Positions 1-64,000 of a DNA stretch of 64,000 nucleotides are shown here, piece after piece. This DNA comes from Streptococcus sp. VT 162. GTDB lineage: Bacteria; Bacillota; Bacilli; Lactobacillales; Streptococcaceae. Under the pieces are notes generated by a model. The model ran no database searches. It saw only the letters and a program-made list of their open reading frames with translations, and had not been told where the DNA came from. The translations under genes and the position numbers were made by a program. The stretch covers positions 1,302,001-1,366,000 of the forward strand of contig CP007628.2 in the NCBI GenBank assembly GCA_000688775.2. The letters are read 5' to 3'. Each line of letters opens with the position of its first letter. Position 1 is the stretch's first letter.

Positions 1-88
1 CGGAAATATCACCAGCAGCCACCTCTTTCAGGGACATTTTTTTTGATTCTCTAATGACTTTGAATATTTTTCCGAAAGTTTCCAACAT
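1..88 (-). CDS. Rgg/MutR-like transcriptional regulator, N-terminal fragment
   Basis: The first 29 codons of a gene that runs off the left edge. The translation begins MLETFGKIFKVIRESKKMS and continues LKEVAAG, the usual start of the helix-turn-helix of Rgg/MutR-type streptococcal regulators. The ATG at 88 has a strong GGGGGAG ribosome binding site just upstream. Rgg proteins often respond to short hydrophobic peptides, but the peptide-binding domain is outside the window, so the subgroup cannot be assigned. Confidence 0.65.
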   Translation of the reverse strand, partial: MLETFGKIFKVIRESKKMSLKEVAAGDIS

Positions 89-370
89 ATCACTCCCCCA
101 GTTTCGTATATGCAAAAAATTCTTACTAATTTTAATATACTAGTAACACGTTTCAATTATATTACAGAGAAAGTACTTTATATTTCAAATTAATACAAGC
201 AGATTAATTCGCATGATAAGATCGTTTAATATAGCATTTATTGAATATTCTATCTTTTTCATGAAACTATTGATTTCCTTCTTATGCTAGACAAAGCTTG
301 ATTGATTTATAAAAGTTTGATATAAAATCGCAAGACAATCATATGAAACATTTTTAGACACGGAGTAAAT
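89..370. other. AT-rich intergenic stretch, no clear gene
   Basis: About 280 bases between the Rgg-like start and the terminator of the PfpI gene. It probably holds the promoter of the regulator. Three very short reading frames occur (25-27 codons); the one at 185-262 on the minus strand (MKKIEYSINAILN...) lies directly upstream of the regulator and ends hydrophobic, but has no convincing ribosome binding site and lacks the usual SHP C-terminus. I see no repeat or RNA gene. Confidence 0.4.
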
Positions 371-397
371 AAAAAAAACGAGAGCCGAACTCTCGTC
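371..397 (-). terminator. Intrinsic terminator of the PfpI gene
   Basis: Minus-strand hairpin CGAGAG-TTCGG-CTCTCG followed by eight T, placed directly after the stop codon. Confidence 0.85.
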
Positions 398-952
398 TTA
401 CTGTTGATTTCCAAAGACATCTCGATAGAGCATGCCGTCTCGTAAACTTTCGGCATCTCCTCCCAATTGCTCTACCAACTCATAGGCAAAGGCAAGGGCA
501 GTTGACGGTCCTCGGCTGGTTGTTAGATTACCATCCACAACCACTGTTTGCTTTTGATAAATTCCGTCAGTAATTTGCTCCTGAACTCCGTCATAACAAG
601 TAAAGTGCTTGTCTTTCAGGACACCTGCTTGATGGAGAGCGATTGGAGCTGCACAGATAGCTGCAATTTTCTTTCCAGCTTGATCAAAGGCTTTAATCTC
701 AGAAATGAGGGCTGGATTATCCCGTAGGTGAGCTGATCCTGGCATGCCACCTGGAAGAACTACCAAGTCATAGTCAGACAAATCACCATCAAAGATACGG
801 TCGGCTGTTACCCGAATGTCATGTGATCCCGTCACCTGCTCCTCAAATCCTACCATATCACAGGAAATGTTTGCTCGACGCAAGACATCGATTACTGTCA
901 AGGCTTCGATTTCTTCAAAGCCATTTGCTAAGATAACTGCAACTTTTGCCAT
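398..952 (-). CDS. DJ-1/PfpI family protein (ThiJ-like deglycase/chaperone)
   Basis: A 184-residue single-domain DJ-1/PfpI protein. The N-terminus MAKVAVILANGFEEIEA contains the conserved acidic residue after GFEE, and AICAAP near residue 100 carries the nucleophile-elbow cysteine typical of YajL/DJ-1. The length fits DJ-1 relatives. Members are described as protein/nucleotide deglycases or stress chaperones; the older name ThiJ does not imply a thiamin role. It lies 10 bases after rodA on the same strand, so it is probably cotranscribed with dinG-rodA. The exact substrate is unknown. Confidence 0.85.
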   Translation of the reverse strand: MAKVAVILANGFEEIEALTVIDVLRRANISCDMVGFEEQVTGSHDIRVTADRIFDGDLSDYDLVVLPGGMPGSAHLRDNPALISEIKAFDQAGKKIAAICAAPIALHQAGVLKDKHFTCYDGVQEQITDGIYQKQTVVVDGNLTTSRGPSTALAFAYELVEQLGGDAESLRDGMLYRDVFGNQQ

Positions 953-962
953 AGTGGCCTCC

Positions 963-2186
963 TTATTTGATTTGTTTTAGGACGACTTTCTTTCGTTTGA
1001 ATGGAACTTTTCCACTTTTCTCTTCTGCTAGATTGGTCTGGTAACTCATAGACAAGAGGAGACCAACACCGATGAGGTTACTAATAATTGCGGAGCCCCC
1101 TTGAGAAATAAATGGCAGAGGAATACCTGTCAAAGGAAGTAAGCCTGTCACGGCACCGATATTTTCAAAGATATGGAAGAGCAACATCATGATAAAACCA
1201 GTCGAAATGTAGGTGTAGAACTGGTTATTTGACCTGAGCGTAATCTTCAACATACGGTAGATGAGAAGCAAGTATAAAGCAACTACAAAGACTGAACCAA
1301 TAAAGCCAAAGTCTTCAGCAATTACGGTGAAAATCATATCACTTTCACGTACTGGAATGAGGAGATTGGACACATTAAAACCTTGTCCAAACAAGCCACC
1401 ACTTCCAATCGCAATTTGTCCCTGCGCCTGTTGGTAAGTCGTTGTTTGCGCAAAGTCAAAGGGATTGAGCCAAGCCAAGATGCGGTTGATCTGGTAGGTC
1501 GGCATCCCAATCTGATGCAAGAAGGCACGTCCATCCTTGCTTATAAAGATGGCCATGAAGCCTGCAACTGCAGTCACTCCTGTCGCAAATACCGGAATGA
1601 TAATCTTCCACGAAACACCTGAAAGGAGAACCATACCGGAAAAAATAGCTACAAAGACCAAGGCAGTCCCCAGATCACTTTGTAGGGCTAAGAGGAGCAA
1701 GACTGGTATGGTAAAGGCGATCATCCAACCAATCAATAGGAAATCCAAGGGAATAGTCCGTCGCCATTCCTTGTGTCTTTGAGTGAATCTTACAATGGCT
1801 CGAGCCAACATCAAGATATAGGAAATCTTCATGAACTCCGATGGCTGGAAAAGTGTCGTTCCACCAATCGATACCCAGTTCTTGGCACCTGTTGACGCTA
1901 CAAGATTTGGATTGTAGAAAACAAGAGGTAGGATCATCAAAGCTAGCCCTAGACCATAAAGATAGGGAGTCACCTTCCATAAAAACTCGGTATTAAAGAA
2001 CATGACCACAAAACCAATGACAAGGCCCAAGGAAATCCAAGCGATTTGCTGACCTAGAATTGGTAATACATTATTTGGATAGTCATGACTAACTGCTATA
2101 TAAATGGCCACTACTCCAATCACCAGTAAACAAAACACTGGTAGGAGGAGGCTATAATCGACTCGAGAGTCGAAGGAACGTTTCAT
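963..2186 (-). CDS. rodA: SEDS peptidoglycan polymerase RodA
   Basis: A 407-residue polytopic membrane protein of the SEDS (FtsW/RodA/SpoVE) family, which polymerises glycan strands from lipid II together with a class B penicillin-binding protein. Typical motifs include QSDLGTALVF around residue 168 and PLTGIPLPFISQGGSA near residue 355. About ten hydrophobic spans are visible. Length and lack of a long C-terminal extension favour RodA (peripheral growth) over FtsW. Its ATG overlaps the dinG stop codon in an ATGA, so the two genes are translationally coupled. Confidence 0.9.
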   Translation of the reverse strand: MKRSFDSRVDYSLLLPVFCLLVIGVVAIYIAVSHDYPNNVLPILGQQIAWISLGLVIGFVVMFFNTEFLWKVTPYLYGLGLALMILPLVFYNPNLVASTGAKNWVSIGGTTLFQPSEFMKISYILMLARAIVRFTQRHKEWRRTIPLDFLLIGWMIAFTIPVLLLLALQSDLGTALVFVAIFSGMVLLSGVSWKIIIPVFATGVTAVAGFMAIFISKDGRAFLHQIGMPTYQINRILAWLNPFDFAQTTTYQQAQGQIAIGSGGLFGQGFNVSNLLIPVRESDMIFTVIAEDFGFIGSVFVVALYLLLIYRMLKITLRSNNQFYTYISTGFIMMLLFHIFENIGAVTGLLPLTGIPLPFISQGGSAIISNLIGVGLLLSMSYQTNLAEEKSGKVPFKRKKVVLKQIK

Positions 2187-4684
2187 ATTTTATACCTTTT
2201 CTCTTTCTTGGATTTTTCTTTCATTCTATTGCGACGAGATTGGAGAAAATCAGCTACAGCAGGCTCTAGCTGTTCTCTAGAAAGAACCTGAACAGCCCTT
2301 TCTTTTGACAAGGCCTGGGCGATTTGTTTGCCGTAACGCTTGCTAACGACACGACTGTCTAAGATAACAGCAACCGAACCTTGGTCAGATCTTCTAACAG
2401 TACGGCCCAGAGCTTGTTTTAGCCGAATAATCGCCATCGGCAACTGATAATCATAGAAAGGATTTTTCCCTTCTTGACGCAGTTCTTGGTTTAATTTTTT
2501 GGTTAACGGTTCTTGGGGGTTTTGGAAAGGCAATCTCGGAATCACTTGGATCACGCAAGGATGGGTTGAAAAATCAACTCCTTCCCAGAAACTACCTGTT
2601 CCGAGTAAGATCTGGCGTTCACCTTTTTCAAAACGTTTTTTCAGTTGGCTTGGTTCCCCATTTTTATACTGAGCTAGATGCGGTTGGTCGAGCAGGTCTG
2701 AAACAGCCAGCAACATCTCTTTTGAGGTAAACAAGACCAGTATGGGTTCTTGAAAGGCCTGTAAGCTTCGAGTGACAGAAGCCACTTCACTAGCATAGTC
2801 AACAGGTGAAACTTCTGTCACAAGAGGAAAATCATCGACTAGAAAGACTTCTTGTTGCTCCTGCTTTGCTACATCAAGCTTAACAAGCGGAGCATCTGGA
2901 AATCCCAACAAATCTGCTAAGGAAACCCGATTACTGATTTCAAGAGTGGCCGATACTCCTAGGAGTCTACAATCTTCTGGCAATAAGTCTGCTAGTATAA
3001 AGCGGCCTTTTTTACTTGAACAAATCAAGACATCCTTGCTCGATTTCTCTGCTGTAGCAAGCCAAAATTCACGATCCGAGGTGAAAAAGTTTGCAATTTC
3101 TCGATACTCTGGGAGAGTTAACTCCGAAAAATGTTGGCGCAACTCTTCAAGAGAATCCAACCACTTTCCATTCTTCAGACCTGACTGATAGTGCTCCATC
3201 AAGTAACGACATTCAAAACCTATACTCTCCAGCAAGCGTTTCTGAACCAAATCTTCCTCTGTCTCCAAGGACTTTTCAATTTGAGTTACAAGTTCCTCAA
3301 GGCGATAAGCCTGCTGGGCTAGATTTTCGAGAGCTAGCAGCATTTTTTGAGCTTCATCCAAGATCAGCAAACGGTTATCGACAAACTCTGGATTGTCTTC
3401 CAAACGAGTGACCAGATAGGCATGATTAGTCAAGAGAACGCGACTGGTCTTGGCCTTTTCCTGCCCTCGTTTCCAAAAATCCTCTGTGGCAAATAAACTT
3501 TTCTTTGAAAGCTTGCCATCGTGGACTAGTTCTGGCAGAAAGTGCTGGTAGCGATAAAGCTGCCCGATTTCGTCCAAGTCACCTGTCTCTGACTCTGTTA
3601 GCCAGATAAGCAACTGCATTTTAAAGCGTGTGAAAAGGCGATTGGACTCTGATCGATGGAGAACTCTGTGAAAGGCATCCAGTTTTAAATAGTTTTGAGG
3701 ACCCTTGAGACTATGAATCTCCAGATGGAAAACCTCTTTTAAGCGCTGACCTTCTTCTTGCATGATTTGATTTTGAAGAATTTTGGTCGGAACACTCACT
3801 AGGATACCTACTTGACTCTCCAAGTTCAAAGCTGGGAGGAGATAACCATAAGTCTTGCCCAGTCCCGTTTGGGCTTGGATAAAGGAAGTCTGGTGTTCTT
3901 CCAATAATTGCTCAATCTTCTCCGCAAATTCCATCTGTTGCGGTCGCTCCTCCAGCCCCAATAAAGAAATGTTTTTAGCAAAGGCTTTGGATAACTTTCG
4001 TGGGACTAAGGCTTTGCTTTCCTTTCTGAGGAAAAGCCCATGAAGCTCCATCAAGTCTGGCGAAGATAAGAGAGATTGTTGCTGGTAAACCTCCTCAATC
4101 AACAGATAACTTTCATAGAGAAGGTTGTCTGCAAGGTCTAACAAGCTTTCTAAGAGCCCTTTAGGTAGCTCAAAAAGTTTTTGACGCATGTAAAGCAAGA
4201 GTTCAGCTGTTGCCTGAGCATCTGACAGGGCAGTGTGGGCATGTTCCAGCTCAATTCCCAACTCTTGACAAAGGATACCTAAGTTATACTTTTCAAACTG
4301 AGGATACAGAACCTGGGCAAGCTCAACTGTATCCACCCGCGGTGTGCGCAATTCATATCCTTCAAAAAAGAGAAATTCTGCAAGAAGGTTGGCATCAAAC
4401 TGTACATTGTGCGCAACAAAAATACCGTCCTTAACCAATTCAAAAATTTTTCCAGCCACCTGAGAAAATTCTGGTGCCACAGCCAAACGTTGATCGGTCA
4501 GACCTGTTAATTCTTTGATATGAGAATCCAAGGGTTCATGAGGATTGACATCAGTCGCATACTGATCGATGATTTCACCATTCTCAATCACCACAATGCC
4601 TACTTGAATAATTTTTGCCTTGCTTCCGGTGCTGGTCGCCTCTAAATCAACGACCACATACCGATCATTTCTCGCATTCATCAT
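2183..4684 (-). CDS. dinG: DinG-type bifunctional exonuclease/helicase
   Basis: An 833-residue fusion. Residues about 8-160 are a DEDDh exonuclease like the DnaQ epsilon domain (VDLEATS, HNVQFDANLL, HTALSDAQA). The rest is an XPD/DinG-like superfamily 2 helicase with Walker A QTGLGKT near residue 272, a DEAQ box (LDEAQK), motif GTGSFWEGVDF and motif VI QALGRTVRR. The four iron-sulphur cysteines of E. coli DinG are not evident, as in other Firmicute DinG/YpvA proteins. Likely role is processing DNA structures during repair or replication. The final TGA overlaps the rodA start. Confidence 0.9.
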   Translation of the reverse strand: MMNARNDRYVVVDLEATSTGSKAKIIQVGIVVIENGEIIDQYATDVNPHEPLDSHIKELTGLTDQRLAVAPEFSQVAGKIFELVKDGIFVAHNVQFDANLLAEFLFFEGYELRTPRVDTVELAQVLYPQFEKYNLGILCQELGIELEHAHTALSDAQATAELLLYMRQKLFELPKGLLESLLDLADNLLYESYLLIEEVYQQQSLLSSPDLMELHGLFLRKESKALVPRKLSKAFAKNISLLGLEERPQQMEFAEKIEQLLEEHQTSFIQAQTGLGKTYGYLLPALNLESQVGILVSVPTKILQNQIMQEEGQRLKEVFHLEIHSLKGPQNYLKLDAFHRVLHRSESNRLFTRFKMQLLIWLTESETGDLDEIGQLYRYQHFLPELVHDGKLSKKSLFATEDFWKRGQEKAKTSRVLLTNHAYLVTRLEDNPEFVDNRLLILDEAQKMLLALENLAQQAYRLEELVTQIEKSLETEEDLVQKRLLESIGFECRYLMEHYQSGLKNGKWLDSLEELRQHFSELTLPEYREIANFFTSDREFWLATAEKSSKDVLICSSKKGRFILADLLPEDCRLLGVSATLEISNRVSLADLLGFPDAPLVKLDVAKQEQQEVFLVDDFPLVTEVSPVDYASEVASVTRSLQAFQEPILVLFTSKEMLLAVSDLLDQPHLAQYKNGEPSQLKKRFEKGERQILLGTGSFWEGVDFSTHPCVIQVIPRLPFQNPQEPLTKKLNQELRQEGKNPFYDYQLPMAIIRLKQALGRTVRRSDQGSVAVILDSRVVSKRYGKQIAQALSKERAVQVLSREQLEPAVADFLQSRRNRMKEKSKKEKRYKI

Positions 4685-4862
4685 TAAAAATTATATCAAA
4701 AAAAGCATGATTTGACACCCCTCAACTTTGATAACAATCTCACTTTCCTTGCGAGTTTGAGTAAAAATCAAGACCTTAAAAGTGAGAATTTCACGCAAGT
4801 TTAGCAGTTGATTGCTGGTTCTAAGCTAGTTGAAGATCTTATCAACAAAGCTACATCAACAT
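4685..4862. other. Intergenic stretch between nnrD and dinG
   Basis: About 180 bases separating nnrD from dinG. It should contain the dinG promoter. One frame shows a gene-like tail (GSKLVEDLINKATST then stop, plus strand, ending near 4863), which may be a fossil; no complete gene is visible. Confidence 0.3.
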
Positions 4863-4894
4863 AAAAAGGCAACCAAGGTATTAGCTGCCTTTTT
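4863..4894 (-). terminator. Terminator overlapping the nnrD stop
   Basis: Inverted repeat AAAAAGGCA / TGCCTTTTT with a 14-base loop; symmetric, so it could work on both strands. Confidence 0.75.
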
Positions 4895-5732
4895 GAGATA
4901 TTTTTTTCATTGTTTTCGGAAGAGCTTTACTAATTTCGGTAGGCAAGACAAGGTAGTTTTCTTGAGCTAGTTCTTGCGCGATAGCTGAATGAAGGTAAGT
5001 CGCTACCACCACTCTTTCATAGAGGCTGACTTGGTGAAACTGACCTGTAAAACCTGCAATCATCCCAGCCAGAGTATCTCCCATTCCACCAGTTGCTTGA
5101 TAGGGGCCTCCAACCTGTAACTGATAATATTCAGGTTGACCAGCTTGCCAGATACGAGTTGCTGGCCCCTTCTCGACTAGAATCGTTCCTTGAGGAAACG
5201 CTGAAAGAGCCCTAGCAGTCGTCTCTGTATTTTGATGGTCAAGAACTATATCAGACAGTCTTTCCCATTCCTTTTGGTGGGGAGTTAGGATGAGCTGACT
5301 AGATGGGAATGGAAAATGAGCTTTTGCTAAGATGCCCAAAGCGCCGCCATCTACAATCAAAATCTGGTCTTTTCTATGGCTGTCAAAGACTCGTTTTACG
5401 AGTTCTTCTCCGAATGCATCCTCTCGTAAACCCGGACCTATCAAGATAACTTCTGCCTTTTCCAACTGCTCTTTTAACAATTGCTGGTCTTGAAGAGAAA
5501 ATGCCATGGCCTCCGGTAAATGACTGTGTAGAGCAAGGATATTTTCCCTATCTGTTCCAACGGTCACCAATCCTGCACCACTTTTTACAGCTGCCAAGGC
5601 AGACATGATGATAGCTCCCCCATAAGGATAGGTCCCTCCCAGCAAGAGCAGGCGACCGTAATCTCCCTTATGGCTGTGACGAGAACGTTCAATAATGACT
5701 TTTTCTAATAAAGCTTGATCAATCACTTTCAT
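4881..5732 (-). CDS. nnrD: ADP-dependent NAD(P)H-hydrate dehydratase
   Basis: A 283-residue protein of the YjeF C-terminal (ribokinase-like) family, which repairs hydrated NAD(P)H (NAD(P)HX) using ADP. Visible motifs are the substrate-binding ILTPHQKEW around residue 152 and GGMGDTLAGMIAGF near residue 215, equivalent to the GTGD anion-hole motif. The N-terminal epimerase domain found in fused E. coli YjeF is absent, as is usual in streptococci. Confidence 0.88.
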   Translation of the reverse strand: MKVIDQALLEKVIIERSRHSHKGDYGRLLLLGGTYPYGGAIIMSALAAVKSGAGLVTVGTDRENILALHSHLPEAMAFSLQDQQLLKEQLEKAEVILIGPGLREDAFGEELVKRVFDSHRKDQILIVDGGALGILAKAHFPFPSSQLILTPHQKEWERLSDIVLDHQNTETTARALSAFPQGTILVEKGPATRIWQAGQPEYYQLQVGGPYQATGGMGDTLAGMIAGFTGQFHQVSLYERVVVATYLHSAIAQELAQENYLVLPTEISKALPKTMKKISQKGS

Positions 5733-5762
5733 CGTTTTTTCCCTCTCACTCCATTATACTAC

Positions 5763-5785
5763 AAAAGGAGGGGCGAACCTCCTTC
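5763..5785 (-). terminator. Terminator after the HAD phosphatase
   Basis: Minus-strand AAGGAGG / CCTCCTT stem followed by TTTGTAG. It lies between the HAD gene stop and the nnrD start. Confidence 0.6.
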
Positions 5786-5789
5786 TACA

Positions 5790-6563
5790 CTATTTTCCCT
5801 TAAATTCCGCAAAAGTCTGTAAGATTTTAGCAGCAACTGCTGGAGAAGGAGCTCCTTTAAGCTCTAACGTGTCATCTGCATATGGAGTAAGACCAGCAAA
5901 ATCTCCTATCTGGACTGAATAGAGCGATGTTTTAAACAGTTCAATATCGTTTTGGTCATTTCCAAAAGCGATGAAGTTCTCCCCGCATAACTTTTCAACA
6001 GTTGTCGCCTTATGAGTATCCAAGGGATTAACATAAAGGCACTTTTCATGCGCATGATAAGACAGATGAGCCTGTCCTAGTCTTTCTAACTGACCAAGCA
6101 GATCATCAAGCAACTCCTCGTGGTCACCCATATAAACGACTACCTTAATCGGAGTCCCTAAGTCCTCAAGTTTCTGATGACGAGCCACCTTTAGGGGATC
6201 CACACTGGAAATAAATGGAATTTTTTCTACAATCTGACCGCTATAGTCAAAGCAATCATCTGCAAAAAAAGGGAGATTGTAGGTCTGGCAATAATCTACT
6301 AGCGCCTGATAAACACTAGCATCGAGATTCCTTTCAAAGATAGCCTTCCCCAAATGATAGGCCACACCACCATTCAACCCTATGACCAAGTGCTGACTGA
6401 GTTCAGGGCCTAATAAACCCAAGCAATCCCGATAAGAGCGAGCTGAGGCAAACACAAGCTCATGTCCATAATCTTCAGCCTTTAAAAGAACCTGCTTAAT
6501 CTCCTCATCAATGGTCATATAGTCAAAAGACAGCGTTCCATCCAGGTCAAATACGAATTTCAT
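5790..6563 (-). CDS. Cof-type HAD-family phosphatase
   Basis: A 257-residue haloacid dehalogenase superfamily hydrolase. Motif I is FDLDGTLSF at the N-terminus with both catalytic aspartates, and motif IV is FGNDQNDIELF near residue 202, which carries the metal-binding aspartates. The large C2-type cap between them is typical of Cof/YbiV/YidA enzymes that dephosphorylate sugar phosphates or flavin/pyridoxal phosphates. The substrate cannot be predicted. It follows folD by 4 bases and is likely cotranscribed with it. Confidence 0.85.
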   Translation of the reverse strand: MKFVFDLDGTLSFDYMTIDEEIKQVLLKAEDYGHELVFASARSYRDCLGLLGPELSQHLVIGLNGGVAYHLGKAIFERNLDASVYQALVDYCQTYNLPFFADDCFDYSGQIVEKIPFISSVDPLKVARHQKLEDLGTPIKVVVYMGDHEELLDDLLGQLERLGQAHLSYHAHEKCLYVNPLDTHKATTVEKLCGENFIAFGNDQNDIELFKTSLYSVQIGDFAGLTPYADDTLELKGAPSPAVAAKILQTFAEFKGK

Positions 6564-6567
6564 CTTT

Positions 6568-7425
6568 CTAGTCCTTGTTTAGTGTTCGAAGCGCTGCCTG
6601 ATAGGTTTGCTCCATTAGCATGGTAATCGTCATAGGACCAACTCCACCCGGTACAGGTGTGATGTGACTAGCAAGTGGTGCAACAGCATCATAATCAACA
6701 TCTCCACAAAGCTTGCCATTTTCATCTCGGTTCATCCCAACGTCAATGACAACCGCTCCTGGTTTGACAAAATCAGCAGTCACAAACTTAGCGCGACCGA
6801 TAGCAACCACCAGAATATCTGCTTTAGCAGCAACCTTAGCAAGATGATGGGTGCGTGAGTGAGTCAAGGTCACAGTCGCATTCTTGGCTAAAAGAAGCTG
6901 AGCCATCGGTTTTCCAACAATATTTGAACGACCGATGACAACCGCATTTTTACCTTCTAGCTCAATCCCATATTCATGAAACATTTCCATAATTCCTGCA
7001 GGTGTCGAAGGAATCATAACTGGATGACCAGACCAGAGGCGACCCATGTTTAGGGGATGGAAACCATCCACATCTTTTTCGGGGTCAATAGCTAATAAAA
7101 CTGCCTCTTCGTCAATATGTTTTGGCAAAGGTAATTGAACCAAAATCCCATGCCAAGCTGGATCTTGATTGTATTTGGCAATCAAGTCTAACAATTCCGC
7201 TTGGGTAATGGTCTCTGGAACTCGCACGACTTCACTACGGAAGCCAGCAGCGAGAGCTGACCGTTCCTTGTTGCGAACGTAGACTTGGCTGGCAGGATTG
7301 TCTCCCACCAAAATCACTACCAATCCTGGAACTAGACCTGTTTCTTCTTTTAGTTTGGCCGTCTTTTCAGCCAACTGGCCTTGTAACTTAGCTGCAAGAG
7401 CCTTCCCATCGATAATCTGAGCCAT
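6568..7425 (-). CDS. folD: Methylenetetrahydrofolate dehydrogenase/cyclohydrolase FolD
   Basis: Bifunctional enzyme that interconverts 5,10-methylene-THF, methenyl-THF and 10-formyl-THF in one-carbon metabolism. Signatures include [14 protein letters not shown] near residue 50 (catalytic lysine), [12 protein letters not shown] near residue 95, [10 protein letters not shown] near residue 160 and [10 protein letters not shown] near residue 260. I place the start at the ATG at 7425 ([13 protein letters not shown]), giving 285 residues; a longer frame to 7446 adds seven residues not expected in the family. Confidence 0.95.
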
Positions 7426-7525
7426 ATCTCTTCTCTTTTCTATCAAATATCCTCTATTATATCAAAAAATAACTTGCCATTCTAACACTTCTTGACTAAT
7501 GGACCTTATAGTCTGAAACTATAAG

Positions 7526-7548
7526 AAAAAGCCCTTATCGAGCTTTTA
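7526..7548 (-). terminator. Terminator after the TfoX-domain gene
   Basis: Minus-strand AAAAGCTC ... GGGCTTTTTC imperfect hairpin, 26 bases after the stop codon. Confidence 0.6.
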
Positions 7549-7573
7549 TGCCTATTTATACTGGGTAAATTTG

Positions 7574-7894
7574 TCATGCTTTCTTTTTAACTTTTGGAGC
7601 CGGTAAGACTTCATACATCTCCTTGATTAGTCTCGCTAGAAATGACTTATCTTCAAGTTCTTCTAGTAAAATCATCTCCTTAGCTCCTTCATAAGGACGT
7701 TCAAACCTAGTCTGTCCCAGTTGATCCAAGACCACCTTCACAGGCTTCAGTAACAAACGATTATCATAGATTCCTCCAATAATCTTCCCACGATAATAAA
7801 GGATATACTCTCCCATCATTGGACGATAACTCATCTCCTCTAGCTCTGATAGCTGTTCGAGAATAAAATCTAAATATTCTTTACTGGAAGCCAT
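7574..7894 (-). CDS. TfoX N-terminal domain protein
   Basis: A 106-residue protein consisting only of a TfoX-N domain (MSYRPMMGEYILYYRGKIIG and a lysine-rich tail KVKKKA). In gammaproteobacteria TfoX controls competence, but stand-alone TfoX-N proteins of Firmicutes have no established function, so a competence role should not be assumed. It sits 33 bases downstream of the ABC transporter ATPase gene on the same strand. Confidence 0.8.
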   Translation of the reverse strand: MASSKEYLDFILEQLSELEEMSYRPMMGEYILYYRGKIIGGIYDNRLLLKPVKVVLDQLGQTRFERPYEGAKEMILLEELEDKSFLARLIKEMYEVLPAPKVKKKA

Positions 7895-7927
7895 GATGCC
7901 TACTCCATTTCTTCTAAAAGTAAGGTC

Positions 7928-8662
7928 TTACAAAACCTTACTCAAAAATTCCTTGGTCCGTTGTTCTTTTGTTTGATCGAAAATCTCTTCTGGTGTTCCA
8001 TCTTCGACAACAACCCCATCTGCCATAAAGATGACACGGTCTGCTACCTCACGCGCAAAGCCCATTTCATGAGTCACAATCACCATAGTCATCCCTGATT
8101 TAGCAAGGTCTTGCATAACAGCTAGAACCTCACCAACCATCTCAGGGTCTAGGGCTGAAGTCGGCTCATCAAAGAGCAAAACATCCGGTTCCATAGCAAG
8201 TCCACGTGCAATGGCAATCCGTTGTTGCTGACCACCTGATAAACTCTGTGGATAGGCCGTTGCCTTATCTGGCAAGCCAACTTTTTCTAACAGTTCCTGT
8301 GCTCTTTTCTCCGCAACTTCCTTGCTTTCACCTTTGGTTTTAATTGGTGACAAAGTGATATTTTCCATCACTGTCATATTGGGAAAGAGGTTGAATTGTT
8401 GGAATACCATACCCATCTTTTCACGCATAGCAAAAAGGTCATTTTTCTTATCTGTGATATCAACTCCTTCAAAGATAACCTTACCTTTACTTGCTTCTTC
8501 AAGGAGATTCATCGAACGAAGGAGAGTTGATTTCCCGCTACCTGACGGACCGATAATGACCACAACTTCTCCTCGTTTAATCTCAAGGTTGATGCCTTTT
8601 AAAACTTCATTTTTCCCAAAAGACTTATGTAGTTCTTCAATTTTAATCAAGGTTTCTGTCAT
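7928..8662 (-). CDS. Amino-acid ABC transporter ATP-binding protein (GlnQ-like)
   Basis: A 244-residue ATPase of the polar amino-acid uptake family. It has Walker [10 protein letters not shown], signature [15 protein letters not shown], Walker [15 protein letters not shown] and the H-loop VTHEMGFA. It starts on the last base of the permease stop codon (TAATG), so the two are coupled. No substrate-binding protein gene is adjacent; a solute-binding lipoprotein must come from elsewhere. Confidence 0.92.
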
Positions 8663-9351
8663 TATTTCTTGTCTCCTTGTCCAATATGTTTTTCAAATGC
8701 TTTCAACGCCACTGTCAAAACAGAGGTCATAATCAAATAGTAAAAGGCTGCAAATAAAAGAGGAGTCAACGGTAAATAAGTTGTTGTTGCTACTGTCGTT
8801 GCACCATTCCACAACTCCATCACCCCAATCGCAGACAAGAGGGAACTATCCTTGATAATGGTGATAAATTCATTTCCTAGAGCTGGAAGAATATTTTTGA
8901 TAGCTTGTGGCAAAATGACATAACGCATGGCATTTTTCGGACGAATACCTAAAGAATATGCGGCCTCTAACTGCCCTTTAGGAACCGCATTGATCCCCGC
9001 ACGAACAGTTTCTGAAACGTAAGCTCCACTGTTCATAGAAATAATCAGAATGCCAGGAATCAAACGAGAAAGATCAACTCCCAAAATTCCCACTTGAATA
9101 GTCGGAGCATTGATATGCATAAGAGCAAAGGCAATCATTATTTGAACCATCATTGGAGTACCACGGAAGATCCAAACATACACATTTGCAAACCAAACGA
9201 GCGGTTTAAAGCGTGAACGTTGGGCAAAGGCCAGTAACACACCTATAATGGTCCCTAAGCAGACAACAAGGATGGAAATCAATACGGTAATCAGAGCACC
9301 ATAGTTAAAATATGGTAAATACTTTGGTAAAAAAGAAAAATTCATATTCAA
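8662..9351 (-). CDS. Amino-acid ABC transporter permease
   Basis: A 229-residue permease of the HisM/GlnP family with about five membrane spans. The EAA loop ([25 protein letters not shown]..., near residue 130) is well conserved. The substrate is probably a polar amino acid or glutamine but cannot be fixed. It is the first gene of a two-gene operon with the ATPase; a promoter-like TATAAT is present in the AT-rich region upstream (about 9374-9382 on the minus strand). Confidence 0.9.
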
Positions 9352-9536
9352 TCAACTTTCTATGTATTAGATTGTATGATTATAACATGAATTGAATTAA
9401 AATGCAATCCTTTTTCCCTAATTTTAACAATTAACTTGATAGAATAGAGAAATAGAGAGAAATCACAGTTTTTTTCTAGTCAACTACCTCTTGTTTATGG
9501 TAAAATAGAAACGATAAGAAATGGAGGAGAATCAAA

Positions 9537-9767
9537 ATGGAATCACATTTGGTTAGAATCATTAACCGCCTAGAAGCAATGACAAAAGATGGTGGAAATC
9601 TAAAACGTAATTTTGAACGTGAAGGTGTTGTTGTCGCAGAGGTTGCATACAGCCACGACGAAGAAAACGGATCACTCTTCACCCTTCGCGATGTAGAAGC
9701 TCGTGAAACTTATACCTTTGATAGCATTGATTTGATTGCAATGGAGATCTACGAACTCCTTTACTAA
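9537..9767 (+). CDS. YkuJ-like DUF1797 protein
   Basis: A 76-residue acidic protein, MESHLVRIINRLEAMTK..., matching the DUF1797/YkuJ family of small Firmicute cytosolic proteins with no established function. It has a clear ribosome binding site (GGAGGA, 7 bases upstream) and a TAAAAT -10 element about 30 bases upstream. It is a single-gene unit divergent from the ABC permease. Confidence 0.8.
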   Translation: MESHLVRIINRLEAMTKDGGNLKRNFEREGVVVAEVAYSHDEENGSLFTLRDVEARETYTFDSIDLIAMEIYELLY

Positions 9768-9778
9768 TATAAAAACAA

Positions 9779-9836
9779 CGGGCAGTAAGGCCCGATGAAT
9801 GAGAATCCTTTTTGTCACCGCAAATGGGATTTTTTC
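9779..9836 (+). terminator. Tandem hairpins after the DUF1797 gene
   Basis: A CGGGC-AGTAAG-GCCCG hairpin is followed by a second AATCC / GGATT hairpin ending in TTTTTT. The second is the likelier terminator. Confidence 0.55.
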
Positions 9837-9905
9837 TTACCTTCAATGTCGCTTGATTCTCCATAAATTCTTCTTTTAAAAACGACCATTTCCCAATCTT
9901 TTTAC

Positions 9906-9933
9906 TTGCTTTACACCTTAATCATGCTATAAT
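9906..9933 (+). promoter_or_regulatory. clpE promoter
   Basis: TATAAT at 9928-9933 with an extended TGC immediately before it and a weak TTGCTT -35 at 9906-9911 (16-bp spacer). Confidence 0.6.
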
Positions 9934-9946
9934 GAGAGTATAAAAC

Positions 9947-9963
9947 TTTGACTATTCTTGACC
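9947..9963 (+). promoter_or_regulatory. CtsR operator in the clpE leader
   Basis: TTTGACT-ATT-CTTGACC matches the reverse of the CtsR heptad repeat (consensus RGTCAAA-N3-RGTCAAA) with one mismatch. It sits just after the clpE transcription start, so CtsR would block clpE until heat or misfolding stress. Confidence 0.75.
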
Positions 9964-10004
9964 TTTTTCTTAGACCAAGAATAAGAATGAAATGAGGTAG
10001 ATGT

Positions 10005-12263
10005 ATGCTCTGTCAAAACTGTAAAATTAACGACTCAACAATTCATCTGTATACCAATATCAATGGACAGCAAAAGCAAATTGATCTTTGTCAAAATTGC
10101 TATAAAATTATCAAAACAGATCCAAATAATACCCTCTTTAAAGGAATGACTGACTTAAATAATCATGACTTTGATCCTTTCGGCGACTTTTTCAATGATT
10201 TGAACAATTTCAAACCTTCTTCTAATAACGTCCCTCCAACTCAATCTGGTGGGGCATACGGAGGAAACGGTGGTTATGGACCTCAAAACCGAGGCCCGCT
10301 TCAAACACCTCCTAGCCAAGAAAAAGGACTCCTAGAGGAATATGGTATCAATATTACTGAGATTGCTCGTCGGGGAGATATTGACCCCGTTATAGGTCGA
10401 GATGAGGAGATTATCCGCGTTATCGAAATCCTCAACCGTCGAACCAAGAACAACCCTGTCCTTATCGGAGAACCAGGTGTTGGTAAAACAGCCGTTGTTG
10501 AAGGTCTAGCTCAGAAGATTGTCGATGGCGATGTTCCCCATAAACTTCAAGGCAAGCAGGTCATCCGTCTGGATGTGGTCAGTCTAGTCCAAGGAACAGG
10601 GATTCGAGGCCAATTTGAAGAACGTATGCAAAAGCTCATGGAAGAAATTCGCAAACGTGAGGACATCATCCTCTTTATCGACGAAATCCATGAAATTGTT
10701 GGTGCAGGATCTGCTGGCGATGGCAATATGGATGCAGGAAATATCCTCAAACCTGCTCTTGCCCGTGGTGAATTGCAAATGGTCGGAGCCACTACTCTCA
10801 ATGAATACCGCATCATTGAAAAAGATGCTGCCCTCGAGCGCCGTATGCAGCCTGTCAAGGTAGATGAACCAACTGTCGAAGAAACCATTATCATCCTCAA
10901 AGGGGTTCAAAAGAAATACGAAGACTACCATCACGTCAAGTATACTGATGCTGCTATCGAAGCTGCTGCAAATCTTTCCAACCGCTATATCCAAGACCGC
11001 TTCTTGCCAGACAAGGCTATTGACCTGTTGGACGAAGCTGGTTCTAAGATGAATCTGACTCTGAACTTTGTTGATCCTAAAGTGATTGATCAGCGTTTAA
11101 TTGAAGCTGAAAATCTCAAAGCTCAGGCTACTCGAGAGGAAGATTTTGAAAAGGCTGCTTATTTCCGCGATCAGATTGCCAAGTACAAAGAAATGCAAAA
11201 GAACAAGGTGACAGATCAGGATACTCCAATCATCAGCGAGAAAACAATCGAACATATCATTGAGCAGAAAACCAATATCCCTGTTGGAGAACTCAAAGAA
11301 AAAGAACAGTCTCAATTGATCCATCTAGCAGACGACCTCAAGGCCCATGTCATTGGTCAAGATGAAGCTGTCGATAAGATTGCCAAAGCCATCCGTCGTA
11401 ATCGTGTTGGACTTGGAACTCCTAACCGGCCAATCGGAAGCTTCCTCTTTGTCGGACCAACTGGTGTCGGTAAGACAGAACTCTCTAAACAACTAGCCAT
11501 TGAACTCTTTGGTTCTGCTGACAGCATGATTCGCTTTGATATGAGTGAATATATGGAAAAACACAGTGTGGCTAAATTAGTCGGTGCCCCTCCAGGCTAT
11601 GTAGGCTATGACGAAGCTGGTCAACTGACTGAAAAAGTTCGTCGCAATCCTTACTCACTCATACTTCTTGATGAGGTCGAGAAAGCCCACCCAGATGTGA
11701 TGCACATGTTCCTTCAAGTCTTGGACGATGGTCGTTTGACAGATGGGCAAGGACGCACAGTTAGCTTTAAGGATGCAATCATTATCATGACTTCAAATGC
11801 GGGTACCGGTAAGGCCGAAGCCAGCGTTGGTTTTGGGGCAGCTCGCGAAGGACGTACCAACTCTGTTCTCGGTGAACTCGGCAACTTCTTTAGTCCAGAG
11901 TTTATGAACCGTTTTGACGGCATCATCGAATTTAAACCTCTCAGCAAGGACAACCTTCTCCAAATCGTCGAACTCATGTTAGCGGATGTCAACAAACGCC
12001 TCTCTAGCAACAATATCCACCTCGATGTGACAGACAAGGTCAAGGAAAAGTTGGTTGACTTAGGTTATGATCCAAAAATGGGGGCACGCCCACTCCGCCG
12101 TACCATTCAAGACCATATCGAGGATGCCATCACTGATTTCTACCTTGAAAATCCAAGTGAGAAAGCCCTCAAGGCAGTCATGACAAGCAATGGCAATATT
12201 CAAATCAAATCTGCCAAAAAGACTGAAAAAACAGAAGAAATTGCTTCTGAAAAAGAAGAATAA
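10005..12263 (+). CDS. clpE: ATP-dependent Clp protease ATP-binding subunit ClpE
   Basis: A 752-residue Hsp100 unfoldase. The N-terminus has a zinc-finger-like pair (CQNC at 3-6 and CQNC near 29) that distinguishes ClpE from ClpC. Two AAA+ modules follow, with Walker A GEPGVGKT near residue 155 and GPTGVGKT near residue 487, separated by a UVR-like linker ([19 protein letters not shown], near residue 380). It partners with ClpP in degrading misfolded proteins and CtsR. A CtsR box in the leader supports heat-shock control. It is monocistronic and borders a small accessory patch. Confidence 0.96.
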
Positions 12264-12368
12264 AACGATCTAACAGGTGCAGGAAGTCTAACGTTTGATA
12301 TTGAGAGCTATATTAAGAGAAAAGGCAAAGTTAAGCTTAATAAAAATACAATAATTACAAGATTGTAA
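12264..12368 (+). pseudogene. Possible gene fossil in frame with clpE
   Basis: Directly after the clpE stop the same frame stays open for 34 codons (NDLTGAGSLTFDIESYIKRK..., then stop at 12366). No start codon or ribosome binding site is visible, and base composition becomes AT-rich. It could be the tail of a protein whose body was lost, or chance. No terminator is seen between clpE and the next gene. Confidence 0.25.
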
Positions 12369-12436
12369 TATTTTCTGTTTGACATGGGTATATTTGGTAT
12401 AATAAAAGTCATATTAGAGATAGAGGAGATGTATGT

Positions 12437-13009
12437 GTGAATTTTGATTTTAAGATTGTGGATTTTTTTAAATTGCCTACTAAAATTATGTGTGCTATTA
12501 GCATAGCTACTGGACTTGTTTTATTTTTGCCAGATAGTTTCATTCAAAAAATGTATATGATTGATTTTAGAAATAAATATGGATTTACAATAGGTTTGAT
12601 CTTTTTGATTTCTATTTCTATTGTTACAATAACAATTGTAGTATCACTATATAAGTATTTTAGTAATAAATATTTTTGGAAAAAATTTAAGGATACTGCA
12701 AAAGAAAGATTGTTGAAATTAGAAGATTATCAAAAGACCATAGTTTATGTTTTATATAAAGAAGATAATCATACTGAAGAATTACCTATACACGATGGGG
12801 CTGTAAGATGGCTTAAACAAAATATGGTGATAACAGAAACAACAAATCAGTACATGGTTTCTGATTTAAATAATGCAGTTTTTCCATTTATGTTAAATCC
12901 CTGGGTAGTAGAAGCTATGCAAAATGACGAAGAACTAGTAAATGAATTTTCAAAAGCATATAAAAAAACGGGAAGCAAATACAATAAAATGATCTCCAAT
13001 AGATATTAA
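12437..13009 (+). CDS. SieB-like superinfection-exclusion membrane protein
   Basis: A 190-residue protein resembling the SieB (superinfection exclusion protein B) family. Residues about 12-35 and 50-75 form two membrane spans; a basic, soluble C-terminal half follows (KDTAKERLLKLEDYQKTIVY...). It starts at a GTG (12437) behind GAGGAG; the ATG at 12433 is in another frame and stops after four codons. Its promoter (TTGACA at about 12378, TATAAT at about 12398) and terminator make it a self-contained cassette. It is much more AT-rich than its neighbours, suggesting horizontal transfer. Family members abort infection by other phages. Confidence 0.65.
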   Translation: MNFDFKIVDFFKLPTKIMCAISIATGLVLFLPDSFIQKMYMIDFRNKYGFTIGLIFLISISIVTITIVVSLYKYFSNKYFWKKFKDTAKERLLKLEDYQKTIVYVLYKEDNHTEELPIHDGAVRWLKQNMVITETTNQYMVSDLNNAVFPFMLNPWVVEAMQNDEELVNEFSKAYKKTGSKYNKMISNRY

Positions 13010-13027
13010 AATAATTGCAATAAAGCC

Positions 13028-13060
13028 GACGATAGAAAGAAAAAATCTATCGTCTTTTTT
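13028..13060 (+). terminator. Terminator of the SieB-like gene
   Basis: Perfect GACGATAGA / TCTATCGTC stem followed by TTTTTT. Confidence 0.9.
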
Positions 13061-13304
13061 AATCCCTATTTTCAATTTATATTGCGATCAATAAATAGGA
13101 AAAACTCGCAGAGAAGCTAACTAGTATTTCAAATGCCTCTCACTAATATATACACGACAAAATGCTAGTTCCCTTAAATATGAAAGGAGAAAAGATGATA
13201 AGGATAAGAAGCCCTACCTAAAAGACAACTAAATATACAAATACTTGGCGATTGGAATTAACTTTTCAGTCGCTTTTTTAATTGGAGGATAAAATGAACA
13301 AAGA
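13061..13304. other. Accessory debris without a complete gene
   Basis: About 245 bases of AT-rich sequence. It contains several SD-like motifs (AAGGAG near 13182, GGAGG near 13283) followed by ATGs that open only very short frames, the pattern expected of a decayed mobile element. No repeat or RNA gene was recognised. Confidence 0.35.
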
Positions 13305-13583
13305 ATGATTAATATCAATGACAATCTGATAAAAGAACCTACTTTTGGAACTTTTACAAGAGGGGGTGAAGAGGTTCAAGTTGTAAATTTTACTCTTTCG
13401 AAAGGATATGGAGAAGGTAGAGAATGTATCAACTGTGCAGCCTATGGCAATAAATCTGAAGTGGCTAATGAATTTTCAGAAGGTGATTTCATTCATGTAT
13501 ATGGTTACTTTAACAAACGAACTAAAAAAGAAAGAAGAAAACGAGGAGGAACAAATAATGGATTTTTTCGTACAAGCAGTTAA
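13305..13583 (+). pseudogene. Single-strand DNA-binding protein remnant (mobile-element type)
   Basis: A 92-codon frame whose first ~65 residues resemble an OB-fold SSB (NLIKEPTFGTF, VVNFTLSKGYG, INCAAYGNKSEVANEF, GDFIHVYGYF). The usual MNKV-type start is disturbed: a short ATGAACAAAGAATGA frame precedes it. The C-terminus becomes basic (KERRKRGG), while the +1 frame over the same bases encodes an acidic ENEEEQ stretch more like an SSB tail, suggesting a frameshift. Such SSB genes are typical of integrative conjugative elements. Confidence 0.5.
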
Positions 13584-13626
13584 CAATTTCTGCACCTTTT
13601 TTACTAAAATAACTGTAAATTCTTGA
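13558..13626 (+). pseudogene. 22-codon start of a lost gene
   Basis: ATG at 13558 lies 7 bases after GAGGAGG, a strong ribosome binding site, and opens a 22-residue peptide (MDFFVQAVNNFCTFFTK...). This looks like the beginning of the next gene of a mobile-element operon after the SSB, cut off at the edge of the accessory patch. Confidence 0.35.
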
Positions 13627-13685
13627 CAGCTAGCCCCTCGTCCATTATGATAATAATAAAGATACTATAGAATGAGGAAAATGCA

Positions 13686-14138
13686 ATGGCAAACCCAACT
13701 TTTGGTGAAAAAAAAGAAAATGTGACCTACTTGCCTCGCTACGGCGTTTACGCAGTTATTCCTGACGCAGAAAAAAAGCAAATCGTTCTAGTTCAAGCTC
13801 CCAATGGTGCTTGGTTCTTGCCAGGTGGAGAGATTGAAGAGGGAGAAGACCATCAAGAGGCGCTGAAGAGAGAACTCATCGAAGAACTAGGCTTTACTGC
13901 TGAAATCGGAAGCTATTTCGGACAAGCTGATGAGTATTTCTACTCTCGCCACCGTGATACCTACTACTACAATCCAGCTTATCTCTATGAAGCTATTTCT
14001 TTCCAAGAAGTACAAAAACCATTGGAAGATTTTAATCATATTGCTTGGTTTCCTATTGATGAGGCAATTGAAAAACTCAAACGTGGTAGCCATAAATGGG
14101 GAATAGAAGCTTGGAAAATCCAGCATGGAATTGACTAA
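13686..14138 (+). CDS. Nudix hydrolase (MutT family)
   Basis: A 150-residue Nudix protein. The Nudix box runs from residue 46 with all catalytic positions present: GEIEEGE, then REL, IEELGF (consensus GX5EX7REUXEEXGU). The substrate, some nucleoside diphosphate linked to another group, is not predictable. It has its own promoter-like region (TTGACA near 13622) and is followed by the DUF1827 gene 58 bases downstream. Confidence 0.9.
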   Translation: MANPTFGEKKENVTYLPRYGVYAVIPDAEKKQIVLVQAPNGAWFLPGGEIEEGEDHQEALKRELIEELGFTAEIGSYFGQADEYFYSRHRDTYYYNPAYLYEAISFQEVQKPLEDFNHIAWFPIDEAIEKLKRGSHKWGIEAWKIQHGID

Positions 14139-14196
14139 AATACACGATTTTATCCAAAAAGTGCTATAATAGAGTTAGAAAATCGGAGGAACTGTT

Positions 14197-14496
14197 ATGA
14201 AGCTTATCAATACGACAAACTCACACTCGCAACTTGTTAAAAGCCAATTAGAAAGCACAGACGCAACTCTTGTCGAGGTCTATTCTGCTGGAAACACAGA
14301 TGTAGTTTTCACACAAGCCCCGCTTCACTATGAAATCCTCATTTCCAACAAACACCGTGCTATTCGTGAACCTGAAATCGAAACCATTCAAGACTTCTTC
14401 TTGAAACGTAAAATCGACAAAGGAAGCATTGATGAAGCCAATATCAAGACGCTTTATTCAGATAAATTGATTGAGATTTCAATCCCCATAAAATAA
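14197..14496 (+). CDS. DUF1827 family protein
   Basis: A 99-residue soluble protein (MKLINTTNSHSQLVKSQL...) matching the DUF1827 family found in Lactobacillales. No catalytic motif or membrane segment is visible and the function is unknown. A TATAAT element at about 14165 and GGAGGA before the ATG suggest its own promoter. Confidence 0.75.
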   Translation: MKLINTTNSHSQLVKSQLESTDATLVEVYSAGNTDVVFTQAPLHYEILISNKHRAIREPEIETIQDFFLKRKIDKGSIDEANIKTLYSDKLIEISIPIK

Positions 14497-14526
14497 GAAA
14501 GCCAGCCAAAAGCTGGTTTTCTTTTG
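14496..14526 (+). terminator. Terminator of the DUF1827 gene
   Basis: Eleven-base-pair stem AGAAAGCCAGC / GCTGGTTTTCT with one G-U pair, then TTTTG. Confidence 0.85.
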
Positions 14527-14529
14527 CAA

Positions 14530-14562
14530 AAAAGATTGGTAGTTCACAGCTACCAATCTTTT
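14530..14562 (-). terminator. Terminator of metK
   Basis: Thirteen-base-pair perfect inverted repeat AAAAGATTGGTAG / CTACCAATCTTTT; works on the minus strand for metK. Confidence 0.9.
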
Positions 14563-14566
14563 AATT

Positions 14567-15757
14567 TTATTTCACAGCTTCTTTTAATGCATCTACCTTA
14601 TCCAGACGTTCCCATGGAAGGTCAATATCTGTACGTCCCATGTGTCCATAAGCCGCTGTTTGACGATAAATTGGGCGTTTGAGATCCAGCATTTGGATAA
14701 TTCCTGCAGGGCGAAGGTCAAAGATTTGACGCGCTGCTTTTTCAAGCTTGCTTTCAGCTACTGTTCCTGTACCAAAAGTATCGATACGAACAGAAACAGG
14801 TTGCGCCACCCCGATAGCATATGCCAATTGAACTTCAGCCTTCTTAGCCAGTCCCGCTGCAACGATATTTTTAGCAATATAACGAGCTGCATAAGAGGCT
14901 GAGCGGTCAACCTTCGTCGCATCCTTACCAGAGAAGGCACCACCACCGTGACGAGAGTAGCCACCATAAGTATCCACGATGATCTTACGACCAGTCAAAC
15001 CTGAGTCTCCTTGAGGTCCTCCGATAACAAAACGACCAGTTGGATTGATGAAGAATTTGGTTTGCTCATCCAAGTAAGATGCTGGAATAACTTCCTTGAT
15101 AACCTTGCTAATCACATCATTGTGAATTTGTTCATTGCTAACTTCTGGGTCGTGCTGAGTTGAAATAACGACTGTATCCACACGTACTGGACGATCATTT
15201 TCATCATACTCAACCGTAACTTGTGATTTAGCATCTGGACGGAGATAGCTGATTTCACCAGACTTACGAAGTTCTGCCAAACGACGAACCAACTTGTGGC
15301 TAAGTGAGATTGGTAAAGGCATGAGTTCTTCTGTCTCATCCACCGCAAATCCAAACATAAGACCTTGGTCACCAGCACCAATCAAGTCCAGTGGATCTTG
15401 ATCTGCATTTCCACGAACTTCCAAGGCTTCGTTAACACCTTGGGCGATATCTGGTGACTGCTCAACAAGTGACGGATGAACTCCCACCGTCTCCGCAGAA
15501 AAACCATACTCTGTATTGGTATAACCAATCTCTGCAATGGTATCACGAACCACTCGGTTAATATCTACATAAGCATGTGTAGAAATTTCACCAAAAACAT
15601 GGACCGAACCTGTGTATACAGCTGTCTCGGCAGCAACGTGCGCATCTGGATCCTTTGCTAAAATAGCATCCAAAATCGCATCTGAAATTTGGTCTGCAAT
15701 CTTATCCGGATGCCCCTCAGATACAGATTCAGACGTGAATAATTTACGTTCTGACAT
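14567..15757 (-). CDS. metK: S-adenosylmethionine synthetase
   Basis: A 396-residue enzyme that makes SAM from methionine and ATP. Signatures include [15 protein letters not shown] at the N-terminus, [12 protein letters not shown] near residue 127, and the P-loop-like [16 protein letters not shown] near residue 270. Length is standard. The leader carries an S(MK) (SAM-III) box that masks the ribosome binding site when SAM is bound. The gene is monocistronic, with a strong terminator. Confidence 0.97.
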
Positions 15758-15763
15758 AAAAAT

Positions 15764-15860
15764 GTCCCCCCTTAAAAAATATTGTTATAGAGTTACAAAG
15801 TACTGATAGGAAAACTACTAGTAATGAATACCTACCATCTTATCGGGACTATATAACCTT
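15764..15860 (-). ncRNA. S(MK) box (SAM-III) riboswitch of metK
   Basis: On the minus strand the leader begins GGTTATATAGTCCCGATAAG, contains a central GATGGTAGG ... ACTTTGTAAC segment, and ends in AAGGGGGGACA just before the metK ATG. AGUCCC in the 5' part is complementary to the GGGGGGAC ribosome binding site, and GUUAUA pairs with UAUAAC, which is the SD/anti-SD architecture of the S(MK) box known upstream of lactic-acid-bacterial metK. SAM binding would shut off translation. Confidence 0.85.
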
Positions 15861-15863
15861 ATC

Positions 15864-15869
15864 ATTATA
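15864..15869 (-). promoter_or_regulatory. metK promoter -10
   Basis: TATAAT on the minus strand, 5 bases before the riboswitch; the -35 region (CTGCAA, 17 bases upstream) is weak. Confidence 0.55.
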
Positions 15870-15906
15870 CCACTTTTTACTTTTTTTTGCAGTATTTTCT
15901 CTAAAT

Positions 15907-15932
15907 CAAAAAAAGAACCTTACGGCTCTTTT
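15907..15932 (-). terminator. Terminator of the VWA surface protein gene
   Basis: Minus-strand AAGAGCC-GTAA-GGTTCTT stem with one G-U pair followed by seven T, about 125 bases after the stop codon. The interval 15933-16058 shows nothing else recognisable. Confidence 0.65.
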
Positions 15933-16058
15933 CTCGGCATAATAATTTGGCTTGTACTCCATAATACAGAAATTATACCTACGCTAATCTGCATACTTTG
16001 TTTACAAACTACCTATTTTTTTATCACAATGTTCTTACAAACAATCTTCCAGTTAGGC

Positions 16059-17438
16059 TTACTGTTCCTTAGACTTTCTATTGCTTACAGTTAAGCCAAG
16101 TCCAGCCATTAGGAGGCCAAGTCCTACAATACCATAGTTCGCTGTATCATTACTTCCTGTATCAGGGAGTTTCGCCACTTCTTTTTTATAAGCTGTAGCT
16201 ACTGAAACTGTGGTAGTTGGAGTCGCACTTCCTGTCTGAGCAACAGGTAGTGTTGTACGACGTTCTAGGTAAAATTGGTAATTATCTTTCGTTATCTTGT
16301 AATTGTGTCCTTCAGTCACAGTTTCAACAATCCATGTAGTTGCATCCTTAGTTAAAGAATCAGCCAAGTTACGATCAATATTCATTAATCGACCTTCAGA
16401 TGCAAAATCTTTATAGCTAATATCGGTCCCTGTCGAAGTTGCAACAATTCTTTCGATTTTTGCGGCTTTCAAAGACGCAAGAGTATTCGCCATCGTTGGA
16501 ATTGAAGGATCCTCCTTCATTGGAGCATCTGTCAACAATACGACAAACTTTTTATTTTTAGGTGACTTAGACCAGTCGTAGGTTGAAACAATTTGTGTAA
16601 GAGTAGGTGTAGATGTTTCAGGGAAGTCTCCACCATGTGCAAGCTTAATGCCTGCTAAGGCTTTTTCAAGCTCAGCTGGGTCAGAGGTAAAATAAGATTC
16701 ATTAAATTTTGTTAAAATTGTACCCTCATCTGCTAATCCACCTATACGTCCATATACTTCATCACTAAAGGTAGCTAATCCAAAACGTGCTGCTACTCCA
16801 TCTTTAGCAAGATTTCTTGCAAACTCATTGATATTGTTACGGACAGTGTCAATAGTTCGAGACATAGATGCTGAACGGTCAACAACAAAAACGATATCGG
16901 CAGAGTTAGATTTTGAAATCGTTCTTGTCGCTTTCTTGATTTCGACTGTAGTTGTTTTATCAACACGTTCATATTGGGTATAAGAATTTCCATCTTCATC
17001 TTTCCCACTCACTGTACTCTCAGTTGTTTCAGTCTTTGGAGCAGGAAGTTCTTCACTTTTTACAGGTGCCACTTCTGTCTTTGTGACTTCAACTGTTGCA
17101 GTTTCTTCATGAATCTTTTGATCACCTTCTTGGCGTTCTTTCACGTCAATAGGTGAAACCTTCTTAGAAACATCAACAAGTTCTCCAGGTTTTGCATCTG
17201 ATTGGTTAACGACTGGTTTCGCCTCATCAGCTTTAATTTCTGCTACAGCAGCTTCGACTGCCGATTTATTTGCTTCGGTTTTCTTTACTGTTTCAGCTGA
17301 AGTAGATGCCGGTTGTGTTGTTTCATCTGCAGACACTTGTCCGACCTGAGCAAAAGCAAACAAAATTGCTACAGAAGCCAACCCAACTTTCATTTTACGG
17401 AATGAAAAACGTTGTTGTTTCATAAATGATTTATCCAT
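16059..17438 (-). CDS. VWA-domain LPXTG cell-wall-anchored surface protein
   Basis: A 459-residue secreted protein. The signal peptide carries a YSIRK-like motif (RFSFRKMKVGLASVAILF) and probably ends at VSADE. An acidic, threonine/glutamate-rich stalk follows. A von Willebrand A domain begins near residue 185 with a full MIDAS: DRSAS (DXSXS), a later threonine in TSTPTLTQ and aspartate in LLTDAP. The C-terminus has LPDTG near residue 425, a hydrophobic span and NRKSKEQ, for sortase A. VWA domains bind host matrix or other proteins; the ligand is unknown. No collagen-binding or pilin domain is present. It sits alone between metK and cshB, probably an accessory gene. Confidence 0.88.
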   Translation of the reverse strand: MDKSFMKQQRFSFRKMKVGLASVAILFAFAQVGQVSADETTQPASTSAETVKKTEANKSAVEAAVAEIKADEAKPVVNQSDAKPGELVDVSKKVSPIDVKERQEGDQKIHEETATVEVTKTEVAPVKSEELPAPKTETTESTVSGKDEDGNSYTQYERVDKTTTVEIKKATRTISKSNSADIVFVVDRSASMSRTIDTVRNNINEFARNLAKDGVAARFGLATFSDEVYGRIGGLADEGTILTKFNESYFTSDPAELEKALAGIKLAHGGDFPETSTPTLTQIVSTYDWSKSPKNKKFVVLLTDAPMKEDPSIPTMANTLASLKAAKIERIVATSTGTDISYKDFASEGRLMNIDRNLADSLTKDATTWIVETVTEGHNYKITKDNYQFYLERRTTLPVAQTGSATPTTTVSVATAYKKEVAKLPDTGSNDTANYGIVGLGLLMAGLGLTVSNRKSKEQ

Positions 17439-17643
17439 AGAAGTCCCCTTTTCTTTTCACGGATCAAATGATATAATCCGATTGTTTTATAGTATGATAA
17501 CACAATTTTGTATAGTTTTCAATTTTTTTCCTTATGATTTCAATAAAATATTGCTCTAAAAAAGGTTTTAAAGCAATTACTGTTTTATAAATCAAATTAT
17601 TTAAAATATATAATTATTATTTTCTTTGAATAGTTCAGAAAAT

Positions 17644-17680
17644 AAAAACTCAGTAGAATCAGGTGATTCTACTGAGTTTT
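17644..17680 (-). terminator. Terminator of cshB
   Basis: Sixteen-base-pair perfect stem AAAACTCAGTAGAATC / GATTCTACTGAGTTTT with a 4-base loop, overlapping the cshB stop. Confidence 0.95.
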
Positions 17681-19023
17681 TAAAATGTTTGACGTTTTGC
17701 TTTACGCTCTGCACGCCCACGTGCGCGATTTTCAGCACGCTTGGTTTTGCGGCGTTTTTCATCCACCGCCCATTGAATCTTCTTCTTATAGCCAGGTTTG
17801 ACTTTTTTCTTTTTCTTTTTAACCAAGCCAATCATTTCAATATCAAGCTTATCCTGCTTCTTTTCACGATTAGCACGACGATCACGGTCATAGGTATCTT
17901 GAAACTCTCCGTCTTTGACCATCTTAGGAGTAAACTTGATCCCTAATTTCTCCAACTCACGGATATCCGAGTCATCACTAGGCTGGTAAAGGGTAATAGC
18001 TGTACCAGGCAGTCCGTTGCGCCCAGTTCGTCCAACACGGTGAACAAAGAAGGACAAGTCTTGCGGAATGGCATCATTGATAACATGGCTGACCCCTTCA
18101 ATGTCAATTCCACGCGCTGCCAAGTCTGTTGCAACAATGTACTCAAAATCCAGATTTTTCACCTGATTCATGATCCGTTTGCGTTCACGAGGAGCAATAT
18201 CTCCATGAATCTTAGCTACCTTCAATCCTTGAGCAGTCAAGTAGGCATGTAACTCATCAGCACGCGTTTTTGTGTTAACAAAAATCATTGCTAAATAAGG
18301 CTGCATCAACTGAGTCAACTGATAAATTTGAGCGTTTTTGTCACGGCCCTTGGTCGAAATCAACCAATTATCGATCGTATCTGAGATAACTGTTTTAGTC
18401 TTGATTTTTTCCATAACAGGATTTGACAAGTATTTCTTCAAGAACGGTTGCAATTTTTGAGGAATCGTCGCTGAAAAAACCATGAATTGCAAGTCTTTTG
18501 GAAGGCTTCCTGCAATCTTATCAACAGTTTCCAAGAATCCCATATCCAAGGTCATATCGGCTTCATCAACTACAAAGGTCTTGGCCTTGTGAATAGCCAA
18601 ATCACCAGATTTGACCAAGTCATAGATGCGACCTGGCGTTCCGATAACAATATGTGGTTGGTTACTGGCAAGTTTTTCAATCTGACGCGCCTTATCCGTA
18701 CCACCTACATAATTAACCACACGAACTTCGACATCTGAGTGAGCTGCAATCTGACGAGCTGCTTGGTAAATTTGAGTAGCCAACTCACGACTTGGTGCAG
18801 TAATGACTGCTTGCACACTATCGCTAGTTTCATCTAATTGCTGGAAAATGGGTAATAAGAAAGTATGAGTCTTTCCTGAACCTGTTTTTGACTCGCCCAC
18901 CAAGTCACGACCCGCCAAGACAATAGGAATCAACTTTTCCTGAACTTCGGTAGGAGTCGTAAACTTCAACTCCTCCAAGGCTTCTACTATATAATTTTTA
19001 AATTGAAATTTCTTAAATGACAT
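17680..19023 (-). CDS. cshB: DEAD-box RNA helicase (CshB-like)
   Basis: A 447-residue ATP-dependent RNA helicase. Motifs in order: Q motif near FTTPTEVQ, Walker A SKTGSGKT near residue 45, PSRELA, TPGR, DEAD box VDEADMTLD near residue 152, SAT, and ARGIDIEGV / HRVGRTGR in the second RecA domain. A basic tail (KKKKKKVKPGYKKK ... RGRAERKAKRQTF) resembles B. subtilis CshB and would bind RNA. Likely roles are ribosome assembly or mRNA turnover at low temperature. Confidence 0.88.
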   Translation of the reverse strand: MSFKKFQFKNYIVEALEELKFTTPTEVQEKLIPIVLAGRDLVGESKTGSGKTHTFLLPIFQQLDETSDSVQAVITAPSRELATQIYQAARQIAAHSDVEVRVVNYVGGTDKARQIEKLASNQPHIVIGTPGRIYDLVKSGDLAIHKAKTFVVDEADMTLDMGFLETVDKIAGSLPKDLQFMVFSATIPQKLQPFLKKYLSNPVMEKIKTKTVISDTIDNWLISTKGRDKNAQIYQLTQLMQPYLAMIFVNTKTRADELHAYLTAQGLKVAKIHGDIAPRERKRIMNQVKNLDFEYIVATDLAARGIDIEGVSHVINDAIPQDLSFFVHRVGRTGRNGLPGTAITLYQPSDDSDIRELEKLGIKFTPKMVKDGEFQDTYDRDRRANREKKQDKLDIEMIGLVKKKKKKVKPGYKKKIQWAVDEKRRKTKRAENRARGRAERKAKRQTF

Positions 19024-19120
19024 ACTATCCTCGATTCTATCCTTTCAATTATACCATATTTTGTCCTATTGCAGTAGCCCCATTTGAGTCTCAGTCCTGT
19101 AGTAAAGATTCAAATAGATT

Positions 19121-19147
19121 AAAAAGTTGGAACTCTCTGGTTCCAAC
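19121..19147 (-). terminator. Terminator of the EEP-family gene
   Basis: GTTGGAAC / GTTCCAAC stem with a 6-base loop, followed on the minus strand by TTTTTAAT. Confidence 0.85.
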
Positions 19148-19155
19148 CTCTTTCA

Positions 19156-19971
19156 TTATTTCCAGGTCAATACAGCATTCAAACCATAGTGATCACTGAC
19201 TTGTGGACTATTTTGGCCATCGAAAACTACTTGTAAACTCTCTACTTCTAATTCCTTGGTCGTAAAGACGTAGTCGATTCGTAGTGGCTCAGTATTGCCT
19301 TTCCAACCATCAATTTCTGGTGGAACGGTGTAGCTACCACTTCTTTCTTTCGCAACTTCAAACGCGTCTTGTAATCCTAATGGGCTAGCTAAAATCGCTT
19401 GATAGCCTTCCTGACCAGCTGGATTATTAAAATCACCCGCTAAAATCAGAGGTTTGTTCAACTCTTTTAGTACAGCCTCAAATCGTGCCCATTCTTCTTG
19501 GAAACCTTTACCCCACCAAGAGAGATGAACACTTGCAAGAGCAAGTTCCTTGCCTTCAACCTCTGTCTCAGCCAAGGCAACGCGACGAGTATGGTAGTCC
19601 GTTGGATCATCTACATCTGATACTAAAATCTCACGCGCCTTGATAGGTGTTTTGGATAAGATAGCTACACCTTCATGGTAGCGGTCATAGCCAATATGAT
19701 TGTAAGCCCAAGTCCAGTAGTAGTTTTTCCCTTTCTCAGCCAATTTTTCAACCAGAAGTCGGACATAGTGGTCCTGATGAATGGGTTCTGCTGATGGTAA
19801 AGCTTGATAGTGATTGTTAACCTCTCCCTCAGGCGAAGTCATTTCTTGATTGATTTCTTGGAAACAAATCAAATCATAATCCTTATCAAGAATGTCTTGG
19901 AGTAAGATTTGGAATTTTTCCTCTGCTTCCTTCTCCATCCAACTGTGGGTATTGAGTGTTAGAAATTTCAT
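19156..19971 (-). CDS. Endonuclease/exonuclease/phosphatase family protein
   Basis: A 271-residue EEP-fold enzyme without a signal peptide. Recognisable catalytic segments are the N-terminal LTLNTHSW, ICFQEINQ (metal-binding glutamate, near residue 40), ASVHLSWWGKG near residue 150, AGDFNNPAG near residue 175 and VSDHYGLNAVL at the C-terminus. The family includes DNases, phosphodiesterases and sphingomyelinases; the natural substrate is unclear. It is encoded just upstream of ptsG's end, with a terminator between. Confidence 0.82.
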   Translation of the reverse strand: MKFLTLNTHSWMEKEAEEKFQILLQDILDKDYDLICFQEINQEMTSPEGEVNNHYQALPSAEPIHQDHYVRLLVEKLAEKGKNYYWTWAYNHIGYDRYHEGVAILSKTPIKAREILVSDVDDPTDYHTRRVALAETEVEGKELALASVHLSWWGKGFQEEWARFEAVLKELNKPLILAGDFNNPAGQEGYQAILASPLGLQDAFEVAKERSGSYTVPPEIDGWKGNTEPLRIDYVFTTKELEVESLQVVFDGQNSPQVSDHYGLNAVLTWK

Positions 19972-19984
19972 GCTTTTCTCCTAA

Positions 19985-20014
19985 AACAAGAGGTTGGAAA
20001 ACAGCTTCCAACCC
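19985..20014 (-). terminator. Terminator of the PTS gene
   Basis: GGTTGGAA / TTCCAACC stem with a 6-base loop, followed on the minus strand by TCTTGTTTT. Confidence 0.8.
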
Positions 20015-20022
20015 CAAGTATA

Positions 20023-22209
20023 TTACAATTCTACTTTAGCAACTGCTGTTTTAGCTGCAAGAGAACCTGTTTGTTCTAATTTAACTGATTTGAGGACATC
20101 ACCATTTGTGAAGACAACCACTGTTGATGTTTTGCGTCCTGCTTCTCGAATAGCATCCAAGTCAGCTGTGACAAGAAGATCACCAGCAGCCACTTTTTGT
20201 CCTTCAGAAACATGAACTGTAAATGGTTTTCCTTCAAGACTTACTGTATCTAAACCAATATGAACAAGTACTTCAAGACCTGAGTCAGTGACAAGACCAA
20301 GAGCGTGTTTTGTTGGGAAGATACTTGATACAGTACCAGTAACTGGAGATACAATGTTGCCATTTGCTGGCTCTACTGCAAATCCATCACCCATCATTTT
20401 TTGAGCAAAAACTGGATCTTCCACTTGTTCCAAAGCAACAACTTGACCGTCAGCTACTGAGAAAACTTCCTCAGTTACACCTTTGAAATGGACAGTATTT
20501 TGTTGAGTTTCTGTCATTTGACTTGGAAGAGTTTCAGGAATTACTTCCCCTGAGTCAAGGATATCTTGGATATCAGATTTCAATACATCAGCTTTTGGTC
20601 CGTAGATAGCTTGGACTCCTTGTCCTTTCATGACAAGACCCATAGCTCCTTCTGCTTTCCATTGTTCCTCAGTACCAACGCGATCTGCATCTTTAACAGT
20701 TACACGAAGACGAGTCATACATGCATCCACATCTACGATATTTGCACGACCACCAAGAAGGTTAATAATATTTACGGCTTGAGAAGCTGCTGCAACTTTT
20801 GGAGTTCCAGGAGTTGCTTCTTCTGATGCTCCTTCAGCTGTTTCGTAGTTTCCGTTACGTCCTGGAGTTGCGTAGTTGAATTTCTTGATCATGAAGTTAG
20901 CAATGAAGTACATGATAACCGCAAAGAGAACAGTTACCCAGATAAAGTTAACGATATCCATACCAATACCAGCATTAATTGCCAGTGGTGTACGAGTCAA
21001 AAATTCAATTGAACCGAATGAGTGGACACGAAGGTGAACAATATCTGCCATAGCAAAGGCAGCACCTTGAACTACTGCATAAACAAGGTAAAGCGGTGTT
21101 GCGATGAACATGAACATATACTCGATTGGTTCAGTAACACCTGTCAAGAATGTTGCAAGAGCTGTCGCAATCATCATACCTTTATATTGATGTTTCTTAT
21201 CAGCATCGACATTACGGTAGATAGCCACGATCACACCCATCAAGATACCGAATGAACCGATCATTTGTCCAACTTTGAAACGAGCTGGGTGAACAGTATC
21301 TAACAATTGTTGGTAGTGACTTGCATCTGTACCTTTAAGGTTAACAAGGTCTGTTACCCATGCAAGCCATAGTGGGTCTTGACCAAATACTTGAGTACCT
21401 TTAGCTGCACCAGTTAAAATATCATAAGTACCACCAAGAGCTGTGTAGTTCATTGGGATTGTCAACATGTGGTGAAGACCGAATGGCAAGAGCAAACGTT
21501 CCAAAGTACCATACAAGAATGGTGCAAGGACTGGAGCAGTTTCTTGTGAGTTGGCAATCCAGATACCAAAGCTATTGATACCTGTTTGAACTACTGGCCA
21601 GAAAGCAGCAAGTAGAATTGCAGCGATTGCTGAACGAAGAATAACAACAAACGGTACAAAACGTTTCCCGTTGAAGAATGAAAGGGCATCAGGAAGTTTA
21701 CGGTAGTTGTAGTATTTGTTATAGGCAGTTGCCCCTACAAAACCTGAGATAATCCCTACGAAAACCCCCATGTTAAGCGCTGGTGCCTCAAGAACACTGA
21801 TAAAGTAGTCAGCAACCTTGATTGAACCACCAAAGAAGGTAGTAACCATTGCTTCAGGGTTTTTCAACATATCACCTGTAACACCGAAGATAGTACCTGT
21901 AATACGGTTAATCAAGATAAAGGCAAGTCCGGCTGCAAATGCACCACCTGCACGTTCTTTTGCCCAGCTTCCCCCAATAGCAAGGGCAAACAAGATATGA
22001 AGGTTACCGATAACCCCCCAACCAATTTGCTCAAGGATTCCACCTGTAATCACTAGAGGAGCAAGGTTTGGGTCGATCATCACGATTGATTTACCGATTG
22101 AGATCATCAATCCCGCCGCTGGCATAACGGCGATAACCACCATTAAAGCCTTACCGAATTTTTGCCAAAATTCGAAAGACAAGACATTTTTGAATGTAGC
22201 TTTCATCAT
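20023..22209 (-). CDS. ptsG: Glucose-family PTS transporter, fused EIICBA
   Basis: A 728-residue phosphotransferase permease. Residues 1 to ~440 are the membrane EIIC domain. EIIB follows with the phosphorylated cysteine in VDACMTRLR near residue 500, and EIIA ends the protein with PTKHALGLV and the phospho-histidine in VLVHIGLDTV near residue 645. Sugar is probably glucose or a related hexose; glucosamine or maltose cannot be excluded. The leader contains a long palindrome with two cre-like motifs, pointing to CcpA control. Confidence 0.88.
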   Translation of the reverse strand: MMKATFKNVLSFEFWQKFGKALMVVIAVMPAAGLMISIGKSIVMIDPNLAPLVITGGILEQIGWGVIGNLHILFALAIGGSWAKERAGGAFAAGLAFILINRITGTIFGVTGDMLKNPEAMVTTFFGGSIKVADYFISVLEAPALNMGVFVGIISGFVGATAYNKYYNYRKLPDALSFFNGKRFVPFVVILRSAIAAILLAAFWPVVQTGINSFGIWIANSQETAPVLAPFLYGTLERLLLPFGLHHMLTIPMNYTALGGTYDILTGAAKGTQVFGQDPLWLAWVTDLVNLKGTDASHYQQLLDTVHPARFKVGQMIGSFGILMGVIVAIYRNVDADKKHQYKGMMIATALATFLTGVTEPIEYMFMFIATPLYLVYAVVQGAAFAMADIVHLRVHSFGSIEFLTRTPLAINAGIGMDIVNFIWVTVLFAVIMYFIANFMIKKFNYATPGRNGNYETAEGASEEATPGTPKVAAASQAVNIINLLGGRANIVDVDACMTRLRVTVKDADRVGTEEQWKAEGAMGLVMKGQGVQAIYGPKADVLKSDIQDILDSGEVIPETLPSQMTETQQNTVHFKGVTEEVFSVADGQVVALEQVEDPVFAQKMMGDGFAVEPANGNIVSPVTGTVSSIFPTKHALGLVTDSGLEVLVHIGLDTVSLEGKPFTVHVSEGQKVAAGDLLVTADLDAIREAGRKTSTVVVFTNGDVLKSVKLEQTGSLAAKTAVAKVEL

Positions 22210-22233
22210 TCAAATCTCCTTTATTTTATTTAG

Positions 22234-22258
22234 GCAAACGTTTTACGAAAACGTTTGC
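22234..22258 (-). promoter_or_regulatory. 25-bp perfect palindrome with overlapping cre motifs in the ptsG leader
   Basis: GCAAACGTTTT-ACG-AAAACGTTTGC: two 11-base arms, each containing an AAACGTTT cre core. It lies downstream of the promoter and upstream of the ribosome binding site, so CcpA bound here could act as a roadblock, and the RNA can form a hairpin. Confidence 0.7.
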
Positions 22259-22274
22259 ATTTGGTTATGTATTA

Positions 22275-22302
22275 ATTATACCACTTTTATTTTTTTTGTA
22301 AA
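22275..22302 (-). promoter_or_regulatory. ptsG promoter
   Basis: TTTACA (22302-22297), 16-bp spacer, TATAAT (22280-22275) on the minus strand. Confidence 0.75.
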
Positions 22303-22348
22303 GGCTTTTATAAAAAAATTGTCTATTTTTTTTAATTTTTAAAAAGGA

Positions 22349-22378
22349 AAAAGAGAAGTTTACGAAAACTTCTCTTTT
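22349..22378 (-). terminator. Terminator after ftsX
   Basis: Thirteen-base-pair stem AAAAGAGAAGTTT / AAACTTCTCTTTT; the ftsE-ftsX (and perhaps prfB) transcript ends here. Confidence 0.85.
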
Positions 22379-22428
22379 AAAAATGTATTATTTTTCTGAT
22401 TTGTTCTGCAAGTTGCATTTAAATCCAA

Positions 22429-23355
22429 CTAGATCTTCAAGAATCGACGCATCGAAATCCCCGAACCAATTGAACCAATGAAAATTCCGATTATAAATAA
22501 TAGAACTGTCATCAGAGGAATAAACACATCTGGTGTAATCATTGACAAGTTTTGACCTACCAAGGATTTATTGACCGATTGATAGGCCATATTGTAAATA
22601 AAGAAAACAAGAACAGAAGGAATCGCTGCACCAAGCAAGCCAATAAAAGCACCTTCTAGCAAGAATGGACCACGGATATAGCCATTTCTCGCTCCTACCA
22701 GACGCATGATCTGAATCTCACGACTACGTGAAATAATGGTGATACGAATGGTATTGGAAATGAGGAAGACTGCGATAAAAATCAAGAGCCCTGCAATAAC
22801 CAATCCCCAAACACGGATAAAGGAAGCCAATTCAAAAAGTCGTTGAGTGTTGGCTCCACCATCTTGAACCTCTGATACTCCCTCAATTTTCTTAGCTTCT
22901 TCAGCTACAGTTTTAACATCACTCGGAGAATTTGTATCGACGATATAAGCATCATAGAGAGGGTTTGCATCCCCTTCAAAGACCTTCCAATCGTCACCCA
23001 TTGTTTCCGTTAGTTTTTCGTACTGTTCTTCTTTACTTGAGAAGGTAACACTCTTAACAGCAGGCATAGCTTTCAAAGCATCATAGACCTTGTGGTAGTC
23101 ATTATTGGTAACTGTCTGACCTTCTTTTTCAATCGTTTCACTGTTATCAGCTACATCCTTACGAATGTAAACCATGACCCGAACGTTGTTTTCAATATCG
23201 GTAGCCAGTTTTGCTGTATTAAAAATTACAGATGCAAACAGGGCAACGAGTGTTAAGGTAATCATAACCGAACTCACTGCTGCTACTGTCATCCAGCCAT
23301 TTCGTTTTAAACTTTTTAATGATTCAAATAAATGGCGAAAAAATCTACTAATCAT
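22429..23355 (-). CDS. ftsX: Cell-division ABC transporter permease-like protein FtsX
   Basis: A 308-residue membrane protein with an N-terminal span (about 25-50), an extracellular domain (about 55-180) and three C-terminal spans, the layout of pneumococcal FtsX, which activates the hydrolase PcsB. I use the ATG at 23355 (MISRFFRHLFESLK), which overlaps the ftsE stop by 8 bases; a longer open frame upstream to 23418 lies inside ftsE and is not expected to be translated. Confidence 0.95.
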   Translation of the reverse strand: MISRFFRHLFESLKSLKRNGWMTVAAVSSVMITLTLVALFASVIFNTAKLATDIENNVRVMVYIRKDVADNSETIEKEGQTVTNNDYHKVYDALKAMPAVKSVTFSSKEEQYEKLTETMGDDWKVFEGDANPLYDAYIVDTNSPSDVKTVAEEAKKIEGVSEVQDGGANTQRLFELASFIRVWGLVIAGLLIFIAVFLISNTIRITIISRSREIQIMRLVGARNGYIRGPFLLEGAFIGLLGAAIPSVLVFFIYNMAYQSVNKSLVGQNLSMITPDVFIPLMTVLLFIIGIFIGSIGSGISMRRFLKI

Positions 23356-24040
23356 CGTATCCATATTCTCCTTTAGCTTCGTCACGAACGACACGGCCAT
23401 TTTCAATGGCAATGACACGGTGGCGCAAGGTATTTACAATCTGGCTATTGTGGGTTGCCATCAAGACAGTAGTACCTTGGAGATTGATGCGTTCCAACAG
23501 ATTCATAATTTCCCATGAATTATCTGGGTCCAAGTTTCCTGTTGGCTCATCGGCAATCAATACCTTAGGATTGTTGACAATCGCGCGAGCAATCGCAATC
23601 CGTTGCTGCTCTCCACCTGAGAGTTCATTAGGGAAAGAGCGAACCTTATGTTTCAAACCAACCAGGTCCAACACTTCCATAACACGTTTTTTGATGTTGC
23701 GACGGCTCTCACCGATTACTTCCATTGCATAGGCAATATTCTCATAAACAGTCTTCTTAGGCAAGAGTTTGTAATCCTGAAAGACTACCCCGACACTACG
23801 ACGTAGCAGTGGGACATCTTTCTTCTTAATTTTAACTAAATTAAAGCCTGCAACTGTTAGGCTTCCTTTTTCGATCTTTACTTCTCGGTATAAAGCTCGA
23901 ATAAAGGTTGACTTACCTGCCCCAGAAGGTCCTACGATATAGGCAAACTCTCCTGGTTCAATGGTAACAGATACACCACGCAGGGCAGTCGTTCCATTGT
24001 CATACTTTTTGACAACATCTCTCATTTCAATGATTGACAT
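23348..24040 (-). CDS. ftsE: Cell-division ATP-binding protein FtsE
   Basis: A 230-residue ABC ATPase with Walker A GPSGAGKST, signature [15 protein letters not shown], Walker B VLIADEPTGNLD and H-loop MATHNSQIV. With FtsX it drives septal peptidoglycan hydrolysis through PcsB in streptococci. It starts 18 bases after the prfB stop, so prfB-ftsE-ftsX is probably an operon. Confidence 0.96.
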   Translation of the reverse strand: MSIIEMRDVVKKYDNGTTALRGVSVTIEPGEFAYIVGPSGAGKSTFIRALYREVKIEKGSLTVAGFNLVKIKKKDVPLLRRSVGVVFQDYKLLPKKTVYENIAYAMEVIGESRRNIKKRVMEVLDLVGLKHKVRSFPNELSGGEQQRIAIARAIVNNPKVLIADEPTGNLDPDNSWEIMNLLERINLQGTTVLMATHNSQIVNTLRHRVIAIENGRVVRDEAKGEYGYDD

Positions 24041-24057
24041 ATGAGTTCCTTTCTATC

Positions 24058-25153
24058 TTAGCTGATTCGCCACTTGAGGTAGGCATCGATAAAACCATCA
24101 AGGTCTCCATCCATCACCTTATCTACCTGAGCAACTTCAAAGCTTGTACGGTGATCTTTTACCATAGTATAAGGCGTGAAAACATATGAACGGATTTGGC
24201 TTCCCCATGTGATTTCCTTTTTCTCACCTTTAAGGGAATCAACTTCCGCAGCTTTCTTTTCTTGCTCCATTTGATAGAGCTTAGCCTGCAACATCTTCAT
24301 GGCACGATCTCTATTTCCATACTGGGTACGATCGACCGTTGATTGGACGACAGTTCCCGTAGGAATGTGTGTCAAACGCACACCTGTTGAAACCTTATTG
24401 ACGTTCTGTCCACCAGCACCACCTGAACGGAAAGTATCCATTTTGATATCATCTTCACGAATCTCCACTTCGATGGTATCATCCAACTCAGGCATAACCT
24501 CTACGGATGTAAAGGAAGTATGGCGGCGTTTGGCAGAGTCAAATGGCGAAATACGGACTAAACGGTGAACACCCATTTCTGATTTAAGTAGGCCGTATGC
24601 ATTGGGTCCTTCAAAAGACAAGGTCACAGACTTGATACCTGCTTCATCACCAGCCTGGTAATCCAAGACTTCTACTTTAAAGCCTTTGGCATTTCCATAA
24701 CGAGTATACATACGAAGCAACATATCGCCCCAGTCCTGTGCCTCAGTACCACCAGATCCTGGATGGATTTCCAAGATTGCATTATTATGGTCATAAGGTT
24801 CTGACAAGAGAAGGGTCATCTCGTAGCTGGTCATCATCTTATCCAGTTCTGTCAACTGTTCGACCAGTTCATCATGGACTGACTCGTCTTCTGCTAAAAA
24901 GTCCAATAAAATCTCAACTTCATCCTGCAACTCTTCCATTTTACGGAAGGTGTTGTAGGTGTTTTTTAATTCATTTAATTCTTGCGACGTTTTTTGGGCC
25001 GCGATATTATCGTTCCAAAAATCAGGTTCTGTCATCTTGTTTTCCAAGATGGCAATCTCTTCCTCTAAACCTTCGAGGTCAAAGAGACCCCCTAAAGGAA
25101 GCTAATTTTTCACGATTTGCGTCAATTTTTTGACGAATTTCTGAAATGTCCAT
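24058..25153 (-). CDS. prfB: Peptide chain release factor 2 (programmed +1 frameshift)
   Basis: RF2 reads UAA/UGA stop codons. The zero frame starts at ATG 25153 ([20 protein letters not shown]) and meets an in-frame TGA at codon 25 (25081-25079). The preceding AGGGGG acts as an internal Shine-Dalgarno and CTT TGA C is the slippery site; a +1 shift gives the complete 364-residue protein. The GGQ motif ([11 protein letters not shown]) is present near residue 250, and the anticodon-like tripeptide region near residue 205. The frameshift is autoregulatory: low RF2 favours shifting. Confidence 0.97.
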
Positions 25154-25240
25154 AGATACTCCTTTTCATATCGTTTTATTATACCATAATCTCTCATTTC
25201 TTTCCATATTTTGCTTTTCACCGCTTTTGATGGCAGAAGA

Positions 25241-25263
25241 AAAGAGGCTCTAAAGCCTCTTGT
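25241..25263 (-). terminator. Terminator of the CBS-ACT gene
   Basis: AGAGGCT / AGCCTCT stem with 4-base loop and a T-rich tail on the minus strand. Confidence 0.8.
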
Positions 25264-25920
25264 TTAAAGGACTTTAGCAGAGGTATGAGTAATCTCCTCC
25301 ACTTGAATTCCTTCTTTTTCAAACTTTTCCTTTAATGAAGTCAAATCGATTTTTCCATCAATTTGAACTTCGATGACGACCTTGCCATCCTTACGTGGGA
25401 TGTTAACAGTATGGGAAATATTTAAATCCTCTTCTACAATTAGAGCTACAATTTTTCCCAGTACTCCGACTTCATTTTCTGTAATGAAACGAACGCGAAT
25501 TCCCTCTTCTCCGTATCCAGCGATTTCTAAGAAAGCCTGAAAAACATCACGATCTGTAATGACACCGTAGACCTGATGATTGTCTACGACTGGTAATATC
25601 CCAATTTTATTTTTTAGCATCAGGTAGGTCGCATCTTCTAGACTAGCATAGCCAGAAACCGTCACGACATCTCGAATCATTACATCTTTTACTTTGGTTT
25701 TATTCAGAAGATAATTCATCTCATAGATAGAGAGACTGGTTGCTTTAGATGGGCTGGCTTCCGCAATGGTTCCTTCTGTTACCAATCCGACTAATTGATC
25801 GTTTTCGATAACAGGTAAACGGTGCAAACCTTGCTCGCGCATCAAATCTGCTGCGTGTGCTACAGTCGTATCTGGACTGATATAAACTACCTTACGGGTC
25901 ATGAAATCTTTAACTGCCAT
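25264..25920 (-). CDS. CBS-domain and ACT-domain protein (AcuB-like)
   Basis: A 218-residue protein with two CBS motifs (residues about 5-60 and 75-130; e.g. HRLPVIENDQLVGLVTEGTI and GILPVVDNHQVYGVITDRDV) and a C-terminal ACT domain (about 140-215). CBS pairs usually bind adenine nucleotides and ACT domains amino acids, so it is likely a metabolic sensor. It resembles B. subtilis AcuB, but no acetoin genes are nearby. In pneumococcus I recall this gene lying next to livF; here about 3.5 kb of extra sequence separates them. Confidence 0.82.
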   Translation of the reverse strand: MAVKDFMTRKVVYISPDTTVAHAADLMREQGLHRLPVIENDQLVGLVTEGTIAEASPSKATSLSIYEMNYLLNKTKVKDVMIRDVVTVSGYASLEDATYLMLKNKIGILPVVDNHQVYGVITDRDVFQAFLEIAGYGEEGIRVRFITENEVGVLGKIVALIVEEDLNISHTVNIPRKDGKVVIEVQIDGKIDLTSLKEKFEKEGIQVEEITHTSAKVL

Positions 25921-26045
25921 GAGACTTCTCCTTCTATATTGCTACTTTTATTATACACTTTCTTAGAAAATCTATCAAACGCTTTCATCTCTTTTTCAAG
26001 ATTTTGAATAATCTGAGAAGTTTGCATAAAATGCCAGTGTAAGTT

Positions 26046-26070
26046 AAAAGGGAACCGAAGTCCCCTTTCT
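26046..26070 (-). terminator. Terminator of the NCS1 permease operon
   Basis: Minus-strand AAGGGGAC-TTCG-GTTCCCTT hairpin with a UUCG tetraloop and following T residues. Confidence 0.85.
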
Positions 26071-26072
26071 TC

Positions 26073-27500
26073 TTAAATCGTAATAGTGTCTCGATCTTTT
26101 ATCATATAACGTTTCAGAGGGCTAAGACTAGCTAGCCAGTATAGTAAACCACCGAATAGCGCAGTAAATCCGCTACCAGTTGTGATTAAAAAGATTGGAC
26201 TTTGAATTTGTGCAGTTACAGGATTGTAGACAAAAAGTACCGCTACCAATAAGGAGATAAATACGCAAGACAAGCCAACTAAGTTAAATCCTTTAGTAAA
26301 TTCGTAGGCGTCATGCCCTTCAAGGAAATAGGCTGAACGCAAGTCGAGTTTTCGTTTTCTTAAGATAAAATAGTCGACAACAATCATACCAATAATTGGC
26401 CCCTGAATATAGGCGGCTAGGGAGATGAAGGATCCGAAATACTCTTCTACTCCTCCCCAGATAGTGAGTAGACTCACATAAACCATGGCAATCCAAACCA
26501 TTAGTTTATAGCTTACTTTTGGCATCCCGCTTTTGACAATCATACAGTTCACGTACGATCCAGTCCCCTGGGTTCCAATATTGGCAAAGGCTACTAGTAG
26601 TAGACTTAAGAGAGCAAAGGCTGGGGTGCTTAGAGTTGATAGCATAGTTGTTGGATCACTTTCATAAACACCTGTTTTGACAAACATGGCTAGAGCCATG
26701 ACTCCACCAGTCGCAACGAAGAATGGAGCCACAACTCCGTATGATAAGGCTGTAGCCCAATAACCACTGCGTTCTGATTTTGCTAAACGTGGTAAAACCA
26801 ATGCCTGTGTAGACCAAGAGAAAGCAAAGGCAACATTTCCTTCTCCAGAGAGCATGAAGCGTTCTAATGGCGTCAAATCTCCTTGGGTGGCTGGTTGGAT
26901 GTTCATAATATCCGTTATAGGAACGGCGACAAAGCAGATTCCAACGATGATGAGACCGACAATCAATAAGGCGATAACCAAGAAGCGATTGGTCCATTTA
27001 ATCACTTCCGGGCCTCCAAGAGCAATGAGAGTCCCAAGAAGAACACAGAGGGTACCAAGAATAGGTGCCCATATTCCCTTGTCCAAACCAAGACCAAAAT
27101 TATTTGCCAAATGAATCATGGAACTGGCAAAAAGATTGGCCGCAACAGCATACCATCCAAAGTTAGCCAAGCTAATAATGGTTGATAACAAGGCTACACC
27201 TCTTTTTCCCAGAACAGCTCTCAACCAAATCCACAAATCAATTCCATACTTAACTGCAAACAAAATAGGGAGACATTCAATAAAGACCCAGATAATGTTA
27301 AAGCTAAAAATATTTACCAACATTTGATTAAAGGTCAAATATTGAGCTACATAAGCCCCTTGGGTATAACACCAAGTAGCAATGGCAAAACCACTTGTCG
27401 ATAGAAAGAGATCCCAGAAAGAATACTGACGATCCTTATTGGTCATGGGAACAATTCCTGTTATGGTTTCTTGTTGGATATAGTCATTCATTTTAGACAT
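26073..27500 (-). CDS. NCS1-family permease (cytosine/purine/thiamine/allantoin type)
   Basis: A 475-residue protein with about 12 membrane spans. The N-terminal RQYSFWDLFLSTSGFAIATW and the C-terminal GPIIGMIVVDYFILRKRKLD are typical NCS1 features. Known NCS1 substrates are nucleobases, hydantoins, thiamin and nicotinamide riboside, but this member is distant and cannot be assigned. It is the last gene of a three-gene operon, starting one base after the stop of a small membrane protein, with its own GGGAGGAATT ribosome binding site. The context suggests it imports the compound that the first gene's kinase and nucleotidyltransferase domains activate. Confidence 0.85.
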   Translation of the reverse strand: MSKMNDYIQQETITGIVPMTNKDRQYSFWDLFLSTSGFAIATWCYTQGAYVAQYLTFNQMLVNIFSFNIIWVFIECLPILFAVKYGIDLWIWLRAVLGKRGVALLSTIISLANFGWYAVAANLFASSMIHLANNFGLGLDKGIWAPILGTLCVLLGTLIALGGPEVIKWTNRFLVIALLIVGLIIVGICFVAVPITDIMNIQPATQGDLTPLERFMLSGEGNVAFAFSWSTQALVLPRLAKSERSGYWATALSYGVVAPFFVATGGVMALAMFVKTGVYESDPTTMLSTLSTPAFALLSLLLVAFANIGTQGTGSYVNCMIVKSGMPKVSYKLMVWIAMVYVSLLTIWGGVEEYFGSFISLAAYIQGPIIGMIVVDYFILRKRKLDLRSAYFLEGHDAYEFTKGFNLVGLSCVFISLLVAVLFVYNPVTAQIQSPIFLITTGSGFTALFGGLLYWLASLSPLKRYMIKDRDTITI

Positions 27501-27501
27501 G

Positions 27502-27687
27502 TTATTGAATTCCTCCCGTCATTGCTAAGATAATCAAAACAAGGTTGATTAGGACTATGGAGATGATTAAAATGAAATCACTTTTTAGGAAGGGTTGAAC
27601 AAACTCGTAGTTTGGTGACTCCATTTCTTCCAATCTTCTCTTTGTTTCAGCTGCTACTAATTCTTCAATTTCGGATGTCGTTTTCAT
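27502..27687 (-). CDS. Small single-span membrane protein, possible permease subunit
   Basis: A 61-residue protein starting at ATG 27687 (MKTTSEIEELVAAETKRR), with an acidic/amphipathic N-terminus and one C-terminal membrane span (SDFILIISIVLINLVLIILA). A longer open frame to 27786 runs inside the upstream gene and lacks a ribosome binding site, whereas ATG 27687 follows GGAGGAAAAC closely. The start is one base from the upstream stop and the stop one base from the permease start. A comparable case is MetS, a small single-span subunit needed by the methionine transporter MetP in Corynebacterium, so a transporter subunit role is a reasonable inference. I do not recognise a named family. Confidence 0.75.
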   Translation of the reverse strand: MKTTSEIEELVAAETKRRLEEMESPNYEFVQPFLKSDFILIISIVLINLVLIILAMTGGIQ

Positions 27688-27688
27688 C

Positions 27689-29467
27689 TTAGTTTTCCTC
27701 CAAATACAAGTCAAGGGCCAGTTGTCCATATTGTTTGGTATAGCGATACCAGATGTAAAGAAATTCACCAACTGGTTTTCCGACACTCTCCTGGAACAAA
27801 GCCCACAAGAACCAGTAATATGAGGTCACTGCTACATAAGCCAAATAGTGACGTTTGGTTTTCTTATCTGGTACTTCTTGTAGATACAGTTCCAGTACTT
27901 TTTCAGCATCCTCTACGGTATAATTGGAACACGCGATAAAGGTGCCCAAATCTCCTGCTGGATCTCCCATTCCAGAATATTCCCAATCAATCAAGCTCAT
28001 TTCGCCTGCTTCATTTAACAAAAAATTAGGACTATAGGAATCTCCATGACAAAGGACAACCTGTTTCGAATCATTCTGTAAATTGTTTTTGAGAATTGAG
28101 ACAGTTTTATCCAATTCCTCGAGACCATCAAACTCAAATCGATTTCTAGCCTTCAATTTTTCTCTAAAATCATCAATCCCTTCAAATTGGTCAAAGGAAT
28201 GTCCCGTTTTTTCTCCAGATTGGTGTAACCGTCTCAAGAGGTCCATTGCTTGTGCCACATCATCCCAATTATCATAATCCAGTTGCTTAGCATTAGGAAT
28301 AAATTCTGAAATTTTCCAGCCCTCATCCTTGTTCATAGCTACAAAGGTACGGTCAATCTTTAATTTTGCAGCAATTTCCATAGAAGCTGCTTCACTAGCT
28401 CGGTCGATATAATTTTCTGTTCCCCTACCCGGATGACGGTAAACATATCTTTTCCCTAGACAGTCAAATGAAAATGATGTGTTGGTTAATCCATCTTTTA
28501 GTGGTTTGATATTGACAATATCTGAAGCCACACACTTTAATGTCTTACAGATATTATCAATAATGGCCGAATCTGCATTTACCAAATAACGTTCATCAAA
28601 TTGACGTAGTTCATCTAGTGAATCAAATTCTTTAACAATATCCGCTGAATAGTGGCGCGCTTCTAAAAGGAGTTCTTTGACATGGCGACCATAGTAATCC
28701 TCCCAAAGCTGTTCCCGATAAGGTTCGTGTTTAAACTCGGTTTCTAAAACTTCCTTGAATTTCTCGCTGAATGCGCGGTCGAAATAAACGTGTCCCACCA
28801 TGGCCCAAGTATTTTCTCCACCAATCTGGATATCAATAATCGTGTGATTCGAATCCTCTATAGCACAATATTCGTCCGTTTGACCTTCTGCAAATATCGT
28901 CGAGTAGTAACCTCTATAAATATATTGCTCAAAAGGATTTTCCACAAAATAATTATCTGATGAACAAATATACGTGTTGGAAAGTTGATCTTTAACCAAC
29001 ATAAGAGACGAACAGTTATTGTATTTGTAGTAATCATTATTCACTACAATTTTTACACCAAACTTCTCTGCAAGATAGAACATTTTTTCTTGAAGATAGC
29101 CTACAATAACGGTTATATCTTCTATTCCTGCTTCTTGCAGCTGTCTGATTTCCCTCTCTATCAAGCGTTCACCCTTGACTTGAAGTAATCCTTTGGGAAT
29201 CTCATAAGACAAAGGAGCAAAACGACTACTCATGCCAGCAGCCATTATAATGGCATTTTTTACTCGATAGGGTTCTAAAACTTTCTGGCCTAGTTCAGTT
29301 AAGTGAAGTTCCTCATCAACCCACTTCTCTTCTTTCAGTTTTTTCAATAATGTGTTAACTGTCCCTAAAGATAGGTCTAACTCTTCAGCTAACTGTCTCT
29401 GAGTAAAGGTCTTTTCTTTATGTATCAACATAAAACGCAAAAGTTTAAATTGTTTTTCTGTTAGCAT
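27689..29467 (-). CDS. Winged-helix / LicC-like nucleotidyltransferase / LicA-like choline kinase fusion
   Basis: A 592-residue three-part protein. Residues 1-65 are a winged helix-turn-helix (FTQRQLAEELDLSLGTVNTL). Residues about 70-290 form a LicC-type nucleotidyltransferase with AAGMSSRFAPLSYEIPKGLL, the NTP-binding and lysine signature. Residues about 310-592 resemble LicA/choline kinases, with the catalytic CHGDSYSPNFLL and metal-binding LIDWEYSGMGDPAGD. In lic pathways the kinase makes phosphocholine and the transferase CDP-choline for teichoic acid decoration; here both activities and a DNA-binding domain are fused. Choline, ethanolamine or another amino alcohol are all possible substrates. 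It heads an operon with a strong promoter and palindromic operator. Confidence 0.88.
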   Translation of the reverse strand: MLTEKQFKLLRFMLIHKEKTFTQRQLAEELDLSLGTVNTLLKKLKEEKWVDEELHLTELGQKVLEPYRVKNAIIMAAGMSSRFAPLSYEIPKGLLQVKGERLIEREIRQLQEAGIEDITVIVGYLQEKMFYLAEKFGVKIVVNNDYYKYNNCSSLMLVKDQLSNTYICSSDNYFVENPFEQYIYRGYYSTIFAEGQTDEYCAIEDSNHTIIDIQIGGENTWAMVGHVYFDRAFSEKFKEVLETEFKHEPYREQLWEDYYGRHVKELLLEARHYSADIVKEFDSLDELRQFDERYLVNADSAIIDNICKTLKCVASDIVNIKPLKDGLTNTSFSFDCLGKRYVYRHPGRGTENYIDRASEAASMEIAAKLKIDRTFVAMNKDEGWKISEFIPNAKQLDYDNWDDVAQAMDLLRRLHQSGEKTGHSFDQFEGIDDFREKLKARNRFEFDGLEELDKTVSILKNNLQNDSKQVVLCHGDSYSPNFLLNEAGEMSLIDWEYSGMGDPAGDLGTFIACSNYTVEDAEKVLELYLQEVPDKKTKRHYLAYVAVTSYYWFLWALFQESVGKPVGEFLYIWYRYTKQYGQLALDLYLEEN

Positions 29468-29497
29468 TCTTAGTCCTCCTGTTCAATTTTTTCTTAC

Positions 29498-29513
29498 TCA
29501 TATTATAATATGA
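29498..29513 (-). promoter_or_regulatory. 16-bp palindrome over the operon -10, candidate autoregulatory operator
   Basis: TCATATTATAATATGA, a perfect inverted repeat, covers the -10 hexamer of the fusion-gene operon. The winged-helix domain of the first gene is the obvious candidate to bind it. Confidence 0.55.
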
Positions 29514-29530
29514 ACAAAAAGGACTGTCAA
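29502..29530 (-). promoter_or_regulatory. Promoter of the licCA-like fusion operon
   Basis: TTGACA (29530-29525), 17-bp spacer and TATAAT (29507-29502): consensus hexamers at consensus spacing on the minus strand. Confidence 0.85.
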
Positions 29531-29593
29531 TTCAAATAGGGAAACAATGAGTAAAAATTAAGGCCTTCTTCCCTTTCCTCAAAAACATATAAA

Positions 29594-29622
29594 TAAAAGA
29601 GCTCCTTATTCTGGAGCCCTGA
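29594..29622 (-). terminator. Terminator upstream of the fusion operon
   Basis: Minus-strand GGGCTCC / GGAGCTC hairpin ending in CTCTTTTATTT. It would stop transcripts leaving the liv operon before the fusion-gene promoter. Confidence 0.6.
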
Positions 29623-29669
29623 AATATTTTATATTTTTGATAAGTAGTCGTATTAGGTGTCGCTTGGCT

Positions 29670-29878
29670 GCAATCCTTATCCGCCGACTAAAAAGGTCTC
29701 CCAGACTATAGAGGGATTACGTGCGCAATCTCCATCCACAACCTAAACTAGTCTCTCAGACTAGAGGAGAATTGCTTATGCAATCCTTATCCTCCGACTA
29801 AAAAGGTCCCCCGGACTATAGAGAGATTGCTTGCGCAATCCTTATCTACCGACTAAAAAGGTCCCCGGGACCTTTTTA
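29670..29878. repeat. Tandem array of a 55-bp repeat (about 3.8 copies)
   Basis: Units beginning with GCAATC start at 29670, 29725, 29780 and 29835, exactly 55 bases apart. Units 1, 3 and 4 share GCAATCCTTATC..CCGACTA and AAAAGGTC; unit 2 is diverged. Each contains a GGTC..GAC hairpin arm and ends in GATTGC-type sequence that is inverted relative to the next unit's GCAATC. The last unit merges with the livF terminator and stop codon. Confidence 0.85.
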
Positions 29879-29879
29879 G
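29853..29879 (-). terminator. Terminator of the liv operon
   Basis: Perfect CTAAAAAGGTCCC / GGGACCTTTTTAG inverted repeat with one central base, overlapping the livF stop codon. Confidence 0.9.
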
Positions 29880-30586
29880 CCACCTAGATATGCTTTTCTG
29901 ACTTCATCTGATGCTGCGAGTTCTTTTCCTGTTCCTGATAGGACGATCTTGCCTGTTTCAAGTACATAACCTCGGTCAGAGATAGCAAGGGCCTTGTTAG
30001 CGTTCTGTTCAATTAGGAGAACCGTTGTTCCTTGCTTCTGAATATCTTGAATGATATCGAAAATTTCTTGGATAAAGATCGGGGCAAGTCCCATTGACGG
30101 CTCATCCAAGAGAAGGAGCTTAGGTGTAGACATGAGAGCGCGTCCCATAGCCAGCATCTGCTGTTCACCACCTGAAAGAGTTGCCGCATCTTGGTTTTTA
30201 CGCTCTTCAAGACGTGGGAAGCGTGAGAAAACTTTTTTCAAGTTAGCTTGATTTTCTTCACGATTTTTCTTTAAAAAGGCTCCCATTTCTAAGTTTTCCA
30301 TAACAGTCAAACCTGGGAAAACATGGCGTCCCTCAGGGACTTGTGAAAGGCCACCTGCCACGATTTTTTGTGCAGGCAACTTTTGAATTTCTTTTCCCAA
30401 AAACTCAATTTTACCAGCACTTGGACGAACCAAACCTGAAAGGGTACGAAGAATGGTTGTTTTACCGGCACCATTGGCACCGATAAGGGAAACAACTTCA
30501 CCTTCATTAACCTCGAAACTTACATCACGAACTGCTTGGATCATACCGTAATGCACAGAGAGGTTTTCAACTTTTAACATAGACAT
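29876..30586 (-). CDS. livF: Branched-chain amino-acid ABC transporter ATPase LivF
   Basis: A 236-residue ABC ATPase with Walker A GANGAGKTT, signature LSGGEQQMLAMGRAL and Walker B LLLLDEPSMGLAP, the last typical of LivF. It is the terminal gene of livJ-H-M-G-F and its ATG shares a base with the livG stop (TGATG). It energises uptake of leucine, isoleucine and valine. Confidence 0.95.
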   Translation of the reverse strand: MSMLKVENLSVHYGMIQAVRDVSFEVNEGEVVSLIGANGAGKTTILRTLSGLVRPSAGKIEFLGKEIQKLPAQKIVAGGLSQVPEGRHVFPGLTVMENLEMGAFLKKNREENQANLKKVFSRFPRLEERKNQDAATLSGGEQQMLAMGRALMSTPKLLLLDEPSMGLAPIFIQEIFDIIQDIQKQGTTVLLIEQNANKALAISDRGYVLETGKIVLSGTGKELAASDEVRKAYLGG

Positions 30587-31350
30587 CAGGCTTCACCTCC
30601 TAGATAAGCTTCGATAACGCGTTTGTTGTTCTTGATCTCATCCGGAGTCCCATGAGCAATCAAACGACCATATTCAAGAACATAGATACGCTCAGTGACT
30701 TCCATAACCAAATTCATGTCATGTTCAATCAGCATGATGGTAATTTTAAATTCATCTTTGATACGACGGATCAATTCTGTCAATTCAGCTGTTTCTTGTG
30801 GATTCATACCAGCTGCAGGTTCGTCCAAAAAGAGAATCTTGGGTTCGGTTGCCAGAGCACGAACGATTTCTAATCGACGTTGTTGACCATAGGCCAGATT
30901 CTTCGCAAGAGTATCTGCGTCACCATCCAAATCAAAGATCTTCAACAAGTCCAGAGCTTTGCTTTTTAATTCTTCCTCATTCTTATAAAAAGCTGGTAGA
31001 CGTAGAAAGCTCGCAAGGACATGTTGTTTATGATGATTGCTAAATGCAATCAAAACATTTTCCAAAACTGTCAAGTCCTTGAACAAACGAATATTTTGGA
31101 AAGTACGACTGAGACCAAGTGAAGCAATCTTATAGGGAGTTTTCCCATTTAGGAGGTGACCATCTAGTGTCACAGTACCTTCGCTTGGTTCATAAACACC
31201 GGTCAAGAGATTGAAAAGGGTCGTTTTACCAGCCCCGTTTGGTCCAATCAGACCAACCAATTCTCCCTCATTCAATTCAAGAGTGACATCTCCAACAGCT
31301 GTTAGACCGCCAAAATGTTTGGTTAACTGTTTAACTTCAAGTAGTGCCAT
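30586..31350 (-). CDS. livG: Branched-chain amino-acid ABC transporter ATPase LivG
   Basis: A 254-residue ATPase with Walker A GPNGAGKTT, the LivG-type signature AYGQQRRLEIVRAL and Walker B ILFLDEPAAGMNPQE. It pairs with LivF under the LivHM channel and overlaps livM by one base. Confidence 0.95.
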   Translation of the reverse strand: MALLEVKQLTKHFGGLTAVGDVTLELNEGELVGLIGPNGAGKTTLFNLLTGVYEPSEGTVTLDGHLLNGKTPYKIASLGLSRTFQNIRLFKDLTVLENVLIAFSNHHKQHVLASFLRLPAFYKNEEELKSKALDLLKIFDLDGDADTLAKNLAYGQQRRLEIVRALATEPKILFLDEPAAGMNPQETAELTELIRRIKDEFKITIMLIEHDMNLVMEVTERIYVLEYGRLIAHGTPDEIKNNKRVIEAYLGGEA

Positions 31351-32306
31351 TAGTTTTGTCCCTCCCTCTTCGATTTTTTAAAGAAACGTGATAGACTCAA
31401 TTCCCATGTCCCAAGAAGTCCACCTGGTCTGAAAATCATGACCAATACAAGAGCCAAAGCGTAGATGATCATACGTACGCTTGCTACATCCTGAAGGAGC
31501 ATATTTAAAATTCCTAAAACAATCGCTGAAACGATGGTACCAGTAATCGATCCAAGTCCACCAAATACAACGATAATCAACACATTGATGGAATTAATAA
31601 AGGTGTAATCTTTTGGAACAACAGATCCGATAAAACCAGCCTGAAGTGAACCAGCAATACTTGCTGTAATAGCACCAAAGACAAAAGCGATAATCTTGAT
31701 CTTTGTAGTGTTTACCCCAACGGATTCTGCAGCAATCTCATCCTCACGAACAGATAGAGTAGAGCGTCCAATTGGACTACGTAAGAAGTTGAGAGTGGCA
31801 ATAGTTGTGATCACCACAAATAGATAAACCATTTGCCAGTTGGTAAAGTTTGGAATACCCAAGATACCAGCAGCACCGTTGGTCAAACTTCCACCATTAA
31901 TGATAAAGATACGAATGATTTCTGAAACACCTAGTGTCGCAACAGCCAGGTAGTCACCCTTCAAACGGAGTGTTGGAATCCCAACGAACAAAGCGACTGC
32001 ACCAGAAATCAAAGCGCCCAAGACCATCGCTCCAAAGAAAGCACCATAGGTTGGTGATTTTGAACCAATAATCGCTGCTGCATAAGCCCCAATCGCCATA
32101 AAACCTGCATGACCAAGTGAGAATTGTCCTGAAAAACCAACGATTAAGTTCAAGCCTACTGCAAGGATGATATTAATCCCAATTTGTTCTAAAATTTGGA
32201 CATGGAATAGATTGAGAACACCAGCAGAAACCAGTACACTAATCAATCCATAACCCGCTAACAGAAGGAATAACCAGAGAATATTTACTTTAAGATTTGT
32301 CTTCAT
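31350..32306 (-). CDS. livM: Branched-chain amino-acid ABC transporter permease LivM
   Basis: A 318-residue membrane protein of the LivM family with about eight to ten spans; GFSGQFSLGHAGFMAIGAYAAA near residue 60 is the family hallmark, and the EAA-like segment lies near SVREDEIAAESVGVN. It starts 3 bases after livH ends. Confidence 0.93.
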   Translation of the reverse strand: MKTNLKVNILWLFLLLAGYGLISVLVSAGVLNLFHVQILEQIGINIILAVGLNLIVGFSGQFSLGHAGFMAIGAYAAAIIGSKSPTYGAFFGAMVLGALISGAVALFVGIPTLRLKGDYLAVATLGVSEIIRIFIINGGSLTNGAAGILGIPNFTNWQMVYLFVVITTIATLNFLRSPIGRSTLSVREDEIAAESVGVNTTKIKIIAFVFGAITASIAGSLQAGFIGSVVPKDYTFINSINVLIIVVFGGLGSITGTIVSAIVLGILNMLLQDVASVRMIIYALALVLVMIFRPGGLLGTWELSLSRFFKKSKREGQN

Positions 32307-32309
32307 TGT

Positions 32310-33188
32310 TTACACCTTCTCTTTCACATTCTTACCAAGGATACCTGCAGGTCGAACAATCAGAATCAAAAGCAAGATTCCATATACGATAGCATCACGG
32401 AAATCAGACATACCGAAGGCAGTAGCAAATGTTTCCAACAAGCCAATCACAAATCCCCCTAGAGCTGCACCAGGAATAATCCCGATACCACCGAGTACGG
32501 CCGCAACGAATGATTTTAGACCTGGAGTCACACCCATCAAAGGTTCAAGAGAGTTATAGTAAAGGGCAATGAGGACACCTGCCGCACCAGCAAGGGCTGA
32601 ACCCAAAGCAAAGGTAAAGCTGATTGTACGATTTACATTAATTCCCATCAATTGAGCTGCGTCGCTATCAACTGATACCGCACGCATAGCTTTCCCCATT
32701 TTTGTTTTTTGGACGATCAATTGCAATAAAACCATCAAAAATATAGAAACTGCTAAAATCATCAATTGAACATTTGTCAAGCTAATTGGTCCCAAGTCAA
32801 AGCGGACTGTTTCAATTGCTTGAGGAAAGGCACGAGTATTGGCACCTACTAAATAAACCATTCCGTATTCCAGTAGGAAAGAGACTCCGATGGCAGTAAT
32901 CAATACAGCAATACGTGTAGAGTGTCGCAAAGGACGGTAGGCAAGAAACTCAATCACAACACCAAGTAGTGCAGTTCCAGCCATTGAAATAATTAAAGCT
33001 AAAAAGAAATCCATTTGGAAAGAATTAATCAAAAAGTAACCAATAAAGGCACCCATCATGTAAATATCGCCATGGGCGAAGTTGATGAGTTTGATAATTC
33101 CATAAACCATGGTATAACCCAGAGCTAAAAGTGCATAAACACTACCCAGAATTAGACCATTCACAAGTTGTTGGAGCATAGCATTCAC
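32310..33188 (-). CDS. livH: Branched-chain amino-acid ABC transporter permease LivH
   Basis: A 292-residue permease beginning MLQQLVNGLILGSVYALLALG, with GIIKLINFAHGDIYMMGAF typical of LivH. About eight spans. It is separated from livJ by an imperfect terminator, which probably lets the binding protein be made in excess over the membrane parts. Confidence 0.93.
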   Translation of the reverse strand: MNAMLQQLVNGLILGSVYALLALGYTMVYGIIKLINFAHGDIYMMGAFIGYFLINSFQMDFFLALIISMAGTALLGVVIEFLAYRPLRHSTRIAVLITAIGVSFLLEYGMVYLVGANTRAFPQAIETVRFDLGPISLTNVQLMILAVSIFLMVLLQLIVQKTKMGKAMRAVSVDSDAAQLMGINVNRTISFTFALGSALAGAAGVLIALYYNSLEPLMGVTPGLKSFVAAVLGGIGIIPGAALGGFVIGLLETFATAFGMSDFRDAIVYGILLLILIVRPAGILGKNVKEKV

Positions 33189-33242
33189 TCTTTTCTATCG
33201 TAATTTTTTAGAAAATTTCATTATTTTCACAAGTTCATAAAC

Positions 33243-33285
33243 ACCGAAACAGGGAGTGAGTCAAAGGCTCATTCCCCATTTCAAT
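33243..33285 (-). terminator. Partial terminator between livJ and livH
   Basis: Imperfect long hairpin on the minus strand (GAAATGGGGAATGAGCC ... ACTCACTCCCTGTTTC) without a strong U-tract; probably allows read-through or protects livJ mRNA. Confidence 0.6.
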
Positions 33286-33298
33286 TACTATTCTAATG

Positions 33299-34459
33299 TT
33301 ATGGTTTTACAACTTCTGCTTCTTCAACTTTACCATTGTTCATGGTCATCATGTAAGCAGTTTTCACTGTATTGTGGTCAGCATCAAAGCTTGTTTGACC
33401 AGTTACACCATCAAAATCTTTGGTTTTAGCAAGGTTGTCCTTGATCTCACTTGAGTTTTTAGCACCTTTTGCAGCATTTGCTACTAGGTAAACTGAGTCA
33501 TAGGCCAAAGCTGAGAATGTTGAAGGCTCTTCGTTGTATTTAGCACGGTATGCTTCAAGGAAAGCTTTAGCTTTTGCAGAAACATCAACTGTAGTTGAGA
33601 ATCCAGAGATGAAGTAAATGTTTGATGCTCTTTCAGCAGTTGCTTGTTGAACAAATTCTTCACCGTTAAATCCATCGCCACCAATGATTGGCTTATCAAT
33701 TCCCATACCACGAGCTTGGTTTACAATTTTACCAGCTTCTGTGTAGTAACCTGGAACAACGATAGCATCAAACTCTTTGTCTTTCATTTTAGTAAGGGCT
33801 GCTTGGAAGTCAGTATCACCTGCTACAAACGTTTCATCTGCTACAATCTCACCCTTGTAGGCTTCGCGGAAAGATTTAGCAATACCTTTAGCATAGTCAC
33901 TAGCGTTGTCAGTATAAAGAACAACCTTCTTAGCATTCAACTTGTTTGTGACATAGTTAGAGATAATCTTCCCTTGGAAGCTATCTTGGAATGTTCCGAT
34001 AAATAGGTAATCTTGACCTTTAGTCAAACCGTCTTGAGTAGCACTTGGTGAAATCAATGGCACTCCAGCTTTAGTAGCGTTAGCTACAGCTGCAGCAGTT
34101 GCACCAGATGTCGCAGGTCCTACAATAGCTGCTACTTTTGATTGGGTAACAAGGTTTGTTGTAACAGAAGCTGCTTCAGCAGTTTCTGACTTGTTGTCTT
34201 TGTCCACAACTTCGATTTGTTTTCCATCAATTCCACCTGCAGCGTTGATTTCGTCTACAGCAAGTTGGGCACCCTTTTGTTCAGCTGTACCATAAGCTGC
34301 CACAGCACCTGTCTCTTCAAAGTTAAAACCGATTTTAATTGTTTTTTCGTCTACTGGATTTCCAGTTGTGTTTGACGCTCCTGACTTGACCTCTCCACAG
34401 GCAGCAAGAAGAGCCACACTAGCAAGAGCCACAAAAGATAGGGCAAATTTTTTCTTCAT
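33299..34459 (-). CDS. livJ: Branched-chain amino-acid binding lipoprotein LivJ
   Basis: A 386-residue lipoprotein. The signal peptide ends in LLAACGE, a lipobox with the modified cysteine near residue 21. The mature part is a periplasmic-binding-protein type I fold (IKIGFNFEETGAVAAYG, AIVGPATSGATAAA, FDAIVVPGYYTEAG). It captures leucine, isoleucine and valine for LivHMGF. A good ribosome binding site (AAGGAG) precedes the ATG. Confidence 0.95.
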   Translation of the reverse strand: MKKKFALSFVALASVALLAACGEVKSGASNTTGNPVDEKTIKIGFNFEETGAVAAYGTAEQKGAQLAVDEINAAGGIDGKQIEVVDKDNKSETAEAASVTTNLVTQSKVAAIVGPATSGATAAAVANATKAGVPLISPSATQDGLTKGQDYLFIGTFQDSFQGKIISNYVTNKLNAKKVVLYTDNASDYAKGIAKSFREAYKGEIVADETFVAGDTDFQAALTKMKDKEFDAIVVPGYYTEAGKIVNQARGMGIDKPIIGGDGFNGEEFVQQATAERASNIYFISGFSTTVDVSAKAKAFLEAYRAKYNEEPSTFSALAYDSVYLVANAAKGAKNSSEIKDNLAKTKDFDGVTGQTSFDADHNTVKTAYMMTMNNGKVEEAEVVKP

Positions 34460-34546
34460 TTTTAATCTCCTTATAGTTGTTTCAAAAATTGTATGTTAAG
34501 AATATACCGAATTATCAGAAAATTGTCAATGTATTTGTTTAACTTT

Positions 34547-34816
34547 TTAAATGATAACGTTTTCTTCAGTCCGATAGAGATTCCCAACGAAGGGAGTTTC
34601 TAGCTCTTGAATATGGCAACGTCTAATTTTCTTGATATATCTTTCCTTACCTAATCTCTCAACCAAGTCATCTAGCTCCCCAGTTGGAACATAGAGCTGC
34701 AAGTAACGATGTTTTTTGGAATGGTAACAGATATCACCGTATTCCTGAAGTTTTTTTGCATCTCGGTTATAGTAGAGATAGATGATTAATCCTGATCGAT
34801 TTGTTTTTTCAAACAT
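34547..34816 (-). CDS. ylbG: YlbG-like DUF2129 protein
   Basis: An 89-residue basic cytosolic protein ([19 protein letters not shown]...) of the YlbG/DUF2129 family, conserved in Firmicutes with no established biochemical function. It lies between livJ and clpP on the same strand. Confidence 0.82.
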
Positions 34817-34854
34817 GAGGGATCCTCTTTCTAAGAAATCTTCCCCTATTATAC

Positions 34855-34886
34855 CAAAAAAAGCAAACTCCGTCGAGTTTGCTTTC
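34855..34886 (-). terminator. Terminator of clpP
   Basis: Ten-base-pair stem AAGCAAACTC-CGTC-GAGTTTGCTT with a T-run on the minus strand. Confidence 0.92.
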
Positions 34887-34894
34887 TAGGTTGC

Positions 34895-35485
34895 TTAGCT
34901 TAAAGAATTATTGGCCATGATTTCATCGATAAAGCCATATTCAAGTGTTTCTTGGGCACTCATCCAGTAATCACGTTCTGCATCTGCATGAATTTGCTCG
35001 ACTGATTTACCAGAGTTATCTGCAAGGATTTGCTCCAAAGTCTTACGAGTTTTGAGCAAGTGCTCTGCAGCGATTGCCATATCTGTCTGTTGGGTACCAC
35101 CACCTGTACCACCCATTGGTTGGTGAATCATGTACTCTGCATTTGGAAGCATGAAACGTTTGCCTTTTGCGCCACTTGATGCAATGACAGTCCCCATGGA
35201 TGCAGCCATCCCCATAACGATTGTTTGGACATCTGCCTTGATAAAGTTCATGGTATCAACGATTGCCAAACCAGCTGAAACAGATCCTCCAGGCGTGTTG
35301 ACATAAAGGTAAATATCTTTTGTGCTGTCTTGGGCATCCAAGAAAAGTAATTGTGCGATAACGGAGTTGGCCATGTTGTCTTCAACTGGACCTGTTAGCA
35401 TGATGATGCGGTCTTTCAGAAGGCGAGAGTAAATGTCATAGGAACGTTCTCCACGGCTTGTTTGTTCAATAACTACAGGAATCAT
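34895..35485 (-). CDS. clpP: ATP-dependent Clp protease proteolytic subunit ClpP
   Basis: A 196-residue serine peptidase that forms the tetradecameric Clp core used by ClpE, ClpC, ClpX and ClpL-type partners. The catalytic triad is visible: Ser in GMAASMGTV near residue 96, His in [10 protein letters not shown] near residue 121, and Asp in AERDYWM near residue 172. A perfect CtsR operator overlaps the promoter. Confidence 0.97.
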
Positions 35486-35539
35486 TCATTTCTCCTTTTA
35501 ATGTTGAATTTTCTTAGTCTTACGACTCAATACAGAACT

Positions 35540-35568
35540 ATTATATCTTTTTGGTCAAAAAAGGTCAA
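35540..35568 (-). promoter_or_regulatory. clpP promoter
   Basis: TTGACC (35568-35563), 17-bp spacer, TATAAT (35545-35540) on the minus strand. Confidence 0.85.
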
Positions 35569-35569
35569 A
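35553..35569 (-). promoter_or_regulatory. CtsR operator of clpP
   Basis: GGTCAAA-AAA-GGTCAAA on the plus strand, a perfect CtsR tandem heptad covering the clpP -35 hexamer; CtsR binding would exclude RNA polymerase. Confidence 0.92.
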
Positions 35570-35658
35570 TTTTTGCTCTATTCTCTAAACAGAAACAAAA
35601 ACTCAACCTCCTTTCAAGTCAAAAACGAACTTCTAGTTTCACTATTTACTTTGGTATT

Positions 35659-36288
35659 TTATTTAGTACCGAACAAGCGGTCTCCAGCATCTCCAAGACC
35701 TGGAACGATATAACCGTGTTCGTTCAAGCGTTCATCCAAGGCTGCTGTAAAGATCTCTACATCTGGGTGTGCTTCTTGAAGAGCTTTCACTCCTTCTGGA
35801 GCAGATACTAGGCAGACAAACTTGATATTTGAAGCGCCACGTTTTTTAAGGGAGTCAACAGCCAAGATAGCTGAACCACCCGTTGCCAACATTGGATCCA
35901 CTACAAAGATTTGACGTTGGTCAATATCCTCAGGCAATTTCACCAAATATTCAACTGGTTGAAGGGTTTCTTCATCACGGTACATACCGATATGACCAAC
36001 TTTAGCTGCTGGAACCAAGCTCAAGAGGCCATCCACCATCCCGATACCTGCACGCAAGATTGGGACAATCGCCAATTTTTTACCAGCCAATTGTTTTTGA
36101 ACGGTCTTTGTGATAGGTGTTTCGATTTCCACGTCTTCAAGTGGAAGATCACGAAGTACTTCATATCCCATCAACATTGCAATCTCATCTACTAGCTCAC
36201 GAAAAGCTTTTGTAGAAGTGTCTGTACGTCGCAAGATTGACAATTTGTGTTGAATGAGTGGATGATTAATGACTTCAATTTTTCCCAT
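35659..36288 (-). CDS. upp: Uracil phosphoribosyltransferase
   Basis: A 209-residue enzyme that converts uracil and PRPP to UMP. Signatures are the PRPP-binding [11 protein letters not shown] near residue 130 and the uracil-binding C-terminus [18 protein letters not shown] start at ATG 36288 ([16 protein letters not shown]); the open frame extends 7 codons further but the family begins at MGK. Confidence 0.96.
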
Positions 36289-36330
36289 TTTCTGAGTTCC
36301 TTCTTTCAATTTATTCTTCTTATTATATCA

Positions 36331-36364
36331 AAAAACGGTTTAAAAAGCTTTCTAAACCATTTAT
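36331..36364 (-). terminator. Terminator of the dCMP deaminase gene
   Basis: Minus-strand AAATGGTTTA / TAAACCGTTT stem followed by TTTTGAT. Confidence 0.75.
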
Positions 36365-36376
36365 TTTTATTAATTT

Positions 36377-36844
36377 CTAAATCAAATCTGCCTCTTGAAG
36401 AGCTGTCTGAACAGTCTCTAATGGTAAATGGGTTAACTCGGTGCCTTTTTCTTGATAAAGGTACTGGGCATAGTCATCCATTCGGTACTGGTTGATATAA
36501 ACCACGCGCTTGCAACCAACTTGTAGCAGTTGTTTGGTGCAGTTCAGACAAGGGAAATGGGTCACATAGGCTGTAAATCCTCTGGGAACCCCTCGCTCAG
36601 CCCCTTGGAGAATAGCATTAACCTCGGCGTGAAGGGTTCGAACACAGTGACCTTCAATGACCAGACATTCGTGGTCAATACAGTGTTCCGTTCCTGATAC
36701 GGAACCATTGTAGCCTGTTGAAATGACTTTATTGTCCTTAACGAGGACAGCTCCCACCTTGGCACGTTTGCAGGTCGAACGATTGGCAATCAGTAAAGCC
36801 TGGGCTGCAAAGTACTCATCCCAAGCCAGTCTTTTTTCTGTCAT
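36377..36844 (-). CDS. dCMP deaminase (ComEB-like)
   Basis: A 155-residue zinc deaminase. HAEVNAIL near residue 75 and PCLNCTKQL near residue 100 supply the zinc ligands and catalytic glutamate; the allosteric-type insertion of dCMP deaminases is present (TCKRAKVGAVLVKDNKVIS). It feeds dUMP to thymidylate synthesis. In B. subtilis the homologue is called ComEB although it is not needed for competence. It follows the TetR gene by 18 bases. Confidence 0.9.
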   Translation of the reverse strand: MTEKRLAWDEYFAAQALLIANRSTCKRAKVGAVLVKDNKVISTGYNGSVSGTEHCIDHECLVIEGHCVRTLHAEVNAILQGAERGVPRGFTAYVTHFPCLNCTKQLLQVGCKRVVYINQYRMDDYAQYLYQEKGTELTHLPLETVQTALQEADLI

Positions 36845-36862
36845 AAGTCTTCTCCTTTTCCT

Positions 36863-37420
36863 CTATTTTTTGAAAAATGGCAAGCGTAAATCTGCAATCT
36901 TTTCAGCCGGAACCTTCATGCCATCCTTGATCCATTTGAGCAGAACCGATACGATGGCAGAACTCCAAAAGGAATGAAGGTAGCTGCTAACGCCTTTTGA
37001 CTTTCCGTGGTATTTTTCTAGAAATTCCTGCATGGCTTGGACAAAAATCTTTTCCAAATGGTAGTCCAGAGCAAGTTGGATAACTTTGGCTTCTTTCTTG
37101 GCTGCGCGGAAAAGGTGTACCCAGACTAGATAAAGGTCTGTTTTAACATCGTAGTGGCTCAACTGTTCCATAATGTTATGGACACTGCGTTTAAAAACAC
37201 TTTCCAAAATCTCTTCTTTGGAGTCATAGTTACGATAGAAGGCAGCACGAGAGACGCCCGCCCGTTTGACCAGCTCCGAAATGCTGATCTTGGCCAAGTC
37301 TTTTTTCTCTAGAAGTTGCAAAAGAGCCGTCTCGATTGCTTCTCTGGTTAAAAAATTGGATTCTTGATTTGATTTTCTGAGATTTTCAAGAGATTTTTCA
37401 GATATTTTACGTTCAGACAT
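36863..37420 (-). CDS. TetR/AcrR-family regulator
   Basis: A 185-residue regulator. The N-terminal HTH reads LAKISISELVKRAGVSRAAFYRNYDSKEEIL (residues about 38-68); the C-terminal half resembles the TetR_C domain of DhaS-like proteins. It is divergent from a DegV/FakB gene, and an inverted repeat lies in the shared region, so it may control that gene and itself. The ligand is unknown; a fatty-acid-related signal is an inference from the neighbour. Confidence 0.85.
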   Translation of the reverse strand: MSERKISEKSLENLRKSNQESNFLTREAIETALLQLLEKKDLAKISISELVKRAGVSRAAFYRNYDSKEEILESVFKRSVHNIMEQLSHYDVKTDLYLVWVHLFRAAKKEAKVIQLALDYHLEKIFVQAMQEFLEKYHGKSKGVSSYLHSFWSSAIVSVLLKWIKDGMKVPAEKIADLRLPFFKK

Positions 37421-37482
37421 AACAATTTCTTTCTACTTGTGACAACAGAGAGGTGGTACTTTTGTTTCAAGGGCTTTCATGA

Positions 37483-37488
37483 TATAAT
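37483..37488 (+). promoter_or_regulatory. Probable degV promoter -10
   Basis: TATAAT with a weak TTTGTT-like -35 about 16 bases upstream, within the divergent tetR-degV region. Confidence 0.55.
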
Positions 37489-37506
37489 TGTAAAAAAAGA
37501 CAGAAC

Positions 37507-37531
37507 CTTTGTCAATGTATAAGTGACAAAG
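37507..37531 (+). promoter_or_regulatory. Candidate TetR-family operator
   Basis: Inverted repeat CTTTGTCA-9 bases-TGACAAAG just after the degV transcription start. A related TTGTGACAA lies at about 37438 near the tetR start. Size and symmetry fit a TetR-family site. Confidence 0.45.
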
Positions 37532-37544
37532 ATGGAGAATTTCT

Positions 37545-38390
37545 ATGACTTGGAAGATTGTAGCTGACTCTGGTTGTGATTATCGTCAACTGGCAACTCC
37601 TGCTATTGATACGGAATTTGTTAGTGTTCCTTTAACAATTCAAGTAGCTGATCAGGTCTTTATCGATGATGCCAATCTTAACATTGACCACATGATGGAA
37701 ACCATGTATGCGACTTCTGAGGCTTCAAAATCAGCTTGTCCTAGCCCTGATGATTACTTGCGTGCATTTGAAGGTGCTAAGCATATCTTTGTCGTTACCA
37801 TTACTGGTACTCTTTCAGGTAGCCATAATAGTGCTCAGCTCGCTAAGAATATCTATCTGGAAGAACACCCTGACACTCAGATTCATGTGATCGATACATT
37901 GTCTGCAGGTGGTGAGGTTGACTTGATTGTCGAAAAAATCAATAGTTTGATTGATCAAGGACTTTCTTATGAGGAAATTGTTGAAGCGATTACAGCCTAC
38001 CAAGAAAAAACCAAGTTGCTCTTTGTCCTTGCTAAGGTCGATAACTTGGTCAAAAATGGTCGTTTGAGTAAGCTTATCGGTACAGTCGTTGGCCTTCTCA
38101 ACATCCGTATGGTTGGGGAAGCAAGTGAAACTGGAACTCTAGAACTACTCCAAAAAGCGCGTGGACCAAAAAAATCCCTTCAAGCAGCCTATGAAGAGCT
38201 CATCAAGGCTGGCTATGCTGGTGGTCGAATTGTCATGGCTCATCGTTGCAATGAAAAATTCTGTCAGCAATTGTCAGAACGCTTGCTTGAAACCTTCCCA
38301 CAAGCGGATATCAAAATCATCCCTACGTCTGGTCTCTGCAGTTTCTATGCAGAAGATGGCGGTTTGTTGATGGGATATGAAATTAACTAA
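37545..38390 (+). CDS. DegV-family fatty-acid-binding protein (FakB)
   Basis: A 281-residue DegV protein. FakB proteins hold a fatty acid for phosphorylation by FakA, feeding exogenous fatty acids into phospholipids. Family features are the N-terminal IVADSGCDY, TITGTLSGSHNSAQLA near residue 87 (fatty acid carboxylate and phosphate contacts) and the C-terminal GLCSFYAEDGGLLMGYE. Streptococci carry several FakBs with different chain preferences; which one this is cannot be read from sequence alone. Confidence 0.88.
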   Translation: MTWKIVADSGCDYRQLATPAIDTEFVSVPLTIQVADQVFIDDANLNIDHMMETMYATSEASKSACPSPDDYLRAFEGAKHIFVVTITGTLSGSHNSAQLAKNIYLEEHPDTQIHVIDTLSAGGEVDLIVEKINSLIDQGLSYEEIVEAITAYQEKTKLLFVLAKVDNLVKNGRLSKLIGTVVGLLNIRMVGEASETGTLELLQKARGPKKSLQAAYEELIKAGYAGGRIVMAHRCNEKFCQQLSERLLETFPQADIKIIPTSGLCSFYAEDGGLLMGYEIN

Positions 38391-39629
<1,239 letters not shown>

Positions 39630-39642
39630 GAAAGGAAGTCCT

Positions 39643-40164
39643 TTGGAACATATTATTTTACTAAGAGGCGTTACTCCTAATGGAAAAAATGCTATCCCGA
39701 AAATGTCTTCTTTGGTAGATATTTTGACAGAAGCTGGTTTTCAACACGTTCGAACCTATATTCAAAGTGGGAATATCATTCTTGAGAGTGACTCAGATTT
39801 AGAAGAAATACGAGAACGCGTTCATACTTTGATAAAGGAAAAAATTGGGGCCGACTTAAAAATGGTTATCAAGAATAAGAACGATTTTGAAAAGATTGTT
39901 CATGAGAATCCATTTAAAGAAGACTATCTTCATGATCGTGTACATGTGATTCTTTATCAAGGACTTATCCAAAGTCTACCACTAGAAAAATTGAAAGCTG
40001 ACTACGGCGAGGAAGAAATCTGTGTAGGCGATTACTGTCTCTACCTCTATCTTCCTAGAACTGCAAAACAAAAAAAGCTCAATACCAACTATCTTGAAAA
40101 ATTATTTGGCGTGGTTCTGACCATGCGAAAGTTAAACGTAGTTGAAAAACTATTAACCAAATAG
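39643..40164 (+). CDS. DUF1697 family protein
   Basis: A 173-residue protein (EHIILLRGVTPNGKNAIPK..., with VRTYIQSGNIIL) of the DUF1697 family, of unknown function. It begins with a TTG at 39643, preceded by AAGGAAG; no ATG occurs near the family's N-terminus. It starts 14 bases after the flavoprotein gene, so the two are likely cotranscribed. Confidence 0.82.
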   Translation: MEHIILLRGVTPNGKNAIPKMSSLVDILTEAGFQHVRTYIQSGNIILESDSDLEEIRERVHTLIKEKIGADLKMVIKNKNDFEKIVHENPFKEDYLHDRVHVILYQGLIQSLPLEKLKADYGEEEICVGDYCLYLYLPRTAKQKKLNTNYLEKLFGVVLTMRKLNVVEKLLTK

Positions 40165-40177
40165 TACTTGAAACCAG

Positions 40178-40211
40178 AAAAAATCAGCAGAGGTAACTCC
40201 GCTGATTTTTA
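40178..40211. terminator. Bidirectional terminator between DUF1697 and merR genes
   Basis: AAAAAATCAGC ... GCTGATTTTT symmetric hairpin between converging genes. Confidence 0.85.
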
Positions 40212-40949
40212 TTTTGTCTGTGTCCGAACGTAAGTTGCAATAACATCTGATGTGTATTGAGCTGTTCCAGGTCCAAACTTGTCAATGTTTTCCTTAAACT
40301 CTGGGTTGTAGACGTAGCCTTTACCGATATGGCCGAATACTTCAATAGAGCAGTCAAATCCATAAGTTCTAATGGCTTGCAAGAGCTTGGCTGCTTGCTC
40401 TTGGTTTTCGGCTGCTGTTGCAGGTAAACCAGCTTGAAGATTTTGTGCCAAAGTTTGAAAGACTTGGTTAAAGGCAGCCGTAGCCTCATCTTCTCTACCA
40501 CTTTGGCGCTCGAGAGCCTGATCCATGACTTCTTGTCCATACTCTTCTACCGCCTTTTGATGGTATTTTTGATTGTCTTGATAGCTAAATCCAGTGAATT
40601 TTTCCTCAATCGTCATTTTTCTTTCTCCTTTTTGTTCTTGAATGGTTTTTTGCAAGGTGGAAATCAAGGTATCCAGATGTTGCCTTTCTTGGGTCAAATA
40701 GTCCAACTGCCTGGTCAAATGAGGCAATAAATCTGTCCTTTCTTCCTTTAACAGCTCTGCTATTTTTTCTAAAGAAAAGCCTAGATATTTGTAGTAAAGA
40801 ATGACTTGAAGGCGTTCCAAATCCTCTTGACTATAAGTTCGATAGCCGTTTTCCGACTTTAACGGAACCAAGAGTCCTATCTTATCGTAGTGGTGCAGGG
40901 TCTTGACAGAGACACCCGAAAGCTGCGCAGCTTCTTTGATATGGTACAT
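40209..40949 (-). CDS. MerR-family regulator with TipAS antibiotic-recognition domain
   Basis: A 246-residue regulator. Residues 1-70 are a MerR DNA-binding domain (MYHIKEAAQLSGVSVKTLHH) followed by a long coiled coil (about 75-115). Residues about 120-246 match the TipAS effector domain (FTGFSYQDNQKYHQKA), which in TipA binds thiopeptide or other drugs. It is divergent from the NSS transporter gene. Its own promoter has a 19-bp spacer, the hallmark of MerR-activated promoters, so it is probably autoactivated. MerR/TipA relatives such as Mta and SkgA control drug resistance. Confidence 0.9.
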   Translation of the reverse strand: MYHIKEAAQLSGVSVKTLHHYDKIGLLVPLKSENGYRTYSQEDLERLQVILYYKYLGFSLEKIAELLKEERTDLLPHLTRQLDYLTQERQHLDTLISTLQKTIQEQKGERKMTIEEKFTGFSYQDNQKYHQKAVEEYGQEVMDQALERQSGREDEATAAFNQVFQTLAQNLQAGLPATAAENQEQAAKLLQAIRTYGFDCSIEVFGHIGKGYVYNPEFKENIDKFGPGTAQYTSDVIATYVRTQTK

Positions 40950-40969
40950 GATTTCCTCCTTACAAGAAT

Positions 40970-41000
40970 AGTATAACCCCTTCCCTTAGGTCAGAGTCAA
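40970..41000 (-). promoter_or_regulatory. MerR-type promoter with 19-bp spacer
   Basis: On the minus strand TTGACT (41000-40995), a 19-bp spacer CTGACCTAAGGGAAGGGGT, and TATACT (40975-40970). The overlong spacer makes the promoter dependent on DNA distortion by a MerR-family activator. Confidence 0.8.
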
Positions 41001-41061
41001 GCGTTTTTGCGAAAAATTTTTAACTTTTTGAGAAAGGTGTGAAAACTTGAAAATGGTTTTC

Positions 41062-41090
41062 TTGACAGACCTTAGAAAACATGATAGGAT
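41062..41090 (+). promoter_or_regulatory. Promoter of the NSS transporter leader
   Basis: TTGACA (41062-41067), 17-bp spacer, TAGGAT (41085-41090). Confidence 0.75.
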
Positions 41091-41096
41091 AGTCAA

Positions 41097-41175
41097 GTCT
41101 ATCAATCAAACAGAAGGCTCATAAAGAGCCATTGAGAGAAGGCTATTTGACAACTCAAGTAGCCTTTTCTTATTT
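41097..41175 (+). ncRNA. Structured leader or small RNA ending in a terminator
   Basis: Predicted transcript start is near 41097. A first hairpin GGCTC-ATAAA-GAGCC (41116-41130) is followed by a 12-bp stem AAGGCTATTTGA-CAAC-TCAAGTAGCCTT (41139-41166) and a U-rich run. TTGAG at 41132-41136 could alternatively pair with CTCAA at 41154-41158 and break the terminator, so attenuation of the downstream transporter gene is possible. It could also be an independent RNA of about 75 nt. Confidence 0.5.
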
Positions 41176-41200
41176 TAAAAAAGAGATTGGAGTTTCAACT

Positions 41201-42581
41201 ATGTCAGAAAAATCGCAATGGGGCTCGAAACTAGGCTTTATCTTAGCATCTGCTGGTTCAGCCATCGGACTTGGAGCCGTTTGGAAGTTTCCCTACATGA
41301 CTGCCGCAAATGGCGGTGGAGGCTTTTTATTGGTCTTTCTCATTTCTACCATTTTAATCGGTTTCCCGCTCTTGCTTGCTGAGTTTGCCCTTGGTCGTAG
41401 TGCTGGCGTTTCCGCTATCAAAACCTTTGGAAAACTTGGCAACAATAGCAAATACAATTTTATCGGTTGGATTGGTGCCTTTGCCCTCTTCATCCTTCTC
41501 TCCTTCTATAGTGTTATAGGGGGATGGATTTTAGTCTATCTAGGCATTGAGTTTGGGAAATTGTTCCAACTTGGTGGAACGGGTGATTATGCTCAGTTAT
41601 TTACTTCAATCATTTCAAATCCAGCCATTGCCCTTGGCGCACAAGCTGCCTTTATCTTGTTGAATATCTTTATTGTATCACGTGGGGTTCAAAAAGGGAT
41701 TGAAAGAGCCTCGAAAGTCATGATGCCCCTGCTCTTTATAATCTTTGTCGTGATCATTGGGCGCTCGCTCAGCTTACCAAATGCCATGGAAGGCGTTCTT
41801 TACTTCCTCAAACCAGACTTTTCAAAACTAACCAGCGCTGGTCTCCTCTATGCTCTAGGCCAATCTTTCTTTGCCCTCTCACTAGGGGTCACAGCCATGC
41901 TGACCTATGCTTCTTACTTGGACAAGAAAACCAATCTGGTCCAGTCAGGGATTTCCATCGTAGCCATGAACATCTCGGTCTCCATCATGGCGGGACTAGC
42001 CATTTTCCCAGCCATGTGTCCCCATCAGGGGGGGACTAGCCATTTTCCCAGCCATGTCAGCCTTCAATATCCAGTCTGAAGGGGGACCAAGCCTGCTGTT
42101 TATCGTCTTACCTCAACTCTTTGACAAGATGCCTTTTGGAACTATTTTCTACATTCTTTTCCTCTTGCTCTTCCTCTTTGCAACGGTTACTTCTTCTGTC
42201 GTGATGCTGGAGATCAATGTGGGCAATATCACCAATCAGGACAACAGCAAACGTGCTAAATGGAGTGCTATTTTAGGGATCTTGACCTTTATCTTTGGTA
42301 TTCCTTCAGCCCTTTCTTACGGTGTTATGGCGGATGTCCACATTTTTGGGAAGACCTTCTTTGATGCTATGGATTTCTTAGTTTCCAATCTCCTCATGCC
42401 ATTTGGAGCCCTCTGCCTTTCTCTCTTTACAGGCTACATCTTTAAGAAGGCTCTTGCTAAGGAGGAACTCCATCTTGATGAAAGAGCATGGAAACAAGGA
42501 CTTTTCCAAGTCTGGCTCTTCCTTCTTCGTTTCATCATTCCTATTATCATCATTGTGGTTTTTATCGCCCAATTTATGTAA
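41201..42581 (+). pseudogene. Sodium:neurotransmitter symporter (NSS family), frameshifted
   Basis: An NSS/LeuT-fold sodium-dependent amino-acid-type transporter split in two frames. The first half starts at ATG 41201 (MSEKSQWGSKLGFILASAGS, with GSAIGLGAVWKFPYM) and is diverted at about 42017 into CPHQGGTSHFPSHVSLQYPV and a stop at 42079. The second half continues in another frame from about 42057 to 42581. Removing 40 bases (one 26-bp repeat copy plus 14 bases) restores a single 446-residue protein with about 11-12 spans. Truncated as it stands, unless slippage restores it. Confidence 0.9.
41992..42057 (+). repeat. 26-bp direct repeat causing the NSS frameshift
   Basis: GGGACTAGCCATTTTCCCAG and its extension CCATGT occur at 41992-42017 and again at 42032-42057. 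The copies are offset by 40 bases, with 14 unrelated bases between. Confidence 0.95.
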
Positions 42582-42585
42582 TCAA

Positions 42586-42618
42586 AAAGGACTTGAGTAG
42601 TGAACTCAGGCCCTTTCT
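42586..42618. terminator. Bidirectional terminator between the NSS gene and manA
   Basis: AAAGGACTTGAGT / ACTCAGGCCCTTT imperfect hairpin flanked by A- and T-rich runs between converging genes. Confidence 0.75.
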
Positions 42619-42620
42619 TT

Positions 42621-43565
42621 TTATGGATGACTAACAATCAATTCCAAACCTTGCCCTTCTAGGGTCCAAGCTTCAACATCACTTGGTAGGATAAAGTGGC
42701 TACCTTTTTGGATTGGATAGTTTTTCCCGTCAACAGTGAGGTGACCTTGACCAGCTAAGACACTAAACAAACTGTAGTCTGCTGTCTTTTCAAAGTCAAC
42801 TTTTCCAGTAATTTCCCATTTGTAAACCGCAAAGAAATCATTGGATACAAGGAGAGTGGAACGCAAATCATCAGCTTTGACAGTTACTGGACGGCTATTA
42901 GCAGGCTCACCAATGTTCAAAACATCGATGGATTTTTCAAGGTGAAGTTCACGCAAGTTGCCCTTGTCATCCTTACGGTCAAAGTCATAGACACGGTAGG
43001 TGGTATCGCTAGACTGCTGGGTTTCAAGAATCAAGATACCCGCCCCAATAGCGTGCATGGTACCACTTGGTACATAGAAGAAATCTCCAGCTTTAACTGG
43101 TACTTTTGTCAGCAAGGCATCCCAGTTCTTGTCCTCAATTTGCTGGCGGAGTTCTTCTTTTGATTTGGCATTGTGACCGTAGATAATCTCTGAACCTTCA
43201 TCCGCAGCGATGATGTACCAGCACTCTGTTTTTCCGAGTTCGCCTTCATGTTCTAGACCATAGGCATCGTCTGGGTGAACTTGGACACTGAGCCAGTCAT
43301 TGGCATCGAGAATTTTGGTCAAGAGTGGAAATACAGGCTCTGGACGATTGCCAAACAATTCACGGTGTTCCGCATACAAGGTAGCTAGGTCTGTTCCCTC
43401 GTAGCGACCATTAGCGACCTTTGAAACACCATTTGGGTGTGCTGAGATAGCCCAGTATTCTCCTATTTTTTCACTTGGGATATCGTAGCCAAACTCATCA
43501 CGTAGCTTGGTTCCACCCCAGATTTTTTCTTGCATAACTGATTGTAAAAATAATGGTTCTGACAT
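42621..43565 (-). CDS. manA: Mannose-6-phosphate isomerase, class I
   Basis: A 314-residue cupin-fold enzyme interconverting mannose-6-P and fructose-6-P. Zinc-ligand segments are visible: SVQVHPDDAYG near residue 96, KTECWYIIAA near residue 115 and VPSGTMHAIGAGILILE near residue 172. Length is typical of Firmicute ManA. It is monocistronic. Confidence 0.95.
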   Translation of the reverse strand: MSEPLFLQSVMQEKIWGGTKLRDEFGYDIPSEKIGEYWAISAHPNGVSKVANGRYEGTDLATLYAEHRELFGNRPEPVFPLLTKILDANDWLSVQVHPDDAYGLEHEGELGKTECWYIIAADEGSEIIYGHNAKSKEELRQQIEDKNWDALLTKVPVKAGDFFYVPSGTMHAIGAGILILETQQSSDTTYRVYDFDRKDDKGNLRELHLEKSIDVLNIGEPANSRPVTVKADDLRSTLLVSNDFFAVYKWEITGKVDFEKTADYSLFSVLAGQGHLTVDGKNYPIQKGSHFILPSDVEAWTLEGQGLELIVSHP

Positions 43566-43684
43566 CTTCTTCTCCTGTCTGTTTTTCTCACCTCATTATA
43601 GCAAAAAGCCAGGTCTAATTGAACTCTTTTTCACATCTTATAAAGTAGGGAGAAGATTTTATAAAAATAGTGAACAAATGTTCT

Positions 43685-45142
<1,458 letters not shown>

Positions 45143-45228
45143 TTATTACTTCTATTATACTAAAAAGGAGGCAAAAAGTTTGGAACCCTCTGGATAATAA
45201 TAGCACTAAACTTACTTTTATATATACG

Positions 45229-45256
45229 AAAAAAAGACTGAAACTAGTCTTTTTTT
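45229..45256 (-). terminator. Terminator of the SemiSWEET gene
   Basis: AAAAAGACT / TAGTCTTTTTTTT hairpin overlapping the stop region. Confidence 0.85.
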
Positions 45257-45516
45257 TAAATCAAAGCTGTGATAGCCGTTACTAGGCCAAAAACGATACC
45301 CGGTGCATTAGCAGCCGCAAGGGGAATATCTCTTTCTTTCTTGAAAAGACCGTAGTAAACCCAGAGACTACAGTTGATGGCTGCAACCAAGGGCTGGATA
45401 AAGTTCCCTTTTTGACCAGCCAGGTTGTTCATAATTTGCGGGAAGTAAGAGACGTACATCATAACAGACATGAAGGTCGCTACCCAACCCAAAACTTTCA
45501 TTTGTTTTTCAGACAT
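45256..45516 (-). CDS. SemiSWEET / PQ-loop small sugar transporter
   Basis: An 86-residue protein with three membrane spans and a PQ-loop-like motif (YVSYFPQIMNNL near residue 27; later NCSLWVYYGLFKK), matching bacterial SemiSWEETs, which dimerise to form a sugar uniporter. I start at ATG 45516 (MSEKQMKVLGW); a longer frame adds six residues but ATG 45516 has the better ribosome binding site (GAGGTTTTG). It sits 130 bases downstream of the GH1 gene on the same strand, so a sugar substrate is plausible. Confidence 0.85.
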   Translation of the reverse strand: MSEKQMKVLGWVATFMSVMMYVSYFPQIMNNLAGQKGNFIQPLVAAINCSLWVYYGLFKKERDIPLAAANAPGIVFGLVTAITALI

Positions 45517-45642
45517 TTTCAAAACCTCTTTCATTTTTATGAATCATATTTTATAATCTTTTTTCAAAACAATCAAGTCTTTAAAACTTTTGTTATAAAG
45601 ATATAAACTATCACAATCTTGTTATAAGAAAGAGGGAACAGA

Positions 45643-45670
45643 AAAAAGACCGAATTGCTCCGTTCTGTTT
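45643..45670 (-). repeat. Copy of the GGAGCAATTCGGTC hairpin repeat
   Basis: A decayed copy of the hairpin found after the VOC gene and after spxB (minus strand CGGAGCAATTCGGTCTTTTTT). No gene ends immediately upstream of it, so it may mark a lost gene. The rest of the 45517-45841 gap holds only the LapA promoter. Confidence 0.6.
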
Positions 45671-45748
45671 ACTCAATCAAATATTAGAAAATGAATACTC
45701 CTTTTCAATGAATCGATTGATTGATGGTAAATAAGCCGTTAGAAATTA

Positions 45749-45777
45749 TTGACAGTATCGAAATTTTCTAGTAAAAT
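45749..45777 (+). promoter_or_regulatory. Promoter of the LapA-domain gene
   Basis: TTGACA (45749-45754), 17-bp spacer, TAAAAT (45772-45777). Confidence 0.8.
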
Positions 45778-45841
45778 GAATTTTGTTAATACCTAAATGG
45801 TGTGTAGTTTTCTATCAACATAGTCAGGAGAAAAGGAACTT

Positions 45842-46186
45842 ATGCTAAAAAAATTTAATGAATTGTCACTGAAAGATAAGGCTTATCTAATTGGCGGTTT
45901 GAGCTTATTAGTCATTGTGATCTCATTTGGTCTACTCAATCGTCAAACAGTAACTGTCAGTCTTGTCTTTACACAACTATCTGCTCCCTTGATTTTGGTG
46001 ATTTTTACTTGTCTAGTAATCGGGATCATTGCTGGTAGTGCTATTGGTATTAGCTATCACCATAACAAGACTCAAGATCTGAGAAGCCGCATTGCTGAAG
46101 CAGAAGCGACTATCAATATAAAAGACAGGGAGCTTGTCCAGTACGAGGAACAGGTGCAACAATTAAAACAGGAAGCCAAACAATAA
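45842..46186 (+). CDS. LapA-domain (DUF1049) membrane protein
   Basis: A 114-residue protein with two membrane spans (about residues 15-33 and 45-72) and a C-terminal coiled coil (QDLRSRIAEAEATINIKDRE ...). This is the layout of LapA/DUF1049 proteins. In E. coli LapA helps lipopolysaccharide assembly, a pathway absent here, so the streptococcal role is unknown. Confidence 0.78.
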   Translation: MLKKFNELSLKDKAYLIGGLSLLVIVISFGLLNRQTVTVSLVFTQLSAPLILVIFTCLVIGIIAGSAIGISYHHNKTQDLRSRIAEAEATINIKDRELVQYEEQVQQLKQEAKQ

Positions 46187-46200
46187 GTGTAGAAATCATA

Positions 46201-46229
46201 ACCACCCGTGAAAACGGGTGGTTTTTTGT
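46201..46229 (+). terminator. Terminator of the LapA-domain gene
   Basis: ACCACCCGT-GAAA-ACGGGTGGT followed by TTTTTG; the same hairpin sequence recurs at 63856. Confidence 0.92.
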
Positions 46230-46275
46230 CTCGCACCTAACGGAGCGAGACGGACTGAAAGTCGCATAAATACAA

Positions 46276-46304
46276 AAAAGATCGAATTGCTCCGATCTTT
46301 TTAA
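46276..46304 (-). terminator. Terminator of the VOC gene
   Basis: Minus-strand AAAAAGATCGGAGCAATTCG and ATCTTTTTT form a 10-bp stem. It is one of three copies of this hairpin within about 1.1 kb. Confidence 0.85.
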
Positions 46305-46351
46305 GTTTCACTCCAAGAATGTTTAGATAAAAAATTTGATAATAGAATTAC

Positions 46352-46699
46352 CTACTTCATACGATAAAAATCAATCACTAGACCAGCAGGCCCTTTAACT
46401 AATAAGGACTCTGTTCCCCAATCGGTTACAGTTGGTCCGTTTAAAACCTGGATACCAAGTTCTTTCAACCGTTGGTAATTCTGGTCTACATCCTCAACCT
46501 CGATATGAAGAATGATTCCTGACTGAAAATCTTCCAAAGGAATCAAATGATTTTGGGACAACATCAGACAGTGACTGCCAATCGTAAACTGAGCAAAACT
46601 GTCATCAACATAATCGGGCTTTTTATCCAAAATACGCTCCAAGTCAGCACAGACTTGGGGAACATCTGAAACGATAATATCTAATTGATTTAAATTCAT
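46352..46699 (-). CDS. VOC/glyoxalase-fold protein
   Basis: A 115-residue vicinal-oxygen-chelate protein (MNLNQLDIIVSDVPQVCADLERIL..., GIILHIEVEDVDQNYQRLKEL, KGPAGLVIDFYRMK). The domain is used by glyoxalases, dioxygenases and drug-binding resistance proteins; here the ligand is unknown. It lies 58 bases after spxB behind a terminator. Confidence 0.8.
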   Translation of the reverse strand: MNLNQLDIIVSDVPQVCADLERILDKKPDYVDDSFAQFTIGSHCLMLSQNHLIPLEDFQSGIILHIEVEDVDQNYQRLKELGIQVLNGPTVTDWGTESLLVKGPAGLVIDFYRMK

Positions 46700-46711
46700 T
46701 TACTATCCTCC

Positions 46712-46745
46712 AGAAAAAGACCGGATTGCTCCGATCTTTTTAAGT
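46712..46745 (-). terminator. Terminator of spxB
   Basis: Minus-strand AAAAAGATCGGAGCAATCCG / GTCTTTTT hairpin just after the spxB stop. Confidence 0.85.
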
Positions 46746-46757
46746 TCCACGAAGGAA

Positions 46758-48533
46758 TTATTTAATTGCGCGTGATTGCAATCCTTCTTCTTCCAAGAAG
46801 AGGCGGAATGGTACGAGTTCTTCTGCTTCGTATTTTTCCTTGAAGTCTTTGATTGCTTCTTCTGAGTGAAGTTTTGGATCCAATTCAAGTACTTCTACTG
46901 GAAGTGGACGGTGTGGAGTGATGCGAGCATCGATCACAACAGTTTTACCTTCTTTGTTGAGTTTAACAGCTTCTGCAACAACTGCATCGATGTCTTCGAT
47001 ACGGTCAACTGTAAATCCTACAGCACCTTGAGCTTCAGCGATTTTCGCATAGTCAGCATTAGGGAAGTCACAACCAAACAAGTGTTTGTTTGTGTCTTCG
47101 TATTTGTCCTTGATGAAGGCATATTTACCATTTGAGAAGACAACGTTGATAACTGGAAGGTCGTATTGAACGTTTGTGATAACGTCTGGGTAGCACATGT
47201 TGAATGCACCGTCACCCATGATGTTCCATACTTGGCGATCTGGATTGTCTTTCTTAGCAGCGATACCACCAGGAAGGGCAATACCCATTGTCGCAAAGAG
47301 TGGAGATGTACGCCACATGTTCTTAGGTGTCATGTGAAGGTGACGAGTAGATGTTTGAGTAGTGTCACCTACGTCGATTGAGTAGATAGCGTCTTGATCA
47401 GCATGTTTGTTGATTGCATTGTAAACTTGATACAATTGCAATTCACCCTCAGTTTTACCTTCGATTTTGTTCATGTAATCACGCCAGTTTTGGTTGTTCT
47501 TAACGTTTGCACGCCACCATGGAGTAGATTCTACTGGGTTTACTTTGTCAAGGATTGCTTTCGCTGCTTGACCTGCATCACCAAGGATAGAAGCGTCAAG
47601 GGCGTGACGTTTGCCAAGTTTGTAAGGGTCGATATCAACTTGGATGAATTTTTCAGTGTTCTTGAATGCTTCGTAAACTTCAGCAAATGGGAAGTTTGAA
47701 CCAAGGAAAAGAACTGTGTCTGCTTCGAAGACCACTTCGTTAGCTGGTTTCCAACCAACACGGTAAGCAGAACCTGTCAAACCTTCGTAGTTCCATTCAA
47801 AGGCTTCAAAGTTTTTACCAGTTGTGATGATTGGTGCTTTGATTTTACGTGACAATTCAGTAATGACTTCACCAGCTTTAACACCACCGTAACCAGCATA
47901 GATAACTGGGCGTTCAGCATTGTTCAAGATTTCAACTGCTTTGTCAATTTCAACTTCGTTCAAAGCAGGAGCGATGAATGAACGTTCGTATGAACCTGAA
48001 CCGTAGTAAGAGTTTTCGTCGATTTCTTGGAAACCGAAGTTTACTGGGATTTCAACAACAGCTGGACCTTTTTTAGAAACTGCAGCACGGCAAGCTTCGT
48101 CGATTACTTTTGGCAATTGCTCAGCGTAAGCGACACGTTTGTTGTAAACAGCGATACCGTTGTACATTGGGTTTTGGTTCAATTCTTGGAAGGCATCCAT
48201 GTTGAGTTCGTTAACTGGACGTGATCCAAGGATAGCAAGGAATGGAGTGTTATCCATAGCTGCATCGTAAACACCGTTAATCAAGTGAGTCGCACCTGGA
48301 CCACCTGAACCAACAGCAACCCCGATTGAGCCGCCAAATTTAGCTTGCATGACCGCTGCAAGAGCACCTGTTTCTTCGTGGCGAACTTGCAAGAAACGGA
48401 TATCTTTGTCTTCAGCCAAAGCGTCCATCAATGAGCTGAGTGTTCCTGATGGGATACCGTAGATTGTGTCTACGCCCCATGTTTTCAATACGTTGAGCAT
48501 TGCTGCAGATGCAGTAATTTTCCCTTGAGTCAT
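46758..48533 (-). CDS. spxB: Pyruvate oxidase SpxB
   Basis: A 591-residue TPP- and FAD-dependent enzyme that turns pyruvate, phosphate and oxygen into acetyl phosphate, CO2 and hydrogen peroxide, the main peroxide source of pneumococcus and relatives. The N-terminal PYR domain ([20 protein letters not shown], with [10 protein letters not shown]), a middle FAD domain and the C-terminal TPP-binding [14 protein letters not shown] are intact. Cre-like sites upstream suggest CcpA control. No lesion is visible, although this gene is often mutated spontaneously. Confidence 0.97.
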
Positions 48534-48592
48534 AATGATAACTCTCCTTCAAATATTTTTAAAACTTGATAAATCCGTTTTCATATACTAAT

Positions 48593-48605
48593 TGGAAACG
48601 TTTCA
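48593..48605 (-). promoter_or_regulatory. cre-like site upstream of spxB
   Basis: TGGAAACGTTTCA, close to the CcpA consensus TGWAANCGNTNWCA, about 60 bases upstream of the spxB start. A second weaker AAAACGTTTTT lies near 48689. Confidence 0.65.
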
Positions 48606-48724
48606 GCAAATTTTTACTCTACTACTTTACCACATTTGTTTTGGGTATCCTAAGAATGTGCTCAGAAGTTTTTATTCTCTATTACAGTACAGTTTGAAAA
48701 CGTTTTTAATATCTGTTTTATAAT

Positions 48725-48748
48725 AAAAAGCGAGCAAGCTCGCTTTTA
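48725..48748 (-). terminator. Terminator of the copper operon
   Basis: AAAAGCGAGC-AA-GCTCGCTTTT perfect hairpin overlapping the copA stop. Confidence 0.92.
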
Positions 48749-50968
48749 GTCTATTTTACTAAAGTTTAGCATGAGTGAACTGATTAAAACAGATACTGAA
48801 CTAAAGGCCATGGCCAATCCTGCAAGTTCTGGATTGAGTACCAAACCAAGAACAGAAAACACTCCTGCTGCAATCGGAATACCAATGAGGTTATAGATAG
48901 AAGCCCAGAAAAGATTGAGTAGAATACGATTAAAGGTCTTCTTACTCATATCAAAAGCACGTGCCAATCCTAGTAAATTGTTGGTTGTAAGGACAAGATC
49001 TGCTGATTCAATGGCAATATCTGTCCCAGAGCCCATGGCAATTCCGACATCCGCTACACTGAGGGCCGGCGCATCATTGATACCATCTCCAACAAAGGCC
49101 AATTTCCCATTCTTTTGAAGCTTGTGAATTTCATGTGCCTTTTCCTCTGGCAAGACATTTGCGATTACTTCTTCGATACCAATTTGTTCTGCAATCGCAT
49201 GGGCTACTCCAGCATTATCTCCAGTAAGCATGACCGTTCTAAGACCACGTTTTTTCAATTTAGCAATAGCTTCTTTGGCATTTTCCTTAGGGACATCCTG
49301 CAAGGCAATTAAGCCTTTTAACTGACCATCCACGGATAGGAAGACAACTGTTTTTGCTTCTTTCTCAAGCAAATCAAATCGTTCTTGATAATCATGTGGA
49401 ATAGCAAGGTCAGCTAAGAGCTTAGCATTCCCCAGCAAGACTTGCTTACCATTAATAATCCCAGTCACACCTTTTCCATGCAAGGCTTGGAAGTTTTCCA
49501 CTGGGTGAAGGCTAATTCCTAGTTCAGATGCACGATTAACAATAGCTTGAGCTAGCGGGTGTTGAGATACATCTTCCAGTGAAGCAGCCAAACTTAGCAC
49601 TTCTCCTTCATCTCCGATAACATCTGTCACTACTGGCTTCCCTTCGGTCAAGGTTCCTGTCTTATCAAAAACAACCGTTTGAACTTTTTGGATTTCCTGT
49701 AGAACTGTACCATTTTTGAGAAGAATCCCCATCTTGGCACTTCGTCCTGTTCCAACCATGAGTGCTGTTGGTGTCGCAAGTCCAAGAGCACAAGGGCAGG
49801 CAATAATCAAGACTGCAACACCATAGAGAAGCGACGTTACAAAACTTTCACCAAGAAAAACAAACCAGATCCAAAAAGTAAGGAGTCCTAAAATGACAAC
49901 TGCTGGTACGAAAATTCCAGAAATCTTGTCTGTCAAATCTTGAATAGGAGCACGACTGGTTTGAGCTTTCTTCACAAAGTCTACAATCTGAGCCAACATG
50001 GTTTCAGAACCTACTTTTTCAGCTCTAAAAATGATCGTACCACTATTATTGATGGTTGAACCAATGACAGCATCTCCAACTGATTTATCGACTGGAATAC
50101 TTTCCCCAGTTACCATTGATTCATCAATACTAGTTTCTCCTTCTATTACAGTCCCATCAACGGCAATTTTTTCACCTGGTCGAACGCGAATGAGATCCCC
50201 AACTTTGACTTGTTCTAGAGGTATTTGAACATAAACATCATCACGCAAAACCTCTGCTGTTTTTGCTTGTAGGTCTAATAATTTTTCGACTGCCTGCGAA
50301 GTATTTTTTCGCATTTTTTCCTCAAAAACTGCTCCCAAAAGAATGAAGAAGAGGATAAATGCAGCACTTTCAAAGTAAACGGGCAGACCAGTGAAGAGGG
50401 CAACTAAGCTATAGAAATAGGCCACTAGGGTTCCCAGAGCAACCAAGGTATCCATGTTGGAATTGTGCTTTTTAAAACTAGCCCAGGCGCTTCTGATATA
50501 TGGAACTCCAGCTACCAGCATAATGGGGGTTGTGGCTAAAAAGGTGCCCCAACGCATGACTTGGTGACTAATTCCTCCTGTAGACATCCCAATCATAAGA
50601 ATCACAAGAGGCACAGTAAAGATACTAGTAATCCAAAAACGTTGTAAAAGTGATAGAGATTTTCGAGTCTTCTCAACTACGGTATAACTCCCCTTTTGCA
50701 TCTTCATGCCACATGAAAATTCATGTTGGCCTAACTCTTGAGGTGTAAAACGAATTGTCTTCTCTTCATCCACACCGATTGGTTCTAGAATTCCTTCTTC
50801 TTCGAAGAGAATCTCTTTATAACAGTTTGAAGGTGTCACACGATGAAAGGTAATCTCAGCAGGAATCCCTTTTTGCAGTTGAATGTGGTCTGGATGGTAG
50901 CCTTTGTCTGCCGTGATACGGATTTTTTGAACACCATTTTCAAGACTTGCTTTTACGATTTCAGTCAT
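48746..50968 (-). CDS. copA: Copper-exporting P1B-type ATPase CopA
   Basis: A 740-residue copper exporter. The N-terminus is not a CxxC heavy-metal domain but a cupredoxin-like module (residues 1-95, [10 protein letters not shown]) related to CupA. Eight membrane spans follow with [13 protein letters not shown] (CPC in the ion channel), the phosphorylated aspartate in DKTGTLTEG and the hinge GDGINDAP. It removes cytosolic Cu(I), which CupA or its own N-domain delivers. Last gene of copY-cupA-copA. Confidence 0.96.
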
Positions 50969-50977
50969 ATCATTCTC

Positions 50978-51349
50978 CTATTCTACAATCATCTTACCGT
51001 GCATCATATTCATGCCACAAGAGAAACCATACTCTCCAGCCTGTTCAGGTGTGATTTCCACTACATACTCTTCACCCATAGGAAGATCCGCATGCACACC
51101 AAAATCTGGAAAGACGATCTGATCTAGGCAGGGTGAAGGGTCCTTGCGGTCAAAGACGATACGGGCTGGCACTGATTTCTTAAGAATAATCAACTCAGGC
51201 GTATAGCCCCCTTTGACTTCCACTCGAATCTCTTGGTAGCCGTTTTTTTGCTGGGCCTTTTGTCCAGATTTTTCAGGCTTTTTGAAAAACCAAAACAAGA
51301 TAAACGCGATAAGGGTAATACAAATAATGGTTACAATACTATTTAACAT
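50978..51349 (-). CDS. cupA: Membrane-anchored copper chaperone CupA
   Basis: A 123-residue protein with an N-terminal membrane anchor (about residues 3-22) and a cupredoxin-like domain. Copper ligands are visible: Cys in DPSPCLDQ near residue 74 and CGMNMMHGKM at the C-terminus. This matches pneumococcal CupA, which sequesters Cu(I) and passes it to CopA. It lies 10 bases before copA and 10 bases after copY. Confidence 0.95.
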   Translation of the reverse strand: MLNSIVTIICITLIAFILFWFFKKPEKSGQKAQQKNGYQEIRVEVKGGYTPELIILKKSVPARIVFDRKDPSPCLDQIVFPDFGVHADLPMGEEYVVEITPEQAGEYGFSCGMNMMHGKMIVE

Positions 51350-51359
51350 GACGTCTCCT

Positions 51360-51755
51360 TTACATACAATTACATTTTACTTCTGTTACTGCGCTAGCTT
51401 TTTTCTCAGAAATCACAGCTTCCAATCCTTCCAAGTCAGACAAAGTAAAATCACATTCAGCAATCAAATCAGCCAACAAGTTCTTAATCCTACGAGAACA
51501 AACCTTGTCTTTGATATCTTGGACAAGCAAGTCTCGGCTTTGGTCTAGAGTTAAAAGGGCTGAATAAATAAAGGACTTGCCCTCTTTTTTCCGAGTTAAA
51601 CACTCTTTCTCAACCAGACGAGCCAAAAGAGTCTGAACCGTGGACTTGGACCAGTCAAACCGTTCCGCCAGAACCCTGATCAAATCCGTACTGGTCTGCT
51701 CCCCCTGCATCCAAATAATCTTCATGACCTGCCATTCTGCATCTGAAATCTGCAT
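51360..51755 (-). CDS. copY: Copper-responsive repressor CopY
   Basis: A 131-residue MecI/BlaI-type winged-helix repressor (FDWSKSTVQTLLARLVEKE, residues about 33-51). The C-terminus ends CNCM; with Cys52 this gives Cys52, Cys128 and Cys130, the pneumococcal-type arrangement, rather than the double CxC of enterococcal CopY. Cu(I) binding releases it from DNA, zinc favours repression. I use ATG 51755 (MQISDAEWQ), which follows AGGAGG; a longer frame begins 10 codons upstream within the operator region. Confidence 0.94.
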   Translation of the reverse strand: MQISDAEWQVMKIIWMQGEQTSTDLIRVLAERFDWSKSTVQTLLARLVEKECLTRKKEGKSFIYSALLTLDQSRDLLVQDIKDKVCSRRIKNLLADLIAECDFTLSDLEGLEAVISEKKASAVTEVKCNCM

Positions 51756-51773
51756 AATCACACCTCCTAAATC

Positions 51774-51783
51774 TACATTTGTC
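51774..51783 (-). promoter_or_regulatory. CopY operator (downstream cop box)
   Basis: GACAAATGTA on the minus strand, a full match to the pneumococcal cop box KACANNTGTA, between the transcription start and copY. Confidence 0.88.
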
Positions 51784-51796
51784 AATTACAGTTATT

Positions 51797-51825
51797 AGTA
51801 TACCGCGAAAATCTACATTTGTCAA
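51797..51825 (-). promoter_or_regulatory. copper operon promoter
   Basis: TTGACA (51825-51820), 17-bp spacer, TATACT (51802-51797) on the minus strand. Confidence 0.88.
51814..51823 (-). promoter_or_regulatory. CopY operator (upstream cop box)
   Basis: A second GACAAATGTA, overlapping the -35 hexamer and exactly 40 bp from the first box. Confidence 0.88.
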
Positions 51826-51916
51826 CTATAATTTTTATTATTTTTTCGAAAAATAGAATTCCAATCATGTAACGAGAGATTTGCAGTCAAATTTTACTAT
51901 ATAAACTATAAAAATA

Positions 51917-51925
51917 TGCTATACT
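51917..51925 (+). promoter_or_regulatory. thiD promoter, extended -10
   Basis: TGCTATACT: TATACT (51920-51925) with the TGn extension; no good -35 is visible. Confidence 0.6.
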
Positions 51926-51942
51926 GAAGAAAAAAGAAAACA

Positions 51943-52026
51943 ACCACTAGGGGTGCGTAAAGCTGAGATTAACGACTGTTAGATCCCTTTGACTCAATCT
52001 AGGTAATGCTAGCTGATGGAAGTGGA
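51943..52026 (+). ncRNA. TPP riboswitch (THI element) upstream of thiD
   Basis: The conserved TPP-aptamer blocks occur in order: CCACTAGGGGTGCG, GCTGAGATTAA, a variable arm, ATCCCTTTGACTCAATCTAG, GTAATGCTAGC and the closing AGTGG that pairs with CCACT. The rest of the leader (to 52121) has no clear terminator before the GGGAGG ribosome binding site, so translational control is more likely. Gene context (thiamin pyrimidine kinase) agrees. Confidence 0.95.
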
Positions 52027-52121
52027 AATGATAATGAGGACTAGCTGGTCTTCTATTGCTTTCCTGAAACAGACTAGCTTGTTCTTAAGAATACAAACTT
52101 CAGTTGGTTGGGAGGTTTTAG

Positions 52122-52913
52122 ATGACTTATTTACCCGTTGCTCTAACCATTGCAGGGACTGACCCTAGTGGCGGTGCTGGCATTATGGCTGATTTAAAGT
52201 CATTCCAAGCTAGAGATGTCTATGGAATGGCCGTTGTGACCAGTCTTGTCGCTCAAAATACCAGAGGCGTTCAATTAATCGAGCACGTCTCCAACCAAAT
52301 GCTGGAAGCTCAATTGGATAGTGTCTTTTCGGATATCAAGCCTCAGGCTGTAAAAACAGGGATGTTGGCAACTACTGAGATCATGGAGATCATCCAACCC
52401 TATCTTAAAAAGCTGGACTGTCCCTATGTTCTTGACCCTGTTATGGTCGCTACGAGTGGGGACACCCTGATTGATTCTAGTGCCAGAGACTACCTAAAAA
52501 CAAATCTGCTTCCCCTTGCTACCATTATCACGCCCAATCTTCCTGAGGCAGAAGAGATTGTTGGTTTTTCAATCCATGACCCCGAAGACATGCAGCGTGC
52601 TGGTCGCCTGATTATAAAAGAATTTGGTCCTCAGTCCGTTGTTATCAAAGGTGGCCATCTTGAAGGTGGTGCCAAGGATTTCCTCTTTACCAAGGATGAA
52701 CAATTTGTCTGGGAAAGTCCACGAATTCAAACTTGTCACACCCATGGTACTGGATGTACCTTTGCTGCTGTGATTACGGCTGAACTAGCCAAGGGCAGAA
52801 GTCTTTACCAGGCAGTTGATAAGGCCAAGGCCTTTATCACAAAAGCCATCCAAGACGCTCCTCAACTCGGTCATGGTTCTGGCCCAGTCAACCATACAAG
52901 CTTTAAAGATTAA
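52122..52913 (+). CDS. thiD: Hydroxymethylpyrimidine/phosphomethylpyrimidine kinase
   Basis: A 263-residue ribokinase-fold enzyme that phosphorylates HMP to HMP-PP for thiamin synthesis. ALTIAGTDPSGGAGIMADLK at the N-terminus, VLDPVMVATSGD near residue 105 and the anion hole THGTGCTFAAVITAEL near residue 205 are typical. It is the only gene under the TPP riboswitch and converges on thiE. Confidence 0.93.
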   Translation: MTYLPVALTIAGTDPSGGAGIMADLKSFQARDVYGMAVVTSLVAQNTRGVQLIEHVSNQMLEAQLDSVFSDIKPQAVKTGMLATTEIMEIIQPYLKKLDCPYVLDPVMVATSGDTLIDSSARDYLKTNLLPLATIITPNLPEAEEIVGFSIHDPEDMQRAGRLIIKEFGPQSVVIKGGHLEGGAKDFLFTKDEQFVWESPRIQTCHTHGTGCTFAAVITAELAKGRSLYQAVDKAKAFITKAIQDAPQLGHGSGPVNHTSFKD

Positions 52914-52916
52914 GAA

Positions 52917-52960
52917 AAAACTCTCTAGTTCCTACTTTAAGGGAATTAGAGAGTTTTTGA
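52917..52960. terminator. Bidirectional terminator between thiD and thiE
   Basis: AAAAAACTCTCTAGTTCC ... GGGAATTAGAGAGTTTTT, a long stem with A- and T-runs on opposite sides. Confidence 0.9.
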
Positions 52961-53599
52961 TTAGGAAATCATGTCATCCAGCTTTGTTAAAAAGGCATGT
53001 GCTTTTGCCTCAATATCTTCTGCCTGCATCAAATCACGTACGACTGCTACTCCAGCTATACCAGTTTCAGCAAGTTGGTCAATATTCTCTGACGTCAATC
53101 CTCCGATAGCAACTACTGGAATGGCGACCGTTTGGCAAATGGTTTTCAAGGTTGAAATCAGGGTGATAGGTGCATTTTCTTTGGTAATTGTCGGGAAAAT
53201 AGCTCCTGTCCCCAAGTAATCTGCACCCGATGTTTCTGCTTCAAGAGCTCTTTTTACTGTTTTAGCAGTGACACCGAGGATTTTTTCAGGACCCAATACT
53301 TGGCGGGCTACCGAAACTGGTAGTTCATCGTCACCAATATGCAAACCTGCAGCATCAACCGCGAGACAGACATCCAAACGATCATCGATAATCAAGGGTA
53401 CCTGATAGGCGTCTGTTATTTCCTTGACTTGTTTTGCCAGTTGATAATATTGATTGGTTGTGAGATTTTTTTCTCGTAGTTGGATGATGGTAACACCTGA
53501 ACGGCAGGCTGTCTCCACTTTTTCAAGAAAGCTTTCCAAGGAATCTTGGTAGCGATTGGTTACTAGATACAGTCTAAGTGCTTCTCTATTCATAAACAT
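52961..53599 (-). CDS. thiE: Thiamin-phosphate synthase
   Basis: A 212-residue TIM-barrel enzyme that joins HMP-PP and thiazole phosphate. [13 protein letters not shown] near residue 38, [13 protein letters not shown] near residue 82, [18 protein letters not shown] near residue 130 and [10 protein letters not shown] near residue 166 are diagnostic. Last gene of the thiamin salvage operon; it overlaps the thiM stop by 14 bases. Confidence 0.95.
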
Positions 53600-54389
53600 C
53601 TCCTTTGATGGCTTCTAGCCAATTTTCATCTCTTTTTAGGAGAGAGAGTTGGTTGAGAACTTGGTAACGAAAATCTTCCAATCCCATTCCTTGAACAAGT
53701 ATTCTCTCAGCAGCGATATTGAGATAAGAAACTGCTAGGCAAGAAGCTTCAAATGCAGTCTTTCCTTGGCTGAGAAAAACGGATGTCAAGGCTCCAACTA
53801 AGTCTCCTGTCCCTGTTATCCAGTCTAATTCTGCACAGCCATTTCCCAATATTGCAACCTGATTCTCCGAAACAATGAGGTCCTTGGGTCCAGTGACTAA
53901 AAATGACATACCAGGATAAAGCTGACACCAGTCTTTCAAGACTTGGAGCAAATCCTCAGTTTCTTGATCTTTAGCACTAGCATCGACCCCAACTCCGTGG
54001 TGCTTTAAACCAACAAGACTCCGTATTTCCGACATATTTCCTTTAAGGACTGTGGGCTTGTATTCTAAAAGTTCTCTGACTAGATTCTTACGAATGGATG
54101 ATGCTGCTAGGCCAACCGCATCTACTACCATTGGTAGAGAAGCTTGATTTGCATAAGAAGCTGCCATACGGATTGCTTTTTCCTTCTCAGCAGACAAATG
54201 CCCCAAATTGATGAAGAGAGCCTGGCTTTGTTTGGTAAAATCAAGAACCTCACGGGGATCATCTTCCATAACAGGTTTGCATCCCAGAGCCAAAATGCCA
54301 TTGGCCAGCATCTCGCAGGAAATCTCATTGGTGATGCAGTGAATCAAGGAACTTGCTACCAGAGGGAAAGGATTTGTAAACGCCTGCAT
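53586..54389 (-). CDS. thiM: Hydroxyethylthiazole kinase
   Basis: A 267-residue ribokinase-like enzyme phosphorylating the thiazole moiety for thiamin salvage. [21 protein letters not shown] at the N-terminus (split here: VHCITN-type motif), [11 protein letters not shown] near residue 115 and the catalytic [14 protein letters not shown] near residue 190 are present. It shares a base with the thiW stop codon. Confidence 0.92.
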
Positions 54390-54913
54390 CAGTCTATCCT
54401 TTCTCCAAAGAAATATCCCTGCACTTTTTTAAAAAATTCCTGCTTGATTAAAAATCGAAAGGCGAGGAAAGCTATGGCTGTACCGATCAAGGTTGCTCCG
54501 AAAAATCGAGGGGTGTAGATAAACCAGCTAAGCTTGGCCGCAGATCCTGTAAAGAGAACCATAACAGGATAGGAAACAATGGAACCGATTATCCCTGTTC
54601 CCAAGATTTCTCCTAGAGCAGAATAGTGAAATTTTCGACCATACTTATAAAAGAGACCTGCAAGGAGGGCTCCGAAAGTAGCTCCTGTTAGGGCCAAAGG
54701 GGGAATGCCCTGAGTAGACATACGGATAAAGGCTGTGACTGTAGCCATGACCAAGGCATAAACAGGTCCCATCAAGATCCCTGCAAGGATATTGACTACA
54801 CTGGACATCGGTGCCATTCCTTCAATTCGAAAGATGGGTGTAAGAACTACGTCAAGAGCAATCATCATGGATAAAACAGTTAATTTGTGAACTTGTAGTT
54901 GGTGGTTTCTCAT
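54389..54913 (-). CDS. thiW: ThiW-family thiazole ECF transporter S component
   Basis: A 174-residue membrane protein with about five to six spans ([37 protein letters not shown]). It matches the ThiW family, predicted substrate-binding subunits of ECF transporters for the thiazole precursor. Its position directly before thiM (thiazole kinase) agrees. The dedicated ATPase/T-component pair YkoDC is upstream, but shared EcfAA'T modules could also serve it. Confidence 0.85.
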
Positions 54914-54916
54914 TTT

Positions 54917-55608
54917 CTATTTCTTCTCTTTTTCTAAAGACTGCAAATCACTCGTCCAGGTTTGATGTTGGTAAGCCATCTCCCAAAACTTGGCTTCCAT
55001 GTGGACACTTCGGTGGAAGGCCTCTAGCATTTTTTGTTTGTCCGTCTCGTTGCTTTCGCGATAGAGTTGATTGACCAGCTCTTCTTCTTCTTTAATCTGC
55101 TGTTCTAACTCATCGGTGATATAGGTCTCAATCCACTGTTGATAAAGAGGATTCGGGGATGGTTTGCGATTAAGTGCCTTGCCCAAATCATGGTATAACC
55201 AAGGACATGGGAGCAAACTAGCAAAAGCAATGCCCAAGTTTGGCTCTGCAAACTGACGATAAATATGAGAAATGTAATGATAACAGGTTGGAGCGATTGG
55301 ATGTTGCTCCATTTCCTGGTCGCTGATTCCTAATTCCTTAAAAAATTGTTGGCGGATAAATAATTCCCCTCCACTAGACCCTGAGCATTTTGTTTCAAGA
55401 GTCTTTTCATCTCCTCGTTGGAAGTCTTATCAGCCAAGAGGTGATAGGCTTCTGAAAAAGACTTCAGATAGTAGGCATCCTGAATCAGGTAATAGCGAAA
55501 GATGGAAGGTTCTAACGTTCCCTCTTGTAACTGTAGAACAAAAGGATGCTGAAAGGAAGCCTGCCAAGCTTCCTTGGATAATTCCATCGCAATATCTGTG
55601 AATTCCAT
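54917..55608 (-). pseudogene. tenA: TenA family thiaminase II, frameshifted
   Basis: A TenA gene broken near 55373. The N-terminal part starts at 55608 (MEFTDIAMELSKEAWQASF) and leaves the TenA frame after GLVEG, ending NYLSANNFLRN at a stop at 55330. The C-terminal part is open from there to 54917 (ELFIRQQFFKELGIS..., EQHPIAPTCYHYISHI, LLPCPWLYHDLG with the catalytic cysteine). One extra G in the GGAGGGGAA run restores a complete 230-residue protein. TenA releases HMP from degraded thiamin. A second, intact tenA lies at 58495-59163. Confidence 0.9.
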
Positions 55609-55618
55609 AATAACTCCT

Positions 55619-56269
55619 TTATAAAAATAGACTGGTTTGAAGTAATAAAAAGAACAGCAGGTAGATTAATTTTGTCCTCTGAGAAATATAAAAAGTCCGA
55701 TAGCGATTCTCCAACTGTGCATGTTCGTCATATCCGTGCGCAGACAAAGCTCTCAGATAAAGATGGCGCCACCTAAAGACCGTCATCAAAACCTTACTGT
55801 AAATCAAGGGCGACCAAACATGCAGTTTTTGACCACGCAGTAAGCACGCTTCCTTGAGAGACTTGATTTCTTGCTGAATGAGGGGAAAGGAATTGAATAC
55901 CACAATCAAGGCATAGGCCCAAGAACGCGATAGCCCCTTTTGAGCCAAGTGCAAGAGAAGCTCTTTTAGGGAAATACTGGAAACAAAGACAAGGCTGATA
56001 CAAACGGTCACAAAGGCCCTCGTTCCAAGTATCACTGCCTGCGAAGCATCCCCATGTAACTGTACTGCCCAATAGTTGGCGAAGGATGGCAAAATGGCGA
56101 GCACAATCATCCAAGCCAACATTTTAAATCGACGGTGGTAGAGCATAAAGAGAATGCAAAATGCGACTACTGAAAGATTAAGAGCAATCGAAGGAATGAA
56201 AGATGTTTCCAAGGATAAAATCAGCAAGAAGAGACTGAGTATCGGTGTCTTGGTTGCGACTTTGATCAT
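55619..56269 (-). CDS. ykoC: ECF transporter T component (YkoC-like)
   Basis: A 216-residue membrane protein of the CbiQ/EcfT family with about five spans and coupling-helix-like segments (SLKEACLLRGQKLHVW near residue 137 and ALSAHGYDEHAQ near residue 180, containing the A-R-G-type motifs). With YkoD and YkoE it forms the HMP/thiamin precursor ECF importer. Starts 1 base after ykoD ends. Confidence 0.88.
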   Translation of the reverse strand: MIKVATKTPILSLFLLILSLETSFIPSIALNLSVVAFCILFMLYHRRFKMLAWMIVLAILPSFANYWAVQLHGDASQAVILGTRAFVTVCISLVFVSSISLKELLLHLAQKGLSRSWAYALIVVFNSFPLIQQEIKSLKEACLLRGQKLHVWSPLIYSKVLMTVFRWRHLYLRALSAHGYDEHAQLENRYRTFYISQRTKLIYLLFFLLLQTSLFL

Positions 56270-56270
56270 A

Positions 56271-57656
56271 CTACTTCACCTCCCCTTGAGTATTGATACT
56301 CCGAGATGTGAGAGGTTTGCTGATTGTCACGTCTTTCACATGACTGAGACCCTCACTAGTCATCTCAATCCAATAATCAACCACAGAGATCAAGGGATCT
56401 AAACGATGGCTAATGATCAAAAAACTTCTTCCTTGATTGCTCTCCTCCACAATCCACTGACAAAAATAATGGCAAGCTCTATCATCCAAACCAGCAAAAG
56501 GTTCATCTAGCAAAATCACAGAAGCCTTGCTGGTCAAGATGGTCAATAGCTGAAGAATCTTTTGCTGTCCACCACTTAATTGATAAGGACTCTTATCGAG
56601 CGCCTGCTCCAGATCAAAATATCGTAATGCTTGGAGAATCCGCTGATTTCTCACAGTATCTGGAACATCTAATTGCAGTTCCTCTCGCAGACTGACTCGG
56701 ATAAACTGCTTCTCAGCTTCCTGAACAACACCCGTCAGATCACGATACAAACTCTTTTTCTTTTTCAGGACTTTCCCCTTCCAACTAATGCACCCCTTAT
56801 ACTTTTGAAATTGAAGAATAGAGCGAAAGAGGGTTGATTTCCCGACACCATTGTCACCTAAGATACAGGAAATTCCTTGGTAAAATGTGAAATCCGCAAT
56901 CGAAAAGAGGGGGCGATTTCCCAGCTCACAAGTCACACGGTCCATATGGAATAGTTCTGGGTTAGAAGCAACTTCCTTTGAAGAAACCTGTGTCATCTCA
57001 GAGGTAGGGATTTTATTTATTTCCCATAGTTGCCCGTCTCTCAGCTCCACCATATGGTCAATGTAGGCTCCATAGTCTGATAAATCATGGTCGCACAGGA
57101 TGACTGTCTTCCCATTAGAGGACAACTCTTTTAGAATCTCTAGGATCTCTAGCCTACTTTTTCGATCAATGGAAGCAAAGGGTTCATCCAAGAGATAGAC
57201 CCTAGGGTTCATAGCAAAAAGAACAGCCAGTGCAGCTTTTTGCTTTTCCCCACCTGATAAGTGATGGATGGGACGGTTCAAGATTGCCTTGCAGCGACAT
57301 TGCCGGACCACCTCAGCTATTTTAGCATCAATTTCCTGAACGGGATGCCCAATATTTTCCAAGGTAAAAATCAGCTCTTCAAACAAGTTCTCCATGGTAA
57401 ATTGATGATTGGGATTTTGAAAGAGAATGCCAACCGTCTGGACACGTTCGACGATAGAAAGCTGACTGACCTGACTCCCATCTATCAGGACTTGACCACT
57501 ATAGGGAAGAGAACTGACTTGAGCAATAATTTGAAAGAGACTGGATTTTCCTGAACCACTGCTCCCAACTAACAAGGTAAAAGCTTGCTCATGAAAAGTA
57601 AAATCAATCGGTTCCGAAAAGATTGGTGACTGAATTCCTCTTAATTCCAGCCCCAT
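56271..57656 (-). CDS. ykoD: ECF transporter double ATPase (YkoD-like)
   Basis: A 461-residue protein with two ABC ATPase domains in one chain. Domain 1 has GSSGSGKSS (near 33), LSGGEKQKAALAVL and VYLLDEPFASIDR; domain 2 has GDNGVGKST (near 272), LSGGQQKILQLL and VILLDEPFAGLDD. This fused form is typical of YkoD. It starts 1 base from the ykoE stop. Confidence 0.92.
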   Translation of the reverse strand: MGLELRGIQSPIFSEPIDFTFHEQAFTLLVGSSGSGKSSLFQIIAQVSSLPYSGQVLIDGSQVSQLSIVERVQTVGILFQNPNHQFTMENLFEELIFTLENIGHPVQEIDAKIAEVVRQCRCKAILNRPIHHLSGGEKQKAALAVLFAMNPRVYLLDEPFASIDRKSRLEILEILKELSSNGKTVILCDHDLSDYGAYIDHMVELRDGQLWEINKIPTSEMTQVSSKEVASNPELFHMDRVTCELGNRPLFSIADFTFYQGISCILGDNGVGKSTLFRSILQFQKYKGCISWKGKVLKKKKSLYRDLTGVVQEAEKQFIRVSLREELQLDVPDTVRNQRILQALRYFDLEQALDKSPYQLSGGQQKILQLLTILTSKASVILLDEPFAGLDDRACHYFCQWIVEESNQGRSFLIISHRLDPLISVVDYWIEMTSEGLSHVKDVTISKPLTSRSINTQGEVK

Positions 57657-58217
57657 CTACGCCTTTCCTCCAGCTGCAAACTGATGGTAGAGTTTGACAA
57701 TGGCACGAACCAAGATGGTACAGAAGAAAAAGACTGAAATAAAACGCACCAAAAGCAAGGAAAGGACAAAAGGAAGAGAAAAGGCATAGTAACCTAATTT
57801 AATGTATTCATAGACAAAGCTAAAAAGCGTAATCCCAATACTATTAGCAGTTAGAGAGAGCCAACTTTCATAGCGATTCTTGGTCACAAGAAAGCCAAAT
57901 TCACTTCCCAAGCCTTGAACCAAGCCAGACAATAGGGCGCCTAGGCCGAATTGGCTACCATAAAGAACTTCAGCAAGCGCAGCAAGCACTTCTCCAATCG
58001 TTGCACTTCCGACTCTTGGAACAAAGATAGCCGCAATGGGCGCAGCCATACACCAGAGACCAAAGAGGATTTCATTGGCAAAGGCCTGCAAACCAAGAGG
58101 GGCCAAGATTAGGGTGAGAATATCAAACAGATAGCCTGAACCCACAAAAACGCCACCAAAAAAGATAGACAAGAAAGCAAGCAAGATAACATCTTTTAAC
58201 TGCCATTTTTTCAACAT
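57657..58217 (-). CDS. ykoE: ECF transporter S component YkoE (hydroxymethylpyrimidine)
   Basis: A 186-residue membrane protein with about six spans (KDVILLAFLSIFFGGVFVGSG, LFGLWCMAAPIAAIFVPRVG), matching YkoE, the substrate-binding subunit of the HMP/thiamin precursor transporter. ATG 58217 (MLKKWQLKDV) follows AAGGAG at good spacing; a longer frame to 58250 has no ribosome binding site. It is the first gene of the operon ykoE-ykoD-ykoC-tenA-thiW-thiM-thiE. Confidence 0.9.
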   Translation of the reverse strand: MLKKWQLKDVILLAFLSIFFGGVFVGSGYLFDILTLILAPLGLQAFANEILFGLWCMAAPIAAIFVPRVGSATIGEVLAALAEVLYGSQFGLGALLSGLVQGLGSEFGFLVTKNRYESWLSLTANSIGITLFSFVYEYIKLGYYAFSLPFVLSLLLVRFISVFFFCTILVRAIVKLYHQFAAGGKA

Positions 58218-58307
58218 AAAAAACTCCTTTTTTAAAGAAAAGTGGGGCATTCAAGGAGAGATACCAAAAAGCTTACCGTCAAACTTATCCTCTTTTGATA
58301 AACAAAA

Positions 58308-58338
58308 AAACTCCAATTACAAACGAGAATTAGAGTTT
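58308..58338 (-). terminator. Leader terminator upstream of ykoE
   Basis: Minus-strand AAACTCTAATT / AATTGGAGTTT, an 11-bp stem with one U-G pair, 9-base loop and a run of T. It lies about 90 bases before ykoE, so it must be overcome for expression. Confidence 0.85.
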
Positions 58339-58379
58339 AGCTTACAAGATTAGACAGTTCTTTTCGACATACGAAAAAA

Positions 58380-58394
58380 ATACTGGACCAGTAT
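58380..58394 (-). promoter_or_regulatory. 15-bp palindrome over the ykoE operon -10
   Basis: ATACTGG-A-CCAGTAT, a perfect inverted repeat overlapping the TATACT at 58395-58390; identical in copy B. Confidence 0.65.
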
Positions 58395-58418
58395 AACAGA
58401 ATTTGAAAGCCCTAGCAA
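58390..58418 (-). promoter_or_regulatory. ykoE operon promoter
   Basis: TTGCTA (58418-58413), 17-bp spacer, TATACT (58395-58390). Confidence 0.75.
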
Positions 58419-58494
58419 GAACTTTGACTGGAAAATATATTTATATAGTTTGTTTGTTCATTCTTTTGATCTACATAAAAGTATTGAATCTGTC

Positions 58495-59163
58495 CTATAA
58501 TTCATAACCAATATCAAAAAAAGCTAATTCCAAAGCAACTGCTTGATTCCAGCGTTCCTGAAGTTCTGTCAAATCTTCTCGATTTTTCCCGACACGATTA
58601 AGTTCATCAACTAGAAATTGAACCCACTCTGCAAAGAAAGGACCTCTGTGGAGATTAACCCATTCTAAATGAATATAGGCTTCAGGTAGAACCAAATCTT
58701 TAGAACCCCAGTCTAAATAAAGACCTTCTGCAATGACCAGCATGACCAAAAGATGAGCATAGTCTGATGAAGTCACAGCAGAATACATTAGCTCCTGAAA
58801 CGCTTTTGTTACAGGGTGCAAGTTCACTTCTAGATAGTCATTCTCTGCTACTTTTAACTCTTTGAAAGCCTTTTGGAAATAACCATCCTCATCTGCTTCA
58901 AGAAAGCCTAATTGCTTGGCAAAACGAAGTTTGGATTCAAGCTGGTCTGCGTGAGCTACACAGGCACCCAGCATGGATAAGAAGGCATCAAAGAAATGAT
59001 AATCTTGAATCAGGTAGTCTTTTAAGACCTTATTCTCAATTGTCCCCGCAAAAAGTTCCTTAACAAAACGATGATTGATTGCAGCCTGCCAATCCTTCTG
59101 ACTGCTTTTTAATAATTCTCCAACGGTCAAACCTGGCTGAAATGCATAGTCTTGTGTTTCCAT
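58495..59163 (-). CDS. tenA: TenA family thiaminase II (intact copy)
   Basis: A 222-residue TenA-family protein. It resembles the broken copy only distantly: METQDYAFQPGLTVGELLKS at the N-terminus, QDYHFFDAFLSMLGACVAHAD near residue 55, and WVNLHRGPFFAEWVQFLVDEL near residue 175. The usual active-site cysteine of thiaminase II (as in CPW) is not evident; the YLDWGS segment occupies that region, so it may belong to the TenA_E subtype. ATG 59163 follows GAGAGG; a longer frame to 59223 is unlikely. Confidence 0.8.
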   Translation of the reverse strand: METQDYAFQPGLTVGELLKSSQKDWQAAINHRFVKELFAGTIENKVLKDYLIQDYHFFDAFLSMLGACVAHADQLESKLRFAKQLGFLEADEDGYFQKAFKELKVAENDYLEVNLHPVTKAFQELMYSAVTSSDYAHLLVMLVIAEGLYLDWGSKDLVLPEAYIHLEWVNLHRGPFFAEWVQFLVDELNRVGKNREDLTELQERWNQAVALELAFFDIGYEL

Positions 59164-59312
59164 ATTTATTTTTCCTCTCTTTACTCGTTCGTAATCAATA
59201 AAACACCAAGAGATACCAAGCAAAATCGTAATTACACTTGATACTTTTAAAGAACATCTAGGGCATTTGCAGAGAGCTACCTAAACAAGCCTATCCTCTT
59301 TTGATAAACAAA

Positions 59313-59343
59313 AAACTCCAATTACAAACGAGAATTAGAGTTT
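59313..59343 (-). terminator. Leader terminator upstream of tenA
   Basis: Same AAACTCTAATT / AATTGGAGTTT stem as in copy A, with a T-run. Confidence 0.85.
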
Positions 59344-59384
59344 CCCTTACAAGATTAGACAGTTCTTTTCGACATACGAAAAAA

Positions 59385-59399
59385 ATACTGGACCAGTAT
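59385..59399 (-). promoter_or_regulatory. 15-bp palindrome over the tenA -10
   Basis: ATACTGG-A-CCAGTAT, identical to copy A and overlapping TATACT at 59400-59395. Confidence 0.65.
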
Positions 59400-59423
59400 A
59401 ACAGAATTTGAAAGCCCTAGCAA
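59395..59423 (-). promoter_or_regulatory. tenA promoter
   Basis: TTGCTA (59423-59418), 17-bp spacer, TATACT (59400-59395). Confidence 0.75.
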
Positions 59424-59502
59424 GATATTTGACTGAAAAATATATTTATATAGTCTCCTTTCCTCTTTGCTATGATTTGTTAACCTTTCTCAACACGAGA
59501 AA

Positions 59503-59530
59503 AACCTCCACATAAAGTGAAGGCCGTCTT
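59503..59530 (-). terminator. Terminator of lctO
   Basis: Minus-strand CCTTCAC-TTTAT-GTGGAGG stem with one U-G pair followed by TTTTT. Confidence 0.8.
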
Positions 59531-59535
59531 CTTTA

Positions 59536-60672
59536 TCAATACAATTTCAAGTCACGAGGGTCAACTGGGAAGGTTGGATTGTATGGGTTGTGACGGAGTT
59601 TGAAGTGTTTGACATCTTCAATAGTCTGAGTTCCAGATAATTGCATGACTGTCTTCAATTCTGCATTCAAGTGCTCAAAGACTTGACGCACACCAACACT
59701 ACCGCCGAGAGCCAAGCCATAAATAACAGGGCGCCCAATAGCTACCAAGTCTGCTCCTGAAGCCAAGGCTTTAAAGACGTGCTGACCACGACGAACACCA
59801 GAGTCAAAGACAATTGGCACACGTTTATCAACTGCTTCAGCCACTTCTTGAAGTGAGTCAAAGGCAGCTGGTCCACCGTCGATTTGGCGGCCACCGTGGT
59901 TGGTTACCCAGATACCAGAAGCACCTGCGGCAAGCGAACGTTCAACGTCCTCACGGCATTGAGGCCCTTTCACATAGACAGGAAGACCTGAGTAAGCAGC
60001 GATAAATTCTACATCGCGTGGAGACAAGCGTTGTTTAGCTGATTTGTAAACAAAGTCCATTGATTTTCCAGCACCTTCTGGCAGGTATTCCTCAACAATC
60101 GGCATGCCAACTGGGAAGACAAAACCATTGCGCTTATCAACCTCACGATTGCCTCCTACAGTTGCATCCGCCGTCAAGACAATCGCTTTGTAGCCTTCAG
60201 CCTTCACACGGTCCATGATATGGCGGTTAATTCCATCATCCTTACTAAAGTAAAATTGGAACCAATGAGGTGTTCCTTGAAGAGCTTCCGTAATTTCTGG
60301 AAGGTCAACGGTAGAGTAGGAACTAGTTGTATAGAGAGAACCAAATTCATGCACACCACGCGCAGTAGCTACTTCCCCCTGCTCATTTGCTAATTTATGA
60401 GCCGCAACAGGCGCCATAATAATTGGTGAAGATAATTTTTCACCTGCAAATTCAATCTCTGTACTTGGATTTTCAACATCACAAAGCGTATGAGGAACAA
60501 TCAGTTTGTGGTTAAAGGCACGGATGTTCTCGCGTAGAGTGAAAGTATCCTCTGCTCCACTAGCGATATAACCAAAGGCAGCTTTAGGAATGACTTGTTG
60601 CGCCATTGGCTCCAAATCATAGGTGTTAATAAAATCTACAGGTCCTTCTGCATTGCTTGTTTTATATGACAT
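59536..60672 (-). CDS. lctO: L-lactate oxidase
   Basis: A 378-residue FMN-dependent alpha-hydroxy-acid oxidase that converts lactate and oxygen to pyruvate and hydrogen peroxide, supplying SpxB with substrate. The active-site segment GIWVTNHGGRQIDGGPAA near residue 240 (catalytic histidine and arginine) and the FMN phosphate loop DSGVRRGQHVFKALASGADL near residue 290 are present. Length and sequence favour lactate oxidase over glycolate oxidase. A cre site lies just upstream. Confidence 0.95.
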   Translation of the reverse strand: MSYKTSNAEGPVDFINTYDLEPMAQQVIPKAAFGYIASGAEDTFTLRENIRAFNHKLIVPHTLCDVENPSTEIEFAGEKLSSPIIMAPVAAHKLANEQGEVATARGVHEFGSLYTTSSYSTVDLPEITEALQGTPHWFQFYFSKDDGINRHIMDRVKAEGYKAIVLTADATVGGNREVDKRNGFVFPVGMPIVEEYLPEGAGKSMDFVYKSAKQRLSPRDVEFIAAYSGLPVYVKGPQCREDVERSLAAGASGIWVTNHGGRQIDGGPAAFDSLQEVAEAVDKRVPIVFDSGVRRGQHVFKALASGADLVAIGRPVIYGLALGGSVGVRQVFEHLNAELKTVMQLSGTQTIEDVKHFKLRHNPYNPTFPVDPRDLKLY

Positions 60673-60690
60673 AAAGTGTCCTCCTTGTTA

Positions 60691-60704
60691 AGTAAGCGTT
60701 TACT
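60691..60704 (-). promoter_or_regulatory. cre site upstream of lctO
   Basis: AGTAAGCGTTTACT, close to the CcpA consensus, 19 bases upstream of the lctO ATG and beside its CTCCT (AGGAG) ribosome binding site. Confidence 0.7.
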
Positions 60705-60881
60705 TTTTCTTACATAAACTATCTTACCTCTTTTTCAGAATCCTTTCAAAAATTTTGTCTGGAAATTTCAAATCACAGACATGATAAATATTTTCTATCA
60801 TTGTGATAAAAAATTCATATTATCCAAACATGTCCTTTAGTGCTACAATAGCTATATTATTCCTAGATGGGAGGTTCTATT

Positions 60882-61562
60882 TTGGATTGGTCCATTGTTG
60901 AACAATATTTACCGCTCTATCAAAAGGCATTCTTTCTGACCTTACATATCGCAGTTTGGGGAATTTTGGGTTCTTTTCTTGTAGGTCTAATTGTTAGTGT
61001 CATTCGTCATTATCGCGTTCCTATCTTTTCACAGTTAGCAACAGCCTACATCGAATTGTCACGAAACACGCCCCTTTTGATTCAGCTCTTCTTCCTCTAT
61101 TTCGGGCTTCCCCGAATAGGAATTGTTCTTTCTTCAGAAGTCTGTGCAACAGTCGGACTCATCTTTTTAGGTGGCTCCTACATGGCTGAATCTTTCAGAA
61201 GCGGACTGGAAGCAGTTAGTCAAACCCAGCACGAGATTGGTCTAGCCATCGGTCTAACGCCTTTACAGGTCTTTCGCTATGTGGTTCTTCCGCAAGCGAC
61301 TGCGGTAGCCCTACCGTCCTTTAGTGCCAATGTCATTTTCCTCATCAAAGAAACCTCCGTTTTCTCTGCGGTAGCCTTAGCCGATCTCATGTACGTAGCC
61401 AAGGACTTGATTGGACTCTATTATGAGACAGACATTGCACTGGCCATGTTGGTAGTTGCTTACCTGATCATGCTTCTACCCATCTCTCTAGTCTTTAGCT
61501 GGATAGAAAGGAGGCTCCGCCATGCAGGATTCGGGAATGCAAGTACTCTTTCAGGGAAATAA
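60882..61562 (+). CDS. Polar amino-acid ABC transporter permease 1
   Basis: A 226-residue HisM/GlnP-type permease with the EAA loop EIGLAIGLTPLQVFRYVVLP near residue 125. I start at the TTG at 60882 (LDWSIVEQYLPLYQ), because the GGGAGG at 60869-60874 makes a correctly spaced ribosome binding site for it; an ATG at 60867 would place that motif inside the gene. It overlaps the second permease gene by 41 bases. Confidence 0.9.
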   Translation: MDWSIVEQYLPLYQKAFFLTLHIAVWGILGSFLVGLIVSVIRHYRVPIFSQLATAYIELSRNTPLLIQLFFLYFGLPRIGIVLSSEVCATVGLIFLGGSYMAESFRSGLEAVSQTQHEIGLAIGLTPLQVFRYVVLPQATAVALPSFSANVIFLIKETSVFSAVALADLMYVAKDLIGLYYETDIALAMLVVAYLIMLLPISLVFSWIERRLRHAGFGNASTLSGK

Positions 61563-62199
61563 TCTCCTGCGAATCTTACAAGGATTGGGTATCACGATTG
61601 GAATTTCCATTCTCTCTGTCCTTCTATCAATAATTTTCGGAACAGTCATGGGAATCATCATGACCTCCCATTCTAGAGTTATTCGTTTTTTAACACGCTT
61701 TTATCTGGAATTTATCCGTATCATGCCCCAGCTGGTACTACTTTTCATCGTTTATTTCGGCTTGGCTCGAAACTTTAATATCAACATCTCAGGCGAGACT
61801 TCTGCTATTATCGTTTTTACACTCTGGGGAACAGCTGAAATGGGGGACTTGGTACGTGGGGCCATTACTTCCCTCCCTATACATCAGTTTGAAAGCGGAC
61901 AGGCTCTTGGCTTGACCAACTTCCAACTTTACTATCACATTATCATTCCACAGGTCTTGAGAAGACTACTACCACAAGCCATCAATCTTGTCACTCGTAT
62001 GATCAAAACGACTTCCTTAGTTGTCTTGATTGGGGTTGTGGAAGTTACCAAGGTTGGACAACAAATCATTGACAGCAATCGCTTGACAATCCCAACCGCT
62101 TCCTTTTGGATTTATGGAACCATTCTGGTCCTGTATTTCGCAGTCTGTTTTCCTATTTCCAAACTATCCACTCACTTAGAAAAACATTGGAGGAACTAA
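61522..62199 (+). CDS. Polar amino-acid ABC transporter permease 2
   Basis: A 225-residue permease of the same family with the EAA loop ESGQALGLTNFQLYYHIIIPQ near residue 132. It starts at ATG 61522 behind AAAGGAGG, inside the end of the first permease gene, and abuts the ATPase start directly. With permease 1 it forms the heterodimeric channel. Confidence 0.92.
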   Translation: MQDSGMQVLFQGNNLLRILQGLGITIGISILSVLLSIIFGTVMGIIMTSHSRVIRFLTRFYLEFIRIMPQLVLLFIVYFGLARNFNINISGETSAIIVFTLWGTAEMGDLVRGAITSLPIHQFESGQALGLTNFQLYYHIIIPQVLRRLLPQAINLVTRMIKTTSLVVLIGVVEVTKVGQQIIDSNRLTIPTASFWIYGTILVLYFAVCFPISKLSTHLEKHWRN

Positions 62200-62958
62200 A
62201 TGTCTGAAACTATTTTAGAAATCAAGGACCTAAAAAAATCCTTTGGAGACAATCCCATCCTCCAAGGCCTTTCTCTGGATATCAAAAAGGGGGAAGTCGT
62301 TGTCATTCTAGGACCATCTGGTTGCGGAAAAAGCACTCTCCTTCGTTGCCTCAATGGCTTAGAAACCATACAAGGTGGAGATATTCTTCTGGATGGCCAG
62401 TCTATTGTTGGCAATCAGAAAAACTTTCACCTGGTTCGTCAAAAGATTGGCATGGTCTTTCAAAGTTATGAACTCTTTCCTCACCTAGATGTCCTTCAAA
62501 ACCTTATCCTAGGCCCTATCAAAGCTCAGGGACGAGATAAGAAAGAAGTAACGGAGGAAGCTTTACAACTACTGGAACGTGTGGGTTTGCTCGATAAAAA
62601 AGACAGTTTTGCTCGTCAATTATCTGGTGGACAGAAACAACGTGTGGCGATTGTCCGTGCCCTTCTCATGCATCCAGAAATTATCCTCTTTGACGAAGTG
62701 ACGGCTTCACTGGATCCCGAAATGGTGCGTGAGGTTCTGGAACTCATCAATGACTTGGCTCAAGAAGGGCGCACCATGATTCTGGTAACCCACGAAATGC
62801 AGTTTGCCCAAGCTATTGCAGACCGCATTATCTTTCTCGACCAAGGGAAAATCGCTGAAGAAGGAACGGCTCAGGAATTCTTCACCAATCCACAAACCAA
62901 ACGAGCACAGGAATTTTTAAACGTATTTGACTTTAGCCAGTTTGGCTCATATCTATAA
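62200..62958 (+). CDS. Polar amino-acid ABC transporter ATPase
   Basis: A 252-residue ATPase with Walker A GPSGCGKST near residue 38, signature LSGGQKQRVAIVRAL, Walker B IILFDEVTASLDPE and H-loop VTHEMQFA. It is the third gene of a four-gene operon that encodes a complete importer. The final residues (FDFSQFGSYL) extend slightly beyond most GlnQ proteins. Confidence 0.93.
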   Translation: MSETILEIKDLKKSFGDNPILQGLSLDIKKGEVVVILGPSGCGKSTLLRCLNGLETIQGGDILLDGQSIVGNQKNFHLVRQKIGMVFQSYELFPHLDVLQNLILGPIKAQGRDKKEVTEEALQLLERVGLLDKKDSFARQLSGGQKQRVAIVRALLMHPEIILFDEVTASLDPEMVREVLELINDLAQEGRTMILVTHEMQFAQAIADRIIFLDQGKIAEEGTAQEFFTNPQTKRAQEFLNVFDFSQFGSYL

Positions 62959-62969
62959 AGGAGATTTTT

Positions 62970-63836
62970 ATGAAACTACTCAAACCAATTCTAACTGTTT
63001 TTGCTCTAGCATTTGCTCTTATATTTGTCACAGCTTGTAGCTCAGGTGGAAGCTCTGATGCTTCATCAGGAAAAACAACCGCCAAGGCCCGCACTATCGA
63101 CGAAATCAAAAAAAGCGGTGAGTTACGAATCGCCGTATTTGGAGACAAAAAACCGTTTGGTTATGTTGACAACGACGGTTCTTACCAAGGATACGATATT
63201 GAACTCGGGAACCAACTGGCACAAGACCTTGGTGTAAAGGTTAAATACGTCTCTGTTGATGCTGCCAACCGTGCGGAATACTTGATTTCAAACAAGGTGG
63301 ATATCACCCTTGCCAACTTCACAGTTACTGACGAACGTAAGAAACAAGTTGACTTTGCCCTTCCTTACATGAAAGTTTCCCTCGGTGTTGTGTCACCAAA
63401 AGATAAAGTCATCAAAGACGTCAAAGAATTAGAAGGCAAAACCTTGATTGTTACGAAAGGAACGACTGCTGAAACTTATTTTGAGAAAAATCACCCAGAA
63501 GTAAAACTCCAAAAATACGACCAATATAGCGACGCCTACCAAGCCCTTCTTGACGGACGTGGTGATGCCTTCTCTACTGACAATACGGAAGTCCTAGCGT
63601 GGGCTCTCGAAAATAAAGGATTTGAAGTAGGAATTACTTCCCTCGGTGACCCAGATACCATCGCACCAGCAGTTCAAAAGGGGAATCAAGAACTTCTTGA
63701 CTACATCAACCAAGAAATTGAAAAACTTGGTAAAGAAAACTTCTTCCACAAGGCTTATGAAAAAACACTTCACCCAACCTACGGTGATGCTGCTAATGCA
63801 GATGATCTAGTTGTTGAAGGTGGAAAAGTCGACTAA
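62970..63836 (+). CDS. Polar amino-acid ABC transporter substrate-binding lipoprotein
   Basis: A 288-residue lipoprotein. The signal peptide ends in FVTACSSG with the lipid-modified cysteine near residue 23. The mature part is a type II solute-binding fold (ELRIAVFGDKKPFGYVDNDG, VDITLANFTVTDERKKQVDF), with the conserved arginine and aspartate contacts of polar amino-acid binders. Similar to aspartate/glutamate/glutamine-binding proteins; exact specificity unknown. It follows the ATPase by 11 bases, with GGAG ahead of the ATG. Confidence 0.93.
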   Translation: MKLLKPILTVFALAFALIFVTACSSGGSSDASSGKTTAKARTIDEIKKSGELRIAVFGDKKPFGYVDNDGSYQGYDIELGNQLAQDLGVKVKYVSVDAANRAEYLISNKVDITLANFTVTDERKKQVDFALPYMKVSLGVVSPKDKVIKDVKELEGKTLIVTKGTTAETYFEKNHPEVKLQKYDQYSDAYQALLDGRGDAFSTDNTEVLAWALENKGFEVGITSLGDPDTIAPAVQKGNQELLDYINQEIEKLGKENFFHKAYEKTLHPTYGDAANADDLVVEGGKVD

Positions 63837-63853
63837 TACTTTCCAAAAATCAT

Positions 63854-63878
63854 GACCACCCGTCTAACGGGTGGTTTG
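63854..63878 (+). terminator. Terminator of the amino-acid ABC operon
   Basis: ACCACCCGT-CTA-ACGGGTGGTTT, near-identical to the terminator at 46201. Confidence 0.88.
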
Positions 63879-63886
63879 TCCCAGGG

Positions 63887-63926
63887 CCTAGTTTCCTAGT
63901 TTGCTCTTTGATTTTCATTGAGTATT
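63887..63926 (-). repeat. boxA-like repeat fragment
   Basis: On the minus strand AATACTCAATGAAAATCAAA followed by GAGCAAACTAGGAAACTAGG matches the first ~40 bases of the pneumococcal boxA module as I remember it. The remainder of a BOX element is absent. Confidence 0.65.
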
Positions 63927-64000
63927 AGGCATTTTGCCAATTTTCTTGGTCTTCTTTAAAGCGTTTTAGGAGGTCGAGTCCTTCTGGCGTGATGTAACCT
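63925..64000 (-). CDS. C-terminal end of an unidentified gene
   Basis: The last 24 codons of a minus-strand gene running off the right edge (GYITPEGLDLLKRFKEDQEN, then WQNA and stop at 63925). The family cannot be recognised from this tail. Its stop codon overlaps the edge of the boxA-like fragment. Confidence 0.5.
   Translation of the reverse strand, partial: GYITPEGLDLLKRFKEDQENWQNA

Follow-up and report, generated by a model that had tools for sequence, protein, structure and literature searches.

A putative autoregulated operon for import, phosphorylation and CMP activation of an amino alcohol in Streptococcus sp. VT 162

NadR combines a helix-turn-helix domain, an NMN adenylyltransferase and a ribosylnicotinamide kinase. 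The operon described here, from the oral streptococcus Streptococcus sp. VT 162, encodes a fusion that likewise carries a regulator, a nucleotidyltransferase and a kinase in one chain; the pathway, enzyme families and operator are different and its DNA binding is predicted, and by analogy we propose that it follows NadR logic. With the LicABC-LicD system of S. pneumoniae and H. influenzae the operon shares LicC- and LicA-type domains whose catalytic residues are conserved, and some of its relatives lie beside LicD genes, but it places these domains in a single polypeptide with an added winged helix and an operator, replaces LicB by an NCS1 permease and a small protein, and has altered residues around both substrate pockets. 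LicC and LicA also form one chain in Treponema denticola, where LicCA is reported to supply phosphatidylcholine synthesis (PMC8590670, citing Kent et al. 2004). Teichoic-acid choline is the anchor of choline-binding proteins; in pneumococcus, exchanging this choline for ethanolamine is reported to block autolysis and lower transformation (PMC4364537). An ethanolamine-containing C-polysaccharide is described for S. mitis SK598/SK601 (PMC2444020, PMC4963390, PMC8544892); it would require CDP-ethanolamine, which the operon could supply. In the literature covered we found no gene source for ethanolamine in place of choline in S. mitis, and the operon is a concrete candidate for one. We consider it probable that the operon is a self-contained, autoregulated import-phosphorylate-CMP-activate module that acts on an amino alcohol, ethanolamine being the likeliest, and feeds LicD-type enzymes.

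All features lie on the minus strand of the window, the whole stretch of 64,000 nucleotides analysed. A promoter matching the consensus at 12/12 positions (TTGACA-17-TATAAT, 29530-29502) precedes the trifunctional fusion (592 aa, 29467-27689, from the ORF list and Pfam/PDB matches), a small membrane protein (27687-27502; 61 aa counted from its ATG, the mechanical ORF beginning further upstream) and an NCS1-family permease (475 aa, 27500-26073, from the ORF and its PF02133 match), with a spacing of one base at each junction. The sequence-only reading had described this arrangement, including the single strong promoter, the one-base gaps and the joining of winged helix, LicC and LicA in one 592-aa protein, and ORFs, consensus match and Pfam/PDB matches agree with it. 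Its single terminator stands as far as the UUCG hairpin is concerned (26069-26046; -15.5 kcal/mol, z -3.7 with outer pairing), a probable terminator by folding energy with a weak U tail, absent from the output of a simple terminator scan.

The fusion matched the Pfam families MarR_2, NTP_transf_3, Choline_kinase and APH above cut-off, giving a winged helix (residues ~1-65), a LicC-type cytidylyltransferase (~66-295) and a LicA-type kinase (~305-592). By sequence, the closest solved structure was pneumococcal LicC (1jyk, E 9e-39, fusion residues 66-292), followed by 3dxq and LicA 4r77 (1.4e-24 each, LicA covering residues 309-572), and a Foldseek search with the AlphaFold model (pLDDT 88, pTM 0.61) ranked 1jyk LicC first and 4r7b LicA-choline second, so that domain search and structure prediction both returned LicC- and LicA-type domains. 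Catalytic residues, on whose presence the sequence-only reading depended, were intact, and across 37 aligned relatives they show little or no variation. In the LicC part, D171 and D282 are kept beside E280; we take LicC D107 and D218 to be Mg-binding acidic residues. E280 itself aligns on 1jyk with Glu216, described in the literature as metal-coordinating, and sequence, fold and Mg-binding acidic residues together place the domain in the LicC family. The kinase keeps the Brenner-motif and choline-kinase catalytic residues and the aromatic cage (D476, N481, D494, Y497, W552, W555); D476, Y497, W552 and W555 align with LicA Asp176, Tyr197, Trp251 and Trp254, whose roles are those given in the literature, while F569 replaces Tyr268 of the cage and catalytic set. 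Catalytic residues, cage and fold mark it as a member of the LicA/choline kinase family.

Both pockets depart from the choline enzymes. Fusion Y200 and L254 stand at the positions of LicC W136 and Y190, presumably phosphocholine pocket residues. LicC D105 and D192 (PMC6697681) are S169 and E256 in the fusion, which does not have the phosphocholine pocket described there for Spn-LicC. The kinase domain lacks the full motif (I/L/V)X2ID(FWY)E(YF)X3NX3(FYW)DX6E with the rim Glu213, LicA N201, W205 and E213 aligning with G501, G505 and C513. Since most EamA-paired fusions also differ at these three positions, the change alone is no sign of another substrate, and Glu213-to-Cys was dropped as a substrate marker because EamA-paired fusions have it too. 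Thiamine kinase identity was likewise discarded, its NCBIfam match being far under the cut-off (55.7 vs 299 bits).

The permease matched Transp_cyt_pur (PF02133) with 69.1 bits against a cut-off of 23.5, and at 62.8 against 353.1 did not reach the cut-off of the NCBIfam ncs1 subfamily. Its model (pLDDT 84) had CodB (7qoa) and Mhp1 as top structural matches, and we assign it to the NCS1 transporters by PF02133 and fold; it shares both with CodB and Mhp1, at 15-21% identity in structural alignments, and unlike them has a conserved 61-aa partner and a link to amino-alcohol activation. This partner, which had no match in Pfam or NCBIfam, contains one hydrophobic stretch (Kyte-Doolittle mean 3.2 across 19 residues) and directly adjoins NCS1 in 17/17 loci. 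We regard it as a putative single-helix small subunit of the permease, in which case the operon would offer a possible two-part NCS1 transporter.

Among 7,995 scored candidates we found 3,497 proteins similar to the fusion at E<=0.001, and 119 of the best 120 of these 3,497 carry the NTP-transferase and choline-kinase Pfam domains together. A correction to the sequence-only reading is that such LicC-LicA fusions are not rare and are already in print (LicCA of Treponema, PMC8590670); what we add is the exchange of transporters, the small NCS1 partner, the operator, a kinase signature and the LicD neighbours. Among the titles and abstract openings listed in a literature search, none dealt with a LicC-LicA fusion paired with NCS1 or with the operator of such a fusion. 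We read 89 loci and retained 85, three having no fusion ORF (L089, L110, L125) and one only a 361-aa piece (L121); together with the window these gave 89 rows for the transporter and operator counts. Beside the fusion stood NCS1 in 20 rows, EamA in 21, EutH in 4, BCCT in 4, ABC in 3 and no recognised transporter in 37, and on the tree the NCS1 pairing required 4 changes, 3 of them forced by supported branches. The breadth of this family, the operator and the separate licA- and licC-type genes of the same genome are absent from the sequence-only reading.

The operator, TGTTCA-N25-TGAACA (29480..29516; half-sites 29511-29516 and 29480-29485), extends over both the -10 box and the start region of the operon. 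Allowing at most one mismatch, we found TGTTCA-N24-26-TGAACA upstream of 65 of the 82 winged-helix-bearing fusions, of 0/7 fusions without a winged helix and of 22/610 other genes. Half-site spacing was 24-26 in 63 of the 65 operator-bearing loci; the operator occurs in loci of Bacillota, Actinomycetota and Spirochaetota, and the one exact copy in the 2.04-Mb genome lies over the operon promoter. It is not directly before the fusion in 3 of the 20 NCS1 rows: in L084 and L120 it precedes the small-protein gene, which comes first there, and in L075 we looked for it and found none. A perfect 16-bp palindrome also lies at the -10 box, but among the relatives compared only the close L034 keeps it, and the conserved feature at the promoter is the wider pair of half-sites. 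We propose that the fusion binds this pair through its winged helix. Conservation of the operator makes the winged helix probably a regulator, as had been suggested from the sequence, and the enzyme apparently acts as its own genetic switch. With a winged helix and a site conserved at the promoter of its own gene, the fusion is a candidate enzyme-regulator, one whose precise operator recurs in loci of three phyla.

Kinase residue 551 differs between fusions paired with NCS1 or EutH and those paired with EamA or BCCT. Y551 was found in 19/20 NCS1 rows, 4/4 EutH rows and 0/28 EamA, BCCT and ABC rows, a split that holds in 5/5 independent contrasts, five being too few to attain p<0.05; the column was picked post hoc among 592, two of which fit the three nearest contrasts. 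A held-out set of 32 loci, reduced to 23 by removing 5 near copies, 3 loci without a recognised transporter (L177, L189, L194) and L193, which has no residue 551, was classified correctly in 22 cases (EamA 15/15 C, EutH 5/6 Y with one H, NCS1 2/2 Y), these rows being related to one another. One NCS1 row groups with five EutH rows in a clade that has support. The exceptions to Y551 are all H (L070_9077, NCS1; L169, EutH), and H likewise occurs in EamA rows L085 and L118. Among Spirochaetota rows (9 of 17 matches read), L551 was present in 8/8 BCCT-paired and Y551 in 1/1 NCS1-paired; L241, between the NCS1 of the preceding module and a downstream BCCT, was assigned to BCCT by position despite a higher NCS1 score. 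Five Spirochaetota genomes combine BCCT with L551, against NCS1 and Y551 in the present operon, and one Spirochaetota genome has a BCCT and an NCS1 module side by side.

Within the genus, the three-gene module is present in 8/98 genomes, its genes co-occurring in the same eight as the sequence-only reading had anticipated, and lies between acuB and livF (names assigned there from sequence alone). The suggestion that it was inserted at this site is strengthened by 10/10 checked module-free genomes in which acuB and livF are adjacent. Recurrence of the three genes in eight genomes and in other phyla rules out a chance fusion or an assembly artefact. Separate licA- and licC-type genes were present in 8/8 module genomes, Streptococcus sp. 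VT 162 included, which would make a further route for choline redundant. We nevertheless weighed whether the same machine serves choline, as a high-affinity or differently regulated second route backing licABC and feeding the same LicD enzymes. The retained LicA aromatic cage, the choline enzymes among characterised relatives and the phosphocholine reported on S. oralis cell walls (PMC4649388, PMC2444020) would fit, and phosphocholine reported in all 28 Oralis-cluster strains tested (PMC2444020) counts against ethanolamine. Distant NCS1 relatives (31-33% identity) also sit in trimethylamine/dimethylamine methyltransferase clusters, which suggests methylated amines. Against choline stand the resident licA/licC-type genes, a kinase signature that groups with EutH-paired rather than EamA- or BCCT-paired fusions, the few choline-binding repeats of Y551 genomes and the spirochaete in which an NCS1 and a BCCT module coexist as neighbours; we rate the choline route as rather unlikely. 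The sequence-only reading left choline, ethanolamine or another alcohol open; its import-phosphorylate-activate module is supported by domains, intact residues and co-occurrence, and ethanolamine is now favoured over choline.

In the mechanism that we infer, which extends to substrate, catalysis, acceptor and both the occurrence and the direction of DNA binding, the permease and its one-helix partner would import the amino alcohol, with ethanolamine as the leading candidate. Its phosphorylation would fall to the C-terminal LicA-type domain, and the middle LicC-type domain would make CDP-ethanolamine (or CDP-choline). The winged helix would bind TGTTCA-N25-TGAACA across its own -10 box and repress the operon, presumably as set by occupancy of the enzyme domains. 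LicD-type phosphotransferases that act in teichoic-acid or related polysaccharide synthesis, with genes at other sites of the genome, would then receive the product. Whether this amounts to a dedicated autoregulated CDP-ethanolamine pathway with an obligate single-helix NCS1 subunit, placing phosphoethanolamine on teichoic acids alongside the choline pathway, we regard as evenly balanced; if true, it would give a genetic basis for ethanolamine-for-choline walls like those of S. mitis SK598. A different small substrate, be it an amine or alcohol such as an N-methylated ethanolamine or aminopropanol, or 2-aminoethylphosphonate, seems improbable: a PEP mutase gene precedes one NCS1-type relative (L073), the LicC relatives PntC are reported to act on aminoethylphosphonate (PMC6697681) and the Pfam description gives NCS1 transporters diverse substrates, but the fused kinase domain is intact where a phosphonate would need none, and in a non-systematic look the PEP mutase neighbour appeared in one relative only.

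None of the operon ORFs in the window is a LicD transferase, which rejects the idea that LicD must lie in the operon. The absence noted by the sequence-only reading is local: a cluster with three LicD genes lies elsewhere in this genome and could receive the module's CDP-amino alcohol, and LicD genes adjoin the NCS1-type module in four relatives (L069, L071, L074, L158), the first three of which also have TacF-like flippases. This co-location is read directly from the loci, as are anatomy, conservation, operator and transporter exchange, and it makes the new acceptor once suggested unnecessary. The same neighbours offer a weak test against the CDP-amino alcohol serving membrane phospholipid (PE/PC), as T. 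denticola LicCA serves PC synthesis (PMC8590670), instead of LicD decoration, a role we think very improbable here. Presence of the module is not matched by additional LicD genes beyond the teichoic-acid cluster: 3/8 module genomes (G007, G032, G034) have just three LicD matches. Counting PF19127 alone (Choline_bind_3, E<=1e-6) and setting apart Streptococcus L070 (34 matches) and L071 (15) and the intermediate rows L080 (19), L085 (0) and L118 (0), we found repeats in 4/22 Y551 genomes outside Streptococcus, 9/13 C551 and 10/10 L551. The Y551 genomes with clear repeats are L076 (an NCS1-paired Oribacterium, 33 matches), L105, L079 and L143, and at L117 Y551 is likewise paired with choline-binding proteins.

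The module consists of three minus-strand genes separated by one-base gaps, as the sequence-only reading had described, encoding a fusion protein of 592 amino acids (29467-27689), a small protein of 61 amino acids (27687-27502) and an NCS1 permease of 475 amino acids (27500-26073). In Pfam, the fusion exceeds the thresholds of MarR_2, NTP_transf_3 and Choline_kinase and the permease that of the NCS1 family; the small protein matched no family in Pfam or NCBIfam. Pneumococcal LicC and LicA were among the best solved relatives of the fusion in a sequence search, and its AlphaFold model (37-sequence input, pLDDT 88, pTM 0.61) returned LicC (1jyk) and LicA-choline (4r7b) as first and second structural matches. 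The permease model (pLDDT 84) matched CodB and Mhp1. The operon has a promoter matching the consensus at 12 of 12 positions and a UUCG hairpin 3' of its last gene. Several short repeated hairpin-like units lie between this promoter and livF (29600-29870).

A near-identical fusion (at least 89%), the small protein and the permease were each found in the same 8 of 98 Streptococcus genomes, including S. oralis DD15 and S. oralis CR140, which bears out the co-occurrence of the three genes. Module position is identical across the eight, all of which have distinct licC- and licA-type matches as well, and the suggested insertion between acuB and livF held up, both genes being adjacent in all 10 module-free genomes checked. 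An 89% copy in Streptococcus sp. M334 is located elsewhere. Four of the eight genomes carry a tandem second NCS1 gene and a truncated small-protein copy; this second gene (L035, L036, L037, L038) lies 3' of the first and is 92-93% identical to it, and short C-terminal remnants of the fusion occur in two of the four loci (L037, L038).

Reaching outside Streptococcus, 3497 of 7995 scored proteins matched the fusion at E≤0.001. We read 89 loci, comprising 80 kept from the genome scan (of at least 555 confirmed) and 9 others. Recognised transporters adjoining the fusions were of five kinds, namely EamA/DMT (the top matches of an EamA protein include LicB; PMC12155760), BCCT, EutH, an ABC solute-binding protein, and the small protein with NCS1; 37 of the 89 rows had none. 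In all 17 NCS1 loci the small protein accompanied the permease (15 cases by clustering, 2 by tblastn), and the two recur together in genome G435 and loci L167 and L226; within the tandem clade, no intact small protein goes with the second NCS1 genes. The tree of the fusions requires 4 changes, 3 of them forced, for NCS1 pairing, which is scattered over it; judged from this phylogeny, the small protein and NCS1 thus behave like a swappable import cassette. Of 398 genomes sampled from the phylum, 5, the window genome among them, had permease matches at E≤1e-60: G435 (71% identity) has the three-gene unit, with a fusion shortened at its N-terminus, no Pfam winged-helix match and no exact operator, and the remaining three (32-48% identity) had neither fusion nor small-protein matches.

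The candidate operator, TGTTCA and TGAACA about 25 bases apart, was first sighted upstream of NCS1-type operons. In a systematic test permitting spacers of 14-40 and at most one mismatch, it lay upstream of 65 of 82 winged-helix-bearing fusions (NCS1, 17/20; other classes, not the source of the motif, 48/62), of 0 of 7 fusions lacking the winged helix and of 22 of 610 control genes. Spacing was 24-26 in 63 of the 65, and 24-25 in 14 of the 22 control matches, possibly the same sites viewed from neighbouring genes. The exact operator (TGTTCA-N24-26-TGAACA) is single-copy in the window genome, over the -10 box at 29480-29516, and the reversed-pattern control gave 0. Across 24 genomes it occurred 40 times versus 11 for the control, so part of the sites elsewhere are chance; it was absent from 4 of the 24, and Berryella has two fusions and two exact operators, one per fusion. 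In the simplest reading the fusion would repress its own operon; we infer binding, direction and effector. LicCA fusions were already known (PMC8590670). For the NCS1 cassette, its small protein and the operator we found no paper among the matches listed from open-licence literature, and a term search of a 2023 survey of phosphorylcholine pathways (PMC10434233) gave no match for NCS1, BCCT or "fusion".

The LicA pocket residues that PMC4364537 describes were placed on the fusion by sequence alignment (Y197-Y497, W251-W552, W254-W555, Y268-F569, V178-Y478, D176-D476, E213-C513). At positions 200, 478, 480, 550, 551 and 573, NCS1- and EutH-paired fusions typically have Y, Y, P, Y, Y, W, EamA/ABC-paired ones W, F, L, W, C, Y, and the BCCT-type clade W, V/N, D, F, L, M. 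At position 551, a column picked after looking, 5 of 5 independent contrasts agreed (sign test 0.0625, the minimum reachable). A later held-out set of 29 Coriobacteriia and 3 Bacillota loci, 23 of them usable, gave C551 in 15/15 EamA, Y551 in 5/6 EutH (one H) and Y551 in 2/2 NCS1 pairings, and one NCS1-paired fusion groups in a clade with five EutH-paired ones. Spirochaetota fusions had L551 in 8/8 BCCT-paired rows (one assigned by position) and Y551 in the single NCS1-paired row. One Spirochaetota genome (G951:C71:15638-20949) carries an NCS1/Y551 and a BCCT/L551 module a few kilobases apart (L226, L241).

EutH is an ethanolamine transporter in E. coli and Salmonella (PMC9397018), and we favour ethanolamine as the probable substrate of the module. 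Counted in 50 genomes at E≤1e-6, Choline_bind_3 repeats occurred in 4 of 22 non-Streptococcus Y551 genomes (11 NCS1, 4 EutH, 7 without a recognised transporter), 9 of 13 C551 and 10 of 10 L551 genomes (Fisher 2e-5 for Y551 against C551 plus L551, 0.004 against C551 alone, with non-independent relatives). Points against ethanolamine are the choline cage retained in the fusion, the MTTB, dimethylamine methyltransferase and corrinoid genes adjoining NCS1 relatives at 31-33% identity, and five exceptions (L076, L079, L105, L143, L117); choline is a rather unlikely substrate in our estimation. In S. mitis SK598 ethanolamine replaces choline (PMC2444020, PMC4963390, PMC8544892), and Spn-LicC favours phosphocholine 2700-fold over phosphoethanolamine (PMC6697681); a dedicated enzyme would thus make sense. 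Distant NCS1 permeases lie with MTTB methyltransferases and corrinoid proteins at L160:2785-8699 and L161:6110-11469, the latter also with a dimethylamine methyltransferase, and these neighbours suggest methylated-amine transport in that branch. At L073:4381-8776, an NCS1-type module is preceded, two genes upstream, by a PEP mutase-cytidylyltransferase gene, hinting at a link to aminoethylphosphonate.

The operon has no LicD, as noted from the sequence, and LicD genes adjoin the module in relatives. Four LicD matches occur in the window genome, one in a capsule-like cluster and three in a teichoic-acid cluster, where LicD3, LicD4, TacF and mecA are named from layout (compare PMC4649388, PMC4863584) and not from a named match. 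Streptococcus sp. 263_SSPC has two modules after homologues of this teichoic-acid cluster (LicD 75%, glycosyltransferase 63%, LicD-ligase 73% and flippase 52% identical, plus another LicD at 78%), and in Parvimonas and G435 the module follows LicD and glycosyltransferase genes. The M334 module (L069:5637-11055) is flanked by two LicD genes on one side and, on the other, by a flippase gene sharing 88% identity with that of the window genome's cluster, with ISL3-family transposase fragments on both sides within this LicD/flippase region. A second flippase beside it is 46% identical to the window genome's TacF-like flippase.
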